64,000 nt of DNA from positions 1 to 64,000 of the forward strand of contig CACGNN010000001.1 in assembly GCA_902574355.1 (NCBI GenBank). Direction: 5' to 3'. The notes beneath the pieces are model-generated. The model was given only the letters and a program-made list of their open reading frames with translations, was not told the origin of the DNA and did no database searches. Positions 1-64,000 of this stretch are shown piece after piece. The translations under genes were made by a program, and so were the position numbers. The stretch is from an uncultured SAR86 cluster bacterium. Its GTDB lineage: Bacteria > Pseudomonadota > Gammaproteobacteria > Magnimaribacterales > Magnimaribacteraceae. Each line of letters starts with the position of its first letter. Positions within the stretch are counted from its first letter, which is position 1.

Positions 1-3000
1 TCCGCCGCGTCAAGTCAAAACGTAACAGTTGATTATGCAATCACAGGAACTGCAACTGGATCAGGTACTGATTACACTCTAGCTAATGGAACACTCACCA
101 TAAGTGCTGGATCAACAACAGGCTTAATTACGATAGCAGGAATTATTGATGATTCTTTAGACGAAGCAAATGAAACCGTCATCGTGACCTTGTCTAACCC
201 CAGTAATGCAACCTTGGGCAGTGATGACGCTCATACTTACACCATTACTGATAACGATAACGCACCAGCAGTGGACTTCAATACTACGAGCTCAAGTGGA
301 GCTGAATCAGTATCGTCCAAAGTTATTACAGTGGATTTATCTGCAGCTTCCAGTCAAAACGTCACAGTTGATTATGCTTTGACAGGAACTGCGACAGGCT
401 CTGGTACCGATTACACACTTGCGAACGGGACCCTAACCATCAATTCAGGAACAACAAGTGGAACAATTACTATCGCAAGCATTGTTAATGACTCTTTAGA
501 TGAAGACAATGAGACCGTTGTTTTGACTCTTTCCAACCCAAGTAACGCAACTCTGGGTACTGACACTGTTCATACTTACACCATCGCTGATAATGACGAT
601 GCTCCAGTAGTTGATTTCAATACTTCAAGTTCAACTGGAGCCGAGTCAGTTTCCTCCAAAGCCATCACTGTTGATTTATCTGCAGTTTCTGCAAAAGCCA
701 TCACTGTTAATTATGCTTTGACTGGAACTGCAACAGGCACAGGCACTGATTACACTCTTGGGAGTGGAACTCTAACAATTAATGCTGGGTCCTCAACTGG
801 CACGATAACAATTGCTAGCATAGTTGACGACTCTATAGACGAAGCTGATGAAACTATTGTTTTGACACTATCAAACCCAAGTAACGCAACTCTGGGTACT
901 GACAAAGTTCATACTTACACTATCACTGATAATGACAGTACTCCAACCATTGACTTCAATTCTTCCAGCTCAAGTGGAGCTGAATCAGTATCGTCCAAAG
1001 CTATTACGGTTGATTTATCTGGGCCTTCTAGCGAAACCGTAACGGTCGATTACGCAGTTACAGGTACAGCCAGTGGATCAGGAACAGACTATACGCTAAT
1101 AAATGGAACCTTAAGTATTGCTGCAGGTTCCACAACAGGCACTATAACGATTGCAAATATTGTCGATGATTCTGCGGACGAACCGGATGAAACGGTAATC
1201 ATAACTTTATCAAGTCCTAGTAATGCTACTTTAGGAAGTGATAATGTTCATACTTATACAATTGCTGATGATGATGGTTTGCCTACAATCGACTTTAATG
1301 TCGCAAGTTCAAGCGGTGCTGAAGATATATCATCAGTAGCTTTAACTGTTGATTTATCTGCAGCTTCAAGTAGTAACATTACTGTAGATTATGCTGTTGC
1401 AGGAACGGCTTCAGGTTCTGGTACCGACTATACTCTTGCCAATGGAACCCTTACTATAAGTGCTGGTGGAACTTCTGGAACCATCACAATAGCCGGAATT
1501 ATAGATGATGATCTAGACGAAGCTAATGAGACAGTAATTATTACTTTATCTAATCCAAATAATGCTGTTCTTGGAAATGATAGTGTCCATACTTACACCA
1601 TCAGTGATAATGATGGCACTCCAACAGTAGCATTTTCTACTTCGACCTCCACTGATTCCGAATCAGTTACTACGAGATCAATAGCTATCGGTGTTCTCTT
1701 TGCGGCTTCTACAGCAATTCAGGTTGATTATGGAGTCACCGGGGGCACTGCTGGATCAGGCACAGACTACTCATTGTCATCTGGCAGCGTGACCATTGAG
1801 GAGGGTGCAACAAGTGGAACAATAGTCATTCCATCGATTATAGATGATCAAGCAGATGAAGCTGATGAAACAATAATCATCACTTTATCAAATCCAACCG
1901 GTGCGATCCTTGGGAGTGATATTGTCCATACTGCCATTATTACTGATAACGATAATCCTCCCGAAATTGACTTTAATACAACCAGCTCAAGCGGAGCTGA
2001 ATCAGTTTCTTCTGCAGGCCTAACAGTAGATTTATCTGCTGTATCAAACCAAAACGTGACAGTTGATTATGCAATTACAGGTACTGCAACTGGATCAGGA
2101 GAAGATTTCACCCTTGGCGCTGGAAAACTAACTATTAATGCGGGTGAAACTAGCGGCACGATTACCATTGCGAGTATTATTGATGATCCATTTGATGAGC
2201 CTGATGAAACAATAATTATAACTTTATCTAATCCAGTCAATGCAACTCTGGGTAATGATAATGCCCATACTTTTACAATTATTGATAATGACACTACTCC
2301 CATCATTAACTTTAGTGCTCCAACTTCAAATGGTGATGAATCTATAGCTTCTGCAGCCTTAACTTTAGATTTATCTGTTGCGCCTACTCAAAATGTGACA
2401 CTTGACTTTGCGGTTACTGGAACTGCTACAGGCTCCGGTACAGATTACACCTTAGCTGACGGAACGCTCACGATAAGTGCTGGCGAAACAACTGGAACTA
2501 TAACGATAACAGATATTATCGATGACTTATTGGATGAAGAAAATGAGACGGTGATAGTAACTTTATCAAATCCAAGCAATGCAACCTTAGGAGCTGATAA
2601 TGTCCATACTTATACCATTAATGATAATGATAGTCTTCCTAACATAGACTTTAATACTAACAGCTCCGAAAGCGATGAGCCTTCTCCATCAATAAGCATT
2701 ACAGTTGATTTATCTGCGGTTTCTGGCAAGGAAATATCAGTGGATTATGAATTAACAGGAACCGCAACTGGATCAGGCGTCGATTATAATTTAGACAACG
2801 GTACTTTAATAATTGTTGCTGGCGAAAATACCGGCATCATAACCATCCCCAGCATTATTGATGACGACCTGGCCGAGGAAGACGAAACGATTATCGTGAC
2901 CTTGTCCAATCCTACCAATGCAACTCTGGGAGAGGACTATGTTTATACTCACACAATATTGGCAAATGACGATGATAAAAGACCAATCCTAATTGGAACT

Positions 3001-5037
3001 GACCCCAAAGATGACAGCACCAGGGTTCCAGTGGATAGCGATATCATCTTGACGTTTAACAAAATTGTGAATTGTGAATCAGGCATAATTAATATTGAAT
3101 CAGAAGATAATTCTTCCTCTTTTGCTGTCAGTTTACCAAATGAGTCTGTAACAGGTTGCGGGACAGAGACAATAACAATTAATCTACCAACGGATCTTGA
3201 GTATGAAACAGAATATTACGTATTAATTGAAAACACCCTATTTATAGACATTATAGGCAATTCTTATAGAGGCATAAGTGATAAAAGTGAGTTCAATTTT
3301 AAAACTCCCATCATATTGACGGATCCTACTTTAAAGCAGCCTGTTATTGATAATGCGAAAGCTATGTTACAGATTGCAACCCGTTGGGTTGATCAAAATG
3401 TTAATGTAATTTCTAAACGGATGAAGACCTCAGCGCAACAAGGCTTGAATCGTTTAAAGGTTAATTTAAACAATAATGTTATCGATTCAATTAAGAATAT
3501 GAGCATTAATGAACGCGATGATAATCTTGTTGAACTGCCAATCTTAGAGTTATGTACTATCAATTCTAGTGGACCCAAAACTAATCCATCTTTGAAGATA
3601 AAAGTACATTTATCTAAAATTGCATCAGAAGATGTTGTCCTTGATTTTAATATTACTGGCTCATCAAGCACAGAAAACTTCTCTTTTGGGGAAGGCATAT
3701 TAAATATAGAGGCGGGGCTCAAATCTGCCATTATTCTCATCGATGGTATTCCGCCAGAAAGATTTGGTTTTACTACAGGGGATAAAAAAATTATTGTTAC
3801 TCTTTTAGAGTCTTCAAATGCACAATTAGGCAAGAATTTGGTTTACACCCACATACTCACAGATGATCTGAAAGTATGGACTGATCCTAATGAAAATTAT
3901 TTCTGTGTAACAGAATTTGATAATCCTAAATCATCAACATCTATCATTACAAAATCTTCTTACCATTCCTACTCGCTAGTTACAAACCCACAATACTATA
4001 ATCAGGATATAAGCCTTGCAGATACTGATCCTGATATCCAAATTTCTAATATTTATAATGAACGAGAAGAGGCTGAGAGCTCTCAAGATTTAGATCAAAT
4101 TGAGTCAACCGTAAAAGATTGGGTATCAGATCCTGTGAAAGTTACGGCTGAAGGTGAGCTCAGGGAACTGCTTGGAGATTGGACAGTATGGATTGACGGT
4201 GAATTTGGAGAATTTACTCTTCGTAAAAACAAAAACAGTACAAGAATTCTGGATGAAAGATCTTTTCATGTAGGAATTGATAGATTAAATAATGATGGAA
4301 ATCTATTTGGTTTTGCCTTTGGCCTAGGAGAGGCTAAACCAATAAATAGAAATAATGAATCTCACGTAGAGTCTAGAAACTATAGCTTTTCAACATATGG
4401 AAGATTCGAAGATAGAAATAAAGCACTACAATTTATTTTAGGGATTAGTAGATTAGAATTTGATTCAGACCGGTTGGATGGTGAAGAAATTTTGATAGGT
4501 CAACGAGAGGCTGATCAGATATTTGGATCTCTTGCTTTCATCCGTTCATTCAGCAGTGAGTCAAGCAACTGGCAAATTTCTCCTTATCTTAGACTTGATG
4601 CCTCATATACTGAGTTTAATAAATTTAGTGAATTAGGCGGTGAAGCCGCATTAACTTTCGATGAACTAACACTATCCAATGTTAAGGCTTCTATTGGAAC
4701 TGATATGAGCTATCTTTTTGTGGGATCAAAATATAATGCAATGCCATATCTAACCTTAGAATATGGCTTAGATTACTCGGAAACTTCTAGCCAGAATATG
4801 TATTACAACGTAGAAGGGCCTAATATAAATTACGTATTGCTATTGGATGATGGAGTGAAAACTCATAATTGGGAAGTTGACTTAGGATTAATACTTGAAA
4901 TTTCTACCGATATGACCACAAATCTTGGTTGCAGATGGCAAGGCAGATCTAGCTATTTTTCTGACTACTCAAGCATTTCTAGCAATGATCTCTCGTCATC
5001 AGAAATCTGTTTTCTTGAGCTAATGTTGAGTCTTTAA
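1..5037 (+). CDS. Calx-beta repeat surface protein, probable autotransporter, 5' end outside window
   Basis: The frame is open from base 1 with the same repeat, so the gene starts upstream. The visible part holds one partial and eight complete 113-residue Calx-beta repeats (to about 2973), each with an acidic D-DE-ET segment typical of calcium-binding Calx-beta folds. A Big_5/SwmB-like Ig domain follows (about 2980-3300), then a helical linker, then a diverged Calx-beta-like repeat (about 3535-3870). The last 300 residues (from about 4140) alternate hydrophobic strands with glycine and aromatic residues, as in an autotransporter beta-barrel, and the chain ends in hydrophobic residues. The likely role is a surface-exposed adhesin or passenger secreted by a type V route. 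The N-terminal signal peptide cannot be seen. The Calx-beta call is firm; the barrel is inferred from pattern. Confidence 0.8.
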   Translation, partial: SAASSQNVTVDYAITGTATGSGTDYTLANGTLTISAGSTTGLITIAGIIDDSLDEANETVIVTLSNPSNATLGSDDAHTYTITDNDNAPAVDFNTTSSSGAESVSSKVITVDLSAASSQNVTVDYALTGTATGSGTDYTLANGTLTINSGTTSGTITIASIVNDSLDEDNETVVLTLSNPSNATLGTDTVHTYTIADNDDAPVVDFNTSSSTGAESVSSKAITVDLSAVSAKAITVNYALTGTATGTGTDYTLGSGTLTINAGSSTGTITIASIVDDSIDEADETIVLTLSNPSNATLGTDKVHTYTITDNDSTPTIDFNSSSSSGAESVSSKAITVDLSGPSSETVTVDYAVTGTASGSGTDYTLINGTLSIAAGSTTGTITIANIVDDSADEPDETVIITLSSPSNATLGSDNVHTYTIADDDGLPTIDFNVASSSGAEDISSVALTVDLSAASSSNITVDYAVAGTASGSGTDYTLANGTLTISAGGTSGTITIAGIIDDDLDEANETVIITLSNPNNAVLGNDSVHTYTISDNDGTPTVAFSTSTSTDSESVTTRSIAIGVLFAASTAIQVDYGVTGGTAGSGTDYSLSSGSVTIEEGATSGTIVIPSIIDDQADEADETIIITLSNPTGAILGSDIVHTAIITDNDNPPEIDFNTTSSSGAESVSSAGLTVDLSAVSNQNVTVDYAITGTATGSGEDFTLGAGKLTINAGETSGTITIASIIDDPFDEPDETIIITLSNPVNATLGNDNAHTFTIIDNDTTPIINFSAPTSNGDESIASAALTLDLSVAPTQNVTLDFAVTGTATGSGTDYTLADGTLTISAGETTGTITITDIIDDLLDEENETVIVTLSNPSNATLGADNVHTYTINDNDSLPNIDFNTNSSESDEPSPSISITVDLSAVSGKEISVDYELTGTATGSGVDYNLDNGTLIIVAGENTGIITIPSIIDDDLAEEDETIIVTLSNPTNATLGEDYVYTHTILANDDDKRPILIGTDPKDDSTRVPVDSDIILTFNKIVNCESGIINIESEDNSSSFAVSLPNESVTGCGTETITINLPTDLEYETEYYVLIENTLFIDIIGNSYRGISDKSEFNFKTPIILTDPTLKQPVIDNAKAMLQIATRWVDQNVNVISKRMKTSAQQGLNRLKVNLNNNVIDSIKNMSINERDDNLVELPILELCTINSSGPKTNPSLKIKVHLSKIASEDVVLDFNITGSSSTENFSFGEGILNIEAGLKSAIILIDGIPPERFGFTTGDKKIIVTLLESSNAQLGKNLVYTHILTDDLKVWTDPNENYFCVTEFDNPKSSTSIITKSSYHSYSLVTNPQYYNQDISLADTDPDIQISNIYNEREEAESSQDLDQIESTVKDWVSDPVKVTAEGELRELLGDWTVWIDGEFGEFTLRKNKNSTRILDERSFHVGIDRLNNDGNLFGFAFGLGEAKPINRNNESHVESRNYSFSTYGRFEDRNKALQFILGISRLEFDSDRLDGEEILIGQREADQIFGSLAFIRSFSSESSNWQISPYLRLDASYTEFNKFSELGGEAALTFDELTLSNVKASIGTDMSYLFVGSKYNAMPYLTLEYGLDYSETSSQNMYYNVEGPNINYVLLLDDGVKTHNWEVDLGLILEISTDMTTNLGCRWQGRSSYFSDYSSISSNDLSSSEICFLELMLSL
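262..2973 (+). repeat. Eight tandem 339-bp Calx-beta-encoding repeats
   Basis: Unit starts, judged by the proline dipeptide segment before the first strand, fall at 262, 601, 940, 1279, 1618, 1957, 2296 and 2635. Every step is exactly 339 bases (113 codons), with no insertion or deletion. The units differ at many bases; the one at 1618 is the most diverged. Some non-adjacent units share nearly identical blocks, for example near 290 and 970, and near 535 and 875. A partial unit precedes position 262. Confidence 0.92.
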
Positions 5038-5133
5038 CTGAAGAATTAATTTTTTACAATTTTTTCGTAAAATGACGCAGTTAATTATTAGTGATAATCT
5101 TTATTCTTAAAATTACATCACACTAGGACTCGT

Positions 5134-5493
5134 ATGAAAAATTATTTAATAAAATTAATCTTTTTAGCTTTATTTTTATCGCCCAATATCAAGGCAGCAA
5201 CCGTCAGTTGTAATTTTATGTCTGGTGAGGCTTACTCCATTTCTTCTGGAGCCTGGATTGGTACTGCCGGCTATGAAGATATATGGGATATATTTGGTGA
5301 TGGTTTATCACTACCTATGGAAAACGCACTTTTGGCCAATCTGGATACACAGGAAATTTTTAGAGCAGGTGAAACCGATAAAGGAACAGTTTATCTCGTC
5401 GGAGGAGACATGGGCGTTGAAGGGAGACTAAGTACAATTGATGATGGAATGTTGATTATATATTCTGGTTTCTGTTCTATTGGCTTTGGTTAA
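5134..5493 (+). CDS. Small exported protein of unknown function
   Basis: A 119-residue protein with a clear N-terminal signal peptide: Lys near the start, then a Leu/Ile/Phe-rich stretch, and a likely cleavage site after about residue 21 (Lys-Ala-Ala). The mature part is about 98 residues, rich in Gly and acidic residues, with two cysteines that could form one disulfide (near residues 26 and 115). I recognise no family. The start follows an AGGACT ribosome-binding-like sequence. It lies 96 bases behind the autotransporter-like gene and 17 bases before an Nmad3 gene, so it may share a transcript with the latter. Periplasmic or outer-surface location is inferred from the signal peptide only. 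Confidence 0.6.
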   Translation: MKNYLIKLIFLALFLSPNIKAATVSCNFMSGEAYSISSGAWIGTAGYEDIWDIFGDGLSLPMENALLANLDTQEIFRAGETDKGTVYLVGGDMGVEGRLSTIDDGMLIIYSGFCSIGFG

Positions 5494-5510
5494 TTGTGAA
5501 TAAAGGCTAG

Positions 5511-6308
5511 TTGAGAAGATTAATATTAAGTAGAAAGGGTTTCGACTCAAAGGCAGGCGGTAGTGCTTCACCTATATTTAATGACGGAAGCTTTTTTTCA
5601 ATTCCTATCCCTCAGAGTCATCCTTCACCAAAAAAATATAAAGACCTAGATTTTAATGGTATTTCAGGATCTAAATTATTGAAAGAAGTTTCAGCCAAGG
5701 TTAGAGATACGGATTATTGCCATAACGATCCATTGCTCAATGAAAAAATAGGCATTTTTGGCCAAGCAAGTGCATCTCAGACTGAATTAAAGAATAATAA
5801 TGTAGGTCCTGGAGATTTGTTTTTATTTTTTGGATGGTTTAAAAACTTTTCTGCAAATGGTAGAGATTTGCATCATTTATTCGGTTGGTTGCAAATAGAC
5901 AAAATAATTGAAGGATCAAAAGAAATTAAAAGATATCTTTGTGAGAATAATATTCAACACCCTCATGGACATGGAGATACCTCAAAATTTTCTAACAACA
6001 CACTTTACATAGCTAGGAAAAAATTAGAGCTTAACGAAAGAAAAATTTTTGATCGAGGCCATGGTTTGTTTAAGTTTACTCATGATGATTTAATTTTGAC
6101 TGAAAAAAATAAAACTAGATCAAGATGGAAGCTGCCCTCCAAATACTTTAAAGATTCAAAAGACCTTTTTTTAAATAGAATGAAATGGGAGGATAAAGAA
6201 GAATCTACAGTTTTTTATAGGGGGTTTGGACAAGAATTCATTCTTGATGTTGAAAAAAATCCAAAAGTAAAAAAATGGGCAATAAATTTAATACAAAAAC
6301 ATGGATAA
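5511..6308 (+). CDS. Nmad3 (nucleotide modification associated domain 3) family protein
   Basis: A 265-residue cytoplasmic protein. It opens with the ILSRKGFDS signature followed by an SPIF and SIPIP stretch, has a central GPGDLFLFFGWF segment, a second FGWLQ segment near residue 125, and RGFGQEF near the C-terminus. I recognise this as the pattern of Nmad3. That family is known from comparative genomics of DNA-modification gene sets, but its biochemistry is not established. The start is TTG, 17 bases after the previous stop and behind an AAAGG ribosome-binding site; it gives the usual family N-terminus. No modification enzymes, phage genes or nucleases lie beside it, so it is an orphan here. 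Length is complete and no disruption is visible. Confidence 0.75.
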   Translation: MRRLILSRKGFDSKAGGSASPIFNDGSFFSIPIPQSHPSPKKYKDLDFNGISGSKLLKEVSAKVRDTDYCHNDPLLNEKIGIFGQASASQTELKNNNVGPGDLFLFFGWFKNFSANGRDLHHLFGWLQIDKIIEGSKEIKRYLCENNIQHPHGHGDTSKFSNNTLYIARKKLELNERKIFDRGHGLFKFTHDDLILTEKNKTRSRWKLPSKYFKDSKDLFLNRMKWEDKEESTVFYRGFGQEFILDVEKNPKVKKWAINLIQKHG

Positions 6309-6375
6309 AACTTAATGAATAAAATTTTGTTTATAATATTTAATATTAGATAAAAGTAATTAGGAGCATACATAT

Positions 6376-6798
6376 ATGTCGAATCGATTTCATTTAGCCA
6401 TTCCAGTAGGCAGTATAGAAGAATCAAAAAAGTTTTATTGTGACTTTCTGGGTTGCGAAGCTGGAAGTTTTGAAGAAGGAAAATGGCAAGACATAAACTT
6501 TTGGGGTAATGAATTAACTTTGCATGAAGCCAGTGAAGCTCTTCCAAGAGAAAGGCACCATGTAGATATGGGCGATGTGTGCGTACCTCATTTTGGGGTG
6601 CACCTTATGAGGGAAGATTTTGATAAATTAAAATCGCGCGTCAACGATAGAGAAAAATATGACTTTTTAGATAAACCTTATTTAAGGTTTGAGGGAGATT
6701 CTAGAGAACAAGAAACTTTTTTCATTGAAGATCCAAGTGGAAATGTTCTTGAAATTAAAACTATGTTTGATCCAAGCACTTTATTTCCAGAAAAGTAA
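6376..6798 (+). CDS. VOC-family (glyoxalase/dioxygenase-like) protein
   Basis: A 140-residue protein with the VOC beta-alpha-beta-beta-beta pattern. It starts FHLAIPVGSIEESKKFY, with a metal-ligand-type His at residue 6, and ends with an EDPSGNVLEIK segment carrying the usual terminal Glu ligand. A second candidate ligand His lies mid-chain in a PHFGVHL stretch. VOC proteins are cytoplasmic metal-dependent lyases, isomerases or dioxygenases, or metal-free binding proteins; the substrate cannot be told from sequence. An AGGAG site precedes the ATG. It is followed after about 120 bases by an oxygenase/hydrolase/cupin run, which suggests a role in the same small-molecule pathway (inference). Confidence 0.75.
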   Translation: MSNRFHLAIPVGSIEESKKFYCDFLGCEAGSFEEGKWQDINFWGNELTLHEASEALPRERHHVDMGDVCVPHFGVHLMREDFDKLKSRVNDREKYDFLDKPYLRFEGDSREQETFFIEDPSGNVLEIKTMFDPSTLFPEK

Positions 6799-6919
6799 AA
6801 ATGGAAACCTATAGAAGAGTATTTGTAAAAATATAAGATCTAACCACATTTATTTATAAAGTTATTCACTCTTCCATACAAAAGCGCTATTGTAGAAATA
6901 ACAATCCGGGGAAGATCAG

Positions 6920-8128
6920 ATGAAGGCAACTAGAGAAAATTACGTGACGGACTTACAACTACCTAAGGTTGATTGGCTTGATCGTGAGTCAAACCCAGAA
7001 CAGTTTTTTAAAGACTTATCTTACGCATTATCGGAATTCGGATTTATGGTCCTTACTAATGCACCTGGATTATCTGACGAATTTCAGAAGCGAGCATTTA
7101 GAGAAGTGAGAGGCTTTTTTGATTCTCCAATGGAATTAAAAAAAACCGCTCATATATCCAATACGCCATATTTTCGTGGCTATAGTTTGCCCACTCCTGC
7201 TGATCGTGGCTTTGGGCAAGTTATAGAAGCTTTCCAGTATGGATTCGAACAAGAATCATTATGTGACTACGATGATAAATCTCAACCAATTCACCACAGA
7301 CTCTTTCGTGGTCCCAACACCTGGCCTGAAGATAAGTCATTGCCAGGATTTCGACCTTTAATAGATGAGCTGAATGATTGTTATCATCGCCTTACTCATG
7401 AACTAGGGGAGGCCATTGTCGAGTCTCTGGGAGAAGATGTTGAATCATTCCGTGAATATTTTGATTTTGATAATCCAGACCTGGCCGCGAGCCTTAATCA
7501 TAATTATAGCATTGATGCATTTGCTGAAAAGGATCGGGAAATTGTCAGAAATGAGTATAAAAAATTCACAAGTGATAAAGTAGGTGCCCATATAGATGGG
7601 CCCCCATTTATAGCTCTGCTGATCAACGATCGTCCTGGACTGCAAGTTGTTGCCGGAGAAGGCAAGTGGATCGATGCCCCCGTTACCTGTCAAACAGCAC
7701 CTGGTGAATACCATGTACCAGTTATCCCGGGATCTGTCATCGTCAATACTGGTGGAACTTTAATGCACCTTAGCGAAGGTAGATATTCAGCTACTTTACA
7801 CCGCGTTAATACAACATTGATACCTGAAGGAGAAACTAGAGTTTCTATGCCTTATTTTTTATTGCCTAAAATGGAAGGAGATCTGATTCCTTTTGGTAAA
7901 TCTGAAGCTGATTCTTTAGGTGCGGCAGGGTATGAGTCTGGACGAGACAGAGGTGCAAATGCTAGCGTAAATCGTATGGGGACCTTTCCGCAGGTAACTA
8001 GGCGTTGGTGGGCTGAGGAATATGCTGAGTTACGTGAAAAACAAAATGATGAGGTTAAGGCCGAAACACAAGCAGCCTATAAACTTGCAAAAGAACGTGG
8101 AGAACGTTTTAAGAAACAATTGGACTAG
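6920..8128 (+). CDS. Isopenicillin N synthase-like 2-oxoglutarate/Fe(II) oxygenase
   Basis: A 402-residue member of the IPNS/plant-DIOX branch of Fe(II)/2-oxoglutarate oxygenases. The N-terminal DIOX_N part includes an SEFGFMVL strand and a RGYSLP segment. The iron triad is complete: His224-x-Asp226 and His294. The 2-oxoglutarate-binding pair Arg307-x-Ser309 is also present. It should hydroxylate, desaturate or cyclise a small substrate in the cytoplasm; the substrate is unknown. A GGGGAAG ribosome-binding site lies ahead of the ATG. The next gene, a dienelactone-hydrolase-like protein, begins five bases after the stop and a cupin follows, so the three probably form an operon. Family call firm, specific function open. 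Confidence 0.85.
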   Translation: MKATRENYVTDLQLPKVDWLDRESNPEQFFKDLSYALSEFGFMVLTNAPGLSDEFQKRAFREVRGFFDSPMELKKTAHISNTPYFRGYSLPTPADRGFGQVIEAFQYGFEQESLCDYDDKSQPIHHRLFRGPNTWPEDKSLPGFRPLIDELNDCYHRLTHELGEAIVESLGEDVESFREYFDFDNPDLAASLNHNYSIDAFAEKDREIVRNEYKKFTSDKVGAHIDGPPFIALLINDRPGLQVVAGEGKWIDAPVTCQTAPGEYHVPVIPGSVIVNTGGTLMHLSEGRYSATLHRVNTTLIPEGETRVSMPYFLLPKMEGDLIPFGKSEADSLGAAGYESGRDRGANASVNRMGTFPQVTRRWWAEEYAELREKQNDEVKAETQAAYKLAKERGERFKKQLD

Positions 8129-8133
8129 TTAAG

Positions 8134-9060
8134 ATGCATAGATTGCAATCAGGTGATGAGGGTGTGATCGCTTACAAGTCATCCAATCCATTTGAATTCT
8201 TTCATATTTTGAATTCTACGCCTTCTGAAGAACAACAGATGTTTGGATCTCTTATCTTTCCTGAACGAAAGAAAAAAAAATATCCTCTTGTTATATGTAT
8301 GCATGGCAGCATGGGCTGGAGAGGGCATCACCACGAGCATTCAGTAAACTTTCTAAATAATGGCTTTGCCATATTTCGAGTAAATAGTTTTGATGCTAGA
8401 GGTGTCGTCTCTATTGTGGAAGACCAAATGCAAGTAACTTTAGCTTCAGTTCTCTCTGATTGCTTTAATGCGTTGAAACTTTTATCCGATCATCCTGATA
8501 TAGATTCTAATCAAATTTACATTGCCGGATGGAGTCTTGGCGGGAGTACAGCAATTTATTCAGCCTGGGAGCCTTTAGCTGAAAAATTAGCACCGACAGG
8601 TGAAAGATTCGCAGGACATTTAGCTTTCTATCCTGGTACTTTTATGTGGCCAGAAGAAATGCGCTGGAGCGATGCACCAATCTTAACTCTGATTGGCAAA
8701 GAAGATGATTACACTCCATCTATTCTGATAGAAGAATTATCTCCAGCCATTAATGAAAATGGGGGTAATAGTAAGATAATTACTTATGAAGATAGCCATC
8801 ATTCTTTTGATTCTGTAGACCCAGTAGTATTTGTGCCTAATGCAATAGCAGTTGGAAGACGACATACAATTGTTGCAAAGGATGGTACACACTATCATTT
8901 AGATGTAGATGGAAAAAAAACTATGATGAATGAGCCACATGAGAGAACAAAATTATTCAAAGACAGAGCAAAGACTGGGGCCCACTTGGGTTGCAATTGG
9001 CAAGCAAGGAAATCATCAATGCAAGATTCCATTCAGTTTCTTTTAGAACATAGTCAATAA
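8134..9060 (+). CDS. Dienelactone hydrolase-like alpha/beta hydrolase
   Basis: A 308-residue alpha/beta hydrolase. It has an oxyanion-type MHGSMGW stretch near residue 56, the nucleophile elbow GWSLGG with Ser134, a candidate acid at Asp191 or Asp192, and a candidate catalytic His at 222 or 223 in a DSHHSFD segment. This matches the dienelactone hydrolase superfamily, which hydrolyses esters or lactones in the cytoplasm. There is no signal peptide. About 70 residues follow the catalytic His, including a region rich in His and Lys, which is longer than a minimal dienelactone hydrolase. It sits between a 2-oxoglutarate oxygenase and a cupin, so hydrolysis of an oxidised intermediate is a reasonable inference. 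Confidence 0.8.
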   Translation: MHRLQSGDEGVIAYKSSNPFEFFHILNSTPSEEQQMFGSLIFPERKKKKYPLVICMHGSMGWRGHHHEHSVNFLNNGFAIFRVNSFDARGVVSIVEDQMQVTLASVLSDCFNALKLLSDHPDIDSNQIYIAGWSLGGSTAIYSAWEPLAEKLAPTGERFAGHLAFYPGTFMWPEEMRWSDAPILTLIGKEDDYTPSILIEELSPAINENGGNSKIITYEDSHHSFDSVDPVVFVPNAIAVGRRHTIVAKDGTHYHLDVDGKKTMMNEPHERTKLFKDRAKTGAHLGCNWQARKSSMQDSIQFLLEHSQ

Positions 9061-9079
9061 ACTTATAAGGGAGAATAAA

Positions 9080-9601
9080 ATGAGACGAATAATTACTGGT
9101 CACAATGAAAATGGGAAATCCATCATTTCAATAGACGGACCTCCTGCCCGATCAATGGGAGAGGATGCTGGAGGATTATTTGAAATCTGGAATACAGATG
9201 GATCGGGATTTGAAACAAAGTCAGATAATGACAGAGCAGATATAGATATAATGTTATCGCCAGTTAAAGACGGAACTAAATTCAGATATTTTCAGATTAA
9301 TCCAATTCCAGAAGGTGTTCCTCAAGAGGTAATTGAGGCGGCTACTGCAGAGGCTTTTGAGAAAATGGGAGCAGCTCATCATAGGGTTGATACCTCACGA
9401 AATGCAGCAATGCATGAGACACATACCATTGATTATATTATTCTCCTCAAAGGGGATGTTACTCTGATTTTGGATGAAGAAGAGGTGGCTCTACAACCGC
9501 ATGATGTTGTTGTTCAAAGAGGCACAAATCACGCCTGGGTAAATAATGGTACTGAACCAGCATTATTAATCGCTGTTCTTATTGATAGTAACATTGTCTA
9601 G
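9080..9601 (+). CDS. Cupin-domain protein
   Basis: A 173-residue protein whose C-terminal 75 residues form a cupin barrel. The first cupin motif is seen at HETHTIDY with ILLKGDVTLIL following, and the second at QPHDVVVQRGTNHAW, giving several His as possible metal ligands. The first 90 residues have no clear domain but resemble the leading part of stand-alone cupins next to oxygenases. It starts 19 bases after the hydrolase stop, with an AAGGGAG ribosome-binding site, so it is probably the third gene of that operon. It may be a small dioxygenase, isomerase or sensor. Substrate unknown. Confidence 0.8.
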   Translation: MRRIITGHNENGKSIISIDGPPARSMGEDAGGLFEIWNTDGSGFETKSDNDRADIDIMLSPVKDGTKFRYFQINPIPEGVPQEVIEAATAEAFEKMGAAHHRVDTSRNAAMHETHTIDYIILLKGDVTLILDEEEVALQPHDVVVQRGTNHAWVNNGTEPALLIAVLIDSNIV

Positions 9602-9671
9602 TAAAAATTTAATAAATTAAAATTTGTATTATTAGATTTAATAATTTAAAGTGCAACGCCTTCAAAACATA

Positions 9672-10076
9672 ATGAAAGTTACACAAGAATATTCAGATAA
9701 AACAGCTATTAGCCTATCGCTTATTTGTTTGGCTCATTGTTTGTTGGTACCTATATTGTTAGTTTTGTTTTCAGGTTACGTAACGCTTTCATATAACAAT
9801 GAATTGATACATTACCTACTATTGTTACTTGCAATACCAGTAAGCCTTTATGCTCTCTTTAGAGGAATGAAAAATCATTCAAAATTAAGCTTTTTTGTCA
9901 CTGGACTGCTCGGGATCATTGCTTTAATTTTTGCTGTAACTATTGGCACAGCTATTTGGGGTGAGTTCGGAGAGAAATTATTTACTACTATCGGAGCATC
10001 ACTTATTGTTTTTGCGCATTATAAAAATTATAAACTTTGCCGAAAACTTGAATGTGACTCTTGTCACTCAGCCTAA
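9672..10076 (+). CDS. MerC-domain membrane protein
   Basis: About 134 residues with four predicted membrane helices. The first helix carries a Cys-Leu-Ala-His-Cys motif, which matches the Cys pair in helix 1 of MerC-family mercury transporters. The C-terminus ends with several Cys (CRKLECDSCHSA). MerC proteins sit in the inner membrane and carry Hg(II), but many homologues occur outside mer operons and their substrate is unproven. No merA, merR or merT lies nearby, so mercury resistance cannot be assumed. I chose ATG 9672, because MerC homologues begin just before the SDK segment; an upstream GTG at 9651 would add seven residues. Confidence 0.7.
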   Translation: MKVTQEYSDKTAISLSLICLAHCLLVPILLVLFSGYVTLSYNNELIHYLLLLLAIPVSLYALFRGMKNHSKLSFFVTGLLGIIALIFAVTIGTAIWGEFGEKLFTTIGASLIVFAHYKNYKLCRKLECDSCHSA

Positions 10077-10147
10077 TCAGTTATTTAAGTAGTTTCTCAT
10101 AAATACTAAATATGCCTAAAGTGGCTCAGCTTTTTTTGAATTAAAAG

Positions 10148-11977
10148 CTAATTGACAGTTTTCTCTTCATTTATCCATTCATCTATTAAATCATCTAGGA
10201 TAAATAAGGGGACTATGCCTTGATCTAAAACTATTGAATGAAATTTTCTGAGATCAAATTTTGCACCCAGTTCTTTCATGGCCTTATCTCTTAAATCTAA
10301 GATTTTTATCATACCCATCTTGTAACTGGTTGCTTGTCCAGGCCAAACAATATATCTTTCAATCTCAACCCTCACCTCAGTATCAGACATACCGGTTACT
10401 TTTTTCATATACTCCATAGCTTTTTCCCTAGTCCATTTTTTGTAATGTAAGCCAGTATCTACTACCAATCTGTTAGCTCTAAACATTTCACTTTGAAGCA
10501 CTCCCAATTCATCATAGAGACTTTTAGTCATCCCTACTTCAACTCCTAATTGTTCAGCATAAAGGGCCCAGCCCTCAGTATAGGCTGAAGTTCTGTATCC
10601 AAGACGTCTATACAAAGTTAGTTCATCATTTTCCAAATTCAATGCTATTTGAAAGTGATGTCCGGGTACGGCCTCATGAAATGTCAATGTTCTCATTCCA
10701 AACTTTGGTGTTTGCTTTATGTCATATAAATTTGCATAGAAGACCCCAGGTCGCGAACCATCCAAACTGGGTGACTGATAATAACCCCCTGCAGCGGTCT
10801 TTTCTGAGTACTCAGGCACAGCCCTTACTTCTACCGGGCTTTCTGGAAAATTGAAGAAGTAAGGCCTTACATCTTGTTCTGCATCTTTAACCATCTGATT
10901 ATAATCTTTTATAACTATCTCTTTTCTATCAGGCGTATCTTCATATAAAAATTCTGGATTTTCATTAAGATCACTCATCATCTCTCCGATTGGCTTATTA
11001 ACTTCATAACCAAGCTCTAAGAAAATTTCTTTCATCCTGTTTCCAATTCTTTCTACTTCTTGCAAGCCAATTTCATGAACTTCAGCTGCGGAATAGTCGG
11101 TTGTTGTATAAGTTCTCAGCCTGAGAGCATAAAAATCATCACCATCAGGCAAGGACCAGACACCATGATATTGATTTGCATATTTATAGTTCTCAATCAT
11201 AAAACTGAGAATTGATTGATAGCCCGGCTTAACATCATCTTTGATAGCTCCACTTAATTCATTTATTAGCTCAGCTCTTTCGCCTGCAACTATTCCCATA
11301 TCATCAATTTTTTTTATAAATATTTGCATTAAGGGGTTGTTGGAGTCTTCGTAGCCAATTAGCTCCTCAAGCTGTCCAATTACATGGTCCATAACAAATT
11401 TAGGAAGAAAAATTTCTTGCTCTTTTTGTGCTTTTAACCAGCTTAGATTTTCAAGCAGAACTTCATCAAACATTTCAACCCTATCTATATAGTTACGTGC
11501 ATCATTTAAACTTTTCATAGGATGAGTGTCAGTCATAAACTCTACTAAGTTCAAATGATTACCACTTATTTGATTAAATGGATACGAGTGATATTTAAAG
11601 CGCTCATATGCTTCAATATCGTTTTGTGTGTCAAATATAGCTATCTTTTGAGTTATCTTTTGACTTTTGCTAAGTTTGCTTTCGTCAAAACCTTCCAAAA
11701 TATTTAAACGATTTAGATTGTGTTTGTAATCCTCATGTCTTTTATCAGAGGTTTGTACTGACAGCCTTTCGTTATGTCTAAAGATAAAACCAAAATTATC
11801 AAACACACCAAGATTAGTCATATATTCGGGTGAGTCAGTTATTTTCTTGACTAGATCTTTTGCTAAATAGTGATCTATCGAAACAGGTTTCTGCGAATAT
11901 AGGTTCATCAGGTACAAACAAGAACTTATAAAAATGACTGTTAATAAAATTCCCGAACTTAGGAGTATTTTTTTCAT
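10148..11977 (-). CDS. DUF885-family exported metallopeptidase-like protein
   Basis: A 609-residue protein of the DUF885 family. The zinc-peptidase-like motif HEAVPGHH lies near residue 440, followed about 30 residues later by TEGWALYAEQLG, a family hallmark with a likely third ligand Glu. The N-terminus has one hydrophobic segment ending in Ile-Ser-Ser-Cys, so it is either a lipoprotein (weak lipobox) or a signal-anchored periplasmic protein. DUF885 proteins are widespread and few are characterised; peptidase or amidase action is inferred from the zinc motif. Length is normal for the family. The gene is monocistronic, convergent with the MerC-like gene and divergent from the NIPSNAP-like gene. 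Confidence 0.8.
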   Translation of the reverse strand: MKKILLSSGILLTVIFISSCLYLMNLYSQKPVSIDHYLAKDLVKKITDSPEYMTNLGVFDNFGFIFRHNERLSVQTSDKRHEDYKHNLNRLNILEGFDESKLSKSQKITQKIAIFDTQNDIEAYERFKYHSYPFNQISGNHLNLVEFMTDTHPMKSLNDARNYIDRVEMFDEVLLENLSWLKAQKEQEIFLPKFVMDHVIGQLEELIGYEDSNNPLMQIFIKKIDDMGIVAGERAELINELSGAIKDDVKPGYQSILSFMIENYKYANQYHGVWSLPDGDDFYALRLRTYTTTDYSAAEVHEIGLQEVERIGNRMKEIFLELGYEVNKPIGEMMSDLNENPEFLYEDTPDRKEIVIKDYNQMVKDAEQDVRPYFFNFPESPVEVRAVPEYSEKTAAGGYYQSPSLDGSRPGVFYANLYDIKQTPKFGMRTLTFHEAVPGHHFQIALNLENDELTLYRRLGYRTSAYTEGWALYAEQLGVEVGMTKSLYDELGVLQSEMFRANRLVVDTGLHYKKWTREKAMEYMKKVTGMSDTEVRVEIERYIVWPGQATSYKMGMIKILDLRDKAMKELGAKFDLRKFHSIVLDQGIVPLFILDDLIDEWINEEKTVN

Positions 11978-12129
11978 AAATTTACCAAATGGTTTTTAAC
12001 CAATATGCTTCTATAAGCACTAATCTGTTATTTTAATAACGATTATAAAATATTTTTCATTTTATGAAGAAACCCGATGACTATTGTTAGAATAAAATCT
12101 AGCCTTTGTTTATATAACTGGAGAAAATA

Positions 12130-12525
12130 ATGAAAATATCAGCAATTGCAGTGCTAATTTTGTCATTCAATTTAAAGTCTGCTGTCTACGAGATTAGAGA
12201 TTACACAATTGAAGAAGAGTTTTTTGAAGCATACGTATATTGGGCCGAGAATTACTTCATGCCCTATGGAATGGAAAGAATCGAAATAGTAGATTTTTGG
12301 GTGAGTAGGGGAGATGAGGCTATTGTGGAAGGCACTAATCCTATAGTATCTCCTAACGGTCAGCCAAATGTAACCTGGGTTACAAAGTACGACAGCCGAG
12401 AAGACAGAGATAAATTTTTTGCTAATTTAGATGTTGATCCAGAATGGGAAGAAGTTTGGTCCAAGCACCCCAATCCAGATGCATATATTCACTCAAATGC
12501 GAGATTCTTTAGTTCTATAAAGTAG
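12130..12525 (+). CDS. Exported NIPSNAP-like (dimeric alpha-beta barrel) protein
   Basis: A 131-residue protein. A short signal peptide (about 17 residues) is followed by VYEIRDYTIEE, the typical first strand of NIPSNAP and related dimeric alpha-beta barrel proteins. Later segments include VTWVTKYDSREDRDKFF, the usual second-half strand and helix. The family has no settled enzymatic role; many members are small ligand-binding or oxygenase-like proteins. A good GGAG ribosome-binding site precedes the ATG. An exported version suggests action in the periplasm (inference). Another exported alpha-beta barrel protein, ABM-SnoaL, lies 1.2 kb downstream. Confidence 0.65.
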   Translation: MKISAIAVLILSFNLKSAVYEIRDYTIEEEFFEAYVYWAENYFMPYGMERIEIVDFWVSRGDEAIVEGTNPIVSPNGQPNVTWVTKYDSREDRDKFFANLDVDPEWEEVWSKHPNPDAYIHSNARFFSSIK

Positions 12526-12589
12526 GTCCTGAAGGAGTTTATACAGAAATAAAACATAGTCATATAGATTTCAATGATGCCAAAAAAGT

Positions 12590-12618
12590 TTGTACATTGA
12601 TTATATTTATACTATAAT
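12590..12618 (+). promoter_or_regulatory. Sigma-70 promoter for the YRGV leader/small protein unit
   Basis: TTGTAC at 12590-12595 and TATAAT at 12613-12618 are separated by exactly 17 bases, close to the sigma-70 consensus. The predicted transcription start is about 12625. This leaves a leader of about 185 bases before the small protein's start codon. Confidence 0.75.
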
Positions 12619-12624
12619 GCAGGC

Positions 12625-12810
12625 ACGTTCATCTTAATCTGCAGGTTAAGACGGAAGTAGGAAGATAGGAAAACCTCTTTCTTTGATCAAAGAAAGGCAA
12701 GCAAGTACCGAAAGGGAACGAGACCGAATATCTACCGAAGGAACGCGTTGAGAAGGGTGTATATCGAAAGATATATGTACGAAATCGATACGAAAACTGG
12801 AGGGCACGAT
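12625..12810 (+). ncRNA. Structured 5' leader RNA ahead of the YRGV small protein
   Basis: About 185 bases without a convincing reading frame lie between a strong promoter and the start of a tiny gene. Three hairpins are visible: a 7-bp stem with a TGCA loop at 12633-12650, an 8-bp stem with a GATC loop at 12677-12696, and an 8-bp stem with a GAAA tetraloop at 12758-12777. Between them are repeated CCGAA and GGAAC motifs, and three GGA triplets sit at about 12653-12669, which could bind a CsrA-type protein. The composition is purine-rich and unlike the neighbouring genes. It may be a cis-regulatory leader or part of a longer functional RNA ending at the terminator near 13019. I match it to no known RNA family. 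Confidence 0.55.
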
Positions 12811-12975
12811 ATGACTACTATATACAGAGGTGTTGAAGTTGCTCCTTTAAACAATGCAGCAGGAAGCGAAACACCTGCTAACACTGTTTACAGAGGCGTT
12901 CAGCAAAAAATCGTAGAAAGTAAGTCAACTCAGCCAGGTAAAGGAATTTACCGCGGCGTCGAAAGAGTTGCTTAA
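12811..12975 (+). CDS. 54-residue YRGV-repeat small protein
   Basis: A very short protein with three copies of a Tyr-Arg-Gly-Val motif, at about residues 5-8, 28-31 and 47-50, joined by linkers rich in Ala, Pro, Ser and Thr. The YRG motif recalls DUF4278 small proteins, but I cannot confirm membership. I chose the ATG at 12811 because GGAGG lies eight bases upstream; a longer frame from 12748 would run through the leader hairpin region. There is no signal peptide and no membrane segment. The gene has its own promoter and a strong terminator, which suggests a standalone, well-expressed unit. Function unknown; it may bind RNA or a partner protein through the repeated motif (speculation). Confidence 0.7.
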   Translation: MTTIYRGVEVAPLNNAAGSETPANTVYRGVQQKIVESKSTQPGKGIYRGVERVA

Positions 12976-12990
12976 TTTTTATTAAGAAGA

Positions 12991-13019
12991 AAAGGGAGGC
13001 AATAGCCTCCCTTTTTTTT
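12991..13019 (+). terminator. Rho-independent terminator after the YRGV gene
   Basis: A GC-rich stem, AAAGGGAGGC at 12991-13000 with GCCTCCC at 13005-13011, closes an AATA loop and is followed by eight T residues. It lies 15 bases after the stop codon and ends a transcript of about 395 bases. Confidence 0.9.
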
Positions 13020-13067
13020 AGTATGATTAGTCTAAATGCGATCATATTCAATAAAGATAATTAGCTG

Positions 13068-13697
13068 ATGAAATGCATACTCTGCAATCATCCTGATACT
13101 CAATTATTTTATAGAGAGAATCAAAAAAAATATTATAAGTGTCCTAAATGCTCTCTTATTTTCCTGGATAGCAAAAATTACTTATCAAACAAAGATGAGC
13201 GAATTAGATATGAGCAGCATCAAAACTTTGTTGATGATGAGAAATATATACAATTCCTTTCAAAGCTCTTCATTCCACTGAAAGAAAGATTATCTAATCA
13301 TAAAGAGGGGTTGGATTTTGGATGCGGACCTGGGCCAGCACTGGCAAAAATGTTTAATGACGCGGGTTATATTATGGATGTATATGATCCTTATTTTTTC
13401 CCGAATGAAACTATTTTTTCAAAACCCTATGACTTTATATCTTGCACAGAAGTTTTAGAGCATGTCTTTGATCCCGCAAAAGTAATCTTTGATTTAAATA
13501 AAATATTAAAAAAAGATGGATGGTTAGGAATCATGACTAATTTTTATGATGAAAATATAGATTTCGCCTCTTGGTATTATCGCAAAGACCCAACTCATGT
13601 AGCCTTTTACTCTAAAGAAACTCTCACGAATATTGCATCTAACATGTCTTGGACCTTAGAATTTCCAGATAAGAATATTGTTTTGTTTAAAAAATAA
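13068..13697 (+). CDS. Class I SAM-dependent methyltransferase with N-terminal zinc ribbon
   Basis: A 209-residue cytoplasmic protein. Residues 3-27 carry two Cys-x-x-Cys pairs (CILC and CPKC), a small zinc ribbon. A SAM-binding glycine motif LDFGCGPGP follows near residue 84, then a CTEVLEHVFDP acidic loop typical of Methyltransf_23 proteins. A DPTHVAFYSKETL segment near residue 180 matches the same group. Similar proteins occur in sugar, lipid and peptide modification, so the substrate is open. It follows the strong terminator at 13019 and lies 40 bases ahead of the ABM-SnoaL gene. Confidence 0.75.
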   Translation: MKCILCNHPDTQLFYRENQKKYYKCPKCSLIFLDSKNYLSNKDERIRYEQHQNFVDDEKYIQFLSKLFIPLKERLSNHKEGLDFGCGPGPALAKMFNDAGYIMDVYDPYFFPNETIFSKPYDFISCTEVLEHVFDPAKVIFDLNKILKKDGWLGIMTNFYDENIDFASWYYRKDPTHVAFYSKETLTNIASNMSWTLEFPDKNIVLFKK

Positions 13698-13737
13698 TTA
13701 TGTTTGAATCAATCATCCGTTTATATAGGAGAAATAA

Positions 13738-14613
13738 ATGAAAAAGTTTTTATTGGTAATAAGTATGATTGCCCCACTGACAATGATTTTCCCAATGCAT
13801 CATGAAGGGGTAAAAGGAGACAATCCTTTTCTTCTTATTGCAAGAATTCAGGTTAAACCTGGAAAGGAAAATGAATATTTAGAGATAGCAGATACCGTAG
13901 ATAATGCGGTACAGGAAGCTGAACCTGGCATGTTGTTTCATAACTTTGATTCAGACCCTTTGAATCCATTGAAATTTACCTGGAGTGAAGTTTATGAAAA
14001 TAGTGAAGCTTTATTATTTCATCTTAATGCTCCTTATATTCCAGAATATGTAGGTGCGCATGACAGATTGGCAGATAGTTTTGAAATAGAAATTTACGGT
14101 AATATTTCCAAAGAGGCCTTTGAAGCTGTAACAGCTCTCGGGTTTCCATTCAAACACTTTAAAACAACTAGAGTTGGCTATACCAGAGATAATATTCTTA
14201 CCAATAAGAGAAAAGAAAATATTGGTAAAGCCCAAGAATTTTTAGATACGGCATTTTCTAACCCAGGTAAAGCAAGATCACTTCTCCATGAGAATTTTTC
14301 TTTCGAGTTTATGGGAATATGCTCTTTATGTACAAAAGCAGATACAGATAGTTTTTTTAATGAGTTTCTTCCTGAAGTAGGACGTCTAATACCAGAAGGA
14401 ATAGCTCTTGAGGTAGTCGACACGATTGGAGATAGTGATAGTGTTGTTTTAAGGGTTTCTGGAAAAGCTCAAGGAATTAACGGAACTTATAATAATAATT
14501 ATGCTATGGTTTATAAGTTTGCTGATGGAAAAATTATTAGTTTGAATGAGTACCACAGTGATCTTCTGGCAGAAACCAGGCTATATAAAAAACAAGTTAT
14601 ACCAACTAATTAA
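13738..14613 (+). CDS. Exported two-domain protein: ABM-like domain plus SnoaL/NTF2-like domain
   Basis: A 291-residue protein with an N-terminal hydrophobic signal-like segment (about 20 residues). Residues 30-125 resemble the antibiotic biosynthesis monooxygenase (ABM) alpha-beta barrel: an LLIARIQVKPGKENEYL strand and helix, then an FTWSEVYENSEAL segment. Residues 160-285 resemble a SnoaL/ketosteroid-isomerase NTF2 fold: a helical start, a FEFMG strand, and closing NNYAMVYKFADGKI and NEYHSDLL segments. The combination in one exported chain is unusual. Two Cys at about residues 194 and 197 could be redox active or bind metal. A GGAG site precedes the ATG. The VOC gene follows after nine bases, so the two probably act together. 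Function unknown. Confidence 0.65.
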   Translation: MKKFLLVISMIAPLTMIFPMHHEGVKGDNPFLLIARIQVKPGKENEYLEIADTVDNAVQEAEPGMLFHNFDSDPLNPLKFTWSEVYENSEALLFHLNAPYIPEYVGAHDRLADSFEIEIYGNISKEAFEAVTALGFPFKHFKTTRVGYTRDNILTNKRKENIGKAQEFLDTAFSNPGKARSLLHENFSFEFMGICSLCTKADTDSFFNEFLPEVGRLIPEGIALEVVDTIGDSDSVVLRVSGKAQGINGTYNNNYAMVYKFADGKIISLNEYHSDLLAETRLYKKQVIPTN

Positions 14614-14622
14614 GGGGGAAAG

Positions 14623-15015
14623 ATGTACAGTCACATAATGGTAGGAGCTAATGACATTGAAGAGTCTAAAAAATTCTATGACAGCACTTTTGCTGTCCTA
14701 GGCGGAGAACCAGGAGTTCTTTCCGTAAATCCAACTGGTCATAAAAGATATATGTATTTTTTGGAAGGAAATGTTTTTCTCATTTCTGAACCAATTGATG
14801 ATCAGATTGCAACTCATGGCAATGGAAGCACCATAGGTTTCTCTGTAAAGAGTGCAGAGCAGGGAGATGAATGGCATGAAGTGGGAATTAATAATGGAGG
14901 TTCTACGTGTGAGGACCCTCCAGGTATACGTGAAGGTATGGGAATGAAGATGTATCTTGCTTACTTAAGAGATCCTTCTGGAAATAAACTTTGTGGAATT
15001 CTTAATATGACATAA
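14623..15015 (+). CDS. VOC-family protein, second copy in window
   Basis: A 130-residue VOC protein. It begins YSHIMVGANDIEESKKFYD, with a candidate metal His at residue 4, and ends with LRDPSGNKLCGIL, where the usual terminal Glu ligand appears as Cys or is shifted. A metal-free or altered site is therefore possible. It follows the ABM-SnoaL gene by nine bases, behind a strong AAGGGGGA ribosome-binding site, and is followed by a terminator. It shares only the fold pattern with the VOC gene at 6376, so recent duplication is not indicated. Confidence 0.75.
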   Translation: MYSHIMVGANDIEESKKFYDSTFAVLGGEPGVLSVNPTGHKRYMYFLEGNVFLISEPIDDQIATHGNGSTIGFSVKSAEQGDEWHEVGINNGGSTCEDPPGIREGMGMKMYLAYLRDPSGNKLCGILNMT

Positions 15016-15032
15016 TTCTTCTAGGTAAGTGC

Positions 15033-15064
15033 AAAAAAATAGGCCTCACGGCCTATTTTTTTTT
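15033..15064. terminator. Bidirectional terminator between convergent genes
   Basis: A stem (AAAAAATAGGCC with GGCCTATTTTTT) closes a TCAC loop. It has an A-run on one side and a T-run on the other, so it can end both the VOC gene on the plus strand and the exported protein gene on the minus strand. Confidence 0.88.
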
Positions 15065-15074
15065 GAATGAAGTA

Positions 15075-15518
15075 TCAAAATTCGAACGCCTTAAATTTTA
15101 AGGTCCCTTCAACAAGATCTACTTTTCCTTCAGCATAAATCATTCCTCCGTCAGAGAAAGTATCAAGTGTATACATGTTCACAATTTTACCTTCTCTTTT
15201 CCATATTCCTTGGAGGGTAGCCGTAACCATGACTCCATCATTATTAATGGATCTAACTTGACCATCAAAATCTCCCTGAGTGTTATCACCAGATCTAGAT
15301 CTAAAATTATGGGTAAGGTACACCTTTCCAAAACCTTCTCCAACTATTCCTTCAGATGTAATGGTGCTATCCGTATTTGTTGCACTCCATGAAGTTATTT
15401 TAAATTCAGCATCAAATGAATCTCCTTGGACATCCAAGGCAAATAATGCACTAACATTTGTAAGTAAAAATGTTGTTAAGGCCAAAAGGCCAATTCGTTT
15501 TATTAATTTAATTTTCAT
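15075..15518 (-). CDS. Exported beta-rich protein, paralogue of the one at 16216
   Basis: A 147-residue protein with a clear signal peptide ending near Ala27. The mature part is beta-rich. It shares a pattern with the protein at 16216: a GxSF start, GKVYLTHN, a G-F-G-V stretch, GIWKREGKI, a D-SDG segment and a final strand ending in Phe. I do not recognise a named family; a small lipocalin- or allene-oxide-cyclase-like barrel is possible from the pattern. It starts 10 bases after the lipoprotein gene on the same strand, so they are probably co-transcribed. Periplasmic location is inferred from the signal peptide. Confidence 0.65.
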   Translation of the reverse strand: MKIKLIKRIGLLALTTFLLTNVSALFALDVQGDSFDAEFKITSWSATNTDSTITSEGIVGEGFGKVYLTHNFRSRSGDNTQGDFDGQVRSINNDGVMVTATLQGIWKREGKIVNMYTLDTFSDGGMIYAEGKVDLVEGTLKFKAFEF

Positions 15519-15528
15519 ATATTTTTAA

Positions 15529-16152
15529 TTATTTAGGCGATGATTCAGGTTGATAAGAATAATAATCAACTAATGGAATCATTAGGTGAGCATAAGGCGA
15601 GCCTTCAAACATTACATAAGGCGCACCAGTCGTATAGTCTGTTGATTGACCCTGTAAAGAAGAAGGATCTTTTGGCATTAGCATCATATGAGGGCCTGAT
15701 TCTATAAAGTGCATATGACCTGCATCTTTTTGGCCGTCCGTACCAACTGTAAAATTATCAACACCTAAATCTCCGTGAATCATCCACATCCATCCATCAC
15801 CTTCCATATCTGGAACAGTTCCCGCTTTATAGGCATTAGCCCATGCAACTGCGTTTGCATCGGAACATGCTGGGGCAGCAGAATGAGCATCTTCGAATCC
15901 TCCTTCAGGCATAGGCATAAAGGCTTCACACCTCCAACCATTGGAACCCTCTCTTAAAACTGTTCCATCAGCCCCTATTACTGTAGCAAGATCACCAATA
16001 AAGTCGGGAGCTGCTGAAGTGTAAGCCCAAATTTGCCACTCAGAAGAATCATGTGAGACTTGAGGCTCACCATTTTTTTCTGAAACACTCATATCTGTAC
16101 CACATGATATGAGACTGAAAAAGGCGGTTATTAAACTGATTTTTTTTATCAT
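15529..16152 (-). CDS. Lipoprotein of unknown function
   Basis: About 207 residues. I chose the ATG at 16152, because a GGAGG site lies just upstream and it places a normal lipoprotein signal (hydrophobic stretch then Leu-Ile-Ser-Cys) at the N-terminus; a longer frame to 16197 adds 15 residues with no ribosome-binding site. The mature protein is rich in Trp, Met, His and Gly, with segments such as GWMWMIHGDLG and GHMHFIESGPHMMLMP. The many Met and His could bind a metal such as copper (speculation). Two Cys in the middle may form a disulfide. It lies between two related exported proteins on opposite strands. Confidence 0.65.
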   Translation of the reverse strand: MIKKISLITAFFSLISCGTDMSVSEKNGEPQVSHDSSEWQIWAYTSAAPDFIGDLATVIGADGTVLREGSNGWRCEAFMPMPEGGFEDAHSAAPACSDANAVAWANAYKAGTVPDMEGDGWMWMIHGDLGVDNFTVGTDGQKDAGHMHFIESGPHMMLMPKDPSSLQGQSTDYTTGAPYVMFEGSPYAHLMIPLVDYYSYQPESSPK

Positions 16153-16215
16153 TTTTCCTCCAATGATTATTTTGTTATTGTCAGTATATCTTTTCATAAA
16201 AAAAAGGAGAATATT

Positions 16216-16638
16216 ATGAAATTTATTAAATATGGCATTGCCATAATCATGTCAGGATTTTTGTCTTTATCTGCATTAGCACATGACCCAAAAGGTGAAT
16301 CATTTACTCTTTCAGGAACTATAACATCAGTTGAACTTACTGATGGAGGCGGAACTATTACTGTTTCTTCTGAAGCTGGGAGATATGGAAAAGTTTTCTT
16401 AACTTACAATGTAAGTTTAAATTCAGCTTTGCCTGATCAGGGTTATTTCTCTGGAAGAGGAGTGGGATTTAACGACGGAGTAAGACAAGCCGGATCCAGA
16501 CAAGGCGTGTTCAGAAGAGAAGGAGCCATAATGAAGTTTTGGTCTTTAGATGATGTAACAGATGGCAATATGAACTATTGCGAGACTGTTATGAATTTAG
16601 AAACTGAAACAGTAGAGATGACCTTCTATCCCTTTTAG
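16216..16638 (+). CDS. Exported beta-rich protein, paralogue of the one at 15075
   Basis: A 140-residue protein with a signal peptide ending at about Ala22. The mature part matches the minus-strand neighbour at 15075 in order and spacing of motifs: GESF, GKVFLTYN, a Gly-rich stretch, GVFRREGAI, DDVTDG and a terminal strand ending in Phe. The two are clearly related but much diverged. An AAAGGAG site precedes the ATG and a terminator follows. It is divergent from the lipoprotein gene across only 63 bases, so the two units probably share a regulatory region. Function unknown. Confidence 0.65.
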   Translation: MKFIKYGIAIIMSGFLSLSALAHDPKGESFTLSGTITSVELTDGGGTITVSSEAGRYGKVFLTYNVSLNSALPDQGYFSGRGVGFNDGVRQAGSRQGVFRREGAIMKFWSLDDVTDGNMNYCETVMNLETETVEMTFYPF

Positions 16639-16654
16639 GAACCATCTAAATTTA

Positions 16655-16680
16655 AAACCCGCTTAACGGCGGGTTTTTTT
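16655..16680 (+). terminator. Rho-independent terminator after exported protein gene
   Basis: AAACCCGC at 16655-16662 pairs with GCGGGTTT at 16669-16676 around a six-base loop, followed by more T residues. It lies 16 bases after the stop codon. Confidence 0.88.
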
Positions 16681-16713
16681 CAAGATGAGTATAAAATTGA
16701 TTACACTTAGAAA

Positions 16714-17439
16714 ATGTTTAAAAACATAATCTTGTTATTCTTCACCCTTACTTTAGTATCTTGTGGGGAAATTATTCAGCCAACACTAGATACCTTCAAA
16801 GCAGAAAAAGATGTATTTGAATCTGGTAAATCTTTAATTTCCTTACCATTTGATCTCCATGATTTAGAGGAGGTTACTGTCGATCAAAATACTTTATTGA
16901 TAGGAGTGCATGGAAGTAATAGCCCAGGTTATGAATGGATTTATCCTCTTCAAACATTAAATGATGAAAATAATATGGTTGCCTTTTTTCGTTGGGATGA
17001 TGAAGCTTGTCCAGCTCCATCAGTGAGTTCTTTGCTGAGTTTAATTGAGAAAAAAATCAGTGATAACCCTAATTTAAATAAAATTATTTTGCTTGGTCAT
17101 AGCTACGGAGGGCTTCTCGTAGTAGCATTTGCAGAAGCCTGGGAGATGGATTTCCCTTTACAAATTCACTCAATAGCAGCTCCACTTGCAGGAATGGGTA
17201 TATTCACTTCCATCTGCAATTATGAGGTGCCCAATAATTTAAGAGACAACATAGAACTCCATCAATGGAGAACTATTAAAGAGTTAGATGGCGCCTTTAG
17301 CGATTTAGATTATGACCCTCAAGTGGTGAAAATTCTAAAAAGTAAGGTCACAAGACTTCCAGAAACATACAAAGGAAATAAATTAGGACATAATTGGTCC
17401 ATTAGCTGGGTAGCTGATGAAATAAGTAAGGAAGAATAG
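16714..17439 (+). CDS. Lipoprotein alpha/beta hydrolase
   Basis: A 241-residue protein. The lipobox Leu-Val-Ser-Cys lies at residues 14-17 after a hydrophobic stretch, so it is lipid-anchored. It has an alpha/beta hydrolase core with a LIGVHGSNS oxyanion strand near residue 63 and the nucleophile elbow GHSYGG near residue 128. A catalytic His could be the one in KLGHNW near the C-terminus. The fold resembles lipase-like or esterase-like proteins; the substrate is unknown. The MFS gene follows after 24 bases. Confidence 0.7.
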   Translation: MFKNIILLFFTLTLVSCGEIIQPTLDTFKAEKDVFESGKSLISLPFDLHDLEEVTVDQNTLLIGVHGSNSPGYEWIYPLQTLNDENNMVAFFRWDDEACPAPSVSSLLSLIEKKISDNPNLNKIILLGHSYGGLLVVAFAEAWEMDFPLQIHSIAAPLAGMGIFTSICNYEVPNNLRDNIELHQWRTIKELDGAFSDLDYDPQVVKILKSKVTRLPETYKGNKLGHNWSISWVADEISKEE

Positions 17440-17463
17440 AGCTAACATAACTTTATAAATGTC

Positions 17464-18687
17464 ATGCGCAACATAGCAAGTTTATTTCAAGATCGAGGTA
17501 TTAACTATGGATGGGTTATGGTCCTGGTAGTCTTTGTTTTGAGCGGACTAGCCTTTGGATCAATGGCATCTATCTCTGTATTTTTAAAACCAGTCTCTCT
17601 GGAATTTGGATGGACTAGAGGCCAGACCTCTTTTGCATATACAGTTGCTTCATTTTCATCTGCTGCATTCGGAGTAATGTGGGGTCAAGTTGCAGATAAG
17701 TTCGGAACTCGATGGTTTGGTTTTGTAGGTGCTATCTGTATGAGTTTAACTCTTTTTCTCCTATCTGGTATGGATTCTGTATTTCAGTTTTATCTTCTAT
17801 ATTTTTTATTTGGAGCTATGGGTAGTGCTCTTCTGTTTTCACCTTTATACGCCAATGTAGGTTTTTGGTTTAAAGAAAATCCTGGACTAGCTCTAGGTTT
17901 GGCCGCATCGGGGGGTGCTATTGGTCAAGCGTTTATTCCTCATATAAGTGGTTTATTGATTGAATCTTTAGGCTGGAAGTCTGCCTATATGAACTTGGCT
18001 TTTATCTATATAACAATTGCTTTACCTATATCTTTTCTTATTAAGGAGTCACCCTGGAGAATTAGTGCAAGATCAGATGACAGTCAAGATGATAGATATT
18101 TTGTCCTTTCTGAAAAAGAGGTAGTTTCATGGATCAGTCTTGCTGTTATTTTCTGTTGTATTTGTATGGCTATTCCAATCATGCACTTGGTTCCATTATT
18201 GACTGATCAAGGATTCTCTCTTGAGTTTGCAACCTCCGTTTTGATGGTTTTAATGGTGTCCGGTGCATTCGGCAGAATATTTGGAGGTATTTTAGGCGAT
18301 CGTATTGGCGCATTACCAGGATATATCTTAATGTCCCTAGGCCAAACGATTTTTGTTATATGGTTTCCTGGCCTTATATCCCCAATGATAATTTATTTAA
18401 TGGCTGCATTATTTGGATTCACCTATTCAGGAGTTATGTCGAGTATTTTGGTTTGTACCAGGATGATGGTTCCTGCAAACTATGGTGCAAGAGCTATGAG
18501 TCTAACTTCTTTTTTTGGCTGGATTGGAATGGGGTTAGGAGGATTTTTGGGAGGTTATTTCTTTGATATTTATGGGAATTATAATTGGGCGTTTACATTT
18601 GCTGGTCTGTCAGGCGTTATAAATCTAATTATCCTTTCATTCTTTTTTCTTTACATAAGAAGAGCAGAAAAGTTAGTTTTCAATTAA
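17464..18687 (+). CDS. Major facilitator superfamily transporter (OFA/monocarboxylate-like)
   Basis: A 407-residue inner-membrane protein with 12 predicted helices. It starts with a GINYGWVMVLVVFVLSGLAFG helix and has a GQVADKFGTRW loop between helices 2 and 3, as in the major facilitator signature. The second half repeats this with FGRIFGGILGDRIG. The pattern fits the oxalate:formate antiporter/monocarboxylate branch. It probably moves a small organic acid. rlmN follows seven bases after the stop. Confidence 0.8.
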   Translation: MRNIASLFQDRGINYGWVMVLVVFVLSGLAFGSMASISVFLKPVSLEFGWTRGQTSFAYTVASFSSAAFGVMWGQVADKFGTRWFGFVGAICMSLTLFLLSGMDSVFQFYLLYFLFGAMGSALLFSPLYANVGFWFKENPGLALGLAASGGAIGQAFIPHISGLLIESLGWKSAYMNLAFIYITIALPISFLIKESPWRISARSDDSQDDRYFVLSEKEVVSWISLAVIFCCICMAIPIMHLVPLLTDQGFSLEFATSVLMVLMVSGAFGRIFGGILGDRIGALPGYILMSLGQTIFVIWFPGLISPMIIYLMAALFGFTYSGVMSSILVCTRMMVPANYGARAMSLTSFFGWIGMGLGGFLGGYFFDIYGNYNWAFTFAGLSGVINLIILSFFFLYIRRAEKLVFN

Positions 18688-18694
18688 AAGAGAC

Positions 18695-19816
18695 ATGAAA
18701 CAAAATCATTCTAAGAAAATTAACCTTATGGGCTTAAGTAGAAGAGAGTTAGAGGATTTTTTTGTTTCCATTGAGGAAAAGCCGTTTAGGGCAACCCAAA
18801 TAATTAAATGGATACATCAAAGAGGAGTTTCAGATATCTCTCAGATGACCGATTTGTCAAAAGCATTGCGTCAAAGACTAGAAGAAACATGTGAAATAAA
18901 GGTTCCTGAAATTTTATATGAAAAATCATCAAAAGATGGAACCAAAAAATGGGTCATTAAAGTTGGAGAAAAAGATTTAATTGAAATGGTTCTCATACCT
19001 GAAAAGAATAGAGCCACTTTATGCGTTTCATCACAAGTTGGGTGTGCGGTAGATTGCAGTTTTTGTGCTACTGGAAAGCAGGGCTTTTCAAGAAATTTAG
19101 ACTTAGATGAAATAATAGGACAAGTTTGGGTTGCTGCTAATTCCTTTGGCTTACCTAGAGAGCCTAACTCAAGACATATTACAAATGTGGTAATGATGGG
19201 AATGGGAGAACCATTGTTAAACTTTGAACCTGTTGTAAATGCTATGGATTTAATGACAGATGATCACGCTTATGGTCTATCTAAAAGAAAAGTTACTTTG
19301 AGCACCTCAGGTATTGTTCCTAAAATTGATGACTTAAGTAAGGTAAGTGATGTTGCTCTTACAATATCCTTACATGCTCCTAATGATGAACTTAGAAATG
19401 AGCTAGTTCCTATAAATAAAAAATATCCCATTCAAGAGCTGCTGGATTCAGTGAAGCGTTATGTCGATTCATGCGATGATAAAAGAATAACAACAATCGA
19501 GTATATTCTCATTGATGGTATTAATGATGAAATGGCACATGCAGAAGAGCTGGCAGAGTTATTGAGACAATTGCCCAGCAAAATAAATCTAATTCCTTTT
19601 AATGCTTTTGAAGGATCAGAGTATCTAAAACCCTCCGGAAATAGAGTTAAAAGGTTTCAAAAATATCTCCAAGGTGAGGGTTATGTTACGACCATTAGAT
19701 CAACAAGAGGTGATGACATCATGGCCGCTTGCGGACAACTAGTCGGACAAGTTAATGATAAGACGCGCAGAAAAGAACGAGCGCAAAAAAATCAAATTCA
19801 GACTAAGGCAATCTAG
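18695..19816 (+). CDS. rlmN: RlmN, 23S rRNA A2503 / tRNA A37 C2-methyltransferase
   Basis: A 373-residue radical-SAM enzyme that methylates C2 of A2503 in 23S rRNA and A37 in some tRNAs. The iron-sulfur cluster ligands are Cys117, Cys121 and Cys124 in a GCAVDCSFC motif. The second catalytic Cys is in the C-terminal MAACGQL segment. The VVMMGMGEP stretch and the STSGIVP strand are typical of RlmN. Length is normal. The next gene overlaps the stop by one base (TAGTG), so translation is probably coupled. Confidence 0.96.
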   Translation: MKQNHSKKINLMGLSRRELEDFFVSIEEKPFRATQIIKWIHQRGVSDISQMTDLSKALRQRLEETCEIKVPEILYEKSSKDGTKKWVIKVGEKDLIEMVLIPEKNRATLCVSSQVGCAVDCSFCATGKQGFSRNLDLDEIIGQVWVAANSFGLPREPNSRHITNVVMMGMGEPLLNFEPVVNAMDLMTDDHAYGLSKRKVTLSTSGIVPKIDDLSKVSDVALTISLHAPNDELRNELVPINKKYPIQELLDSVKRYVDSCDDKRITTIEYILIDGINDEMAHAEELAELLRQLPSKINLIPFNAFEGSEYLKPSGNRVKRFQKYLQGEGYVTTIRSTRGDDIMAACGQLVGQVNDKTRRKERAQKNQIQTKAI

Positions 19817-20973
19817 TGTTAAGAAATATCGCAGTAATAGGAGCAGGAGTATCTGGTCTAACTGCTGGGTATGCATTAAAAAAAATTGGCTTAGAAGTTG
19901 AAATTTTTGAAAGATCACAATCTATAGACGCATTTGGAGCCGGTATAACGCTTTCCAAGAATGCTACTCTTTTGCTGCAAGATCTAGATCTCATGGATGT
20001 TTTATCTTCTAAGGGTCACTATCCTTTGGGTTCCTTCATACGGGATTATAAGAAAGCTAAGGTAATAAAGTTCAAGACACTTGATAAAAATTTTATAACT
20101 TTAGATAGAAGAGATCTTGTATTAGTACTCTCGAATAGATTTGAAGAGCTTGGTGGAAGTATCATCCTCGATAGTGAGATTGAATCAATTGATCCTGCTT
20201 CAGGAGAAATCATAATATCTACTCATAAAAAAAAGACCTATGATCTAATACTAATTTGCGATGGCATTAAGTCTTCTTTAAGAGAGCATTATTTTGACGA
20301 ACAAAAACCTCAATTTACAAAATATGTAGCATGGAGAGGCATGACCTCGATAGAGAACCTTCCTAAATTCGAAGGAAATGATAAGGTCAATGTTTACTAC
20401 GGCCCTGGAGGTCATTGTGTGCATTATCCAACTGGCAGAGGAGATCTTATTAATTTCATTGCTATTGAGCATAATGAAATTTGGTCTGAAGAGTCTTGGA
20501 AAATAAAGGGAAATAAATCTGAATTTCTTAATTGCTTTGCTGGATGGAACGAAGAATTACTTTCTATGTTTGGTTCGTCTCAAGAAATATATAAATGGGG
20601 TATTTTTGAAAGACCTCTCCCAAAAAAACTGTACCGAGATAAGTGCTTGCTTCTAGGAGATGCTGCTCATCCTATGGCTCCTTTTCTAGGACAAGGAGGG
20701 TGTCTTGCGATTGAAGATGCTTACTGTTTAGCATCTTTAATAAAGGACAAAGAAGACCTGAATAACATAGTTCGTAATTATGATAGGTTACGAAATAGTA
20801 GAAGTAGATGGATACAAAAAAGATCAAAACTTCAGGGGATATTCAATCATGTCTCTAACCCCATACTGGCAAAGATAAGAAACTTAGTTACAAAAATAAT
20901 TATGAATAATAGTGTGGATAAACTGCATTCATATAATCTTATTAAAGAACTCTCTGAATTAAAGAAGATTTAA
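19816..20973 (+). CDS. FAD-dependent aromatic-ring-type monooxygenase
   Basis: A 385-residue flavoprotein of the UbiH/salicylate hydroxylase family. It begins with the dinucleotide-binding motif IGAGVSGLTAG and has the GDAAHPMAPFLGQGG motif near residue 280 that contacts FAD. An intermediate DLILICDGIKSSLR segment matches the DG motif. It should use NAD(P)H and oxygen to hydroxylate an aromatic or similar ring. The start is GTG overlapping the rlmN stop by one base. The GPH-type symporter starts at the next base after its stop. Ubiquinone-pathway function is possible, but the family is broad. Confidence 0.8.
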   Translation: MLRNIAVIGAGVSGLTAGYALKKIGLEVEIFERSQSIDAFGAGITLSKNATLLLQDLDLMDVLSSKGHYPLGSFIRDYKKAKVIKFKTLDKNFITLDRRDLVLVLSNRFEELGGSIILDSEIESIDPASGEIIISTHKKKTYDLILICDGIKSSLREHYFDEQKPQFTKYVAWRGMTSIENLPKFEGNDKVNVYYGPGGHCVHYPTGRGDLINFIAIEHNEIWSEESWKIKGNKSEFLNCFAGWNEELLSMFGSSQEIYKWGIFERPLPKKLYRDKCLLLGDAAHPMAPFLGQGGCLAIEDAYCLASLIKDKEDLNNIVRNYDRLRNSRSRWIQKRSKLQGIFNHVSNPILAKIRNLVTKIIMNNSVDKLHSYNLIKELSELKKI

Positions 20974-22332
20974 ATGAGAAAAGTACCTTTAGGAACAACT
21001 ATAGCTTACGGCATGCCGGGATTGGGGGCAGGTTATATGTATCTTTTGATGAGCCTATACGTCATGAAATTTTCTACCGACGTACTACTCATTGCTCCAG
21101 CTGTAATGGGAGTCATTTTTAGTATATCCAGGATATGGGATGCCGTATCAGATCCCATAGCAGGGTATTTAAGTGACAGGACCACATTTAAATTCGGCAG
21201 GAGAAGAACTTGGATGCTAATAAGCTTTATTCCCATTTCGTTTGGATTTTTAGCAGTCTTTTCGCCACCTGAATCTATGCAAGGTCAGTCTCTTGATTTG
21301 TGGATGATGATAGCAATACTCAGTTTCTATTCGGCAATAACTCTTCTTAACGTACCTCATATGGCTCTAGGGGCGGAACTATCAGAAGATTATCATGAGA
21401 GGACTAGGCTGTTTGGGGTAAGGCATATTGGCTTTACGCTGGGATCAATTCTTGCATTAGTCTCTATGAGTTTGTTAATTAGCGAAGAAAATAATCCTGA
21501 TGGAGATGTTAGACAATTGGCTGGTAGTCTCGCTTTTTATGCCATTGGTGCAATGTCGCTGATGATATTTTTTGCAGTCTCAAAACTTAAAGAAAATCCT
21601 GAATTTCAAAACAGAGTAAATAAAAATCCATTTAAGGCATTCAGAGACGTATGGATAAACCCACATGCGAAAATATTAATAATAGTTCTATTTATTGAAA
21701 ATTTAGGTGGGGCAGTTATAGGAGTGCTCACCCTTTATGTAACTCAATATATAGTTGAAGCTCCTGCTTGGGCGCCTTTAATTATATTTGCTTACATGCT
21801 TCCGTCAGCTTTATCTGTTCCTCTTTGGATACCATTATCAAGAAGATTTGGAAAAATAAGATTATGGGTTTTTAGTCTTACCTTTACAGGTATTTCATTC
21901 GGCGGAATTTTTATTATTCCTTTTTTGGACTCTGTAACTGATAGGTTGATTGTTATGTTTATTGGTGCAGCTTTAGGTGGTATGGCTGCAGGCTGTGGAG
22001 GAGCAATTGGCCCTTCTGTTAAAGGTGATGTGATAGATTATGACGAGTACCTAACAGGAGAGAGGAAAGAAGGTTCTTATTTTGCAGCACTTAATTTTGT
22101 ATTTAAGAGCGCAACAGGGATTATGCTTCTTGTAACTGGCTTTGTTCTGCAGTTTTCTGGTTTTATCCCTAATCAACCTCAGACGATGGAAGTAAAAATT
22201 GCACTGATTAGTCTTTATGGCCTTGTACCTTTAGTTTTTTATAGCTTAGGAGCTTATCTTTTATATAAAAAATTTAAGTTTGGTGAAAAAGAACACGCAG
22301 CAATAAAACAGCAGATTCAAGAAAGAGTTTAA
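20974..22332 (+). CDS. GPH-family sodium/sugar-type symporter
   Basis: A 452-residue inner-membrane protein with about 12 helices. The SRIWDAVSDPIAGYLSDRT and KFGRRRTWML segments after helix 2 are typical of the glycoside-pentoside-hexuronide:cation symporter family. A DVIDYDEYLTGERKEGSYFA loop is the family's second signature. It imports a sugar or glycoside-like solute with Na+ or H+; the substrate cannot be read from sequence. It starts at the base after the monooxygenase stop and overlaps the next gene by one base (TAATG). Confidence 0.85.
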   Translation: MRKVPLGTTIAYGMPGLGAGYMYLLMSLYVMKFSTDVLLIAPAVMGVIFSISRIWDAVSDPIAGYLSDRTTFKFGRRRTWMLISFIPISFGFLAVFSPPESMQGQSLDLWMMIAILSFYSAITLLNVPHMALGAELSEDYHERTRLFGVRHIGFTLGSILALVSMSLLISEENNPDGDVRQLAGSLAFYAIGAMSLMIFFAVSKLKENPEFQNRVNKNPFKAFRDVWINPHAKILIIVLFIENLGGAVIGVLTLYVTQYIVEAPAWAPLIIFAYMLPSALSVPLWIPLSRRFGKIRLWVFSLTFTGISFGGIFIIPFLDSVTDRLIVMFIGAALGGMAAGCGGAIGPSVKGDVIDYDEYLTGERKEGSYFAALNFVFKSATGIMLLVTGFVLQFSGFIPNQPQTMEVKIALISLYGLVPLVFYSLGAYLLYKKFKFGEKEHAAIKQQIQERV

Positions 22333-22964
22333 TGACAAGATTATTTAAATGGCTTACATTTATTATAGTTTTTTTTACGACCATTGTTGTTCCAGCAATC
22401 TTTTTGGAAACACCATTTTCTAGATATGGAGAAATAGCACTAGCTTGGGCAGGTGAAAATACTGTCTATACTTCGATTGTAGTTATGACCGCTTTAGCTG
22501 CAGATGTATTTCTCCCTGTTCCAAATGGACTAACAAATACTTTAGCAGGAGCTAGTTTGGGCTGGGCACTTGCTTCAATTGTTGTATGGATAGGTCTAAA
22601 TCTAGGAGCAGTATTTGGCTATCTAGTAGGTAGATTTGCAGCAAGACCACTAGCTCAAAAGATAGTTGGTTTGGATGATTTAAAAAAAGCGGAAGATTCG
22701 GCTAGAGATATTGATGTTATGAGCTTAATTCTTGCTAGACCTGTCCCTGCATTTGCTGAACTCAGTACCCTTGCAGCGGGAATAACTAATATGCCATTTA
22801 GGAAATTTATCTATGTAATGATCTTGTCTAATATAGGTGTGGCTATAGTATTTTCAGGACTTGGAGCTGCAGCACTATCAAGTGGTTCATCAACTTTAGC
22901 TTTTTTTGGGGCAGCCTTATTGCCCGCTATGCTTTACTATCTTTATAAGAAATCCAATAAATAG
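22332..22964 (+). CDS. VTT-domain (TVP38/DedA-like) membrane protein
   Basis: A 210-residue inner-membrane protein with five or six predicted helices. A FLPVPNGLTNTLAGASLG stretch and a VGRFAARPLAQ segment match the conserved core of VTT (formerly SNARE-associated) proteins, and the RPVPAFAELSTLAAG segment matches their second half. DedA/VTT proteins are linked to lipid scrambling and membrane homeostasis. The start codon overlaps the previous stop. It is the last gene of a tightly packed run from 17464. Confidence 0.75.
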   Translation: MTRLFKWLTFIIVFFTTIVVPAIFLETPFSRYGEIALAWAGENTVYTSIVVMTALAADVFLPVPNGLTNTLAGASLGWALASIVVWIGLNLGAVFGYLVGRFAARPLAQKIVGLDDLKKAEDSARDIDVMSLILARPVPAFAELSTLAAGITNMPFRKFIYVMILSNIGVAIVFSGLGAAALSSGSSTLAFFGAALLPAMLYYLYKKSNK

Positions 22965-22982
22965 GCTCGACAGTAATTAACT

Positions 22983-23945
22983 TCAAGAATGATTTGATAT
23001 GAAAGACTCAATTAGCTTCTCAATCTCTTCGGAATGAGTTGCATGCATCATATGGTCAGCCTCTCTTAAAATGTATAAGGAAGAATTATCTATGGCATTA
23101 TTGGCATGTTTTGCATGTTCAATATCTACATTAATATCCTCGTCTCCGTGTAAGATTAGAACAGGTGAAGAGATTTTATCGTAAGGAATATTTAGATTAG
23201 TAAATTGCTTATAATCATTTTTAATACCAAGTCTTCTGATGCTAATTGGCCAAATTGACCATATAACCTTTTTAAGAAGAGCAATATTCTCTTTCTTTTC
23301 AAGTAACCTTAATCTATTTTTATCATTAGGAAGCATCATTTTCGCCAATCTGTCATTGCCAAAAGATGACATAAATAGTAATTGAATAAAAAGTTTAAAA
23401 TCCCAAGAATTTATTAATGCCTCATCCTTCTTAAGGAAATCTTGAGAGAAACTTACAGCTTCGAACAATATCAGTCCTAAGGTTTTCTCAGGATACTTAG
23501 CTGCAAAGTGCATTGAGGAAGGTCCGCCTCCAGAGACTCCCATAATAAAAACTTTATCAATTTCTAAGGTATCCAATAAAGCTTTGAAACTATCAGCCTG
23601 TTGTTCAGGAGTTTTGCCCACAGATATATCTGTTCTTCTGTATCCAGGTCTTGAAGGTGTTAAAACTCTATATTTCTGTGTAGGTTCAATATTTTGATCA
23701 CAACCACCAGGTGAACCATGGATATATAAAAGGACAGGGCCATTACTGCCCTTGAAAATAAACTCAATATTTCCTCTAGATGTCACAAAGAAACGAGACT
23801 TCCTCAGGAGTCTGTAAATATAAATCTGTTTATAAATGATGTAAGGAACTAGCCCTATTGCTTCAAGAAATCTATAAGGAAAAAAATAAAATAAGAGGAT
23901 TGTTACAACTAAGACAGAAAGCCCAATAAGTACTCCCGTCATCAT
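22983..23945 (-). CDS. Membrane-anchored alpha/beta hydrolase
   Basis: A 320-residue protein with an N-terminal membrane helix (about residues 4-22) and an alpha/beta hydrolase domain. The oxyanion strand is LLYIHGSPGG. The nucleophile elbow is GVSGGGPS, with an HGDEDINV segment for the acid and EADHMMHAT for the catalytic His. It resembles epoxide-hydrolase/haloperoxidase-like enzymes; the substrate is unknown. It ends 18 bases from the VTT gene, facing it, and begins seven bases after the dioxygenase gene, so it belongs to the same minus-strand operon. Confidence 0.78.
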   Translation of the reverse strand: MMTGVLIGLSVLVVTILLFYFFPYRFLEAIGLVPYIIYKQIYIYRLLRKSRFFVTSRGNIEFIFKGSNGPVLLYIHGSPGGCDQNIEPTQKYRVLTPSRPGYRRTDISVGKTPEQQADSFKALLDTLEIDKVFIMGVSGGGPSSMHFAAKYPEKTLGLILFEAVSFSQDFLKKDEALINSWDFKLFIQLLFMSSFGNDRLAKMMLPNDKNRLRLLEKKENIALLKKVIWSIWPISIRRLGIKNDYKQFTNLNIPYDKISSPVLILHGDEDINVDIEHAKHANNAIDNSSLYILREADHMMHATHSEEIEKLIESFISNHS

Positions 23946-23952
23946 ATTAAGT

Positions 23953-24834
23953 TTATGGTTTCAAGATTCCTATAGATTCTTTTTTAGGATTAAACTCTGC
24001 AGGAGAAACACTAGATCCATCATGCCCACCAAGAGTTCCAAAAGAACTAAAACCTAATATATGTTTTTGCTTTTCGGTTATCTTTCCGAGTACTTCATCT
24101 CGGATACTATATTGATGATTTTCTTGAGGTTTCACCCAAGGCTGTAAAAAAGCTGTCGAGATATTACTTCTCATTGATCCTGATCTATTTAAACCATTCC
24201 CGTGCCAAAGCCTTCCTTCCCAAACTATTGCTGTCCCTCTTGGTGCAGTTAAAGAATTAGCCATTTTTTGAATCTCTTCACCATTTGCAGTGCGATAATC
24301 TATAAGTGGCCATTTATGTGATCCAGGTATGAGCCTAGTACCACCATTTTCAGGAGAGTTATCTGAGATCAAGTACATTACATTCGCCATGAAAGGAAAG
24401 TCCATAGGATGAGGCACTAAAGGCCATTGATCTTGGTGAAGGGCCATTTTCTCATTACCACTTCCATTCATATGCGCTCCCATTGAACAAAGACAAACTC
24501 TTTCTCCGATTAAATGCTGAATAAGAGGTAGTATTTTTGGATGATCGATTAGTTTCAAAAAACAATCACCTTTATTAATGAGATTCCAGACTAATCTACT
24601 TACTTTTTCCTCTTCAGATGACTCTATGCCTAACCCTTCATCACCTCTGACTTTCGACCCTACCTTATATTTTTCTTCACCTAAGAACTGTTCGTTGAGT
24701 CTTTCATCCATCTCATCAATTTCATCACCACTTAATACATTAGCAATCAAAGCCATACCATATTTATCTAAATGATTTTTAGCTTCTTCTATATCTTCAG
24801 TTAAGGGTGGATACTCTAGAGTTTCAAGGTTCAT
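23953..24834 (-). CDS. Phytanoyl-CoA dioxygenase (PhyH)-family protein 1
   Basis: A 293-residue Fe(II)/2-oxoglutarate oxygenase. The iron ligands are in HQDQW (His-x-Asp) and in LWHGNGLNRS, whose following Arg is the usual 2-oxoglutarate contact. The N-terminus starts with a KNHLDKYGMALIANVLS segment, as in many PhyH proteins. It shares its layout with the next gene upstream, so the two look like diverged tandem paralogues. The start ATG overlaps that gene's stop by four bases (ATGA). Substrate unknown; PhyH proteins hydroxylate lipids, halogenated compounds and amino acids. Confidence 0.82.
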   Translation of the reverse strand: MNLETLEYPPLTEDIEEAKNHLDKYGMALIANVLSGDEIDEMDERLNEQFLGEEKYKVGSKVRGDEGLGIESSEEEKVSRLVWNLINKGDCFLKLIDHPKILPLIQHLIGERVCLCSMGAHMNGSGNEKMALHQDQWPLVPHPMDFPFMANVMYLISDNSPENGGTRLIPGSHKWPLIDYRTANGEEIQKMANSLTAPRGTAIVWEGRLWHGNGLNRSGSMRSNISTAFLQPWVKPQENHQYSIRDEVLGKITEKQKHILGFSSFGTLGGHDGSSVSPAEFNPKKESIGILKP

Positions 24835-25814
24835 TGCTTAGTTGGTTTTAGTTCTTTTATTCTTTTAGGTTCAATATCTATGAGATAGTCCATAGAGCTT
24901 TCAATTCTTCCATAAGCATTCCAGACTTTAAATCCTAGTCTGGACTTTAGTTTTTCTGAACAAGAATCCCAAAGATCTCTATCAAGTCCAAGTGTTTGGT
25001 TTTCTTGTTGTCTAAACTGAGGTGAGCAGAAAGTTGTAAGTACGCCTAATCTATCTGTATTGCCAGTATTAGCTCCAGTACCATGCCAAAGTCTTCCATC
25101 AAAAACCATTAAAGAGCCTGCCTTTGCCTCAGGTTGATTTATGGGATAAATACTTTGGTCCTCTTGATTGGGGTGCGCTCCAGTAAGATGAGATCCTGCA
25201 ACTACCTCAGTAGCCCCGTTCGTTGGAGAGAAATCTGACAGCATCCACATGCAATTAGCTACAACTGGTGGCGATATACCAAGTGACACGTCAGGCTCGA
25301 CGAAACTTGCGTCGGCCTTTCTCGTTATTTCTGAGGGTCTTATATAACTTTCTCCAGCTTTTACAGGTTGAGGCATCCACCATTGGTCTGTATGCAAGCC
25401 CATTCTTACTCCACCGGGTTTGGCAATATTTGCTGAGTGTGTAGATAAAATAAAATCATTTCCCAAAATATGTCCTACAAGCTCGTCTACCAGATGATGA
25501 GTTACCATTTCTCTAAAACATTCACCTTTATTCGCCAACATCCAAAGTCTTTGGTTCACACCTCCATTGCTCTCACTAAAGGAATTTTTGTCTACACGAC
25601 CTTCTTTAAACTTAACTTCTTGATTTGCTCCTCCATCTCTAAAAGATAAGCCTAGTTCTTCTTCAGCTTCAGCTTGCTCAAGAAGTCGTCTTTTAGCAAT
25701 TTCTATTTCATTATCACTTAGAACATCTGGTATTAAACAATAACCATATTTATCTAGATCTAATTTAGCTTGATCTATATCTTTTGTATCTTTTGGGCAA
25801 TCTTCTAAAAACAT
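24831..25814 (-). CDS. Phytanoyl-CoA dioxygenase (PhyH)-family protein 2
   Basis: A 327-residue Fe(II)/2-oxoglutarate oxygenase. The iron ligands are in LHTDQWW (His-x-Asp) and in RLWHGTGANTGNTDR (distal His, then Arg). It begins with a LDLDKYGYCLIPDVLSDNEIE segment very like that of its neighbour. It is about 34 residues longer, mostly from an insert after the first iron motif. It is the first gene of a minus-strand operon with the second PhyH gene and an alpha/beta hydrolase. The start lies 88 bases from the divergent aldo-keto reductase start, so a shared control region is likely. Confidence 0.82.
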   Translation of the reverse strand: MFLEDCPKDTKDIDQAKLDLDKYGYCLIPDVLSDNEIEIAKRRLLEQAEAEEELGLSFRDGGANQEVKFKEGRVDKNSFSESNGGVNQRLWMLANKGECFREMVTHHLVDELVGHILGNDFILSTHSANIAKPGGVRMGLHTDQWWMPQPVKAGESYIRPSEITRKADASFVEPDVSLGISPPVVANCMWMLSDFSPTNGATEVVAGSHLTGAHPNQEDQSIYPINQPEAKAGSLMVFDGRLWHGTGANTGNTDRLGVLTTFCSPQFRQQENQTLGLDRDLWDSCSEKLKSRLGFKVWNAYGRIESSMDYLIDIEPKRIKELKPTKQ

Positions 25815-25902
25815 AGAAGCATGATGTTAGCATGAAAAAATTGTTTTCTTCAATATTGAGGAATAGCGTTCCGCTATAATATTCTTGAACTTAAATTGTT
25901 AT

Positions 25903-26898
25903 ATGAAAAAGAGAAGTTTTAAACCATTTGGAAATATAAGCGCTTTAACACTAGGTGGCGGAGGCCTTGGGCAGGTCTGGGGAGAAACATCTAGAGAGGA
26001 AGCAGTAGCAACTGTAATCTTAGCACTTGAAAATGGTATCAACCACTTTGATGTTGCTCCTATGTACGGTAATGGGGAGGCTGAGAGTGTTATTGGAGAG
26101 GTTTTCAAAGGCAAAGCAATCAATGACACTAGAATAACTACAAAATGTAGTTTGGGTACGTTACCAGATGAAGAAGTTTACGACCATTTAAATAAATCTC
26201 TTACTGAGAGCCTTAATAATCTCAATATGGAGAAGGTAGATCTTTTTCTTTTGCACAGTCAATTGCGTGAAGATGATTTTCAATTACAGATACTAAATAG
26301 CCATAGAGATGCATTAACCACCTCTTTATCTTGCTACTTTAATGCAGTAATCCCGGCTTTTGAAAAATTAAAATCTGAAGGAAAAATTACAAGTTGGGGC
26401 ATTGGGGGTATTGGTCAGAATAAAGCTATTATTGATGCAATTAATTATTCTATTCCTCCTGAAGCTATCCAATGTGTTGTCAATCCATTGAATTCTGCCG
26501 GCGCCATAGGCTATGTAGATAAGGCTTACGATCCAAATAGTATTCTCAAGGCGGCTCAAGAATCAGATATACCCATATTGGGTATAAGAGCAGTTCAAGC
26601 TGGAGCTTTAACATCTAAAATGGACAGAGAGCCTCACAAATCTGGTCGAGATGCTAAAGATTTTGAAGATTATGTGAGAGCTGAACCCTTTCGTGAATTT
26701 GCAAAAGAATATGGAGATACACCTTCACATCTCGCACACCGTTATGCTCTTAGCGTAGACAAAATTTCTTCGATCATATTAGGTGTAAAAAATAGGAAAG
26801 AACTCCTAGAGTGTATTGATGCCGAGCTTGCGGAACCTCTTACACAGGACGAGATTGATCAAATAAATACAGTTTTGTTAGCAGATAAAGATTTATAA
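25903..26898 (+). CDS. Aldo/keto reductase
   Basis: About 331 residues with an AKR TIM barrel. The NHFDVAPMYGNGEAES segment carries the catalytic Asp and Tyr, with ITTKCSLG supplying the Lys. DLFLLHSQLRE carries the His position. These form a standard AKR tetrad. It reduces an aldehyde or ketone with NAD(P)H, or acts in sugar metabolism. I chose ATG 25903 rather than the TTG at 25885, which would add six residues. A TATAAT at 25875-25880 puts a possible transcription start only about 15 bases ahead of the ATG. No good ribosome-binding site is visible. Confidence 0.85.
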   Translation: MKKRSFKPFGNISALTLGGGGLGQVWGETSREEAVATVILALENGINHFDVAPMYGNGEAESVIGEVFKGKAINDTRITTKCSLGTLPDEEVYDHLNKSLTESLNNLNMEKVDLFLLHSQLREDDFQLQILNSHRDALTTSLSCYFNAVIPAFEKLKSEGKITSWGIGGIGQNKAIIDAINYSIPPEAIQCVVNPLNSAGAIGYVDKAYDPNSILKAAQESDIPILGIRAVQAGALTSKMDREPHKSGRDAKDFEDYVRAEPFREFAKEYGDTPSHLAHRYALSVDKISSIILGVKNRKELLECIDAELAEPLTQDEIDQINTVLLADKDL

Positions 26899-26917
26899 AA
26901 AGGACAACTCTATTGAC

Positions 26918-27343
26918 TTAGAAAATGGGTTGAAATACCACTAATACGACTATCACAAGAAGTAAGATTGTTGGTATTTCGTTTATTATCCTAAAGAATT
27001 TCTCCGTTTTTTGATTTGTATCATTTTCAAATCCTATTCTTAGAAAATTAAGATAAAAATGAAAAAGCGTCATCGCCATAACAAGAAACATTTTTAAAAT
27101 AAGCCATATTTCTAAACCTTTGTAACCTAAAAGAACTAAACCAGAGATCCAAACAAAAATAAGAGATGGATTAGCGATTATTTTGAGTAGTTTTGCCTCC
27201 ATGACTTTGAAGGTTTCTGAGGAATCAGACCCAATTTCCTTAGTGGCGTGATATACAAATAGTCTTGGAAGATAAAATAGTGCAGCCATCCAAGTAATTA
27301 CGGAGATTATATGAATGGTTTTAAAAATTAAGTATGTATTCAT
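26918..27343 (-). CDS. hemJ: HemJ, protoporphyrinogen IX oxidase
   Basis: A 141-residue, four-helix inner-membrane protein of the HemJ/UPF0093 family. It has the typical start, with a His in helix 1 (KTIHIISVITWMAALFYLP). A Lys in the third helix region (LILKMFLVM) matches the conserved HemJ Lys. It converts protoporphyrinogen IX to protoporphyrin IX, taking the place of HemG or HemY. It is the last gene of the heme run, and its start abuts the hemF stop. The gene context makes the call strong. Confidence 0.88.
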   Translation of the reverse strand: MNTYLIFKTIHIISVITWMAALFYLPRLFVYHATKEIGSDSSETFKVMEAKLLKIIANPSLIFVWISGLVLLGYKGLEIWLILKMFLVMAMTLFHFYLNFLRIGFENDTNQKTEKFFRIINEIPTILLLVIVVLVVFQPIF

Positions 27344-28156
27344 CTAATCCCATTTAGCAGTAGGCGGCATAGACATCAATATAGCATCCGAATTGCCCCC
27401 AGTTTTTATGCCAAATGCAGTTCCTCTATCCCAAAGTAAATTAAATTCAACATAACGACCTCTTTTGATAAGTTGCTGCTCTTTTTCTTGTTCTGTCCAT
27501 TCCTCATCCTTAAGGTCTCTGATAATTGTTGTAATCGCTTTTAAGGTGGATAAACCTACTTCTTTTATAAAGCTAAAATCTTTATTCCAATCATCTGTTT
27601 TTAAGTGATCTATAAATATTCCACCTTCGCCTCTAGCTTCTGATCTGTGTGGTAGATAGAAATATTCATCACAAGCCTTTTTATATTTCTCGTAATAATC
27701 TGGATCAGCCGAATCACAAGCCTCCTTCATGCATTTGTGAAAGAACTTAATTTCATCATCTTTTTTGATTGTTGGGGTTAAATCCCCACCGCCACCAAAC
27801 CAGGAATCTCCAGTAACGATATACCTCGTATTAAAGTGAAATGCCGGTACTTTGGGTGATTGCATGTGCGCCACAAGACTGATGCCACTTGCCCAGTAGT
27901 TAGGAGCTTTATCTGTGCCCTTAACTTCAGATTTAAAATCATTATCAAATTTTCCGGATACCGTAGATATATTTACGCCAACCTTTTCAAAGACTTCACC
28001 TTTCATGAGGCTCATTTCTCCGCCTCCTTCAAATTTATGATCCCAGTTCTTTCTTTCGAAACTCCCGCCATCTATATCGACAAATTCTTCGCAGAACATA
28101 TCTCTTAGTTCTCTGAACCAAGAAGAAGTTAGGGATTTTTTTTCCTCAATATCCAT
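27344..28156 (-). CDS. hemF: HemF, oxygen-dependent coproporphyrinogen III oxidase
   Basis: A 270-residue cytoplasmic enzyme that oxidatively decarboxylates coproporphyrinogen III to protoporphyrinogen IX. Family motifs include FHFNTRYI, a WFGGGGDLTP segment, and RGYVEFN-type and WDRGTAFGIKTGG segments near the C-terminus. It needs oxygen, so it points to aerobic heme synthesis. It lies between hemE (three bases away) and hemJ (abutting). Length is slightly shorter than the 299 residues of E. coli HemF, mainly at the N-terminus. Confidence 0.95.
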   Translation of the reverse strand: MDIEEKKSLTSSWFRELRDMFCEEFVDIDGGSFERKNWDHKFEGGGEMSLMKGEVFEKVGVNISTVSGKFDNDFKSEVKGTDKAPNYWASGISLVAHMQSPKVPAFHFNTRYIVTGDSWFGGGGDLTPTIKKDDEIKFFHKCMKEACDSADPDYYEKYKKACDEYFYLPHRSEARGEGGIFIDHLKTDDWNKDFSFIKEVGLSTLKAITTIIRDLKDEEWTEQEKEQQLIKRGRYVEFNLLWDRGTAFGIKTGGNSDAILMSMPPTAKWD

Positions 28157-28159
28157 ACA

Positions 28160-29179
28160 TTAAAAGGATGCTCTTATTCTTTTTACAAACTCTTTGACGT
28201 TTTCCTGAGGCGTTGTTTTAAGCACTCCATGGCCTAGTCCACAAACCCAGCCAGATCTATCTTCTGGAGAAAGCACTGACATTTGTTCTATGAAAGTATC
28301 TAATTTGGGTAAGAATTCTTCATGGGGGAGGGTTAAGAAATGCTCACTAAAATTACCCTGCACAAACCCATTTGTAGTTTTTTTAAAGTACTCCCTAAGG
28401 TCAATATTAGAGTCTAGACCCATTCCTGCTAAATTAATCTCAGGCTCATTTTGCTTCGCAATAATGGCCTCATAGTCAATACCGTCCTTGGCGTAATAGC
28501 CTACTTTATTTGGAAATTCCTTAGCCAGTGCATTAAAGGTTTTATCGAGATAGATGTTTAAATCTTCTTCAGCCAGCAGATGTGCGTTAGAGTCAAAGAT
28601 CATTACCACCTCAGCTCCCGCATTCAATTGTAATTCCACATTCTCTTTTAGCAGTGGAAGAATCACGTTATCTAGAAGGCCTATTTGGAAATTATTAAAA
28701 TTTAATTCCCTAGAATCTTTACTAATGTTGCATGCATATGCAATCAAGGTCCAGGGTCCACCGACAAAACCTATTAATGACTTATCACTGGGTAGTCTTT
28801 CAATGGTTCTTTCAATGGCTTCTCCCTGAAACTCCATAAAGTTGATAGGATTTTGGTTTACGAGAAGGCTCTCGGCATTATCTTCGTCCAGATGGAGTCC
28901 AAATTGAGGTCCTGGATTATAAGATAGGTCCATACCAAGCGCTTCAAGAGGAAATAATATATCGCTGAACAGAATCGCTACGTCAAAATCAAATTCGTTA
29001 ATAGGACCCATAGCTGTTTCAGCTGCCAGTATAGGTTTTTTACAAAGTTCTTCGAAAGTATGATCTTTCTTTAAGCTTTGATAGTGATCATGATATCGAC
29101 CGGCTTGTCTCATGAGCCATATAGGCGGGCAGGCCTGTGGCTTTCTTGTTATGGCATTTTTGAATTTTTTATTAGGCAA
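28160..29179 (-). CDS. hemE: HemE, uroporphyrinogen III decarboxylase
   Basis: A 339-residue cytoplasmic enzyme that decarboxylates uroporphyrinogen III to coproporphyrinogen III. The N-terminal signature PPIWLMRQAGRYHDHY is intact, with the substrate-binding Arg. A GFVGGPWTLIAY segment and the C-terminal GLGHGVLKTTP segment are also typical. Only four bases separate it from hemB and three from hemF. Length is normal. Confidence 0.96.
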   Translation of the reverse strand: MPNKKFKNAITRKPQACPPIWLMRQAGRYHDHYQSLKKDHTFEELCKKPILAAETAMGPINEFDFDVAILFSDILFPLEALGMDLSYNPGPQFGLHLDEDNAESLLVNQNPINFMEFQGEAIERTIERLPSDKSLIGFVGGPWTLIAYACNISKDSRELNFNNFQIGLLDNVILPLLKENVELQLNAGAEVVMIFDSNAHLLAEEDLNIYLDKTFNALAKEFPNKVGYYAKDGIDYEAIIAKQNEPEINLAGMGLDSNIDLREYFKKTTNGFVQGNFSEHFLTLPHEEFLPKLDTFIEQMSVLSPEDRSGWVCGLGHGVLKTTPQENVKEFVKRIRASF

Positions 29180-29183
29180 GGTT

Positions 29184-30179
29184 TTACTGATTTAACTTTA
29201 TTGCTATTTCATTAGCAGCATAGGTGAGAACACAATCTGCTCCAGCCCTTTTAAAGCTTAACAAGGATTCCTTTAGGACTTCTTCTGCCAACCAACCATT
29301 TTCTATTGCAGCTTTCAGCATGGCATATTCACCACTTACCTGATAAGCAAAAGTAGGTACTTTAAAATTATCTTTAACTGCCTTAACAACGTCTAGATAA
29401 GGCATCCCAGGCTTGACCATGACTATGTCGGCACCTTCCTCAATATCCATTTTGACCTCGTGCAATGCTTCTTCAATATTTGCAACAGACATTTGATAAG
29501 TATCCTTACTTCCAGCACCTAGGTTTGTAGAAGATCCTACAGCATCTCTAAAAGGACCATAAAATTTTGAACTATATTTTGCAGCATAAGAAAGGATAAT
29601 CGTATTAGCAAAGTCATTAGATTCCAGAGACTCTCTAATACCTGCTATCCTACCATCCATCATATCTGAAGGAGCAATCATGTCCGCTCCAGCCTTGGCG
29701 AGAGTTAGGGCTTGTTCAATCAGAAGAGAAAGACTTTTATCATTCTCTACATATCCATTTTCATCTAATACGCCATCATGACCATGCGAAGTATAGGGAT
29801 CTAAAGCCACATCTGCGATCACTGCCAATTCAGAATTTTTCTTTATTTGTTTTATGGCATTACAAACTAAGTTGTTTTCATTTAATGATTCACTTCCTTG
29901 ATCGTCTTTTTTTTCAGGGTTTATGACTGGAAATATAGCAACAGCTTTTATTTTATTATTTTGAATTTTTTCTATTTCTTTATCTAAAGCATTTAGTCCA
30001 TACCTATTGATCCCTGGCAACGAATCAATGCTTTCAATTCCATCTAAATCTTCTTTTACAAAGATAGGTTGTATTAAGTCATCGACTGACAGACTGTTTT
30101 CAGCAACCAAACTCCTTATAGGCGAAGTAAATCTAGTTCGTCTTAATCTTGATTGGGGAAATTTTCGTGATACGTTCAT
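29184..30179 (-). CDS. hemB: HemB, 5-aminolevulinate dehydratase (porphobilinogen synthase)
   Basis: A 331-residue enzyme that condenses two 5-aminolevulinates to porphobilinogen. The two Schiff-base lysines lie in SSKFYGPFRDA and VMVKPGMPYLD. The metal-site stretch reads DVALDPYTSHGHDG, with Asp where zinc-dependent enzymes have Cys, so it looks like the Mg/K-type class known from Pseudomonas. It starts 49 bases after the hemC(D) stop and 4 bases ahead of hemE on the minus strand. Confidence 0.96.
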   Translation of the reverse strand: MNVSRKFPQSRLRRTRFTSPIRSLVAENSLSVDDLIQPIFVKEDLDGIESIDSLPGINRYGLNALDKEIEKIQNNKIKAVAIFPVINPEKKDDQGSESLNENNLVCNAIKQIKKNSELAVIADVALDPYTSHGHDGVLDENGYVENDKSLSLLIEQALTLAKAGADMIAPSDMMDGRIAGIRESLESNDFANTIILSYAAKYSSKFYGPFRDAVGSSTNLGAGSKDTYQMSVANIEEALHEVKMDIEEGADIVMVKPGMPYLDVVKAVKDNFKVPTFAYQVSGEYAMLKAAIENGWLAEEVLKESLLSFKRAGADCVLTYAANEIAIKLNQ

Positions 30180-30228
30180 ACTAATTGAAAAAAGATGCTT
30201 ACATTATACCTTAGGCAAAAGAGCTATA

Positions 30229-31725
30229 TTATTTTATCTTGTTTCTTATGGCTTCATTCCAGCTATCAAAGTCTAGAAATGCAGAAACGTTCGGTACTAC
30301 TTCTTTTATCAGCTCGAAAGTCTTTCCAAGTCCACAAGCGTGATTTCGCTCTTTAAGTTCGGGGTATTTTTTTATTGCTAACTCAAATGAGCTTGCACTC
30401 ATCCAATAGAAGTAATCACATTCTAAAAGCCTTTCAGAAACATCGAGAGGATTTAATTCGTATGTAGATAATACTGATTTTGCTTCATTTAAATTATCTT
30501 TATGAGATACTTTTAACCAACTTACCTCTTTGAATATACTTTCCTCTGGAGAGTTTTTTTCGCCAAGACTATCTGAAGTGCCGTTAACCCAATACCCTTT
30601 TTTGGCTAAAGATTTCCAAGTATCAATGCCGCTAGTCCAGATGATATTAGAATCATCTATCAAGTCAGTGCTTTCTATGGCATTTGATCTACTGACGTAA
30701 ATTCCCTTATTCTTAACTTTTTTCAAGACTTCAATAGAATCAAGAATTGGTTTTCTTTCGAAAAACCTTTGCTCATCTCTATTTTTGGGGAAATAATTTG
30801 TATGATTTAAAGAGTCAAAATAATCTTCTACACTATTGCTAAGTGATCTCTCCGATAGATCTTCACCTGCTTCAGTCTCACCTCTTATTGTGATTAGCTT
30901 ACCTGCTTCTAAGATTTCATGACTAACACCTATTTTTTGATGACATCCGCCACCGTATGATTTCAATATGGTTCTTTCGATTTCAACCGAATTAAAAGAT
31001 TCTTGATTTGAAATAGTAGCAATAATTTCTTTAACTGCTTCATCATCCTGGCGGGCTTCGATTGCGAGAGCGCCCTGCGCAGCTGCGCAAGGGTTTTGAG
31101 ATAAAGGAAGCACCATCCACTCTAGATTTTTTTGGATATCAAGAAGAGATTTTTTATCTTTTTCAAATTCACCACTTTTGTTTTGCATGAATCTATCAAT
31201 GGCTGCTTTAGCTACAACCAAACCATCATCATCCCCTTCAATCAACTTTGTTAGTCTAGTATGAATATTCCCCCTGACGTCTTTAAATTTTATCTTTGAC
31301 TTAAACGGTAATGCTGATGGCAAGAAGGTGGATAGATTCTTTTCTCTCCTTGGCGAAGAGCTCAGGATAGTGAGATCATTTTTACCGATACTATCCTTCT
31401 TTAGAAAGAGCATATCTCTCATATCTGCTCTTTCAAGCGTACCAATTATCTCTGTGCCTTCTTCCAGATCTACTGGCAAATCTTTCCATGAATGCACAGC
31501 AATATCTGCAACTTTATTGAGAAGATCATTCCTTATATCATTTGTAAACACTCCGATATCAGGCATCTTATTTAATGGAGTAGTCAAATCTTCATCACCT
31601 AGAGTACTTTTATAAAGATGTAATATCTCAATATCGGGGAAAGATTTTGATATTCTTTCAGCTACAAGTAACGCTTGAATCCTTGCTAGAGGACTTTTCC
31701 TAGATGCTATTTTTAAGGTTTTCAA
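30229..31725 (-). CDS. hemC: HemC with C-terminal HemD-like extension
   Basis: A 498-residue protein. Residues 1-310 are hydroxymethylbilane synthase, with the catalytic Asp82 in HSWKDLP and the cofactor Cys261 in YGGGCHQKIG. Residues 325-498 form an extension that fits a shortened, diverged uroporphyrinogen-III synthase: a short strand and a SASSFELAI segment. A full HemD is about 240-260 residues. Such a fusion would hand unstable hydroxymethylbilane directly on. The start appears to be TTG at 31725, since no ATG gives a good N-terminus; no strong ribosome-binding site is seen. A Fur-box-like repeat lies 11 bases upstream. HemC is certain, HemD function is inferred. Confidence 0.9.
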   Translation of the reverse strand: MKTLKIASRKSPLARIQALLVAERISKSFPDIEILHLYKSTLGDEDLTTPLNKMPDIGVFTNDIRNDLLNKVADIAVHSWKDLPVDLEEGTEIIGTLERADMRDMLFLKKDSIGKNDLTILSSSPRREKNLSTFLPSALPFKSKIKFKDVRGNIHTRLTKLIEGDDDGLVVAKAAIDRFMQNKSGEFEKDKKSLLDIQKNLEWMVLPLSQNPCAAAQGALAIEARQDDEAVKEIIATISNQESFNSVEIERTILKSYGGGCHQKIGVSHEILEAGKLITIRGETEAGEDLSERSLSNSVEDYFDSLNHTNYFPKNRDEQRFFERKPILDSIEVLKKVKNKGIYVSRSNAIESTDLIDDSNIIWTSGIDTWKSLAKKGYWVNGTSDSLGEKNSPEESIFKEVSWLKVSHKDNLNEAKSVLSTYELNPLDVSERLLECDYFYWMSASSFELAIKKYPELKERNHACGLGKTFELIKEVVPNVSAFLDFDSWNEAIRNKIK

Positions 31726-31735
31726 AATAGGTTTA

Positions 31736-31754
31736 AATGAGAATTATTCTTAAT
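31736..31754. promoter_or_regulatory. Fur-box-like inverted repeat between hemC and ALA synthase
   Basis: The 15-base core TGAGAATTATTCTTA is a 7-1-7 inverted repeat. It matches the common Fur pattern TGATAAT-n-ATTATCA at 11 of 14 positions and the variant TGAGAAT-n-ATTCTCA at 13 of 14. It lies 11 bases upstream of the hemC start and 80 bases upstream of the divergent hemA start. Iron control of heme synthesis would make sense, but binding by Fur, Irr or another regulator is not shown. Confidence 0.45.
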
Positions 31755-31833
31755 TACTTTCGCACTAAAGATTTCAATTACAATGCAATTCGCGTCAACC
31801 ATAATTATATTAACTTTTCTTAGTAATTAATTC

Positions 31834-33084
31834 ATGAACTACAAAAAATTCTTCTCAGACGAACTCATATCATTAAAATCTCAAGGCCTCTATAGAAAGT
31901 TTAGAGCTATAAACAGGAATAAATCTAGCTTTCCTAAAGCTACTGAGAGATTCGAAGGACAAGAAAGGGAAGTTGAAGTTTGGTGCAGCAATGACTATCT
32001 AAACCTTAGCCAACACCCAGAGGTTACCAAAACATCCGTGGAAGTCATAAATGAGCTTGGTACAGGATCTGGCGGAACAAGAAATATATCTGGTACCTCA
32101 ACTTATCACGTTGATCTTGAGAATTTATTGGCAGACCTGCATAGGAAAGAATCAGCATTACTTTTTCCTTCAGCCTATACCGCAAATCAGTCAACCTTAT
32201 GGACACTCTGTAAAAACCTTGAAGGGGTAGAAGTATTTTCTGATGAACTTAACCATGCCTCTTTAATACAAGGTATAAAGAATGCGAATGTTGAATGTCA
32301 TGTCTTTAGGCATAATGATACTGAACATTTGGAAGAACTTTTAAAGACAGCTAATGCAAATACACCAAAAATAATCGTCTTTGAATCTTTATATTCTATG
32401 GAGGGTCTCCGCTCCCCTCTTCAAAAGATTATTGAGCTTGCTAAGAAGTATGATGCTTTAACTTACCTAGATGAAGTCCACTCAGTCGGACTTTATGGAC
32501 CTGAAGGTAGAGGCATTACTGCTGAAAAGGGACTCGAAGAAGATATAGATATTATCAACGGTACTTTGTCTAAATCATTTGGTCAAATGGGTGGTTATGT
32601 CGCAGCTAATTCTGACATTATTGACTATATTAGAAGCTTTGCGCCTGGATTTATTTTTACTTCTTCTATGAATCCTTCGATAGCTGCCGCTTCAATAACT
32701 AGTATCAAAATTGCCATGGAATCTGAACATCTTAGGGACAATATTAGACTTAATTCAGACCGAATAAGATTGGGCTTGAGAGATCTTGAAATTCCTTTTC
32801 TTGAAAATGATAGTCACATTATCCCAATACATTTATATGACCCAAGGTTATGTAAAGGTGCGGCTAATCTTTTAATTGAAAAACACGGAATATACATTCA
32901 ACCTGTTTTCCATCCTACCGTTCCAAAAGGCGATGAAAGGTTTAGAGTCACTATCACCCCTCGACATGAAGCTAGTGATATAGACCATTTTTTGAATGCG
33001 TTAGATGATGTTTGGAAATCTATGGATTTAAAAAGGGCAGAGCCTACAGAAGCAGAAAAAACAGCAGTTTCAAGAATCTACTAG
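31834..33084 (+). CDS. hemA: 5-aminolevulinate synthase (ALAS, Shemin pathway)
   Basis: A 416-residue PLP enzyme that makes 5-aminolevulinate from glycine and succinyl-CoA. The motifs separate it from the related AONS and KBL enzymes: [13 protein letters not shown] near residue 50, [12 protein letters not shown] at 79-90, [16 protein letters not shown] at 212-227 (Asp213 and His216 contact PLP), and NGTLSKSFG with the PLP Lys247. Length is normal for bacterial ALAS. Most gammaproteobacteria make ALA from glutamyl-tRNA instead, so its presence beside the heme run is notable. It is divergent from the hemC gene, 108 bases apart. Confidence 0.93.
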
Positions 33085-33499
33085 CTATAGATCACCCTTG
33101 GCTCTTACTTCACTCTGGTCTATGGTGAACTGTTCTCCATATCGAGCTTCAAGTTTCTTTTGATTTTCTGAAATCACTTCGACTGGATCAAGCTCTAAAG
33201 CCATACAGGCTGTAACCCAATACCACATCACATCTCCTAATTCTCTTTTCATATGAAAGATATTATCTTGATCGGCCGGCTTACCTTGCAGAATCATTTT
33301 TTTGACTATTTCTACAAATTCTCCTGTCTCACTTCCCAGACCAAGAGCGGCAGTAAGTAAACGAGGAGTATCGATAGGTGAATTATCCTGAATATTATCT
33401 AAAGACTTTTTTAAGTCTTCTATTTTTTAAGCTAGGATCACTGGTTACTTTTGTTACAAAATCACAATAAGTTTCAAAGAATTTTTCTGCATTTTCCAT
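33085..33499 (-). pseudogene. MazG-like nucleotide pyrophosphohydrolase gene with a frameshift
   Basis: Read from an ATG at 33499, the frame gives 31 codons up to a poly-A run and then meets a stop. Removing one A from the six-base run at 33423-33428 joins it to a second frame that runs to 33085. The joined protein has the MazG signature GSETGEFVE (metal-binding Glu), then KKMILQGK and ELGDVMWYW. The two parts together give a protein of about 137 residues, normal for small MazG-type pyrophosphohydrolases. So this is either a real frameshift mutation or a homopolymer sequencing error. The intact product would hydrolyse nucleoside triphosphates. Confidence 0.75.
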
Positions 33500-33618
33500 A
33501 GTTCAATGATACCTAAAGAATATGATATTCATAGGTGCTTTAAAAAATTAAATGAACCAATTTTTTTTCTAATTTAGACCGAATAACTCAAGATTGGAAA
33601 ACGATTCTTAGTTAGAAT

Positions 33619-35790
33619 ATGCATGTGGATGTATCAGAAATCTTCGAAAGTTTAAATGAACCCCAAAGGAATGCAGTAACCTCCGAATCTAAGAATTTAC
33701 TCGTTCTTGCGGGCGCAGGCTCAGGAAAAACAAGAGTTATTGCCCATCGAGTAGCGTGGCTTATTAAAGCTGAAAATATAAATCCACATTCAATTTTAAC
33801 TGTTACTTTTACCAATAAAGCTTCTAGAGAGATGCGTGGAAGAATTGAAGACATTGTTCAAGAGGAGATGGGAAATTTTTGGTGCGGAACTTTTCATGGA
33901 ATCTCGCATCGATTATTAAGGACACATTGGGAGGAAGCCGGCCTCAGAAAGGAATTTGCGATTCTAGACTCAGAGGATCAGTACAGGGTAATTAAGAGAG
34001 TAGTTAAATCAATGGGATTAGATGATACCAAATGGCCTCCACGGCAGATTCAATGGTTTATAAATAAGCAAAAAGATGAATGTAGAAGATCAAAAGATGT
34101 AGAGGTGGCAGATGATTATTTCGCTGAAAAGATGGCTGAAGTATATAAGGTTTATGAAGAGCTATGCGAGAGAGAAAGTTTAGTAGATTTTGGAGAATTG
34201 CTGCTTAGAATTTATATATTACTCAAAAGCAATGAAGAGGTCTTGAGGCACTATCAAAGAAGGTTTAGCCATATATTAGTAGATGAATTTCAAGATACTA
34301 ATGAAGTCCAATATCAGTTTTTGAGACTTCTAGCTGATGGCGGTGCACACTTTATGTCTGTAGGAGATGATGACCAATCAATTTATGGTTGGAGAGGTGC
34401 AAAAAGTGAAAACATAAATAGATTTACAACTGATTACAAAAATACTGAAATAATTAGACTAGAGCAAAACTATAGGTCAACCTCAGTTATTTTGAATGCT
34501 GCAAATGCAGTCATTAAAAATAATCAAGGAAGAATGGGAAAGGAACTTTGGACTGATCAGAAAGAAGGTGAACCAATTTCTATATATTCAGCTTACAACG
34601 AAGATGATGAAGCTAGGTATGTTGTCGGCAGCATACAGAATTGGGTTAACCAAGGAAGAAGTCTTGATGAAGTTGCAATCCTTTACAGATCCAATGCACA
34701 ATCCAGAGTACTTGAAGAGGCAATTTTAAGAGAATCTTTACCCTATAAGATTTATGGTGGTTTGAGATTCTATGAGAGAGCAGAAATCAAGAATGCTATG
34801 AGTTACTTAAGACTTTTATATGGTAGAGAAGATGACGCAGCATTTGAAAGGGTTATCAACATTCCACCAAGAGGTATAGGTGCTAAGACCATAGATATAA
34901 TTAGAGCTAAAGCCGCAGAAAAAAATATGTCCCTGTGGAAAGCTTGTGAAGAACTAATAGACATCGAGGGGTTAACAGCTAGAGCATCTCAGTCCATTCA
35001 AGGATTTATGTCTAGTTTCAATACTCTTGAGTCAGATACGAGAGATTTACAACTCAGAGATATAGTTGATATGGCCATTGAAAGAAGTGGGCTAATCGAA
35101 TATCACAAGAAAGAAGCTGGTGAAAAAGGAAGGACGAGAGTTGAAAACTTATCGGAGTTAGTAGGTGCTGCCAGAGATTTTGAACCTGATTCTTTTGATG
35201 AACTAGAGGAGAGTGCCTTAAAGATGTTCATAGATCATGCCGCCCTTGATGCTGGAGAGACTCAAGCTTCAGAGCATGAGTCTGCCATACAACTTATGAC
35301 ACTGCATTCTGCCAAAGGGCTAGAATTTCCTCTGGTTTTCATAACTGGATTTGAAGAAGGACTCTTTCCACATAAATTATCTATAGAAGACCCAAATCAG
35401 TTACAGGAAGAGAGGAGACTTTGCTATGTAGGTATGACTAGGTCTATGGAAAAGTTATTTGTTACTTATGCAGAAATGAGAAATTTATATGGCTCGGAAA
35501 ATTTTAATCCTGCTTCAAGGTTTTTAAGAGAGATACCTGATGAGTTAACCGTTGAGGTTCGTACAGGTGGCAATGTTACTAGAACTTCAAAAAATAGTTC
35601 AAGCAAAATTTCTGGAGAGGTTCCGGATACAAACTTTAAATTAGGACAAAGGGTCCTTCATGAGGCTTTTGGAGAAGGTGTGATTCTGAATTACGAAGGC
35701 GAAGGCGCTAATGCGAGAGTAGAGGTTAATTTTGATTCAAGTACAACTAAATGGCTCATGGTTGCTTACGCCAAACTGCAAAATATATAA
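33619..35790 (+). CDS. uvrD: UvrD/Rep-family DNA helicase (DNA helicase II)
   Basis: A 723-residue superfamily 1A helicase that unwinds DNA 3' to 5' in excision and mismatch repair. Walker A is AGAGSGKT at residues 31-38, followed by motif Ia TVTFTNKASREM. Motif II is VDEFQDTN, motif III GDDDQSIYGWRGA, and motif IV EQNYRSTSVIL. Motif VI is YVGMTRS. The C-terminal VLHEAFGEGVIL segment is the UvrD Tudor-like tail. Length matches E. coli UvrD (720). The start ATG lies 120 bases from the divergent MazG-like gene. I see no LexA-box-like sequence upstream. Confidence 0.95.
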   Translation: MHVDVSEIFESLNEPQRNAVTSESKNLLVLAGAGSGKTRVIAHRVAWLIKAENINPHSILTVTFTNKASREMRGRIEDIVQEEMGNFWCGTFHGISHRLLRTHWEEAGLRKEFAILDSEDQYRVIKRVVKSMGLDDTKWPPRQIQWFINKQKDECRRSKDVEVADDYFAEKMAEVYKVYEELCERESLVDFGELLLRIYILLKSNEEVLRHYQRRFSHILVDEFQDTNEVQYQFLRLLADGGAHFMSVGDDDQSIYGWRGAKSENINRFTTDYKNTEIIRLEQNYRSTSVILNAANAVIKNNQGRMGKELWTDQKEGEPISIYSAYNEDDEARYVVGSIQNWVNQGRSLDEVAILYRSNAQSRVLEEAILRESLPYKIYGGLRFYERAEIKNAMSYLRLLYGREDDAAFERVINIPPRGIGAKTIDIIRAKAAEKNMSLWKACEELIDIEGLTARASQSIQGFMSSFNTLESDTRDLQLRDIVDMAIERSGLIEYHKKEAGEKGRTRVENLSELVGAARDFEPDSFDELEESALKMFIDHAALDAGETQASEHESAIQLMTLHSAKGLEFPLVFITGFEEGLFPHKLSIEDPNQLQEERRLCYVGMTRSMEKLFVTYAEMRNLYGSENFNPASRFLREIPDELTVEVRTGGNVTRTSKNSSSKISGEVPDTNFKLGQRVLHEAFGEGVILNYEGEGANARVEVNFDSSTTKWLMVAYAKLQNI

Positions 35791-35805
35791 AATAAGGCAC
35801 TTAAT

Positions 35806-36903
35806 ATGAAAAGATTATTATCTATAGGGACTTTCTTTGTTCTGGTTTCTTGTTCGAACACAGAAGAATCCATTGTTGAAGATCAAGGATGTTTTTCAAA
35901 TGGAACAAAGAATTATAAATGGACCATGGTAACTACTTGGCCTAAAAATTTTCCTGGACTAGGCATGGGACCAGAAAATTTTTCTAAATATGTAAATGAA
36001 ATGACTTGCGGAAGGATGCAAATAAAAGTTTACGGAGCTGGAGAATTCGTCCCAGCTTTAGGAGTCTTTGATGCCGTTTCACAAGGAAACGTTCAGCTTG
36101 GCCATGGAGCATCTTATTATTGGACTGGAAAAGTAAAATCTTCGCAATTTTTTACAGCAGTTCCCTTTGGACTAACCGCTCAAGAAATGAATGGTTGGCT
36201 TCATTACGGAGGAGGTATGGAGCTCTGGGAAGAAGCTTATGAGCCTTTTAATTTAATCCCATTAGCAGGAGGCAATTCCGGAGTGCAGATGGCTGGTTGG
36301 TTTAAAAAAGAAATTAATTCTTTGAGTGACCTAGAGGGTCTGAAGATGAGGATACCCGGTTTAGCCGGCGAAGTATTTACTAGAGCAGGTGCCGAAACCG
36401 TAACCCTACCGGGAAACGAAATTTTTCTTTCTTTGCAACAAGGCGTGGTTGATGCTGCCGAGTGGGTTGGACCATATAATGATTTGACCTTCGGCTTCCA
36501 TCAGGTAGCTGATTATTACTATTATCCTGGATGGCATGAACCAGGCTCAACTATGGAAATTATAATAAATAAAGAAGCTTATAATTCTTTACCAGACGAT
36601 TTAAAGGCCATAATTAAATATGCTGCTAAATCAGCTAATCAAGAAATGCTCGATGAATACACTGCAAGAAATAATAAGGCTCTTACAGAACTTGTTGAGA
36701 AGCATGATGTTGATCTCAGAAAATTACCAGACAATGTCCTCATAGAATTGAAGAAAATAACTGACGAAGTCATGGAGGATTTTATTAAAGATGATCCAAT
36801 GGCGAAGAAGGTATATAAATCTTATACAGAGTTCAAAGAACAAGTAATCAATTATCATAGGATTTCTGAGAAGGCATACATAGATACACGAGAATTGGAT
36901 TGA
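35806..36903 (+). CDS. dctP: TRAP transporter substrate-binding protein, lipoprotein form
   Basis: A 365-residue DctP-type binding protein. Residues 14-17 are Leu-Val-Ser-Cys, a lipobox, so it is probably tethered to the membrane rather than free in the periplasm. It has the TWPKNFPGLG opening and AEWVGPYND segment of the TakP-like branch, which binds 2-oxoacids or similar carboxylates. The conserved Arg for carboxylate binding is in LKMRIPGLAGEVF. It follows uvrD by 15 bases with an AAGG site. Its DctQ and DctM partners lie about 1.6 kb further on the opposite strand, with lipB and lipA between. Confidence 0.88.
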   Translation: MKRLLSIGTFFVLVSCSNTEESIVEDQGCFSNGTKNYKWTMVTTWPKNFPGLGMGPENFSKYVNEMTCGRMQIKVYGAGEFVPALGVFDAVSQGNVQLGHGASYYWTGKVKSSQFFTAVPFGLTAQEMNGWLHYGGGMELWEEAYEPFNLIPLAGGNSGVQMAGWFKKEINSLSDLEGLKMRIPGLAGEVFTRAGAETVTLPGNEIFLSLQQGVVDAAEWVGPYNDLTFGFHQVADYYYYPGWHEPGSTMEIIINKEAYNSLPDDLKAIIKYAAKSANQEMLDEYTARNNKALTELVEKHDVDLRKLPDNVLIELKKITDEVMEDFIKDDPMAKKVYKSYTEFKEQVINYHRISEKAYIDTRELD

Positions 36904-37514
36904 AGAATTTAGAAGTTAGAGATATAGGTTTGGAAAAGTATCAAGATACTTGGAAGCGAATGCAGGACACAATAAATCGAAAGTCAGGAAATGACCCAGA
37001 TGAGTTGTGGTTTGTAGAGCATTATCCTGTTTATACTCTCGGGCATGCTGCTGAAGAGAAAAATATTATTAAAAATAATAATATTCCTGTAGTAAGAACA
37101 GATAGAGGTGGCCAGGTAACTTACCACGGTCCAGGACAGTTGATGATCTACTTTCTTTTAAATTTAAGAAGGCTGGGTTGGGGTCCAAAAAAATTAATTT
37201 GTGAGCTTGAAGGTGTAATGATTGATCTCTTAAGTAAATACGGAATCAATGCAAAAAGAAAAATTGGTGCTCCTGGTATCTATGTTCAAGGAAAAAAAAT
37301 AGCTTCAATAGGCCTCAAGATAAAAAAAGGTCATTGCTATCATGGCATAAGTTTTAACATAGATATGGATCTAAAACCTTTTGAAGGAATAGTTACATGT
37401 GGAATTGACTCCCTAGAGGTCGTGCAACTTAAAGATCTAGCGGAAGTCTCAATTGAGACAATTAAACAAGACTTGATGAACATACTCAGAGAGTATGATT
37501 CTGAGGCTGCATAA
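36900..37514 (+). CDS. lipB: LipB, octanoyltransferase
   Basis: A 204-residue enzyme that moves octanoate from acyl carrier protein to lipoyl domains. The RGGQVTYHGPGQLMIY signature near residue 72, the Lys in IASIGLKI and the catalytic Cys in GIVTCGI are all present. It starts with a TTG that overlaps the stop of the TRAP binding protein by four bases (TTGA), so translation may be coupled. lipA follows with a one-base overlap (TAATG). Confidence 0.95.
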   Translation: MKNLEVRDIGLEKYQDTWKRMQDTINRKSGNDPDELWFVEHYPVYTLGHAAEEKNIIKNNNIPVVRTDRGGQVTYHGPGQLMIYFLLNLRRLGWGPKKLICELEGVMIDLLSKYGINAKRKIGAPGIYVQGKKIASIGLKIKKGHCYHGISFNIDMDLKPFEGIVTCGIDSLEVVQLKDLAEVSIETIKQDLMNILREYDSEAA

Positions 37515-38464
37515 TGGAAAACTTAATACCTACAAAAACTATTAAAGAAAATGGTGTAGTTGCTGTAAAGAATGGCATAAAACCCAATTCAAATAAGCTG
37601 ATTCCGATCGAAAGAAAGCCTACATGGCTGAGAGTAAAATCACAAAACTCAAGGAAGTATAAAGAGCTAAAGAGTATTGTCTCCGATAAGAAGCTCCATA
37701 CTGTATGTGAAGAGGCAATGTGCCCAAACATCCAGGAATGCTGGAGCCATGGCACAGCAACTTTTATGTTGCTTGGTTCTGTTTGCACCCGTGCTTGCAA
37801 ATTTTGTGCTGTTGACACTGGAAACCCCAAAGGGCAATTAGATAAAGATGAGCCTATAAAAGTAGCTAATTCAATTGCTTATATGGATTTAAAATACGCA
37901 GTTTTAACTTCTGTTAACAGAGATGACTTAAGTGACGGAGGTGCTGGACATTTTTCCGATACCATTCGAGCTATTAAAGAAAAGGCTCCAGAGGTAATCA
38001 TTGAAGCATTAGTTCCAGATTTTTTAGGAAATACGAAATCCATAGAAATACTTTTAGACTCCAATCTAGAAGTATTTGCTCAAAATCTAGAAACGGTAAG
38101 TAGATTGACTAAACGTGTACGTGATCCTAGGGCTGGATATGATCAAACCTTAGAAGTGTTATCTTTTGCAAAGCTGCACTCTCCAGAAATTATTACAAAA
38201 ACAAGTTTAATGTTTGGACTTGGTGAGACTGAAGAAGAGATCTTGATAGCTTTTGAAGATATAAAAAGAGTAGGAGTAGACGTACTCACACTTGGTCAAT
38301 ATATGCGACCTACTATAAATCACTTACCAGTTGAAAAGTGGTATACGCCTGATGAATTCGATTATTTCAAAAAGATTGCGATTGAAATTGGTTTTCTGGA
38401 AGTCGCTTCTGGACCAATGGTACGTTCATCCTATAGAGCCGATAGAATAGCTCATCTTGTATAG
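37514..38464 (+). CDS. lipA: LipA, lipoyl synthase
   Basis: A 316-residue radical-SAM enzyme that inserts two sulfurs into octanoyl groups. The auxiliary cluster ligands are Cys65, Cys70 and Cys76, and the radical-SAM cluster ligands are Cys91, Cys95 and Cys98 (CTRACKFC). The C-terminal VRSSYRAD segment supplies the auxiliary-cluster Ser. It is in an operon with lipB and ends three bases from the convergent dctM gene. Length is normal. Confidence 0.96.
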   Translation: MENLIPTKTIKENGVVAVKNGIKPNSNKLIPIERKPTWLRVKSQNSRKYKELKSIVSDKKLHTVCEEAMCPNIQECWSHGTATFMLLGSVCTRACKFCAVDTGNPKGQLDKDEPIKVANSIAYMDLKYAVLTSVNRDDLSDGGAGHFSDTIRAIKEKAPEVIIEALVPDFLGNTKSIEILLDSNLEVFAQNLETVSRLTKRVRDPRAGYDQTLEVLSFAKLHSPEIITKTSLMFGLGETEEEILIAFEDIKRVGVDVLTLGQYMRPTINHLPVEKWYTPDEFDYFKKIAIEIGFLEVASGPMVRSSYRADRIAHLV

Positions 38465-38467
38465 AGA

Positions 38468-39841
38468 CTAATTTCCGTAAACTGCCCGTGGAAGAGCGGT
38501 TACCAAGTCCGGAAAAATAGCTAGAGCTATTAAAACTCCAAGCTGAATCAGAATAAAAGGGATAACTCCCCTATATATATCCTTTGTTACAAGAGTATCT
38601 GGTGCTACACCTCTTAAATAAAATAAAGCAAAACCGAATGGCGGGGTCAAAAAGGATGTTTGAAGATTTATGGCGATCATTATTCCTAGCCAAATGGGAT
38701 CAACTCCTAGCATTAATAACGCTGGTCCAACAATAGGAACTACAACTAGTGTAATTTGAATAAAATCTAATATAAAACCTAGTAGAAAAACAATCACCAT
38801 AACGACCAATACAGCACCAAATGCTCCTCCCGGTAATTCTGTAAAGATACCGGTTATAAGATCATCTCCTCCAAATCCTCTAAAAACTAATGAGAAAATT
38901 GAAGATCCTAAAAGTATCATAAAAACCATCGCAGTTATTTCGGTAGTAGTTTCAACAGCTTCCGTAAGGTTTGCCCTGGTTAAACTGCTTTTACTGACAG
39001 CAAGTAAAATAGCTCCGAGAGCTCCAACACCAGCTGCTTCCGTTGGAGTAGCAATGCCTAAAAGAATAGATCCCAATACAGAAGTTATTAAGATAAATGG
39101 AGGTAGTAAAGATGTCAGTAATATTTTCCACCTTCCAGAGACTATCGTTACTTCTTGTGATGGAGCCATCTTAGGTGAAAGATAAGCTCTGATGATTACA
39201 TAAATTGCGTAACAAAATACCAGAATAAAGCCGGGAATAATTGCTCCCATAAACAGATCACCTACTGAAACAGTTCTTGCAGAGAAATTACCAATACTCA
39301 GCTGAGATTGTTGATAAGCAGCCGAAAGAACGTCTCCCAATATTACTAATGCTATTGAAGGCGGAATGATTTGGCCCAGAGTTCCTGTAGCGCAGATAGT
39401 TCCGGCAGAAAGACTAGGATCATAGTTTCTAGACAACATAATAGGCAAAGAAATCAGTCCCATCGCTATAACTGTGGCACCAACTATTCCTGTGCTTGCT
39501 GCTATTAAGGCTCCAACGAATATGACCGAGATAGCTAGACTACCTCTAAACCCACCAATAACTTCTGCCATATTGCTCAATAAGTCTTGAGCTAGATTTG
39601 ATTTTTCTAGCAGAACACCCATGAAAACAAATAAAGGAACAGCCACAAGAGTCATATTTGTCATATCTCCATAAAGCCTATTTGGAATTGCCCCTAAGAA
39701 AGCACTTTCAAAGGTTCCTGTTATTACTCCTAGTCCAGCAAAAATAAGTGCAGTTCCTGCTAATGAAAAGGCCACAGGAAACCCTGCTAGTAAAACTAAG
39801 CAAATAACACCAAACATTAGCAATGGTATGAATTCAACCAT
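38468..39841 (-). CDS. dctM: DctM, TRAP transporter large permease
   Basis: A 457-residue inner-membrane protein with about 12-13 helices. The LVAVPLFVFMGVLLEKSNLAQDL segment near residue 65, the ASTGIVGATVIAMGLISLPIML segment, and a GTLGQIIPPSIALVILGD motif are typical of DctM. It is the sodium-driven transport subunit for the TRAP binding protein. The start overlaps the end of dctQ by eight bases, a normal arrangement. Its binding protein gene lies on the other strand beyond lipBA. Confidence 0.92.
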   Translation of the reverse strand: MVEFIPLLMFGVICLVLLAGFPVAFSLAGTALIFAGLGVITGTFESAFLGAIPNRLYGDMTNMTLVAVPLFVFMGVLLEKSNLAQDLLSNMAEVIGGFRGSLAISVIFVGALIAASTGIVGATVIAMGLISLPIMLSRNYDPSLSAGTICATGTLGQIIPPSIALVILGDVLSAAYQQSQLSIGNFSARTVSVGDLFMGAIIPGFILVFCYAIYVIIRAYLSPKMAPSQEVTIVSGRWKILLTSLLPPFILITSVLGSILLGIATPTEAAGVGALGAILLAVSKSSLTRANLTEAVETTTEITAMVFMILLGSSIFSLVFRGFGGDDLITGIFTELPGGAFGAVLVVMVIVFLLGFILDFIQITLVVVPIVGPALLMLGVDPIWLGIMIAINLQTSFLTPPFGFALFYLRGVAPDTLVTKDIYRGVIPFILIQLGVLIALAIFPDLVTALPRAVYGN

Positions 39842-40334
39842 GGTGCTTAATAACTAGATATGATTTTAGGATTTCAGAAAGACTTTGAAGAGAGAGCAAG
39901 GCTGCAACTGCGATGAGCAAAGATTTTTGTATGTAAACAAAGGGAAGACCATCTGGTTCAGGTGAAACTTCCATAATTCTCCATGAAAATTCTACGTAAC
40001 CCCATGAATACAACAGTATTGTCCAACAAACCGGTTGTAGGAAAATGATGTTACCGAGTAAATCTACAAAAGCTTTTTTAGACTCACTAAAATTTCTGTA
40101 GAAGATGTCTACTCTGACATGAGCTCCTCTTTTTAAAGCAAATGCAGCTCCAAGAAGGAATAGACTGCCATGAAGATACAGAACTACATCTTGCAAGAAA
40201 ACAGAACCCATATCCAAGCCATATCTCATAACAACGACGAGACAAGTTATAAGAACCATTATTGCAACGAACCACGAACAAATCTTTCCAGTCAATTCTG
40301 AAAATCTATCTAAATATCCACTAACGTTTTCCAA
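39834..40334 (-). CDS. dctQ: DctQ, TRAP transporter small permease
   Basis: A 166-residue protein with four predicted membrane helices, the usual length and topology for DctQ. Typical features are a VVVMRYGLDMGSVFLQDVVLYLHGSLFLLGAAFALKRGAHVRVD-type core. Together with dctM it forms the membrane part of a TRAP transporter. It is divergent from an acyl-CoA dehydrogenase gene, with 54 bases between the starts. Confidence 0.88.
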   Translation of the reverse strand: MENVSGYLDRFSELTGKICSWFVAIMVLITCLVVVMRYGLDMGSVFLQDVVLYLHGSLFLLGAAFALKRGAHVRVDIFYRNFSESKKAFVDLLGNIIFLQPVCWTILLYSWGYVEFSWRIMEVSPEPDGLPFVYIQKSLLIAVAALLSLQSLSEILKSYLVIKHHG

Positions 40335-40388
40335 GGTAAATCTATTTTTGTTAACGAGAAATTCAATTATAATTGAGGCGAGGTATTT

Positions 40389-41603
40389 ATGAACTTACAA
40401 TTTACAAAAGAAGAATTAGATTTTCAAAAGGAAGTAAGAGACTGGATTAAGGATAATTATCCTGAAGACATGAAAGACAGACTCATGAACTCTCCCAATG
40501 GCCATGTTACTAAAGAGGAGCATGTTCAATGGCAACAAGCACTTTTTTCAAAAGGGTGGGCTGGTGTAAATTGGCCTAAAGAATATGGAGGTGCTTCTTT
40601 TACAGCCTCACAAAAATATTTGTTCAGTAAAGAAATGGCAGCCGCAAGAGCCCCCGGCTTTACTGCCTTTGGAATCTCAATGGTTGCCCCCGTTATCATG
40701 GCTTTTGGATCTGACGAACAAAAAGCTAAATACCTTCCTGATATTCTTTCTTCAAAAGTATGGTGGTGTCAGGGTTATTCTGAACCTGGGTCTGGTTCGG
40801 ATCTTGCTTCACTAAAAACTAAAGCTGAAGATAAAGGCGATCACTACCTTGTTAATGGAGCCAAAACTTGGACAACAATGGCGCAACATGCTGATATGAT
40901 TTTTTGTCTCGTTAGAACAAGTCAGGAAGATATCAGGCAGAAAGGAATCTCTTTTTTGCTCATTGATATGCATTCTGAAGGAATCGAAGTCCAACCAATT
41001 AATACTTTAGATAATACTCCTATAGGACATCATGAAGTAAATACCGTATTTTTTGAGGATGTCAAAGTACCCAAAGAAAACTTAATTGGCGAAGAGGGAA
41101 AGGGCTGGACTTATGCAAAATATTTATTGGAGTTTGAGAGAGGTAACGGCTATTCATCAGAGCTTTACCAACAGCTTCAACAGCTGAAGGCAAAAGCAGA
41201 GCTAGAAGATGTAGGTGGTCATAAGTTATCAGATGACCAAAGTTTTATGGAAGAAATTGCAAAATTGGAAGTTCAAATTAATGCAATGGAAGCAACTGAG
41301 CTAAGGATATTAGGAAGCCTATCAGCCGGTCAGAATGTCGGTCCTGAATCATCTCTTTTAAAAACTAGAGGGACTGAAATAGGCCAAGCTATAACTGAAC
41401 TGGCAGTTGAACTGGTCGGTTATTATGGAGTGCCATTTCACAATCCTGGTCCTGAAATCGGAAATAATGAACCTGCCATAGGTAGTAGATTTGCGAATAC
41501 TGCCGCACCAAGATATTTTAATTATAGAAAGGCTAGTATTTATGCTGGTTCTAATGAAATACAAAGAAACATAATGGCAAAATTAGTTTTAGGTTTGAGT
41601 TAA
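40389..41603 (+). CDS. Acyl-CoA dehydrogenase
   Basis: A 404-residue flavoprotein of the acyl-CoA dehydrogenase family. The substrate/FAD segment reads CQGYSEPGSGSDLASL, the WTTMAQHAD segment follows, and the C-terminus has the YAGSNEIQRNIMAK signature. A Glu in LEFERG is in the position used as catalytic base by the IVD/FadE branch. It oxidises the alpha-beta bond of an acyl-CoA. A GAGG site lies ahead of the ATG. yaaA overlaps its stop by one base (TAATG). The chain-length preference is not readable. Confidence 0.88.
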   Translation: MNLQFTKEELDFQKEVRDWIKDNYPEDMKDRLMNSPNGHVTKEEHVQWQQALFSKGWAGVNWPKEYGGASFTASQKYLFSKEMAAARAPGFTAFGISMVAPVIMAFGSDEQKAKYLPDILSSKVWWCQGYSEPGSGSDLASLKTKAEDKGDHYLVNGAKTWTTMAQHADMIFCLVRTSQEDIRQKGISFLLIDMHSEGIEVQPINTLDNTPIGHHEVNTVFFEDVKVPKENLIGEEGKGWTYAKYLLEFERGNGYSSELYQQLQQLKAKAELEDVGGHKLSDDQSFMEEIAKLEVQINAMEATELRILGSLSAGQNVGPESSLLKTRGTEIGQAITELAVELVGYYGVPFHNPGPEIGNNEPAIGSRFANTAAPRYFNYRKASIYAGSNEIQRNIMAKLVLGLS

Positions 41604-42376
41604 TGCTGATATTAGTATCTCCTGCTAAGACCCTAGATTATGAGTCAGAGTTAAATATTAATGATTTCTCTGTTGCTTCACATCTTTCTGATAGTGAGAT
41701 TCTCATAAAAGAATTACAGAAAAAGAGCCCAGATGATCTTTCTTCCTTAATGGGCTTAAGCGAAAAATTATCGGCTCTAAATTTTGAAAGAAATATGAAT
41801 TGGACTAAGCCCATTAAACCAAATGGCACTGCTAGGCAATCTATCTTTGCTTTCAAAGGAGATGTTTATCAGGGCTTAGATGCACCTTCTCTTTCCAAGT
41901 CAGAAATTAACTACGCTCAAAAAAATCTGTGCATATTATCGGGGCTTTACGGATTACTAAAACCATTGGATCTTATGTATCCCTATAGATTAGAAATGGG
42001 GACTAAATTTAAAACTGATCGCGGTAATAACCTATATGAATTTTGGGGATCGAAGATAAATACCTCAATCAATCAAATTTCTAAAGAAAATAAATCAAAA
42101 GCAATTGTAAATTTAGCATCTGTAGAATATTTTTCAGTTCTCAAAAATAAAGAAATAAATTTACCAGTTATTAATCCTGTTTTTAAAGATTATAAAAATG
42201 GCGAATACAAAATCATAAGTTTCTTTGCCAAGAAGGCTAGAGGAACAATGGCTAGATTTATTATTCAAAACAAGATTAAGAATGCTGTTGAGCTTCAAAA
42301 CTTCAATCTTGACGGTTATCGCTTTAGTAAGAAGGAATCTAAAGAAAACTCACCCGTTTTTCTAAGAAAAGGCTAA
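41603..42376 (+). CDS. yaaA: YaaA, peroxide stress response protein
   Basis: A 257-residue protein of the YaaA/DUF328 family. The family motif LVSPAKTLDY opens the sequence, and FAFKGDVYQGLDA and LSGLYGLLKPLDLMYPYRLEMG follow. In E. coli YaaA lowers free iron during hydrogen peroxide stress and binds DNA. The start codon overlaps the acyl-CoA dehydrogenase stop. The end overlaps the convergent isomerase gene by four bases. Length is normal. Confidence 0.93.
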   Translation: MLILVSPAKTLDYESELNINDFSVASHLSDSEILIKELQKKSPDDLSSLMGLSEKLSALNFERNMNWTKPIKPNGTARQSIFAFKGDVYQGLDAPSLSKSEINYAQKNLCILSGLYGLLKPLDLMYPYRLEMGTKFKTDRGNNLYEFWGSKINTSINQISKENKSKAIVNLASVEYFSVLKNKEINLPVINPVFKDYKNGEYKIISFFAKKARGTMARFIIQNKIKNAVELQNFNLDGYRFSKKESKENSPVFLRKG

Positions 42377-43224
42377 ACGCCTACTTCTCCGTCTAAATAT
42401 TTTCTTCTTGGAAGCATATCTTCAAATTCTGGTTCTGTATTTTCTGCCTTGGCTTTAAATGCTACGGACATTTCGTCGCTAATTCCAACTGCAGTATTCC
42501 ACAGTGCTATATGATTCAATGACTCTTCCACTGTATGATCTCTTCCATAATTTAATGATTCTTTTGTTCCTGCGATAGCAAGAGGGCCTTTTGAGGCAAT
42601 GTTAGCGGCTACTTCCATGACTTTTTCCATCATTTCTTCTTTAGTTTCAAATACTTCATTTACAAGACCATGCTTCATTGCTTCTTCTGGTAGGAATCTT
42701 CTACCTGTATAAGCCAATTCTCTTACTACACCTTCAGGTATTAGTCTGGGAATTCTTTGTAAGGTGCCTACATCAGCAGCCATACCTATATTTATTTCTT
42801 GAATACAGAAGAAAGCATCTGATGTGCAATATCTCATATCTGTAGCTGTAGCAAGGTCTACACCACCACCTACACAAGCGCCTTGTACAGCGGCAATTAC
42901 AGGTATTCTAGCCTTTTCCAAGCAAGTAATTGTGTGTTGTAGATCTAGTGTCACTCGATATCCAGATTCTTTTCTCATACCCATATGGGCATTAGGTTGT
43001 TTATCTGATGGAGAGAAGTTAGCTAGGTCCATTCCTGCACAGAAATGTTTACCTTCTCCTGATAATACTATAACCCTCGCAGATGCATCATCTGAGATAC
43101 TCTCAACCAAGTGAGGAAGCTCGGACCAAAAAGCTTTATTCATGGTATTGTACTCATCTGGTCTAGACATTTTAATGTGAGCAATTTTGTTTGTAATTTC
43201 TAAATCAAAGCAAGTGTATTCCAT
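42373..43224 (-). CDS. Crotonase-family protein, delta(3,5)-delta(2,4)-dienoyl-CoA isomerase-like
   Basis: A 283-residue crotonase-fold enzyme. The oxyanion-hole segments are HFCAGMDL and GACVGGGVDL. The acidic trio Asp123, Glu143 and Asp151 has exactly the spacing of the catalytic Asp176, Glu196 and Asp204 of rat dienoyl-CoA isomerase (ECH1), in segments QEINIGMAADVGTLQRIP. This supports isomerase rather than hydratase function. It would help degrade unsaturated fatty acids with odd-positioned double bonds. A GGAG site precedes the start, and a 55-residue reading frame lies 17 bases upstream on the same strand. Confidence 0.85.
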   Translation of the reverse strand: MEYTCFDLEITNKIAHIKMSRPDEYNTMNKAFWSELPHLVESISDDASARVIVLSGEGKHFCAGMDLANFSPSDKQPNAHMGMRKESGYRVTLDLQHTITCLEKARIPVIAAVQGACVGGGVDLATATDMRYCTSDAFFCIQEINIGMAADVGTLQRIPRLIPEGVVRELAYTGRRFLPEEAMKHGLVNEVFETKEEMMEKVMEVAANIASKGPLAIAGTKESLNYGRDHTVEESLNHIALWNTAVGISDEMSVAFKAKAENTEPEFEDMLPRRKYLDGEVGV

Positions 43225-43240
43225 TTTTATCTCCGTATTT

Positions 43241-43408
43241 CTAGACAGTTTCAGCTAAATCAATGATTTCATCAACTTTTACTTTTAGTTGATCAACATG
43301 ATCAAAGGCTTTGTTGTGAGGCATCACAACTTTTCTTTCCCTGCTAAGCAGGTCTAAACCTTTTTTCAGCTCTTGAGCACTCTCTATCAACTTAGTTTTG
43401 TTTTCCAT
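43241..43408 (-). CDS. Small coiled-coil-like protein of unknown function
   Basis: A 55-residue frame with ATG at 43408 and stop at 43241. The product is highly charged and looks helical (for example KTKLIESAQELKKGLDLL and LKVKVDEIIDLAETV). It lies 17 bases ahead of the dienoyl-CoA isomerase-like gene on the same strand, so it may be co-transcribed with it. I recognise no family. The frame uses codons like its neighbours and has no rare or disrupted stretch; its coding status is only moderately sure. Confidence 0.5.
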   Translation of the reverse strand: MENKTKLIESAQELKKGLDLLSRERKVVMPHNKAFDHVDQLKVKVDEIIDLAETV

Positions 43409-43467
43409 ATTAATTTTTTATATGTCTTTAGGATGATATATTGTAGAAGAAAAGTGAGATTCAAGAA

Positions 43468-44277
43468 ATGGAAGTTTCAAAATTAGCAGAAATATCAAAT
43501 TTAGTTCTTGGGGCTGTAGAACTGGCTTCGGATATTGTTATGGAAATATATAATTCTGATGATCTTAAAGTAGAGGATAAACATGACGGATCTCCTGTAA
43601 CTATAGCTGATAAGAGATGTCATGAAATCCTCTTAAATTCCCTTAAATCCATTGATGCCAATATCCCTATATTGTCTGAAGAGGGCGACACTGAAGAAAA
43701 TAAAGAAGATTTGTTTTGGTTAATTGATCCTTTAGACGGGACGAAAGAATTCATTAACAAGAATGGAGAATTTACGGTAAATGTTGCACTTATTGAAGAC
43801 GGTAAGCCAATTCTCGGTGTAGTATCTGCACCAGCGGTTCAAGAAACCTTTATAGGTTTCGCGGGAAGAGCTTTCAAGATACTAGGCAAAGAAAAGATTG
43901 AAATAACTTCTCAAAAACAGAGTGAAGAATTCTGTCTTGTGACGGTGAGCAAAAGCCATAAGAGTGAAAAAGATCAGGCATTTATTAAACTTTGTGAAAA
44001 AAAATTTACTGAGGTTAAAGAACTGCCAACTGGAAGTTCTTTAAAGTTGTGTCGTGTTGCAGAAGGCAAGGCAAATATTTACAGCAGGTTAGGTCCAACC
44101 TATCAATGGGATATCGCTGCTGGACAGGCAGTAGTTGAAGCATCCGGTGGCTTTATATCCAGTTTGAATGGTCAAGCTTTGACTTATGATTTTATTTCAG
44201 AGAAAAAAAATCCTTTATTTTATTGCTCAGGTGATCCTTCATATCCGTGGCAAGATATTTTTGCAAAGTTAATCTAA
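43468..44277 (+). CDS. cysQ: CysQ, 3'(2'),5'-bisphosphate nucleotidase
   Basis: A 269-residue inositol-monophosphatase-fold enzyme. The metal-binding motifs are SEEGD at residues 70-74, DPLDGTKEF at 87-95, and WDIAAGQAVVEASGG near the C-terminus. It hydrolyses 3'-phosphoadenosine 5'-phosphate to AMP, recycling the by-product of sulfate assimilation and of phosphopantetheine transfer. The end overlaps the convergent quinone oxidoreductase gene by nine bases. Length fits CysQ rather than SuhB. Confidence 0.92.
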   Translation: MEVSKLAEISNLVLGAVELASDIVMEIYNSDDLKVEDKHDGSPVTIADKRCHEILLNSLKSIDANIPILSEEGDTEENKEDLFWLIDPLDGTKEFINKNGEFTVNVALIEDGKPILGVVSAPAVQETFIGFAGRAFKILGKEKIEITSQKQSEEFCLVTVSKSHKSEKDQAFIKLCEKKFTEVKELPTGSSLKLCRVAEGKANIYSRLGPTYQWDIAAGQAVVEASGGFISSLNGQALTYDFISEKKNPLFYCSGDPSYPWQDIFAKLI

Positions 44278-45231
44278 ATTAAGAATAATCTTTCCAATAT
44301 TTTCATCTGCTTCCATTATTGAATGAGCTTTTTCGCAATCATCGAAGGACAGGACCTTGTAGATAATAGGTTTAAGAGTGCCTGAATTAAATAGTGGCAT
44401 TACTTTATTAGAGAGATCATCCATAACTTTAGTCTTTGTCTCCAAGTTTCTAGCCCTAATGGTTGATCCTATTACTTTATGCCTTTTTATCATTAAATGC
44501 CCAAGATTTATATTTGCTTTGGCACCGCCCATTAAACCAATAATAATTAACTTGCCTTCTAATCCCAGGACACTTAAGTTCTTCTCAAAATACTCTGCAC
44601 CTACTGGATCTAAAATGATATCTACTCCGTTTGGAGACCACTCTTTAATCTTTGAAAATATATCTTTTGATCTAATTTCTCCTGCTGAAGCTCCTAAGTT
44701 AAGACAGAAATCAATCTTCTCTTGGGTTCCTGCAGTTACAAAACTATCGCAACCAAAAGCTTGAGCTAACTGTATCCCGGCTGTTCCAATACCACTTGCT
44801 CCTGCGTGAAAGACAATTTTATCTCCTTCTTTCATATGAGTCTCTATGAAGAGATTCAACCAACATGTAGCATAAACTTCAGGAATTGATGCTCCTTCAG
44901 CCCAGCTTAGTTTAGATGGCTTGAGAATTGCGTGGTTCTCATGACAAGTTACATATTCTGCATACCCCCCACCTGCCAAAAGTGCAATAACTTCATCTCC
45001 AGGTCTTTTAGAGCTTACATTTTTGCCAATACTCTCAATTATTCCGCTACATTCGAGTCCTAAAATTTCACTTTCACCAGCAGGAGGAGGATATAAGCCG
45101 TTCTTTTGTGCTATGTCAGCACGGTTCAAACCAGCTGCTTTGACCTTGATAAGCACTTCATTATCTTTTATAACTGGCAATTCAATGTCTTTAATTTCTA
45201 ATTTCTTCTCTATAATTTCTATAGCTTTCAT
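44269..45231 (-). CDS. NAD(P)H:quinone oxidoreductase-type zinc-free MDR protein
   Basis: A 320-residue medium-chain dehydrogenase/reductase. The N-terminal AAGLNRADIAQKNGLYPPPAG segment and LLAGGGYAEYV match the PIG3/quinone oxidoreductase branch. A nucleotide-binding AGASGIGTAGIQLAQAFG segment is present near residue 143. It lacks the Cys ligands of zinc alcohol dehydrogenases. It reduces quinones or enones with NADPH. It is divergent from rpoH, with 94 bases between. Confidence 0.85.
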   Translation of the reverse strand: MKAIEIIEKKLEIKDIELPVIKDNEVLIKVKAAGLNRADIAQKNGLYPPPAGESEILGLECSGIIESIGKNVSSKRPGDEVIALLAGGGYAEYVTCHENHAILKPSKLSWAEGASIPEVYATCWLNLFIETHMKEGDKIVFHAGASGIGTAGIQLAQAFGCDSFVTAGTQEKIDFCLNLGASAGEIRSKDIFSKIKEWSPNGVDIILDPVGAEYFEKNLSVLGLEGKLIIIGLMGGAKANINLGHLMIKRHKVIGSTIRARNLETKTKVMDDLSNKVMPLFNSGTLKPIIYKVLSFDDCEKAHSIMEADENIGKIILNLD

Positions 45232-45325
45232 AATTTTATAAATATCATCCTTTAGTTATCTCAAATTAGTGTAAAAATCAAAATTTGCACCTTTTATCAC
45301 TTAAACTGTAAAATTCGCTTAGATT

Positions 45326-46219
45326 ATGCCTAAAAAAGAGCTTAAGAGTGAAAATTCTGCAGGAACAGCTCTTCAGGAAATGGAGGCTCTAGCACCTGGT
45401 GGTGACCTTCAAGCTTATATAAATTCAGTTCATAGCATAGGTGTTTTAACCTCTGAAGAAGAAAAAAAACTTGCAGAAGATTTATATTATAGAAATGACC
45501 TTGATGCTGCTAGAAAGCTAGTTTTAGCTCACTTAAGGTTTGTAATATACGTCGCAAAGACATATTCAGGATATGGCCTACCTGAAGCAGACCTTATTCA
45601 AGAAGGAAATGTAGGTCTCATGAAGGCAATAAGAAAATTTAATCCTGAAATGGGGGTCAGATTGGTATCTTTTGCTGTGCATTGGGTTAAAGCTGAAATC
45701 CATGAATATGTTCTGAAGAACTGGAAAATAGTCAAAATAGCCACTACAAAACCACAGAGAAAGTTATTTTTTAATTTGAGAAGTAAAAAGAAGGGCCTTG
45801 GATGGTTAACAGAAGAAGAAGTAGAGTCCATGGCTAAAGACTTAGGTGTAAAACCTTCAGAAGTAAGAGAGATGGAAAAAAGATTAAGTGGTACTGATAT
45901 GCCTTTTGATCCTCTTGCAGATTCAGATGATGATGAAGCTTCTTATTCGCCGTCTCAATATTTGGAAGATGAAGATGCCAATCCTGCAGACATATTTGCA
46001 AAAGATAGTTTGGATGAAACAAATACTAGTCAATTATACGAAGCAATAAATCAGCTTGATGATAGAAGTAGAGATATTCTTCAAGATCGATGGTTAGCAG
46101 ATGAAAAACTTACGCTCCATGAGTTGGCTGAAAAATACGATATTTCTGCTGAGCGTGTTCGCCAAATCGAAAAAAACGCAATGAAAAAAGTAAAGCAGTC
46201 TTTCTCTGCAGGAGAATAA
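45326..46219 (+). CDS. rpoH: RpoH, heat shock sigma factor (sigma-32)
   Basis: A 297-residue sigma-70 family protein. It has the core-binding region 2 with [19 protein letters not shown] and the RpoH box QRKLFFNLR near residue 150. Region 4 ends with the helix-turn-helix [19 protein letters not shown]. It directs RNA polymerase to heat-shock promoters. The ATG at 45326 has no strong ribosome-binding site, which may reflect a structured or temperature-sensitive leader (inference; not clear from sequence). trmB follows one base after its stop. Confidence 0.95.
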
Positions 46220-46220
46220 C

Positions 46221-46886
46221 TTGCCTTTACAGGATAGACTCAAGAGCTTTGTCTTAAGGAGAGGGAGGTTAACCTCTAATCAGTCAAGGGCACTCTCAGA
46301 GCATTGGGGCAAGTACATTCTAGATAATGAAGAAAAACTTAGTAATATCTGGTCCCAAGAACCTTCGATTTTAGATATAGGTTTTGGTTCAGGAGAGACT
46401 ACTGCATATTTAGCTAAAACAAACCCCAAAATGTTAATTTTAGGAGCTGAGGTTTATCTTTCTGGAATAGGATCTCTTTTAAGTAAGGCAAATGGAGAAT
46501 CACTACATAATATTAAAATATTAAACTCAGATATTGTTCCTTTTTTAGAAGATAAAGTAGCTGACAACTGCTTTGATCTAATCTTAATGTTTTACCCTGA
46601 CCCCTGGCCAAAGAGAAAGCATCACAAAAGAAGGTTACTACAAAAGGACTTTATCGACTTAGTAAATAAAAAACTTAAACAAAATGGTATCTTCTATTTC
46701 AAAACAGACTGGATGCATTACTTCGATGAAACAAAGAAGCTGATTAATAATGATCTAAATTGGAGAGTTTTGCAGAAAGAAAATCTTGACGAATGTCTAG
46801 TGAACTTGCCCGTGACATCCTTTGAGAAGAAGGCCTTACAAGCAAAAAGAAAATTAAATGAGCTTATTCTTCAAAAGACTTGTTAA
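46221..46886 (+). CDS. trmB: TrmB, tRNA (guanine-N7-)-methyltransferase
   Basis: A 221-residue SAM methyltransferase that makes m7G46 in tRNA. The SAM motif is LDIGFGSGET and the family signature FYPDPWPKRKHHKRRL is complete. The start is TTG at 46221, six bases after a GGAG site that sits inside the end of rpoH. The C-terminal 23 bases overlap the convergent rdgB gene. Length is slightly short but normal for the family. Confidence 0.94.
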   Translation: MPLQDRLKSFVLRRGRLTSNQSRALSEHWGKYILDNEEKLSNIWSQEPSILDIGFGSGETTAYLAKTNPKMLILGAEVYLSGIGSLLSKANGESLHNIKILNSDIVPFLEDKVADNCFDLILMFYPDPWPKRKHHKRRLLQKDFIDLVNKKLKQNGIFYFKTDWMHYFDETKKLINNDLNWRVLQKENLDECLVNLPVTSFEKKALQAKRKLNELILQKTC

Positions 46887-47460
46887 ATAATTCAGAGACT
46901 TTGATTAGTAGTTTTTTAAAAGCTTCAGATCTATGAGATATTGTATTTTTCTCATCTTTCTCAAGTTCTGCCAGATGCTTTCCGCTCTCTGTAATAAAAA
47001 TTGGATCATATCCAAAGCCATTAGTACCTTTGAATTCTCTGGCAATGGAACCTTCAAGGGCCCCATTACTTTGAATTATCTTTCCTTCAAAGTATCCAAC
47101 CAGACAACATCTAAATCTTGCACTTCTTTTGTCTTCTTGCAGACCATCTAAATTTTTAATCAATTTTAGGCAATTATCTTTATCTATGCCCGTTTTAGAA
47201 TATCTCGCAGAGAATATTCCAGGGTTGCCATTTAATGCATCGACTTCTAATCCAGAATCATCACCTATAGCAGGTATGCCTAATTTTTTTGAAATAAACT
47301 CAGCTTTTATTAGAGCATTTTCATAGAAGGTACTTCCTGTTTCCGGCGGTAGATCTTTTATGTTTTCAGGGATTTTAATGAATTCGTAAGGTGTGCCCTT
47401 TGCCAATTCCTCGAACTCTTTAAGTTTACCATTATTTTTCGTAGCAATAGCTATTTTCAT
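46864..47460 (-). CDS. rdgB: RdgB, XTP/dITP pyrophosphatase
   Basis: A 198-residue Ham1-family enzyme that removes non-canonical purine nucleoside triphosphates. The opening IATKNNGKLKEF, the FYENALIKAEF segment, AIGDDSGLEVDAL and the GFGYDPIF motif are all present. It begins inside the end of metW (four-base overlap) and is the last gene of the metX-metW-rdgB run. Its 3' end overlaps trmB on the other strand. Confidence 0.94.
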   Translation of the reverse strand: MKIAIATKNNGKLKEFEELAKGTPYEFIKIPENIKDLPPETGSTFYENALIKAEFISKKLGIPAIGDDSGLEVDALNGNPGIFSARYSKTGIDKDNCLKLIKNLDGLQEDKRSARFRCCLVGYFEGKIIQSNGALEGSIAREFKGTNGFGYDPIFITESGKHLAELEKDEKNTISHRSEAFKKLLIKVSELFNKSFEE

Positions 47461-48044
47461 TTTGAGATCTTATACATCGCAGTGGTCGCAAATAAATTTG
47501 GTGCCACTTTAGCCAATACACTTTCTTTCCCAAATTTATTAAAGAAGCATTTTTCTCTCACATTAATTCCGCATTCACTGCAAAGATTCTCAAAATCCTT
47601 AATGGTACATAAATGAATATTATCGGTATCATGCCAGGAATTTGGCAATGCTCCTGTGATAGGCATCTTACCGGATAGTAAGAGATTAATTCTTGTAGTC
47701 CAATAACCAAAATTAGGAATTGTAACAATGCTCTCATTTCCAATTCTTGTTACCTCTTGAAGCGCTTTCTTGGGTTCCTTTAAGACTTGAATAGTTTGGC
47801 TCATAATCACTATGTCAAAACTATTGTCATTAAAATTCCCTAAACCTTCATCAATATTTTGATGAATAACATTTAGACCAGACTGGATACATTTATTTAT
47901 ATCATCTTGATTTATTTCTACTCCTAGTACAGTAGAGCCCCATTCTTTGGATAAAATATTCATTATTTCACCATCTCCACAACCTAGATCTAGGACTTCA
48001 GACCCTTTATCTATCCAATTTTTTATAACTTCAACTGTATTCAT
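47457..48044 (-). CDS. metW: MetW, methionine biosynthesis protein
   Basis: A 195-residue SAM-methyltransferase-like protein. The glycine motif VLDLGCGDGEIM and the NSWHDTDNIHLCTIKDF segment are typical of MetW. It works with MetX in homoserine acylation in many proteobacteria, although its exact role is unsettled. Its start abuts the metX stop and its end overlaps rdgB, so it is in the metX operon and would share control by the metX leader. Confidence 0.92.
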   Translation of the reverse strand: MNTVEVIKNWIDKGSEVLDLGCGDGEIMNILSKEWGSTVLGVEINQDDINKCIQSGLNVIHQNIDEGLGNFNDNSFDIVIMSQTIQVLKEPKKALQEVTRIGNESIVTIPNFGYWTTRINLLLSGKMPITGALPNSWHDTDNIHLCTIKDFENLCSECGINVREKCFFNKFGKESVLAKVAPNLFATTAMYKISK

Positions 48045-49154
48045 TTAATTTTCAAGAAAAGCAGATAAACCCTTTACATAATCATCATTTGCAAACAGGA
48101 ACGAGTCATGTCCGTGAGGACTATTAATTTCAAGGTAACTCACATTTTTTTTGGCTTCGATAAGGGCATTTACAATTTCCTTAGATCTTTCAGGAGCAAA
48201 CCTCCAATCAGTTGAGAAAGATACTACCAATAACTGCGCTTCAATGGACTGAAAAGCACTTACCAATTTGCCTTCAAAATTACTTGCCGGATCGAAGTAG
48301 TCTAGAATCTTTGTCATCAGAAGATAAGTATTTGCATCAAAACTTTCTGAAAAAACATCACCTTGATACCTTAAATAACTTTCTATTTCGAACTCCGCAT
48401 CATAACCAAAATTTAATTTTTCTTTTTTCAGTTCTCTTCCAAATTTGCTTCTCATTGCTTCCTCAGAGAGATACGTAATATGACCTACCATTCTTGCTAA
48501 TTTGAGACCTTGTTTTGGGTACTTACTTTTATCTAGATATCTACCTCCTTCAAAATCTGGATCATTTAATATGGCTTGTCTTGCAACTTCATTGAAAGCT
48601 ATATTTTGTGCACTTAACTTCGGTGCTGCAGCAATAATAGCTGCTTTTTTTATTCTCTTAGGGAAAAGATAGGACCATTCTAGAGCTTGCATTCCACCTA
48701 GACTTCCTCCCATGACAGCATGCCATTTTTCTATGCCCAATAAATCAGAAAGTTTGGCTTGTGAATTTACCCAATCTCTTACTGTAATAATTGGAAAGTC
48801 AGGTCCATAATAATCTCCAGTATCGTGGTTAATTGAATTTGGTCCGAGGGAACCGTGACAACCACCTATGTTGTTTGGGCAAACTACAAAAAATTTGTTT
48901 GTATCCACTGCTTTACCTGGGCCAATAAGAGAATCCCACCAGCCTGGTTTTTCTTCGTTTTCGTATTTTCCAGCAGCATGATGATTACCACTCAACGCAT
49001 GGCAGATAAGTATTGCATTCGTCGCATCTGCATTAAGAGCACCATAAGTTTCATAGACCAGTTCTATATCATTTAAACTTTGGCCGCACTCAAGCTCAAA
49101 TTTACCCTCTAGAGTAACTTTTTGTGCCTTTACTTTTCCTATCGAATCACTCAT
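48045..49154 (-). CDS. metX: MetX, homoserine O-acyltransferase
   Basis: About 369 residues from ATG 49154. It is an alpha/beta hydrolase-fold acyltransferase that makes O-acetyl- or O-succinylhomoserine, the first committed step to methionine. Typical segments are [24 protein letters not shown], the nucleophile elbow GGSLGG with Ser151, [11 protein letters not shown] and the catalytic His in SPHGHDS. I chose ATG 49154 because the SDSIGKVK start is family-like; the alternative GTG at 49178 would sit in the loop of the terminator hairpin. A separate promoter and a SAM-riboswitch-like leader precede the gene. Confidence 0.94.
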
Positions 49155-49187
49155 AAAAAAACCTGTTTGCCTCAGCACAACAGGTTT
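49155..49187 (-). terminator. Intrinsic terminator of the metX leader
   Basis: On the minus strand, AAACCTGTT pairs perfectly with AACAGGTTT (9 bp) around an 11-base loop and is followed at once by a T-run that ends at the ATG. No Shine-Dalgarno sequence lies between the hairpin and the start codon. It looks like a regulatory terminator of the riboswitch kind. Confidence 0.85.
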
Positions 49188-49194
49188 AATTTAA

Positions 49195-49250
49195 TGCATT
49201 AGCTGTATTTCAATTAAACGCCCGCAAGCTGTGTCAAATCGGCGAAAAGA
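49195..49250 (-). promoter_or_regulatory. SAM-II/SAM-V-like riboswitch aptamer upstream of metX
   Basis: Read on the minus strand, the leader has CGCC, then GATTTGAC, a CTTGC segment, GGGCG and finally AAATACAGCTAA. CGCC can pair with GGCG (four base pairs), giving the SAM-II topology in which the 3' strand of P1 directly follows the CTTGC loop and the AAAT-AGCTAA tail forms the pseudoknot. The order and spacing follow what I know of the SAM-II consensus, and SAM-V shares this core. metX is a standard target of both classes. SAM-II and SAM-V cannot be told apart by eye. Confidence 0.72.
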
Positions 49251-49252
49251 AT

Positions 49253-49281
49253 ATTATATTGAATCTATCTCTAGAAACCAA
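49253..49281 (-). promoter_or_regulatory. Sigma-70 promoter of the metX operon
   Basis: On the minus strand, TTGGTT (49281-49276) and TATAAT (49258-49253) are separated by 17 bases. The -35 box overlaps the yggT end. The predicted start is about 49246, right at the first base of the aptamer, which leaves no spare upstream sequence. Confidence 0.7.
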
Positions 49282-49846
49282 CTGACAGCCAAACTGGCAA
49301 TCCAGATTCAATGGCAAACTGTACAAATATTGATTGCAAGAAGTTTAATAAGATGAATGCGAATATAGGTGAAAAGTCTAGCCCTCCCATAGGAGGTAAG
49401 AATATTCTAAATGGACTGAAAAACTTATCGGACATTTGTCTAATTAGAACTATGGCTGGATGAAAATTATTCCCAGCTACAAAACTTAAAATTATTCCTC
49501 CCAATAAAATCCACCAAACCATTTTAAGCATTAACAGAATAACTGAGTAAGTAGACCACATTAAAATCTTCACAGGATCATAATCAACCGATCCTGCCAT
49601 GACAGCTAAATAAAAGGCTCCTGCCTGAATAAAAACAGCTACTAGAAATGAGGCGAAGTCTATGCTCCTGAATGGCTTTATAGCTGATCTAAGAAATTGA
49701 CTTGGCAAGTCTACCGCCTTAATAATTCCTTGAACTAAAGGATTATAGTAATCAACTTTAAGAAGACGAAACATAAAGTTAAAAACTACACCAAGTGTAA
49801 AAACATCCATTAAAGCCTTGAAAAGGAAAAAGGTTGCTTCCGACAT
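49271..49846 (-). CDS. yggT: YggT-family membrane protein
   Basis: A 191-residue inner-membrane protein with two YggT repeats, each a pair of hydrophobic helices with a short R-P-P/L type motif; the second has an RQMSDKFFSPFRIFLPPMGGLDFSPI segment. The family is conserved next to proC and yggS and has been linked to osmotic tolerance and membrane function without settled biochemistry. It follows proC with a one-base overlap and ends next to the metX promoter. Confidence 0.88.
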   Translation of the reverse strand: MSEATFFLFKALMDVFTLGVVFNFMFRLLKVDYYNPLVQGIIKAVDLPSQFLRSAIKPFRSIDFASFLVAVFIQAGAFYLAVMAGSVDYDPVKILMWSTYSVILLMLKMVWWILLGGIILSFVAGNNFHPAIVLIRQMSDKFFSPFRIFLPPMGGLDFSPIFAFILLNFLQSIFVQFAIESGLPVWLSVGF

Positions 49847-50664
49847 TAATCTTCTCCTAATTCAATTGATTTCTTTTCAGCAGCTATCATAGATTTGCTT
49901 ATTATCTCCTTTAACCCCTCTGTCTCAAATTCTTCTATTGCTGTTTGGGTTACTCCTCCAGGTGACGTAACTTTCTTTCTTAAAACATTAGGAGAATCAT
50001 CTGAATTAAGCACCAGATTTGCAGCACCCGAAATCATCGATGCTAGTAAATTTTTCTTTTCTTGTTCTGAAAGATGTAAGTTTTTCGAAGAGTCCAGCAA
50101 AGATTCAATTAGGTAAAATACATATGCTGGGCCTGATCCAATTAGGGCTGTAAAAATATCTATATCTTTTTCATTGATATGAGCAATTTTTCCTACACAT
50201 TCAAATAAAAGTTTGGCATTTTCAATATCATTTGATTGTGCATTACTGTTAGCACAAATTGCAGTTACACCTTCCATAATACTAGCAGGAGTATTTGGCA
50301 TAGCCCTTATCACTCTCATGGAAGATCCTAATTGAGATTCTATCTTCTCAATCTTTACTCCAGCAGCAATAGAGATAATCAGAATATCTTTATCTATAGC
50401 TAAATCTTTTATTTCATCAATTACAGTTTGGACAATATTTGGCTTCACAGCGAGAATGACTATATCGGCAATATCCACTACCTCGAGATTATTATTTGTA
50501 GTTTTTATCCCGAAGTCTTTAGAAAGCTTTTCTAAATGTTCCTGCTCTGGTGAAGAGGCAATGATCTTAGAGGCGCTTTGATCACTATTGATTAAGCCAG
50601 ATATAAGTGCAGTTGCCATATTACCGCCACCTATAAACCCTATAGTTTCTTTAATATTTTTCAT
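49846..50664 (-). CDS. proC: ProC, pyrroline-5-carboxylate reductase
   Basis: A 272-residue enzyme that reduces pyrroline-5-carboxylate to proline with NAD(P)H. The dinucleotide motif IGFIGGGNMATALI, the AVKPN segment, RAMPNTPA and the C-terminal KVTSPGGVTQTAIE signature are complete. It overlaps yggS by four bases and yggT by one base. Length matches the family. Confidence 0.95.
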   Translation of the reverse strand: MKNIKETIGFIGGGNMATALISGLINSDQSASKIIASSPEQEHLEKLSKDFGIKTTNNNLEVVDIADIVILAVKPNIVQTVIDEIKDLAIDKDILIISIAAGVKIEKIESQLGSSMRVIRAMPNTPASIMEGVTAICANSNAQSNDIENAKLLFECVGKIAHINEKDIDIFTALIGSGPAYVFYLIESLLDSSKNLHLSEQEKKNLLASMISGAANLVLNSDDSPNVLRKKVTSPGGVTQTAIEEFETEGLKEIISKSMIAAEKKSIELGED

Positions 50665-51335
50665 TTTCTTGGACCAAATATACCTGTACCCACTCTTATC
50701 ATTGTAGCCCCTTCCTGAATAGCTGCAGCATAATCTGATGACATGCCCATTGATAGGGTGTCAAAGTTATTTCCTTTTTCATTTAATGCTGAAAATATAT
50801 TTTTCACCATTCCGAAAATCTCTTTCTGCTCTTCTAGAGCTTCTCTTGGTCTGGGTATTACCATCAATCCTCTTATTTTCAGATTTTCTAAGGCTTTAGT
50901 TTGTTCAATAAAACTATCAATTTCTTTTAGATCTAAACCAGATTTATTTTCCTCATTATCTATGTTGAGTTGGAGGCACACATTCAGAAAACCTCTTGAT
51001 TTAGGCCTAGCTTTATTAAGTTTCATAGCAACTTTTACACTGTCGACGGTATGCACCCAGTCAAAAATTTCAGCTATTCTTTTTGCTTTTCTTGACTGAA
51101 TAGATCCTATGTAATGCCAGACTAAATCTTTTGATAAATTTTCAATTTTCTCTTCAGCCTCTTGAAGATAATTTTCACCAAAATGTGTTAAACCACTTTC
51201 ATAAGCTTCTCTTATACTATCGATCGTCTGTGCTTTACTTGCACCTATCAAGATTATTTCATCGGTCTTTCTGCCAGATAGCTTACAATTTTCTTCAATA
51301 TCCTGGTTAATCTTGTATAAGTTGCTGAAGATCAC
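50661..51335 (-). CDS. yggS: YggS, PLP homeostasis protein
   Basis: A 224-residue PLPBP/YggS protein with an alanine-racemase-like barrel. The PLP Lys is in IGASKAQ near residue 34, followed by HFGENYLQEA and WHYIGSIQSRKA. The C-terminal GMSSDYAAAIQEGATMIRVGTGIFG segment is typical. It buffers PLP and has no racemase activity. It lies three bases after argS and overlaps proC by four. Confidence 0.94.
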   Translation of the reverse strand: MIFSNLYKINQDIEENCKLSGRKTDEIILIGASKAQTIDSIREAYESGLTHFGENYLQEAEEKIENLSKDLVWHYIGSIQSRKAKRIAEIFDWVHTVDSVKVAMKLNKARPKSRGFLNVCLQLNIDNEENKSGLDLKEIDSFIEQTKALENLKIRGLMVIPRPREALEEQKEIFGMVKNIFSALNEKGNNFDTLSMGMSSDYAAAIQEGATMIRVGTGIFGPRK

Positions 51336-51338
51336 TTT

Positions 51339-53084
51339 CTACATTTCATGAGGAGCATTTATTCCCAGAACAGTGAGCCCATTATAAATAACTTGCTTTA
51401 CTCCACTCAGCAAGAACAATCTTGAGTTCATAAGCTTCTGGTCATCAACTATAAATTTTTCAGTATTATAGTAACTATGAAAAATACTAGCCAAGTCTTT
51501 TAAGTAATAGCAAATTAAATGAGGCTCGCTTGCTAGAGCTGCTCTTTCAATTAAAGGAGGATACTGTTTAAGAATTTTCTGTATTTCTATCTCTTTGTTG
51601 GAATCCAATAATCCAAGTTCTGATGATGTCAATTCTTCTTCTTGAGCTTTGGACTTAGTTAAAACACTACATATGCGAGCATGTGCGTATTGGATATAGT
51701 ACAGAGGATTATCTTTTGACTGCTCTTTCGCTAGGTCTAAATCAAAGTCTAAATGTTGATCAGCTTTTCTATTAATATAAAAAAATCTTGCCGCTTCTGA
51801 TGTAACCTCTTCTATGAGTTCTTTAAGTGTAATAAATTCACCACTTCTAGTAGACATGGTCACTTTTTTTCCTGCCCTAATTAAATTAGCAAATTGAATA
51901 AAGACTACTTCAAGCTTTTCTACATTCTTTTCACTTGCTTCCATGGCCGCCTTCACTCTTGGAAGATAGCCATGATGATCTGAACCCCAAATATTGATTA
52001 TCCTATCGTATCCTCGATCATATTTGTCTAAGTGGTAGGCAACATCAGAGGCAAAATAAGTAAATTCACCATTGCCTCTTTTTAAAACTCTGTCCTTATC
52101 ATCTCCAAGTTCTGAAGATTTAAACCAAATAGCACCTTCTTTTTCGTATACAAAACCTTTAGATGAAAGCTCATCAATAGATTGATCAACCTTGCTAAGA
52201 TCATGCGCTTCACTTTTATAAAGTGTAGATTCTGAAAACCAGTTATTGTGATCGACGCCAAATTCTAATAGATCTCCCTTTATTAACTCTAATATTTCTC
52301 TGAGAGCAAAATCTCTCACATAATAAAATTCATCATTTAGCTTAGATTTGATGCTATCAATAACCTCGTCAGTATGTTTTTCAGCTTCTTCGTTCTCATA
52401 TTCTAGAAGGCTTTTTATCTCATCATCATCATCAAACAGCTCATCAGATCTTAACTTCTTTAAATTTTGTGCAATTGCAATAAGATAATCGCCTTGATAA
52501 CCGTTATTTAACATTCTTATGTTCTTATCAAATATCTGTGCATATCTAATCCATAAGCTCACAGAAAGAATATTCATTTGTCTCCCAAAATCATTTACAT
52601 AATATTCTTCATCAACTTGAAATCCTGCTTCCTTCAAAAGTCTCGACAATACAGATCCAAAAACTGCACCTCTTCCGTGCCCAACATGTAAAGGACCTGT
52701 TGGATTGCTTGAGACATATTCAATAAGAACTTTTTTACTATTGGATTCAAATTTTCCAAACTTATCTTTTTGAATTGAGATATCTCTCAAAATTGCACCA
52801 TGTGACTCTTTAGACAAGAAAAAGTTTATAAAACCAGGGCCTGCAACATCAACTTTTACTATTTCCTTATCAGTTATAAATTTACCTTTAATTTCTTCTG
52901 CAATCTCTTTAGGATTTCTTTTTAGGGGTTTGGCTAGCACTAAAGCTACATTACTGGCGAGATCACCATATTGCTTCTCTTTATTGTCTTGGATGCTTAT
53001 TTCAAATCCATCACGAAAGGATTCTGAACTCCCATACAAATCTATAATTATGCTACGCAAGCTCTCCTTAATTTTTTCTTTCAT
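51339..53084 (-). CDS. argS: ArgS, arginyl-tRNA synthetase
   Basis: A 581-residue class I tRNA synthetase. The ATP-binding HIGH motif appears as HVGHGRG in SSNPTGPLHVGHGRGA-type context near residue 125. The KMSKS motif is degenerate (KVTMSTR), as in many ArgS. The N-terminal Add-1 domain and the C-terminal DALR anticodon domain are both present; the chain ends with GVKQVIYNGLTVLGI. It follows efp by eight bases. Length is normal. Confidence 0.96.
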   Translation of the reverse strand: MKEKIKESLRSIIIDLYGSSESFRDGFEISIQDNKEKQYGDLASNVALVLAKPLKRNPKEIAEEIKGKFITDKEIVKVDVAGPGFINFFLSKESHGAILRDISIQKDKFGKFESNSKKVLIEYVSSNPTGPLHVGHGRGAVFGSVLSRLLKEAGFQVDEEYYVNDFGRQMNILSVSLWIRYAQIFDKNIRMLNNGYQGDYLIAIAQNLKKLRSDELFDDDDEIKSLLEYENEEAEKHTDEVIDSIKSKLNDEFYYVRDFALREILELIKGDLLEFGVDHNNWFSESTLYKSEAHDLSKVDQSIDELSSKGFVYEKEGAIWFKSSELGDDKDRVLKRGNGEFTYFASDVAYHLDKYDRGYDRIINIWGSDHHGYLPRVKAAMEASEKNVEKLEVVFIQFANLIRAGKKVTMSTRSGEFITLKELIEEVTSEAARFFYINRKADQHLDFDLDLAKEQSKDNPLYYIQYAHARICSVLTKSKAQEEELTSSELGLLDSNKEIEIQKILKQYPPLIERAALASEPHLICYYLKDLASIFHSYYNTEKFIVDDQKLMNSRLFLLSGVKQVIYNGLTVLGINAPHEM

Positions 53085-53092
53085 GGGGTTGT

Positions 53093-53656
53093 TTATTTTC
53101 GACCTTGATACTCTCCATTTCTCGTATCAATTGTGACGATCTCACCCTCTGATACAAATAGAGGTACTTTTATTATTGCTCCAGTTGAAAGCGTTGCCGG
53201 CTTTGTGCCTCCTGTAGCAGTATCCCCTTTCACACCAGGATCTGTTTGTGTAATCTTAAGATCAACGAAAGTAGGTGCGACTACAGATATTGGTTTTTCA
53301 TTCCAGAGAAGTACTTTACAAGTATCCTCTTCAGTAACCCATTTCTCAAGATCAGAAACTATATCTAGAGCTACTGGAATTTGCTCATAAGTATCGGGAT
53401 GCATAAAGAACCATGCGCTACCATCGCTGTATAGGAATTGCATGTCTAATTCCTCAATATCTGCTGCCTCAAGAGATTCTCCAACTTTACAAGTTTTTTC
53501 TCCAACCCTTCTTGTAAGGTAGTTTCTAAACTTAATTTTACTAAAAGCCTGCCCTTTGCCAGGTTTATTAAATTCTTCTTCAATAATCACGCAAGGGTCG
53601 TTATCGATTATTATTTTTAAACCGACTTTGAAGTCACTAGTAGAATACGATACCAA
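53093..53656 (-). CDS. efp: EF-P, elongation factor P
   Basis: A 187-residue, three-domain translation factor that relieves stalling at polyproline. The modified-residue loop reads PGKGQA with Lys34 at the tip, so it is of the lysine class (EpmA/EpmB-type) rather than the arginine class. The full family length is present. It lies 9 bases behind psd and 8 bases ahead of argS. No epmA or epmB gene is in the window. Confidence 0.96.
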   Translation of the reverse strand: MVSYSTSDFKVGLKIIIDNDPCVIIEEEFNKPGKGQAFSKIKFRNYLTRRVGEKTCKVGESLEAADIEELDMQFLYSDGSAWFFMHPDTYEQIPVALDIVSDLEKWVTEEDTCKVLLWNEKPISVVAPTFVDLKITQTDPGVKGDTATGGTKPATLSTGAIIKVPLFVSEGEIVTIDTRNGEYQGRK

Positions 53657-53665
53657 GATTTCTTC

Positions 53666-54499
53666 CTATATATTTTTTAATGAAACAAGTTTTTTTCCAA
53701 ATTTTACAAGCTTATTTTCTTTCAAGGAATCTAAATCTATTTTAAATGAGTCCTTAAAAATTAGTATTACTGTTGATCCCATTCGGAAATAAGCCAATTC
53801 ATCTCCTTTTTTAACATTAGTATCTTTGGGCGGACCTATTTTCCACTCTTCGACTAATTCTTTTCTTGAACAGTCTTTGTTATCAATCCAAAAGGGCACA
53901 ATACTCCCTACAACAGAGGCACCCACTGATACTAGAGCATATTCAAGACTGTTTGAGACAATGTGTAAAACAGATCTCTCATTTTTTATATAAAGACGTG
54001 GAATGGATTCTTGGGCTTTCTTATTTACACTATATAGTGAAGATCCTAGATGATTAGAATGAATGATCTCCCCATCCCATGGACAATGTATTCTGTGGTA
54101 GTCCGTTGGAGCTAGATAAATAGTTATGAAATAGCCCCCTTTATATTTGTTTTGATAATCTATTCCTACAAGTTCATCTAGTTCATAGTTATGTTTCTTT
54201 GCCTGCAAAAGTTTCCCGTCTTCAATAAAACCATGACTTACAATTTCACCGTCTACAGGAGAGATGAAACTGTTTTCTGATAATTCAATTATCCTTGACT
54301 CTTTTGCTAATTTCCTTGTAAAAAAATCGTTATAAGAACTGTAACTATTTATATCCTTATTCATTGCCTCCTCAAGGTTTGGTTTATAGAAGGCTATAAA
54401 AGTTCTTATTAACAAATTCTTGAAGATTTTTATCTTGCAGTTAGCAAATGCTCCAGCCACGAATGTTAGAAAAATATGAGGGATCATCTTTTGCATCAT
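53666..54499 (-). CDS. psd: Psd, phosphatidylserine decarboxylase proenzyme
   Basis: A 277-residue pyruvoyl enzyme that makes phosphatidylethanolamine. The catalytic Asp83 is in SPVDGEI, and His135 and His138 are in PTDYHRIH. The self-cleavage site is Gly241-Ser242 within MGST; most bacterial enzymes have LGST. The cleaved Ser becomes the pyruvoyl group. It overlaps the upstream DUF1295 gene by four bases, so the two are translationally coupled. Length is normal. Confidence 0.93.
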   Translation of the reverse strand: MMQKMIPHIFLTFVAGAFANCKIKIFKNLLIRTFIAFYKPNLEEAMNKDINSYSSYNDFFTRKLAKESRIIELSENSFISPVDGEIVSHGFIEDGKLLQAKKHNYELDELVGIDYQNKYKGGYFITIYLAPTDYHRIHCPWDGEIIHSNHLGSSLYSVNKKAQESIPRLYIKNERSVLHIVSNSLEYALVSVGASVVGSIVPFWIDNKDCSRKELVEEWKIGPPKDTNVKKGDELAYFRMGSTVILIFKDSFKIDLDSLKENKLVKFGKKLVSLKNI

Positions 54500-55272
54500 A
54501 TAATTTTTTTGAAAGAAAATAATTTAGGCATCTTATTTATGTAAGAAGAATAATCAGGATATTTCTTTAATAAATTCCCTTCAATCTTAGGTATTAAAAT
54601 CTTATAAATGATAAAGATTGCAATTAATAGTCCTATAAATGACCATTCTGAACCAACACCTCCAAAAGCAAGAATTTGAAGTCCTGTAAGGAAGGAAATA
54701 ATGCCAGTAATATTTGGATGTAGAACATAGGTTCTTGACCCTTCGATAACGAAGCCAGCTCTTTTGGTTCTTTCTTTTATCTGCTTATTACCTATGTATT
54801 CAATAAAGAATCCTATTAAACATAAAATTACCCCGATATTGTCAAAAAGGCTTTGTAGTGAAAACCCTGACAAATAATTTAAAGAAAAAACAGAGCTGAA
54901 GCATATTATTTGAAATGAAGAGAGTCGAATGATGTTGATTAATAGGACAAAATACTTTTTATCAGAAATTTGGCGTCTAACCAATGTAAGAAAGTCCTCT
55001 AATAATAGGGATTTAATTGATTTATACGAAGAAAAGGATTTCAAGCACCATAATATTAAAAAAATATTGGCTGCGAGTTGTCTGTTTGAAATTTCAGAAA
55101 CTTGAAATACGGCTTGGACAATCATGCCAAATAAACAACTCGCAAGCACTGGTAGAAAAAAAAACTTAATTAAAATTCTAGGACTTTTTTTCTTAATAGA
55201 TATTGAGACTAATCCAATTAAGATAATTGAATTGAAAAATAATAAAATCAATAAAAACTCAAAATTTGACAT
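54496..55272 (-). CDS. DUF1295-like (steroid 5-alpha-reductase-type) membrane protein
   Basis: A 258-residue inner-membrane protein with about six helices. The C-terminal half has SRTYVLHPNITGIISFLTGLQ and a LIPKIEGNLLKKYPDYSSYI tail, a diverged form of the DUF1295 pattern SRHPNY followed by RPEYREY. DUF1295 is related to isoprenylcysteine methyltransferases and steroid reductases, and function is not known for most members. The usual Arg-His-Pro triad is changed here to Leu-His-Pro. It starts the psd operon and is divergent from the TonB cluster. Confidence 0.65.
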   Translation of the reverse strand: MSNFEFLLILLFFNSIILIGLVSISIKKKSPRILIKFFFLPVLASCLFGMIVQAVFQVSEISNRQLAANIFLILWCLKSFSSYKSIKSLLLEDFLTLVRRQISDKKYFVLLINIIRLSSFQIICFSSVFSLNYLSGFSLQSLFDNIGVILCLIGFFIEYIGNKQIKERTKRAGFVIEGSRTYVLHPNITGIISFLTGLQILAFGGVGSEWSFIGLLIAIFIIYKILIPKIEGNLLKKYPDYSSYINKMPKLFSFKKII

Positions 55273-55306
55273 CTTTTAGATTTTCATGATTTACAGCTAT
55301 TTCTCG

Positions 55307-55335
55307 TTGCATTGAACCTTATTTCTCTCTATAGT
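55307..55335 (+). promoter_or_regulatory. Sigma-70 promoter for the TonB cluster
   Basis: TTGCAT at 55307-55312 and TATAGT at 55330-55335 are 17 bases apart. The predicted start is about 55342, so the leader to the DUF3450 gene is about 120 bases. The 192-base gap (55273-55464) holds this promoter; I see no Fur-box-like repeat in it. Confidence 0.6.
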
Positions 55336-55464
55336 TTAACCGTTCGCAGCGGGGAATGCTGAATTTGTGTGGTGCAAAATCTCATGATGTATATTTGCCT
55401 TACATTTTATTCATCTACTTTGTGAACAGATAAGAAATAGGAATTTAGATATTAGGAGATAGCT

Positions 55465-56229
55465 ATGTCGCGTCTTTGTAAAATAGTTTTCATACTGGCT
55501 GGAATATCAGTAGCAAACTTAGGATTTACCGATCAAATACAACCTCTGTTGGATGTCGGAGCTGCTAGGCAAGTTGCAGAAAAAACATCTCAATCGAAAA
55601 TTGATGAAATGGATGAACAAACTTCAGTGATTGTAAGTGAATTCAAAACTGTAAGTAAGCAAATAGAGGGTTTAAGAGTTTATAACGCTCAAATGAGACA
55701 ACAAATACAACGTCAAGAAGAACGCTTAAAAGAAATTGATAGAACTCTAAAAGAAGCACAAGTAATGCAAAGACAGATACCTCCTTTTACACGAAGAATG
55801 TTGGCTGGTGTGGAGACTTCTATAGAGTTGGATCTTCCTTTTCACCTTGCAGAAAGGAAAGAAAGAATAGCATTCGCCAAGGCTGCCTTAGATAATCCGA
55901 CTGTTTCTCCTGCGGAAGGATTAAGGCAAGTTCTAGAGGCATTTAATGTCGAAGCAGAATACGGTAGAAAGATAGATGCATATAAAGACAGCATCGTCAT
56001 TGATGGAGAATTAATAGAAGGTAATGTGTTAAGGGTTGGAAGACTTGCCATGGTTTTTCAAACTGCTGACGAAACCCAAACTCATGCATGGAATAATTCT
56101 ACAAGAGCATGGGAAGAACTAGATAACAGTTACAGGAATCCAACAAGACGTGGTCTCAGGATTGCGAATAAATTAGCAACGGTGGATTTAATGGAATTAC
56201 CTTTGCCGGCAGCAACGGAGGCAAACTAA
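55465..56229 (+). CDS. DUF3450 periplasmic coiled-coil protein of the TonB system
   Basis: A 254-residue exported protein. An N-terminal signal peptide (cleavage after about residue 22) is followed by a long helical coiled coil (about residues 35-100, with repeated Gln, Arg and Glu) and a beta-rich C-terminal domain. This is the DUF3450 family, which is regularly encoded at the head of ExbB-ExbB-ExbD-TonB-TPR clusters in gammaproteobacteria. It is thought to work with the energising complex in the periplasm; its exact role is unknown. An AGGAG site lies ahead of the ATG. The next gene starts one base after the stop. Confidence 0.88.
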   Translation: MSRLCKIVFILAGISVANLGFTDQIQPLLDVGAARQVAEKTSQSKIDEMDEQTSVIVSEFKTVSKQIEGLRVYNAQMRQQIQRQEERLKEIDRTLKEAQVMQRQIPPFTRRMLAGVETSIELDLPFHLAERKERIAFAKAALDNPTVSPAEGLRQVLEAFNVEAEYGRKIDAYKDSIVIDGELIEGNVLRVGRLAMVFQTADETQTHAWNNSTRAWEELDNSYRNPTRRGLRIANKLATVDLMELPLPAATEAN

Positions 56230-56230
56230 A

Positions 56231-57622
56231 ATGAAAAAAATTAAACTTTTTATATTTCTTGTAAGCTTCGGCTTAATTTCTTCTGTTACTTTTTCTGAAG
56301 AAGGAGAGGAAGAGGCCGCTCAACCCTCAAACCCTCAAGAATTACTCGAAATAGTAAAACAAGGTCAGTTTGCAGATACTCAGGAACAGAGGGACAGAGA
56401 GGCTGCGTTTAGAAATGAAAAAAATAAACAAGCTAAATTACTTTCAGACGCAAAAGATGAAAGAGCTAGATTAGAGAGGGAAGCTGCGAGACTCGAACAA
56501 CAATTCGAAGCTAATGAAGCATTATTAGTTGTGGCAGAGGAACAATTAAGGGAAAGACTTGGTTCATTAAATGAGATATTTGGTCACCTAGCTGGTAATA
56601 CTACTGAAGCCAGAAACATCATGGAACAGTCAATCACAGCTGCTCAATTTGGTAAAGAAAGAGAAGAATTCATGACTGCTCTTGGTTCTAAAATGAATGA
56701 AGGAATTAAATTAGCTTCAATTCAGGAACTTGAAACATTATGGTATGAACTTCAAAGAGAAATTAATGCATCTGGTGAGGTGGTCAAATTCAATACCGAA
56801 GTTATAACTACTGACGGTAATGTGGAAAATAGAGATGTAGTAAGAGTTGGTAACTTTAATGTGGTTTCCGATGGACAGTATTTGACTTATTCTCCTTCAA
56901 GGGGCGCTTACTCAGAACTTCCTTCACAACCTGCAGGAAGATATACGTCTCAAACCTCAGATATCCTGGATGGGGATTCATTTCCTGTTCAGTTTGCTGT
57001 AGATCCTACCGGACCTCAAGGGGGCTCTCTACTTGCCAGTTTGATATCTATGCCAAGCACATGGGGCAAGATGCAAGAAGGTGGGCCAGTCGGATATATG
57101 TTGATGGTAATAGGTTTACTTGCAACACTACTATTTATATGGCGATTCTATGAGTTATGGAATATTAGGGGTGGTGTGATAGCTCAAGCTGGAAATTCTA
57201 TGCTGAGTAATGACAATGCACTAGGAAGAATTCTAAAAATTGCCGAAGACGATAAAGAGGCCGATACTGAAACTTTAGAGTTAAAAATGGCTGAGCAAAT
57301 TCTTAAAGAAAGGCCAACAGTAGAGGGATTAAATTGGGTTCTCAAGATTGTCTCAGTTGTAGCACCTTTAATGGGTCTATTTGGAACAATAATAGGTATG
57401 ATTGAAACCTTTACAATGATAACCTTGTTCGGTACTGGAGATCCAAAAACAATGGCGAGTGGTATCTCCACTGCTCTTGTAACAACATGGCTTGGCTTGA
57501 TGGTCGCTATTCCGACTACCTTTATGTATGCAACAGTAAATAATATTTCTAGGGGAATTTTAGGTACTATTGAAGAGTCAAGTACAGGAATGGCCGCTAA
57601 ACGATCAGAGGGGACTAATTAA
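56231..57622 (+). CDS. Large MotA/TolQ/ExbB-family protein with periplasmic coiled coil
   Basis: A 463-residue inner-membrane protein. A signal peptide of about 22 residues and a charged helical coiled coil (about residues 50-120) are followed by a beta-rich periplasmic stretch. The MotA/TolQ/ExbB core occupies the last 180 residues, with three membrane helices and a GLFGTIIGMIETF segment. It is a second ExbB-type proton-channel protein next to a standard ExbB, as expected in this cluster type. It lies in tight order between DUF3450 and exbB. Confidence 0.88.
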   Translation: MKKIKLFIFLVSFGLISSVTFSEEGEEEAAQPSNPQELLEIVKQGQFADTQEQRDREAAFRNEKNKQAKLLSDAKDERARLEREAARLEQQFEANEALLVVAEEQLRERLGSLNEIFGHLAGNTTEARNIMEQSITAAQFGKEREEFMTALGSKMNEGIKLASIQELETLWYELQREINASGEVVKFNTEVITTDGNVENRDVVRVGNFNVVSDGQYLTYSPSRGAYSELPSQPAGRYTSQTSDILDGDSFPVQFAVDPTGPQGGSLLASLISMPSTWGKMQEGGPVGYMLMVIGLLATLLFIWRFYELWNIRGGVIAQAGNSMLSNDNALGRILKIAEDDKEADTETLELKMAEQILKERPTVEGLNWVLKIVSVVAPLMGLFGTIIGMIETFTMITLFGTGDPKTMASGISTALVTTWLGLMVAIPTTFMYATVNNISRGILGTIEESSTGMAAKRSEGTN

Positions 57623-57641
57623 ATTATAAAGAAATAAAAGG

Positions 57642-58166
57642 ATGCAATTTTTTTATAACTTTTCAGATGCTCTTTTCGCTTTTATGCAAAGAGGAGGAGA
57701 TGTTCTCTATTTAATAGGACTATTAGCCTTTGTTATGTGGTTCCTCATTTTTGAAAGAATGTGGTTCTATTTTTATACTCATAAGAGCTATGTGGGAGTC
57801 TCAATGACAGAATGGGATTCACGACAAGATAAAAGCTCTTGGAATTCTAAGGCTATAAGAGACATGTTAATTTCAGAGAATGAAATAAGAATTGATAAGA
57901 ATCTCGGACTTATAAAAATGTGTGTTGGTATAGCACCCTTGTTCGGTTTATTTGGAACTATTACTGGAATGATTGAAGTTTTCCACTTGCTTGCAGTAAC
58001 TGGAGGTGGCGATGCCAAGGCCATGGCCGGAGGAGTTTCAAGATCGACAATTCCTGCTATGGCAGGTTTGGCGGTTGCCTTAACTGGGACATTGGCAAAT
58101 CAATTTTTAGTCAATAGAGCCCAAAAAGAAAAAGATCTACTGGTTGATCAGTTGGTCGCAGAATAG
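57642..58166 (+). CDS. exbB: ExbB, proton-channel subunit
   Basis: A 174-residue inner-membrane protein with three helices. The GLFGTITGMIEVFHLLAVTGGGDAKAMAGGVS region and the TIPAMAGLAVALTGTL helix match ExbB. It forms a pentameric channel with ExbD and uses the proton gradient to drive TonB. The ATG follows directly after an AAAAGG run, so ribosome-binding spacing is unusually short. exbD follows ten bases after the stop. Confidence 0.92.
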   Translation: MQFFYNFSDALFAFMQRGGDVLYLIGLLAFVMWFLIFERMWFYFYTHKSYVGVSMTEWDSRQDKSSWNSKAIRDMLISENEIRIDKNLGLIKMCVGIAPLFGLFGTITGMIEVFHLLAVTGGGDAKAMAGGVSRSTIPAMAGLAVALTGTLANQFLVNRAQKEKDLLVDQLVAE

Positions 58167-58176
58167 GAATTTAATT

Positions 58177-58587
58177 ATGAGAAGATCACCAATTAGTAGT
58201 GCTGTAGCTGAAGAAGAAGATATAAATTTAACGCCTATGTTAGACGTAGTTTTCATTCTTCTGATTTTCTTTATCGTAACAGCTAATTTTATTAAAGAAC
58301 CTGGTTTAGAAGTTAACAGGCCAGATGCTGAAACTTCCAATATCCAAGAAAATGCTGCCATTCTCATAGCTATTGGTGCTACAAATGATATTTGGATAGA
58401 CGGTAGAAGGGTAGATGTAAGACAAGTTAAAGCAAATATTACTAAGTTATTGGCAGATAACCCCCAAGGCTCAGTTGTTATTCAAGCTGATGAAAAGGCT
58501 CAAGCTGATGCAATCATACAAGTTATGGATCAGTCCAGAGAGGCCGGGGTATATGCAATTTCTTTAGCATCTGAACCAAAATTTTAA
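58177..58587 (+). CDS. exbD: ExbD, proton-channel partner of ExbB
   Basis: A 136-residue protein with one N-terminal membrane helix. The proton-path Asp is in the INLTPMLDVVFILLIFF segment. I chose ATG 58177, which has an AGGA site upstream and gives the normal MRRSP start; an upstream non-ATG start at 58144 would overlap exbB. It assembles with ExbB. tonB begins six bases after the stop. Confidence 0.93.
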   Translation: MRRSPISSAVAEEEDINLTPMLDVVFILLIFFIVTANFIKEPGLEVNRPDAETSNIQENAAILIAIGATNDIWIDGRRVDVRQVKANITKLLADNPQGSVVIQADEKAQADAIIQVMDQSREAGVYAISLASEPKF

Positions 58588-58592
58588 ATTCT

Positions 58593-59234
58593 ATGGGATT
58601 TTTTGCGGAACAAAATCTTAAAATGCTAGGAGCCACTTTAAGTGGATCTTTGTTCCTCACAGTTGCTATTTTTTATGCTATGCAATGGTTAATAGACGTT
58701 GGTGACGTTGAGCTAAATGACAAGTCAATAAAAATAGCCGATGTCACTATGCCTGAAAGAGAGCTTGAACTTATGATGGACATGGAGCGCCCTCAAGAAG
58801 AGGAGCCTCCACCTGAAACAATGCCACCTGAATTCGATATGACCCCTCCAGCTGACCTAGATACATCTGCAGCTAGACCAAATTTAGGCTTCAAAGGAAA
58901 GAAGGCAGGGGTATTTGCTGATGGTTCATATGTTCCAATTTTCCAAGTTCCACCCGTATATCCTAGGAGGGCTCTAGAAAGAGGAATAGAAGGATGTGTA
59001 ATGCTCAAATTCACGGTCACGAAAGTTGGTTCTACGAAAGAGCCGGAAGTTGAATGGTCTGTGCCTCCAGGAATTTTTGATAGAGCAGCAATGAGGTCTG
59101 CATTAAAATATAAATATAAACCTCAGATAAGAGATGGTGAAGCTATAGAAGTACCGAATGTCCGAACAATTATCGTATTTAAGATTGAAGATCCTAGCAA
59201 GCCGGCGGATTATGTTCCTGAAGGCTGTGCATAA
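58593..59234 (+). CDS. tonB: TonB, energy-transducing periplasmic protein
   Basis: A 213-residue protein with an N-terminal membrane anchor (about residues 11-30), an acidic and proline-rich periplasmic linker (about residues 55-100), and a C-terminal TonB domain with YPRRALERGIEGCVMLKFTV. It ends with a Cys-Ala tail that gives two Cys in the domain region. It couples ExbB/ExbD energy to outer-membrane receptors; no receptor gene is in the window. No strong ribosome-binding site is seen. The TPR gene follows six bases after the stop. Confidence 0.92.
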   Translation: MGFFAEQNLKMLGATLSGSLFLTVAIFYAMQWLIDVGDVELNDKSIKIADVTMPERELELMMDMERPQEEEPPPETMPPEFDMTPPADLDTSAARPNLGFKGKKAGVFADGSYVPIFQVPPVYPRRALERGIEGCVMLKFTVTKVGSTKEPEVEWSVPPGIFDRAAMRSALKYKYKPQIRDGEAIEVPNVRTIIVFKIEDPSKPADYVPEGCA

Positions 59235-59240
59235 ATAGTT

Positions 59241-60710
59241 ATGAAAAAATTAAAATTAAATTACCCTTTAAAAATATTTCTAATTGCAACAGTGATAAGT
59301 TTATTGCCAGTTACTTTAGGAGTATCACCTCTTGATTACAAAGGCGCCTCCCTGGAAGCAGCTGAAGATGATAAAAAGAAGAAAAAGAAAAGAAGACGTA
59401 CCAAATTGCCTAGTAAGAAAATGCAAAGAATCTTACAGGGCCTTGTTCCTTTCATTGAAAACGAACAATGGGAAGAAGCTCTTCTTACACTTGAGCCTGT
59501 AGCAGTAGTAGATTCAAAATTCACTAGTACAGATAGGGCCAAGATGTTTTATTACAGGGGATATATCTATTTTTCACAAGAAAAATATGGTCTTGCAGAA
59601 AGAGCATATAAAAATTTGATTGCTGAAGAAGACTCTAGTGATCAAGAAAGACAGGGAGCAATATATTCTTTATCTCAACTCAGATATATTGCAGAAGATT
59701 ACAAAGGATCAATAAACTACTTATTGGAATGGCTTGATAATGAAGAAGAGCCAAGCTCTGATGGGTATGGACTTCTTGCACAAGCGTACTATCAAGTAGA
59801 AAACTTTCAAAAATCTGTTGAAGCTATAGATACTGCAATAGAAATTCAAGAATCTAGAGATATACCTATAAAGGTTGCAGTTCTTGACGCCGAAGGCAAT
59901 GAAACAGGTGAGATGATTGAGACGGGAGAAACAAGAAAAGGAGTAGCTAAAGAAAATCACTATTTACTCAAAATGGCTCTTTACTCCGAATTAAAGAAAG
60001 ATCTTGAAGTCTTACCAATTTATGAGATTCTTGTTCAATACTATCCAAAAAAGAGATACTGGACTAACTTGTCAGGTCTATATGGGCAAAGAGATAGACA
60101 AATGGATCAAATGGGTGCCCTTGAAGCAGCTTATGATGATAATCTTTTAGACAAACAAAGAGAATTTACCGCTTTATCGCAACTTCTATTTATGTTTGAA
60201 AATCCTCGTAAAGCTGCCAAAGTCATAGAAGACGGCTTAAATAGTGGAATAGTTAAAAAAGAAGAGAAGACACTAAAAGCTGCTGCTCAATATTGGCATG
60301 CAGCCAAGGAGCTTGAAAGAGCAAAACCTTATTACCTTCAAGCAGCAACAAAGTCCAAGGAAGGGGAGCTGTTTATATTTTTAGGACAAGTTCATTTTAG
60401 TTTAGATGAATTTGATAAAGCTGAAAAAGCCATTGAGGACGGTTTAAACAAAGGTAAGCTTAAAGATGAAGCTGCTGCCTATATGCTCTTGGGACAGATA
60501 AATTTTGAAAATCAAAAATGGGAATCTGCGATTGAATCTTTTAGAAAATGCATAGATGTTGCCGAAAGACAATTTGATGATAAAAAAGAAAAGCAAAAAG
60601 AGAAGAAGAAAAGAGTACAAGACCAGGCCAGGAAATGGGTGACATATACTGAAGGTGAGGAAGAAAGGGTCGAAGCTCTTAAGCTGAAAAGAAAAGCTCT
60701 AGGCGTCTAG
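59241..60710 (+). CDS. TPR-repeat exported protein of the TonB cluster
   Basis: A 489-residue protein. A signal peptide-like segment is followed by a lysine-rich stretch (about residues 45-53), then several tetratricopeptide repeats, for example around residues 95-155 and 355-450. It is the last gene of the DUF3450-ExbB-ExbB-ExbD-TonB-TPR cluster, which is a known arrangement; the TPR protein probably scaffolds the periplasmic or outer-membrane side. Its end overlaps the convergent folA gene by four bases. Detailed function unknown. Confidence 0.85.
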   Translation: MKKLKLNYPLKIFLIATVISLLPVTLGVSPLDYKGASLEAAEDDKKKKKKRRRTKLPSKKMQRILQGLVPFIENEQWEEALLTLEPVAVVDSKFTSTDRAKMFYYRGYIYFSQEKYGLAERAYKNLIAEEDSSDQERQGAIYSLSQLRYIAEDYKGSINYLLEWLDNEEEPSSDGYGLLAQAYYQVENFQKSVEAIDTAIEIQESRDIPIKVAVLDAEGNETGEMIETGETRKGVAKENHYLLKMALYSELKKDLEVLPIYEILVQYYPKKRYWTNLSGLYGQRDRQMDQMGALEAAYDDNLLDKQREFTALSQLLFMFENPRKAAKVIEDGLNSGIVKKEEKTLKAAAQYWHAAKELERAKPYYLQAATKSKEGELFIFLGQVHFSLDEFDKAEKAIEDGLNKGKLKDEAAAYMLLGQINFENQKWESAIESFRKCIDVAERQFDDKKEKQKEKKKRVQDQARKWVTYTEGEEERVEALKLKRKALGV

Positions 60711-61186
60711 TACCTCTGGTATTCCACAAAACTAAAATTAAGCCCGTTTTCAGTGCTTCTCTTTCTTGAAATCTCTTTCCATTGACTTGTATCCCACTCA
60801 GGAAAAAAAGCATCTGGTGAAATCACTTCAATATCTATTTCAGTTATGAGAAGTTTTGTTGCTAATGGTAGGAATTCCCTATAGATATATTCTCCGCCAA
60901 TGATATTAATCTTTTCAGAGTAACTTTTTGCGTGTTTTAAAGCATCCTTACTGGAGTCTACTTCAATTATTCCCTCTCTTTTCTTAAATGTTTTGGTCAT
61001 CACGATATTCATTCTTTTTGGCAAGGGTTGGCCTATAGAATCGTAAGTTGCACGACCCATTATGATGGCTGTATCTTCTGTTTTTTCTCTAAAGAACTTT
61101 AGATCTTCTTTTATTTCCCAAGGGATTTTTCCATCTTTACCTATTGCTAGATTTTTATCTACAGCTGCAATTAATATGATTTCCAT
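60707..61186 (-). CDS. folA: FolA, dihydrofolate reductase
   Basis: A 159-residue enzyme that reduces dihydrofolate with NADPH. Family segments are IAAVDKNLAIGKDGKIPW, the catalytic acidic residue after the Trp, IIMGRATYDSI and IIGGEYIY. I chose ATG 61186, which overlaps the thyA stop by one base (TGATG), so translation is coupled. It is the last gene of the symporter-lgt-thyA-folA run. Confidence 0.94.
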   Translation of the reverse strand: MEIILIAAVDKNLAIGKDGKIPWEIKEDLKFFREKTEDTAIIMGRATYDSIGQPLPKRMNIVMTKTFKKREGIIEVDSSKDALKHAKSYSEKINIIGGEYIYREFLPLATKLLITEIDIEVISPDAFFPEWDTSQWKEISRKRSTENGLNFSFVEYQRY

Positions 61187-62088
61187 CAAACAGCAATAGG
61201 AGCACTAATAAAAGGGTGTGAGTTGTAATCTATAAGCTTGAAATCTTCAAATTTATAATCGAACAGATTATCTTTTTTATTTATCTCGATTTTAGGAAGC
61301 TGATGCGGCTCTCGAGAAAGCTGCTCATCAACCTGAACAAGATGATTCAGATAAATATGTGTATCACCTAGAGAGTGAACAAAATCTCCAACCTCTAGAT
61401 CTGTGACCGAAGCTATCATGTAAGTAAGAAGGGCGTAAGACGCAATATTGTATGGAACACCAAGAAACACATCGGCACTTCTTTGATATAACTGACAAGA
61501 GAGTTTCCCATCAGCTACATAGAACTGAAAGAGTGTATGACAAGGTGGTAAGCCTGATTTAATCATTGTTGGAATTTCCTTAGGATTCCAAGCTGAGACA
61601 ATATGACGTCTGGAATTAGGATTTTTCTTTAGATCCTCTATTACCTGAGCTAGTTGATCTACTCCCTCAAAATCTCTCCACTGCTTACCGTATACTGGCC
61701 CGAGATCTCCATATTCTTTTGCGAAGGAATTGTCTTTTTTTATTAGATTAATAAATTCTTGTAATTTATCCTTCCACTCCTTTGAATGCATGGTCAGACC
61801 TTCATTTTGATTTGTTCTCTCCAACCAGCTTTGAAATGGCCATTCATTCCATATATTTACATTATTTTTTACTAAATATTCGATATTTGTATCGCCTTTT
61901 ATAAACCATAAAAGTTCATGCAAGATGGCATTGAAATTTACTTTTTTGGTGGTTACTAATGGAAACCCATCATTCAAATCAAATCTCATTTGATGTCCAA
62001 ATATGCTGATTGTTCCTGTTCCAGTTCTATCCTCTTTTTTAGTTCCTTTAGATTTTATTTCTGTAAGTAGATTTAAATATTGTTCCAT
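61186..62088 (-). CDS. thyA: ThyA, thymidylate synthase
   Basis: A 300-residue enzyme that methylates dUMP to dTMP. The catalytic Cys lies in [13 protein letters not shown], and the [22 protein letters not shown] signature is intact. It is longer than the 264-residue E. coli enzyme; the extra residues lie in the first half, as in the longer ThyA type. lgt ends four bases upstream. Coupling with folA fits the shared folate cycle. Confidence 0.95.
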
Positions 62089-62092
62089 TAAT

Positions 62093-62860
62093 TCATGTAA
62101 TTTTTCTGTATGAATAATAAATTAGAAGGACACCAATTACTATCATTGGCAGACAAAGAAGTTGCCCTCTTGTAAGAATTTCAAAAATAAATCCTATATG
62201 TTGATCCGGTGTTCTAAAGAATTCAGAGAAGAATCTAATGACTCCGTATCCTAAAAGGAAATGTCCAGAAATGTTCATTCTAGGTTTTGAATTCCTTGAG
62301 ATAAGAAGCATATAAATAAAAAGCACTATGCCTTCTCCAAAAGCTTGGTATAACTGAGATGGATGTCTTGTAAGTCCTAATGGATCGGAAGGAAATATAA
62401 CTCCCCAACTTATATCAGTTGGCCTGCCTAGAAGTTCTGAATTCATAAAGTTTCCCAATCTTACAAATCCTAGGCCTGGAGGCACAAATGGAGCCACTCT
62501 GTCCATCAACCAAAAGAATTGAACTCCCCAACTTCTTGATAGCCAGAAGCAAGCAATTAAAACTCCCAGAAGCCCTCCATGAAATGACAATCCTCCTTGC
62601 CAAATAAAGAAAATAGATAAAGGATTAGATATAAATTGTTCTATAGAGTAGAAGAAAACATAACCTGCTCTTCCACCTAATATGGCTCCTAGAAGGCTAT
62701 AAAACATTAGGTCACTGATTTGATCTGTATTTAAATCCTTTTGATATCTTTTGATTAAGAAGTAGATGGTTGAAAAGGCAGCTAGCCATGTCAGGCCATA
62801 CCATCTAATTGCTAATGGTCCTAATTGTATTGCGATAGGGTCTAATTCAGGAATTAACAT
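62093..62860 (-). CDS. lgt: Lgt, prolipoprotein diacylglyceryl transferase
   Basis: A 255-residue inner-membrane enzyme with seven predicted helices that attaches diacylglycerol to the lipobox Cys of prolipoproteins. The [12 protein letters not shown] segment has the essential His, and [16 protein letters not shown] is the Lgt signature. Lipoproteins with such boxes occur several times in this window. The ATG overlaps the symporter stop by one base (TAATG). Confidence 0.95.
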
Positions 62861-64000
62861 TATGGCTGCCTTATTTCATCCACCATATCAAAAACTTCTT
62901 TTGGCGGAGGTCTGGTAAAAATTGAAATACTTAATGAGAGTGTAAAGTTCAAGATCATTCCAATACAGCCAATTCCCTCAGGCGAGATACCTAAGAACCA
63001 TGAGTCTGAATTATTTATATCTGGATTAATGAATTTGAAATAAATAATATAAGAAGCAGTAAATAGTAGACCTCCAAGCATGCCGGTAATCGCACCTTCC
63101 TTATTTAGCCTTTTATAGAATATTCCCAGAAAAAGTGCTGGAAAGAATGTTGCTGCAGCGAGTCCAAAGGCAAATGCCACAACCTGTGCTACAAATGCCG
63201 GAGGATAAATGCCAAAAATGCCAGCTATGCCTATTGCAACAGCAGCTGCGATTCTTGCATAGTTGAGTTCCTGTTTTTCGGTAATTTGAGGCATATAGGT
63301 TTTCTTTAAAAGATCATGCGAAACCGATGAAGATATAACTAATAGGAGCCCAGCTGCCGTTGAAAGAGCTGCCGCGAGGCCTCCAGCAGCTACTAAAGCT
63401 ATAACCCAGCCAGGAAGTTGAGCTATTTCAGGGTTTGCTAAAACGATTATATCTCTGTCTATATAAATCTCATTTTCATTAGATAAATTGGGTTCATTTT
63501 CAAGAAGTCTCTGTCCATTAGACCCTCTAAGTTCTTGATATGAGGGTTTTACATTTTCCAGAGCATCCCCAGAGGAGTACTGAATTTTTCCGTCTTGATT
63601 TTTATCCATCCATGCAATTAGGCCTATTTCTTCCCAGTTCTTAAACCAGGACGGTGAAGTGCTATAGGGTTGATCTTGAATCGAATCTATTAAATTCATT
63701 CTTGCAAAAGCAGAAACAGCGGGAGCTGTTGTGTATAAAAGTGCTATAAAAATTAATGCGTAACCAGCTGATTGTCTTGCTGCACCGACACTAGGAACTG
63801 TAAAGAACCTCACTATGACATGCGGCAATCCTGCAGTACCAAACATTAGGGCTGCTGTTATACAAAAAATATCAATATTACTTTTAACATTTTCAGTATA
63901 AGCAATGAAACCTAGATCCTTTGTAACCTGATCTAGTTTATCAAGAAGGTATACTTGACTATCGACTAGAGTGCTTCCAAAGCCAATTTGTGGAATAACT
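62860..64000 (-). CDS. Sodium:solute symporter (ActP/VC_2705-like), 5' end outside window
   Basis: The frame runs from 62860 to the window edge (380 residues visible) and goes on beyond it, so the N-terminal half is missing. It has helices typical of the sodium:solute symporter family, with TAALMFGTAGLPHVIVRFFTVPSV, the AALSTAAGLLLVISSSVSHDLLKK segment and a tail FDMVDEIRQP. The pattern fits the cation/acetate or VC_2705 branch. A soluble insert of about 80 residues follows the GYALIF helix. It is the first visible gene of the lgt-thyA-folA operon. Confidence 0.85.
   Translation of the reverse strand, partial: VIPQIGFGSTLVDSQVYLLDKLDQVTKDLGFIAYTENVKSNIDIFCITAALMFGTAGLPHVIVRFFTVPSVGAARQSAGYALIFIALLYTTAPAVSAFARMNLIDSIQDQPYSTSPSWFKNWEEIGLIAWMDKNQDGKIQYSSGDALENVKPSYQELRGSNGQRLLENEPNLSNENEIYIDRDIIVLANPEIAQLPGWVIALVAAGGLAAALSTAAGLLLVISSSVSHDLLKKTYMPQITEKQELNYARIAAAVAIGIAGIFGIYPPAFVAQVVAFAFGLAAATFFPALFLGIFYKRLNKEGAITGMLGGLLFTASYIIYFKFINPDINNSDSWFLGISPEGIGCIGMILNFTLSLSISIFTRPPPKEVFDMVDEIRQP

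Follow-up and report, generated by a model that had tools for sequence, protein, structure and literature searches.

Introduction

In cyanobacteria, glutamine riboswitches are described as associated mainly with DUF4278 proteins, whose expression is switched on upon binding (PMC6316151), and the pairing of glutamine riboswitch and DUF4278 is also reported in PMC6698751. The protein IF17 inhibits glutamine synthetase (GS), its DUF4278-like part being dispensable for inhibition (PMC6316151). A 2022 phage paper, which refers to "cyanobacteria and other marine bacteria", places such switches in SAR11 and OM43 phages (PMC9004378). SAR86 is described as being among the most abundant surface-ocean groups (PMC11582366). 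A full-text term search of the literature returned nothing joining a glutamine riboswitch with SAR86, and among the titles listed on SAR86 and riboswitches none concerned glutamine. Likewise, none of the titles listed dealt with a nested riboswitch domain, and the word "nested" is absent from the available part of a paper on tandem glutamine riboswitches (PMC9481103); Ames and Breaker 2011, Klahn 2018 or their supplements may mention the insert described below.

Results

The window, i.e. the whole stretch of DNA analysed, comprises 64,000 nucleotides of a contig from an uncultured SAR86 cluster bacterium. Positions 12590-13019 form a complete small transcription unit, in which a promoter, a leader of approximately 186 nt, a 54-codon open reading frame (ORF) and a strong terminator follow each other (Table 1). 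A first-pass annotation, made from the letters alone, had described a near-consensus promoter, a 54-residue protein with three YRGV motifs, a strong terminator and a leader longer than a gene of 54 codons needs. All four observations were borne out, and the nested insert explains much of the excess length.

Table 1. Features of the transcription unit and its leader (window coordinates)
Feature	Position	Strand	Basis
Promoter: TGTACA (12591-12596), 16-nt spacer, TATAAT (12613-12618)	12591-12618	+	10/12 consensus matches
Leader	about 12625-12810	+	
Glutamine-I riboswitch aptamer (RF01739), 73-nt stretch for 6 nt at P3	12624-12749	+	43.3 bits
Aptamer P1	12626-12630 with 12741-12745	+	helix coordinates from the enforced structure
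Aptamer hairpin P2	12632-12651	+	four outer pairs standard in 76/76 distinct relatives, compensatory types
Aptamer P3, extended by AGAUA/UAUCU, holding the nested domain	12660-12736	+	compensatory variants
Nested-domain core: GAAAACCU - stem A - GNNAGCAAGUA - stem B - GAACGAGACCGA	12669-12727	+	covariance model R1, 71.4 bits, E 2.5e-14 (the window sequence, as L001, is itself part of the model)
Stem A of the nested domain	12677-12696	+	both-side changes in 5/6 pairs counted
Stem B of the nested domain, AGUA/GAA at base, GAAA loop in the window	12705-12719	+	covariation
P4/P5 element beside P1: CGU/ACG, inner hairpin P5 (12760-12775), conserved internal loop	12746-12792	+	covariation
Shine-Dalgarno GGAGG	12799-12803	+	sequence; invariant in leader alignments (one of the two selected for leaders carrying GGAGG)
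ORF, 54-aa basic YRG-repeat protein, probably of DUF4278 kind	12811-12975	+	three YRGV motifs
Intrinsic terminator: hairpin about 12990-13015, then T tract	12985-13020	+	-23.1 kcal/mol, z -6.1

Promoter and terminator

A promoter scan was uninformative on its own, with 5 sites seen against 12.6 expected. A TATAAT-like box (at most one mismatch) lay no more than 22 nt 5' of the aptamer in 32 of 33 distinct SAR86 units, including that of the window, and in 16% (1014/6200) of random upstream windows from the same loci. Terminator-like hairpins stood 3' of the ORF in 29 of the 32 SAR86 units with enough sequence, the exceptions being L056, L108 and L109, compared to 5 of 595 random stretches. The ORF listing starts the frame at an upstream TTG. 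The genes flanking the ORF are NIPSNAP-like and methyltransferase genes, not nitrogen genes.

The leader contains a glutamine-I aptamer

RF01739 (glutamine-I, glnA) was the sole gathering-level Rfam match in the window, where it occurred in one copy (43.3 bits, gathering score 35, E 3.9e-6 for the whole window). The alignment was complete at both ends, with 73 nt replacing 6 consensus positions at P3. In a stricter genome search the same copy reached only 26.9 bits (12624-12701), below the cut-off, and this lower score presumably comes from not spanning the insert. Consensus alignment recovered the P1/P2/P3 three-way junction with its AGUA/GAA, and P2 and P3 covaried in 76 relatives; compensatory variants of P3 among these 76 distinct parsed aptamers included AGAUA/UAUCU, AAAC/GUUU and GAC/GUC. 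P1 is invariant and therefore silent in covariation. In place of the short P3 hairpin of a standard RF01739 member the window aptamer has the insert, and in this it departs from the family.

Judged from these features, the core of the leader is a glutamine-I riboswitch, with glutamine binding predicted. The first-pass annotation had proposed an unknown cis-regulator, to be given up if the leader matched a known RNA family. For the core, which matches RF01739, that proposal falls; it stands for the nested domain of approximately 60 nt and for the P4/P5 element, both of which are conserved, covary and match no other Rfam family. A glutamine-II identity was ruled out, since the window gave no match to RF01704 at E up to 1; one viral leader scored 17.4 against this family, whose gathering score is 33. 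A tandem riboswitch of two known aptamer classes was also rejected, as the window has one RF01739 match and the insert matches no other Rfam family.

A nested three-way junction inside P3

The leader runs from a prolonged P3 through GAAAACCU, hairpin A, GNNAGCAAGUA, hairpin B and GAACGAGACCGA back into P3. The insert is thus ordered as a three-way junction with a second AGUA/GAA, and it copies the plan of the aptamer, not its sequence. We take AGUA/GAA to be a loop-E (sarcin-ricin) signature.

Covariation was scored on an alignment of 51 of the 64 distinct cores, from which 13 near-duplicates had been left out and in which three visibly misaligned rows (L138, L160, L168) were retained. Stems A and B showed standard pairs in 92.3% of cells (72.2% when shuffled) and a covariation score of 0.462, compared to 0.140 for shuffles and at most 0.170 with the partner slid; for related sequences the shuffle counts are not probabilities, and the slid controls are the better guide. 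Stem B variants comprised CC/GG, GG/CC, GC/GC and AG/CU, and both stems varied freely in length. Covariation shows the nested three-way junction to be a separately folded domain. Its junction strands GAAAACC, AGCAAGUA and GAACGAGACCGA are near-invariant; the search patterns contained parts of them, and the SAR86 set found through Rfam is the freer test of this invariance.

Besides RF01739, cmscan scans of the window and its relatives, some at gathering level only, found no Rfam family in the insert (a snoRNA match in relatives was at chance level, E 7.6). No stand-alone insert RNA was found: all 143 pattern occurrences, some of them places counted twice (139 by full parse), fall in glutamine aptamers. 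Unparsed occurrences either ended at contig edges (L114, L136, L174) or had a variant 5' strand (L183), and two matches in IMG/VR (L158, L159) were rejected as chance. None of 120 stretches with short aptamers carried the insert. The search patterns were derived from the insert itself, so that distant forms may be missed. Several viral leaders (L176, L184, L194, L201, L112, L116, L117) have a much longer stem B with GGGTCAATA as a common inner sequence, which may be an additional docking element.

These results also account for the smaller motifs of the first-pass annotation. The hairpin CCGAAAGG, noted for its GAAA tetraloop, is a real stem (stem B), but the GAAA loop is not conserved. The repeated CCGAA is present and has a mixed origin, partly the 3' part of the aptamer (12735 on) and partly GACCGAA of the insert. 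The GGA motifs of the leader are parts of conserved junctions and of the Shine-Dalgarno sequence, and the idea of CsrA binding found no support in the sequence.

P4/P5, the start region and folding energetics

The P4/P5 element was paired in 98.2% of cells across 37 distinct sequences, with a covariation score of 0.507 (0.177 shuffled, at most 0.093 slid). P4 begins one base after P1 (12745/12746), stops 6 bases 5' of GGAGG, and covaries as CGU/ACG, CUA/UAG, CAU/AUG and CUU/AAG; the element had no other Rfam match in the window or its relatives. Twenty-two distinct SAR86 leaders, which represent three families of the order, could be aligned over the whole length, with a mean column identity of 79%. 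Conservation and covariation, the check put forward at the outset for this leader, are therefore both present.

Folding of single sequences was less informative. The window leader folded no better than shuffles (z -0.82; aptamer alone 0.0, insert alone 0.1), and the terminator was the only window element that did better than shuffles singly. The leader hairpins read from the single sequence at first pass thus gain their support from covariation in relatives, the single-sequence reading itself being no evidence. For the window, the energy model puts the covariation-supported structure at -27.1 kcal/mol and the predicted optimum at -38.4 kcal/mol, a deficit of 11 kcal/mol in energies that leave out tertiary contacts and ligand. 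In the RNAalifold consensus of the 22 leaders the 5' P1 strand paired elsewhere, and in free folding of 40 leaders the P1 strands paired with each other at a mean probability of approximately 0.10; P1 would therefore need help, for example from a ligand. In the window, GAUAU of the start region lay mostly in pairs when folding was free, and enforcing the covariation-supported structure left it open. With P1 enforced, the start region was slightly freer in 26 of 40 leaders (mean 0.45 vs. 0.41).

Other routes to control of the start region fared as follows. Masking of the start codon by the 3' strand of P3 failed as a general mechanism, as cognate pairing was no better than permuted pairing (p 0.89, 41 distinct types); such masking may apply within SAR86 alone. 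A decoy P1, in which GAACG of the insert would compete with the true P1 strand as free foldings had suggested, is disfavoured, since leaders of the L160 and L168 types read GAACAGAG. A candidate anti-Shine-Dalgarno, CCUC, lies beyond the reach of covariation because both sides are invariant. No terminator was found in the leader, and the sole terminator-like site in 11500-14500 lies 3' of the ORF; control is therefore probably translational.

The insert is associated with YRG genes

Insert-bearing leaders from all sources were followed by a YRG ORF in 83 of 83 readable distinct cases, with 4 more cut off. Among the matches listed, at least 159 distinct short aptamers yielded 150 readable cases, of which 24 had a YRG ORF and 126 did not, with 9 cut off. 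All 24 were in viral contigs, and a few are probably due to chance. In these counts the leaders are related by descent, and only the last copy of tandem aptamers was scored for its downstream gene. Retrieval by peptide similarity (L032-L039) was the sole source of no insert case and of 2 short cases. In the first alignment, a YRG ORF followed all 22 distinct SAR86 leaders, three of which (L032, L034, L035) had been retrieved by peptide. Short viral aptamers preceding peptides with 2-3 YRG motifs and a different make-up were seen in L209, L230, L241, L242, L252, L265, L270, L282, L283, L308, L311, L317 and L318, so YRG genes also occur without the insert.

The window peptide was 94-100% identical in four SAR86 records. 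The 85 distinct peptides compared measured 37-55 aa (in a few, a contig end or a late start had shortened the reading) and had a pI of 9.45-10.56; (Y/C)RG motifs numbered three in 73 and two in 12. Against DUF4278 (PF14105) the window peptide scored 18.1, below the Pfam gathering score of 25.3, which 5 of 8 relatives checked did pass, and 22 of 23 YRG proteins (alignment A3) matched at E up to 0.1 (best 4e-8). The PF14105 genome search did not find the window peptide at E up to 1. By its sequence and that of its relatives, it is a 54-aa YRG protein that is probably of the DUF4278 kind. AlphaFold2 returned three loosely linked beta turns, one per YRG, without a globule (mean pLDDT 69.8, pTM 0.20), and a search of the PDB with the peptide profile gave no relative at E up to 1.

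Distribution in SAR86 and in viral contigs

The covariance model of the insert found it in 42 of 203 SAR86-order genomes, one copy each. The exact pattern occurred in 39 of the 203 and in 7 of 22 genera, with no match for a reversed-pattern control. At E up to 0.01, 78 of 151 relatives had an RF01739 match. Large searches under strict filters recovered the family from 4 of 369 genomes sampled across the class, namely three of SAR86 and G486, and from 1 of 398 sampled across the phylum, the window's own genome. G486, a gammaproteobacterium outside SAR86 (1.1 Mb), has glutamine-I riboswitches before GltB-like (L151, identified by eye) and Fer4_20/GltD-like (L154) genes.

Insert patterns matched 41, 43 (2 by chance) and 77 stretches in IMG/VR. 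The P4/P5 pattern matched 24 stretches there, each with an aptamer on its 5' side and a YRG ORF on its 3' side. Of the IMG/VR stretches examined, 85 carried the insert core, 81 of these in a fully parsed aptamer, and 43 of the 76 distinct parsed aptamers were viral only. Comparison of three viral contigs with phages showed that one is clearly T4-like by sequence: L134 has capsid-region genes about 70-72% identical to those of Melnitz, Mosig and HTVC008M. L117 holds a ribonucleotide reductase region nearest to phages C48C1 and Melnitz, and L125 matched widely conserved reductase genes. Searches of 50,697 cultured-phage records gave nothing related to the L119 peptide (E up to 0.1) or the L119 leader (E up to 1); the window unit had no DNA match in cultured phages, and the L135 unit had only short ones covering at most 12% of the query. 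The insert had no significant match in the parts of Melnitz (91,548/141,548 bases) and Mosig (50,000/141,461) searched (best 13.5 bits, E 0.61).

Short aptamers and nitrogen genes in SAR86

SAR86 also carries short, often tandem glutamine-I copies, which precede GS (L003 and others; L010, L073), GltB (L016, L028, L079) and Gcw_chp followed by Amt (L002, L075), with a PII gene further downstream of L078. These genes were identified by Pfam on the first 100 residues, one example each, and the GSI/GSII split was made by eye. In this clade, nitrogen-metabolism genes are thus found downstream of short copies, not of the window's own. A nitrogen role for the window unit is likely by analogy, because short copies precede GS, GltB, Amt and PII genes and because of the DUF4278 partnership in cyanobacteria. 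The host-less environmental glnA RNAs of 2010 may have their explanation in a riboswitch-run nitrogen regulon of SAR86.

The GlnD/GlnE-type domain PF08335 was kept in 31 of 35 genomes of the window's family (f1) and 8 of 9 of f2, and was missing in 9/9 genomes of f3 and 8/8 of f4. Of the 17 f3 and f4 genomes, 16 (all but G057) had a glutamine riboswitch according to RF01739 or the insert model, as did several f1 and f2 genomes that keep PF08335. Replacement of the protein glutamine sensor by the riboswitch in f3 and f4 is only a hint. In the window's own family a protein sensor may act besides the riboswitch, since PF08335 is mostly kept there.

Two further arrangements were observed. Tandem aptamers precede tiny proteins of the types MTKYEEAR...DNPFYP or ...FFPYYL (L064-L067, L070-L072, L275, L322), of which the one examined had no Pfam match; the MTKYEEAR-type proteins of viral L275 and L322 carry a YRG motif. 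In L068 and L069, a glutamine riboswitch precedes a DUF4177-like protein of 71-74 aa (24.0 bits for L069, cut-off 25).

Discussion

Taken together, sequence features and analogy with cyanobacteria suggest that the unit is probably switched on by glutamine at the level of translation and that its product is a small regulator of nitrogen assimilation; the nested domain would serve as a second input or a scaffold. Transcription would start at the first bases of the riboswitch, as read from the sequence. Plentiful glutamine would then bind the aptamer and stabilise P1-P2-P3, as inferred from the family, and this would open translation of the YRG/DUF4278 protein, an ON response proposed by analogy to cyanobacterial DUF4278 genes. 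The small, very basic, bead-like peptide probably binds and dampens GS or another nitrogen-assimilation enzyme, like IF17; its reading as a GS inhibitor is weakened because the DUF4278-like part of IF17 is reported as dispensable (PMC6316151). The nested junction in P3 would either sense a second signal or prop up the aptamer. We lean slightly towards a second input rather than a prop, as the junction strands are near-invariant while the insert stems and P3 vary freely. Tentatively, the insert can be read as a second aptamer of similar plan (three-way junction, third helix with a loop-E-like base) and of a kind not described so far, nested in the glutamine aptamer and reading a second nitrogen or carbon signal.

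With similar caution, the insert may be regarded as a rigid peripheral prop that stabilises a weak glutamine aptamer and has no ligand of its own. P3, on which it sits, is described as projecting sideways in glutamine-I with no equivalent in glutamine-II, and the affinity of the glutamine aptamer as only millimolar (PMC6698751); the free variation in the lengths of stems A and B fits a prop as well. Such a role leaves the near-invariance of the junction strands and the restriction of the insert to YRG genes without a ready explanation; 120/120 stretches with short aptamers lack the insert. It is somewhat doubtful that P4/P5, not the insert, is the switch, stacking on P1 without a linker and presenting the Shine-Dalgarno sequence only when P1 forms. 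The place of P4 between P1 and GGAGG and its covariation accord with this, but the element is missing in viral L125, L130, L135, L138, L144 and L178, which have aptamer, insert and YRG gene and only 33-39 nt before the start codon.

We consider it unlikely that the YRG protein binds the nested domain in an autoregulatory loop, in which glutamine would turn translation on and the product would turn it off or hold it on. Binding of the RNA by its own protein was one of the options raised in the first-pass annotation, and the pairing of insert and YRG genes lends it some circumstantial weight. The peptides are strongly basic, and the insert is found only before YRG ORFs (83/83, against 24/150 for short aptamers among the matches listed); common descent of a single cassette would, however, give the same association, some viral YRG genes follow aptamers without the insert, and no RNA-binding fold was seen in the AlphaFold2 model. 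That the leader is a decayed, horizontally acquired relic and no riboswitch in this host is highly improbable: the distribution among SAR86-order genomes, some of them incomplete, is patchy, yet the sequence is near-invariant, with compensatory changes and a conserved promoter box and terminator.

Three features take the locus beyond a textbook glutamine-I riboswitch, namely the SAR86 host, the conserved nested domain in P3 and the restriction of this domain to one gene type. With copies before nitrogen genes, SAR86 is a likely home for host-less glutamine riboswitches. Among riboswitches, the nested domain would represent a new architecture, and a new aptamer class if it binds a ligand; were it indeed a second aptamer, one RNA would compute nitrogen status for a regulator common to SAR86 and marine viruses. 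Since the nested domain also occurs in viral contigs, viruses may be using the same module to handle the nitrogen signals of their hosts.

Comparison with known systems

The leader shares with glutamine-I (RF01739) the consensus strands, the P1-P2-P3 order, AGUA/GAA at P3 and a gathering-level score, and differs in its gammaproteobacterial host, in the nested three-way junction in place of the P3 loop and in the downstream P4/P5. Glutamine-II (Downstream-peptide, RF01704) likewise precedes small DUF4278 proteins, in marine picocyanobacteria (PMC6316151), but its pseudoknot architecture is its own. An upstream glutamine riboswitch and a small basic DUF4278-like protein are also described for gifB/IF17 of Synechocystis and PMM1846 of Prochlorococcus (PMC6316151); here the protein has 54 aa with three YRG repeats, its effect on GS is predicted by analogy only and, judging from length alone, it would lack the C-terminal part of IF17. 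Tandem glutamine-I riboswitches, as presented in PMC9481103, similarly place several sensor-like domains in one leader, with copies side by side, whereas here the domains are nested and the insert is not a second RF01739 match. The riboswitch of the methylophage Melnitz, a T4-like marine phage, likewise has a glutamine-I aptamer, but it is described as a short aptamer beside tmRNA (PMC9004378) and has no insert in the stretches searched.
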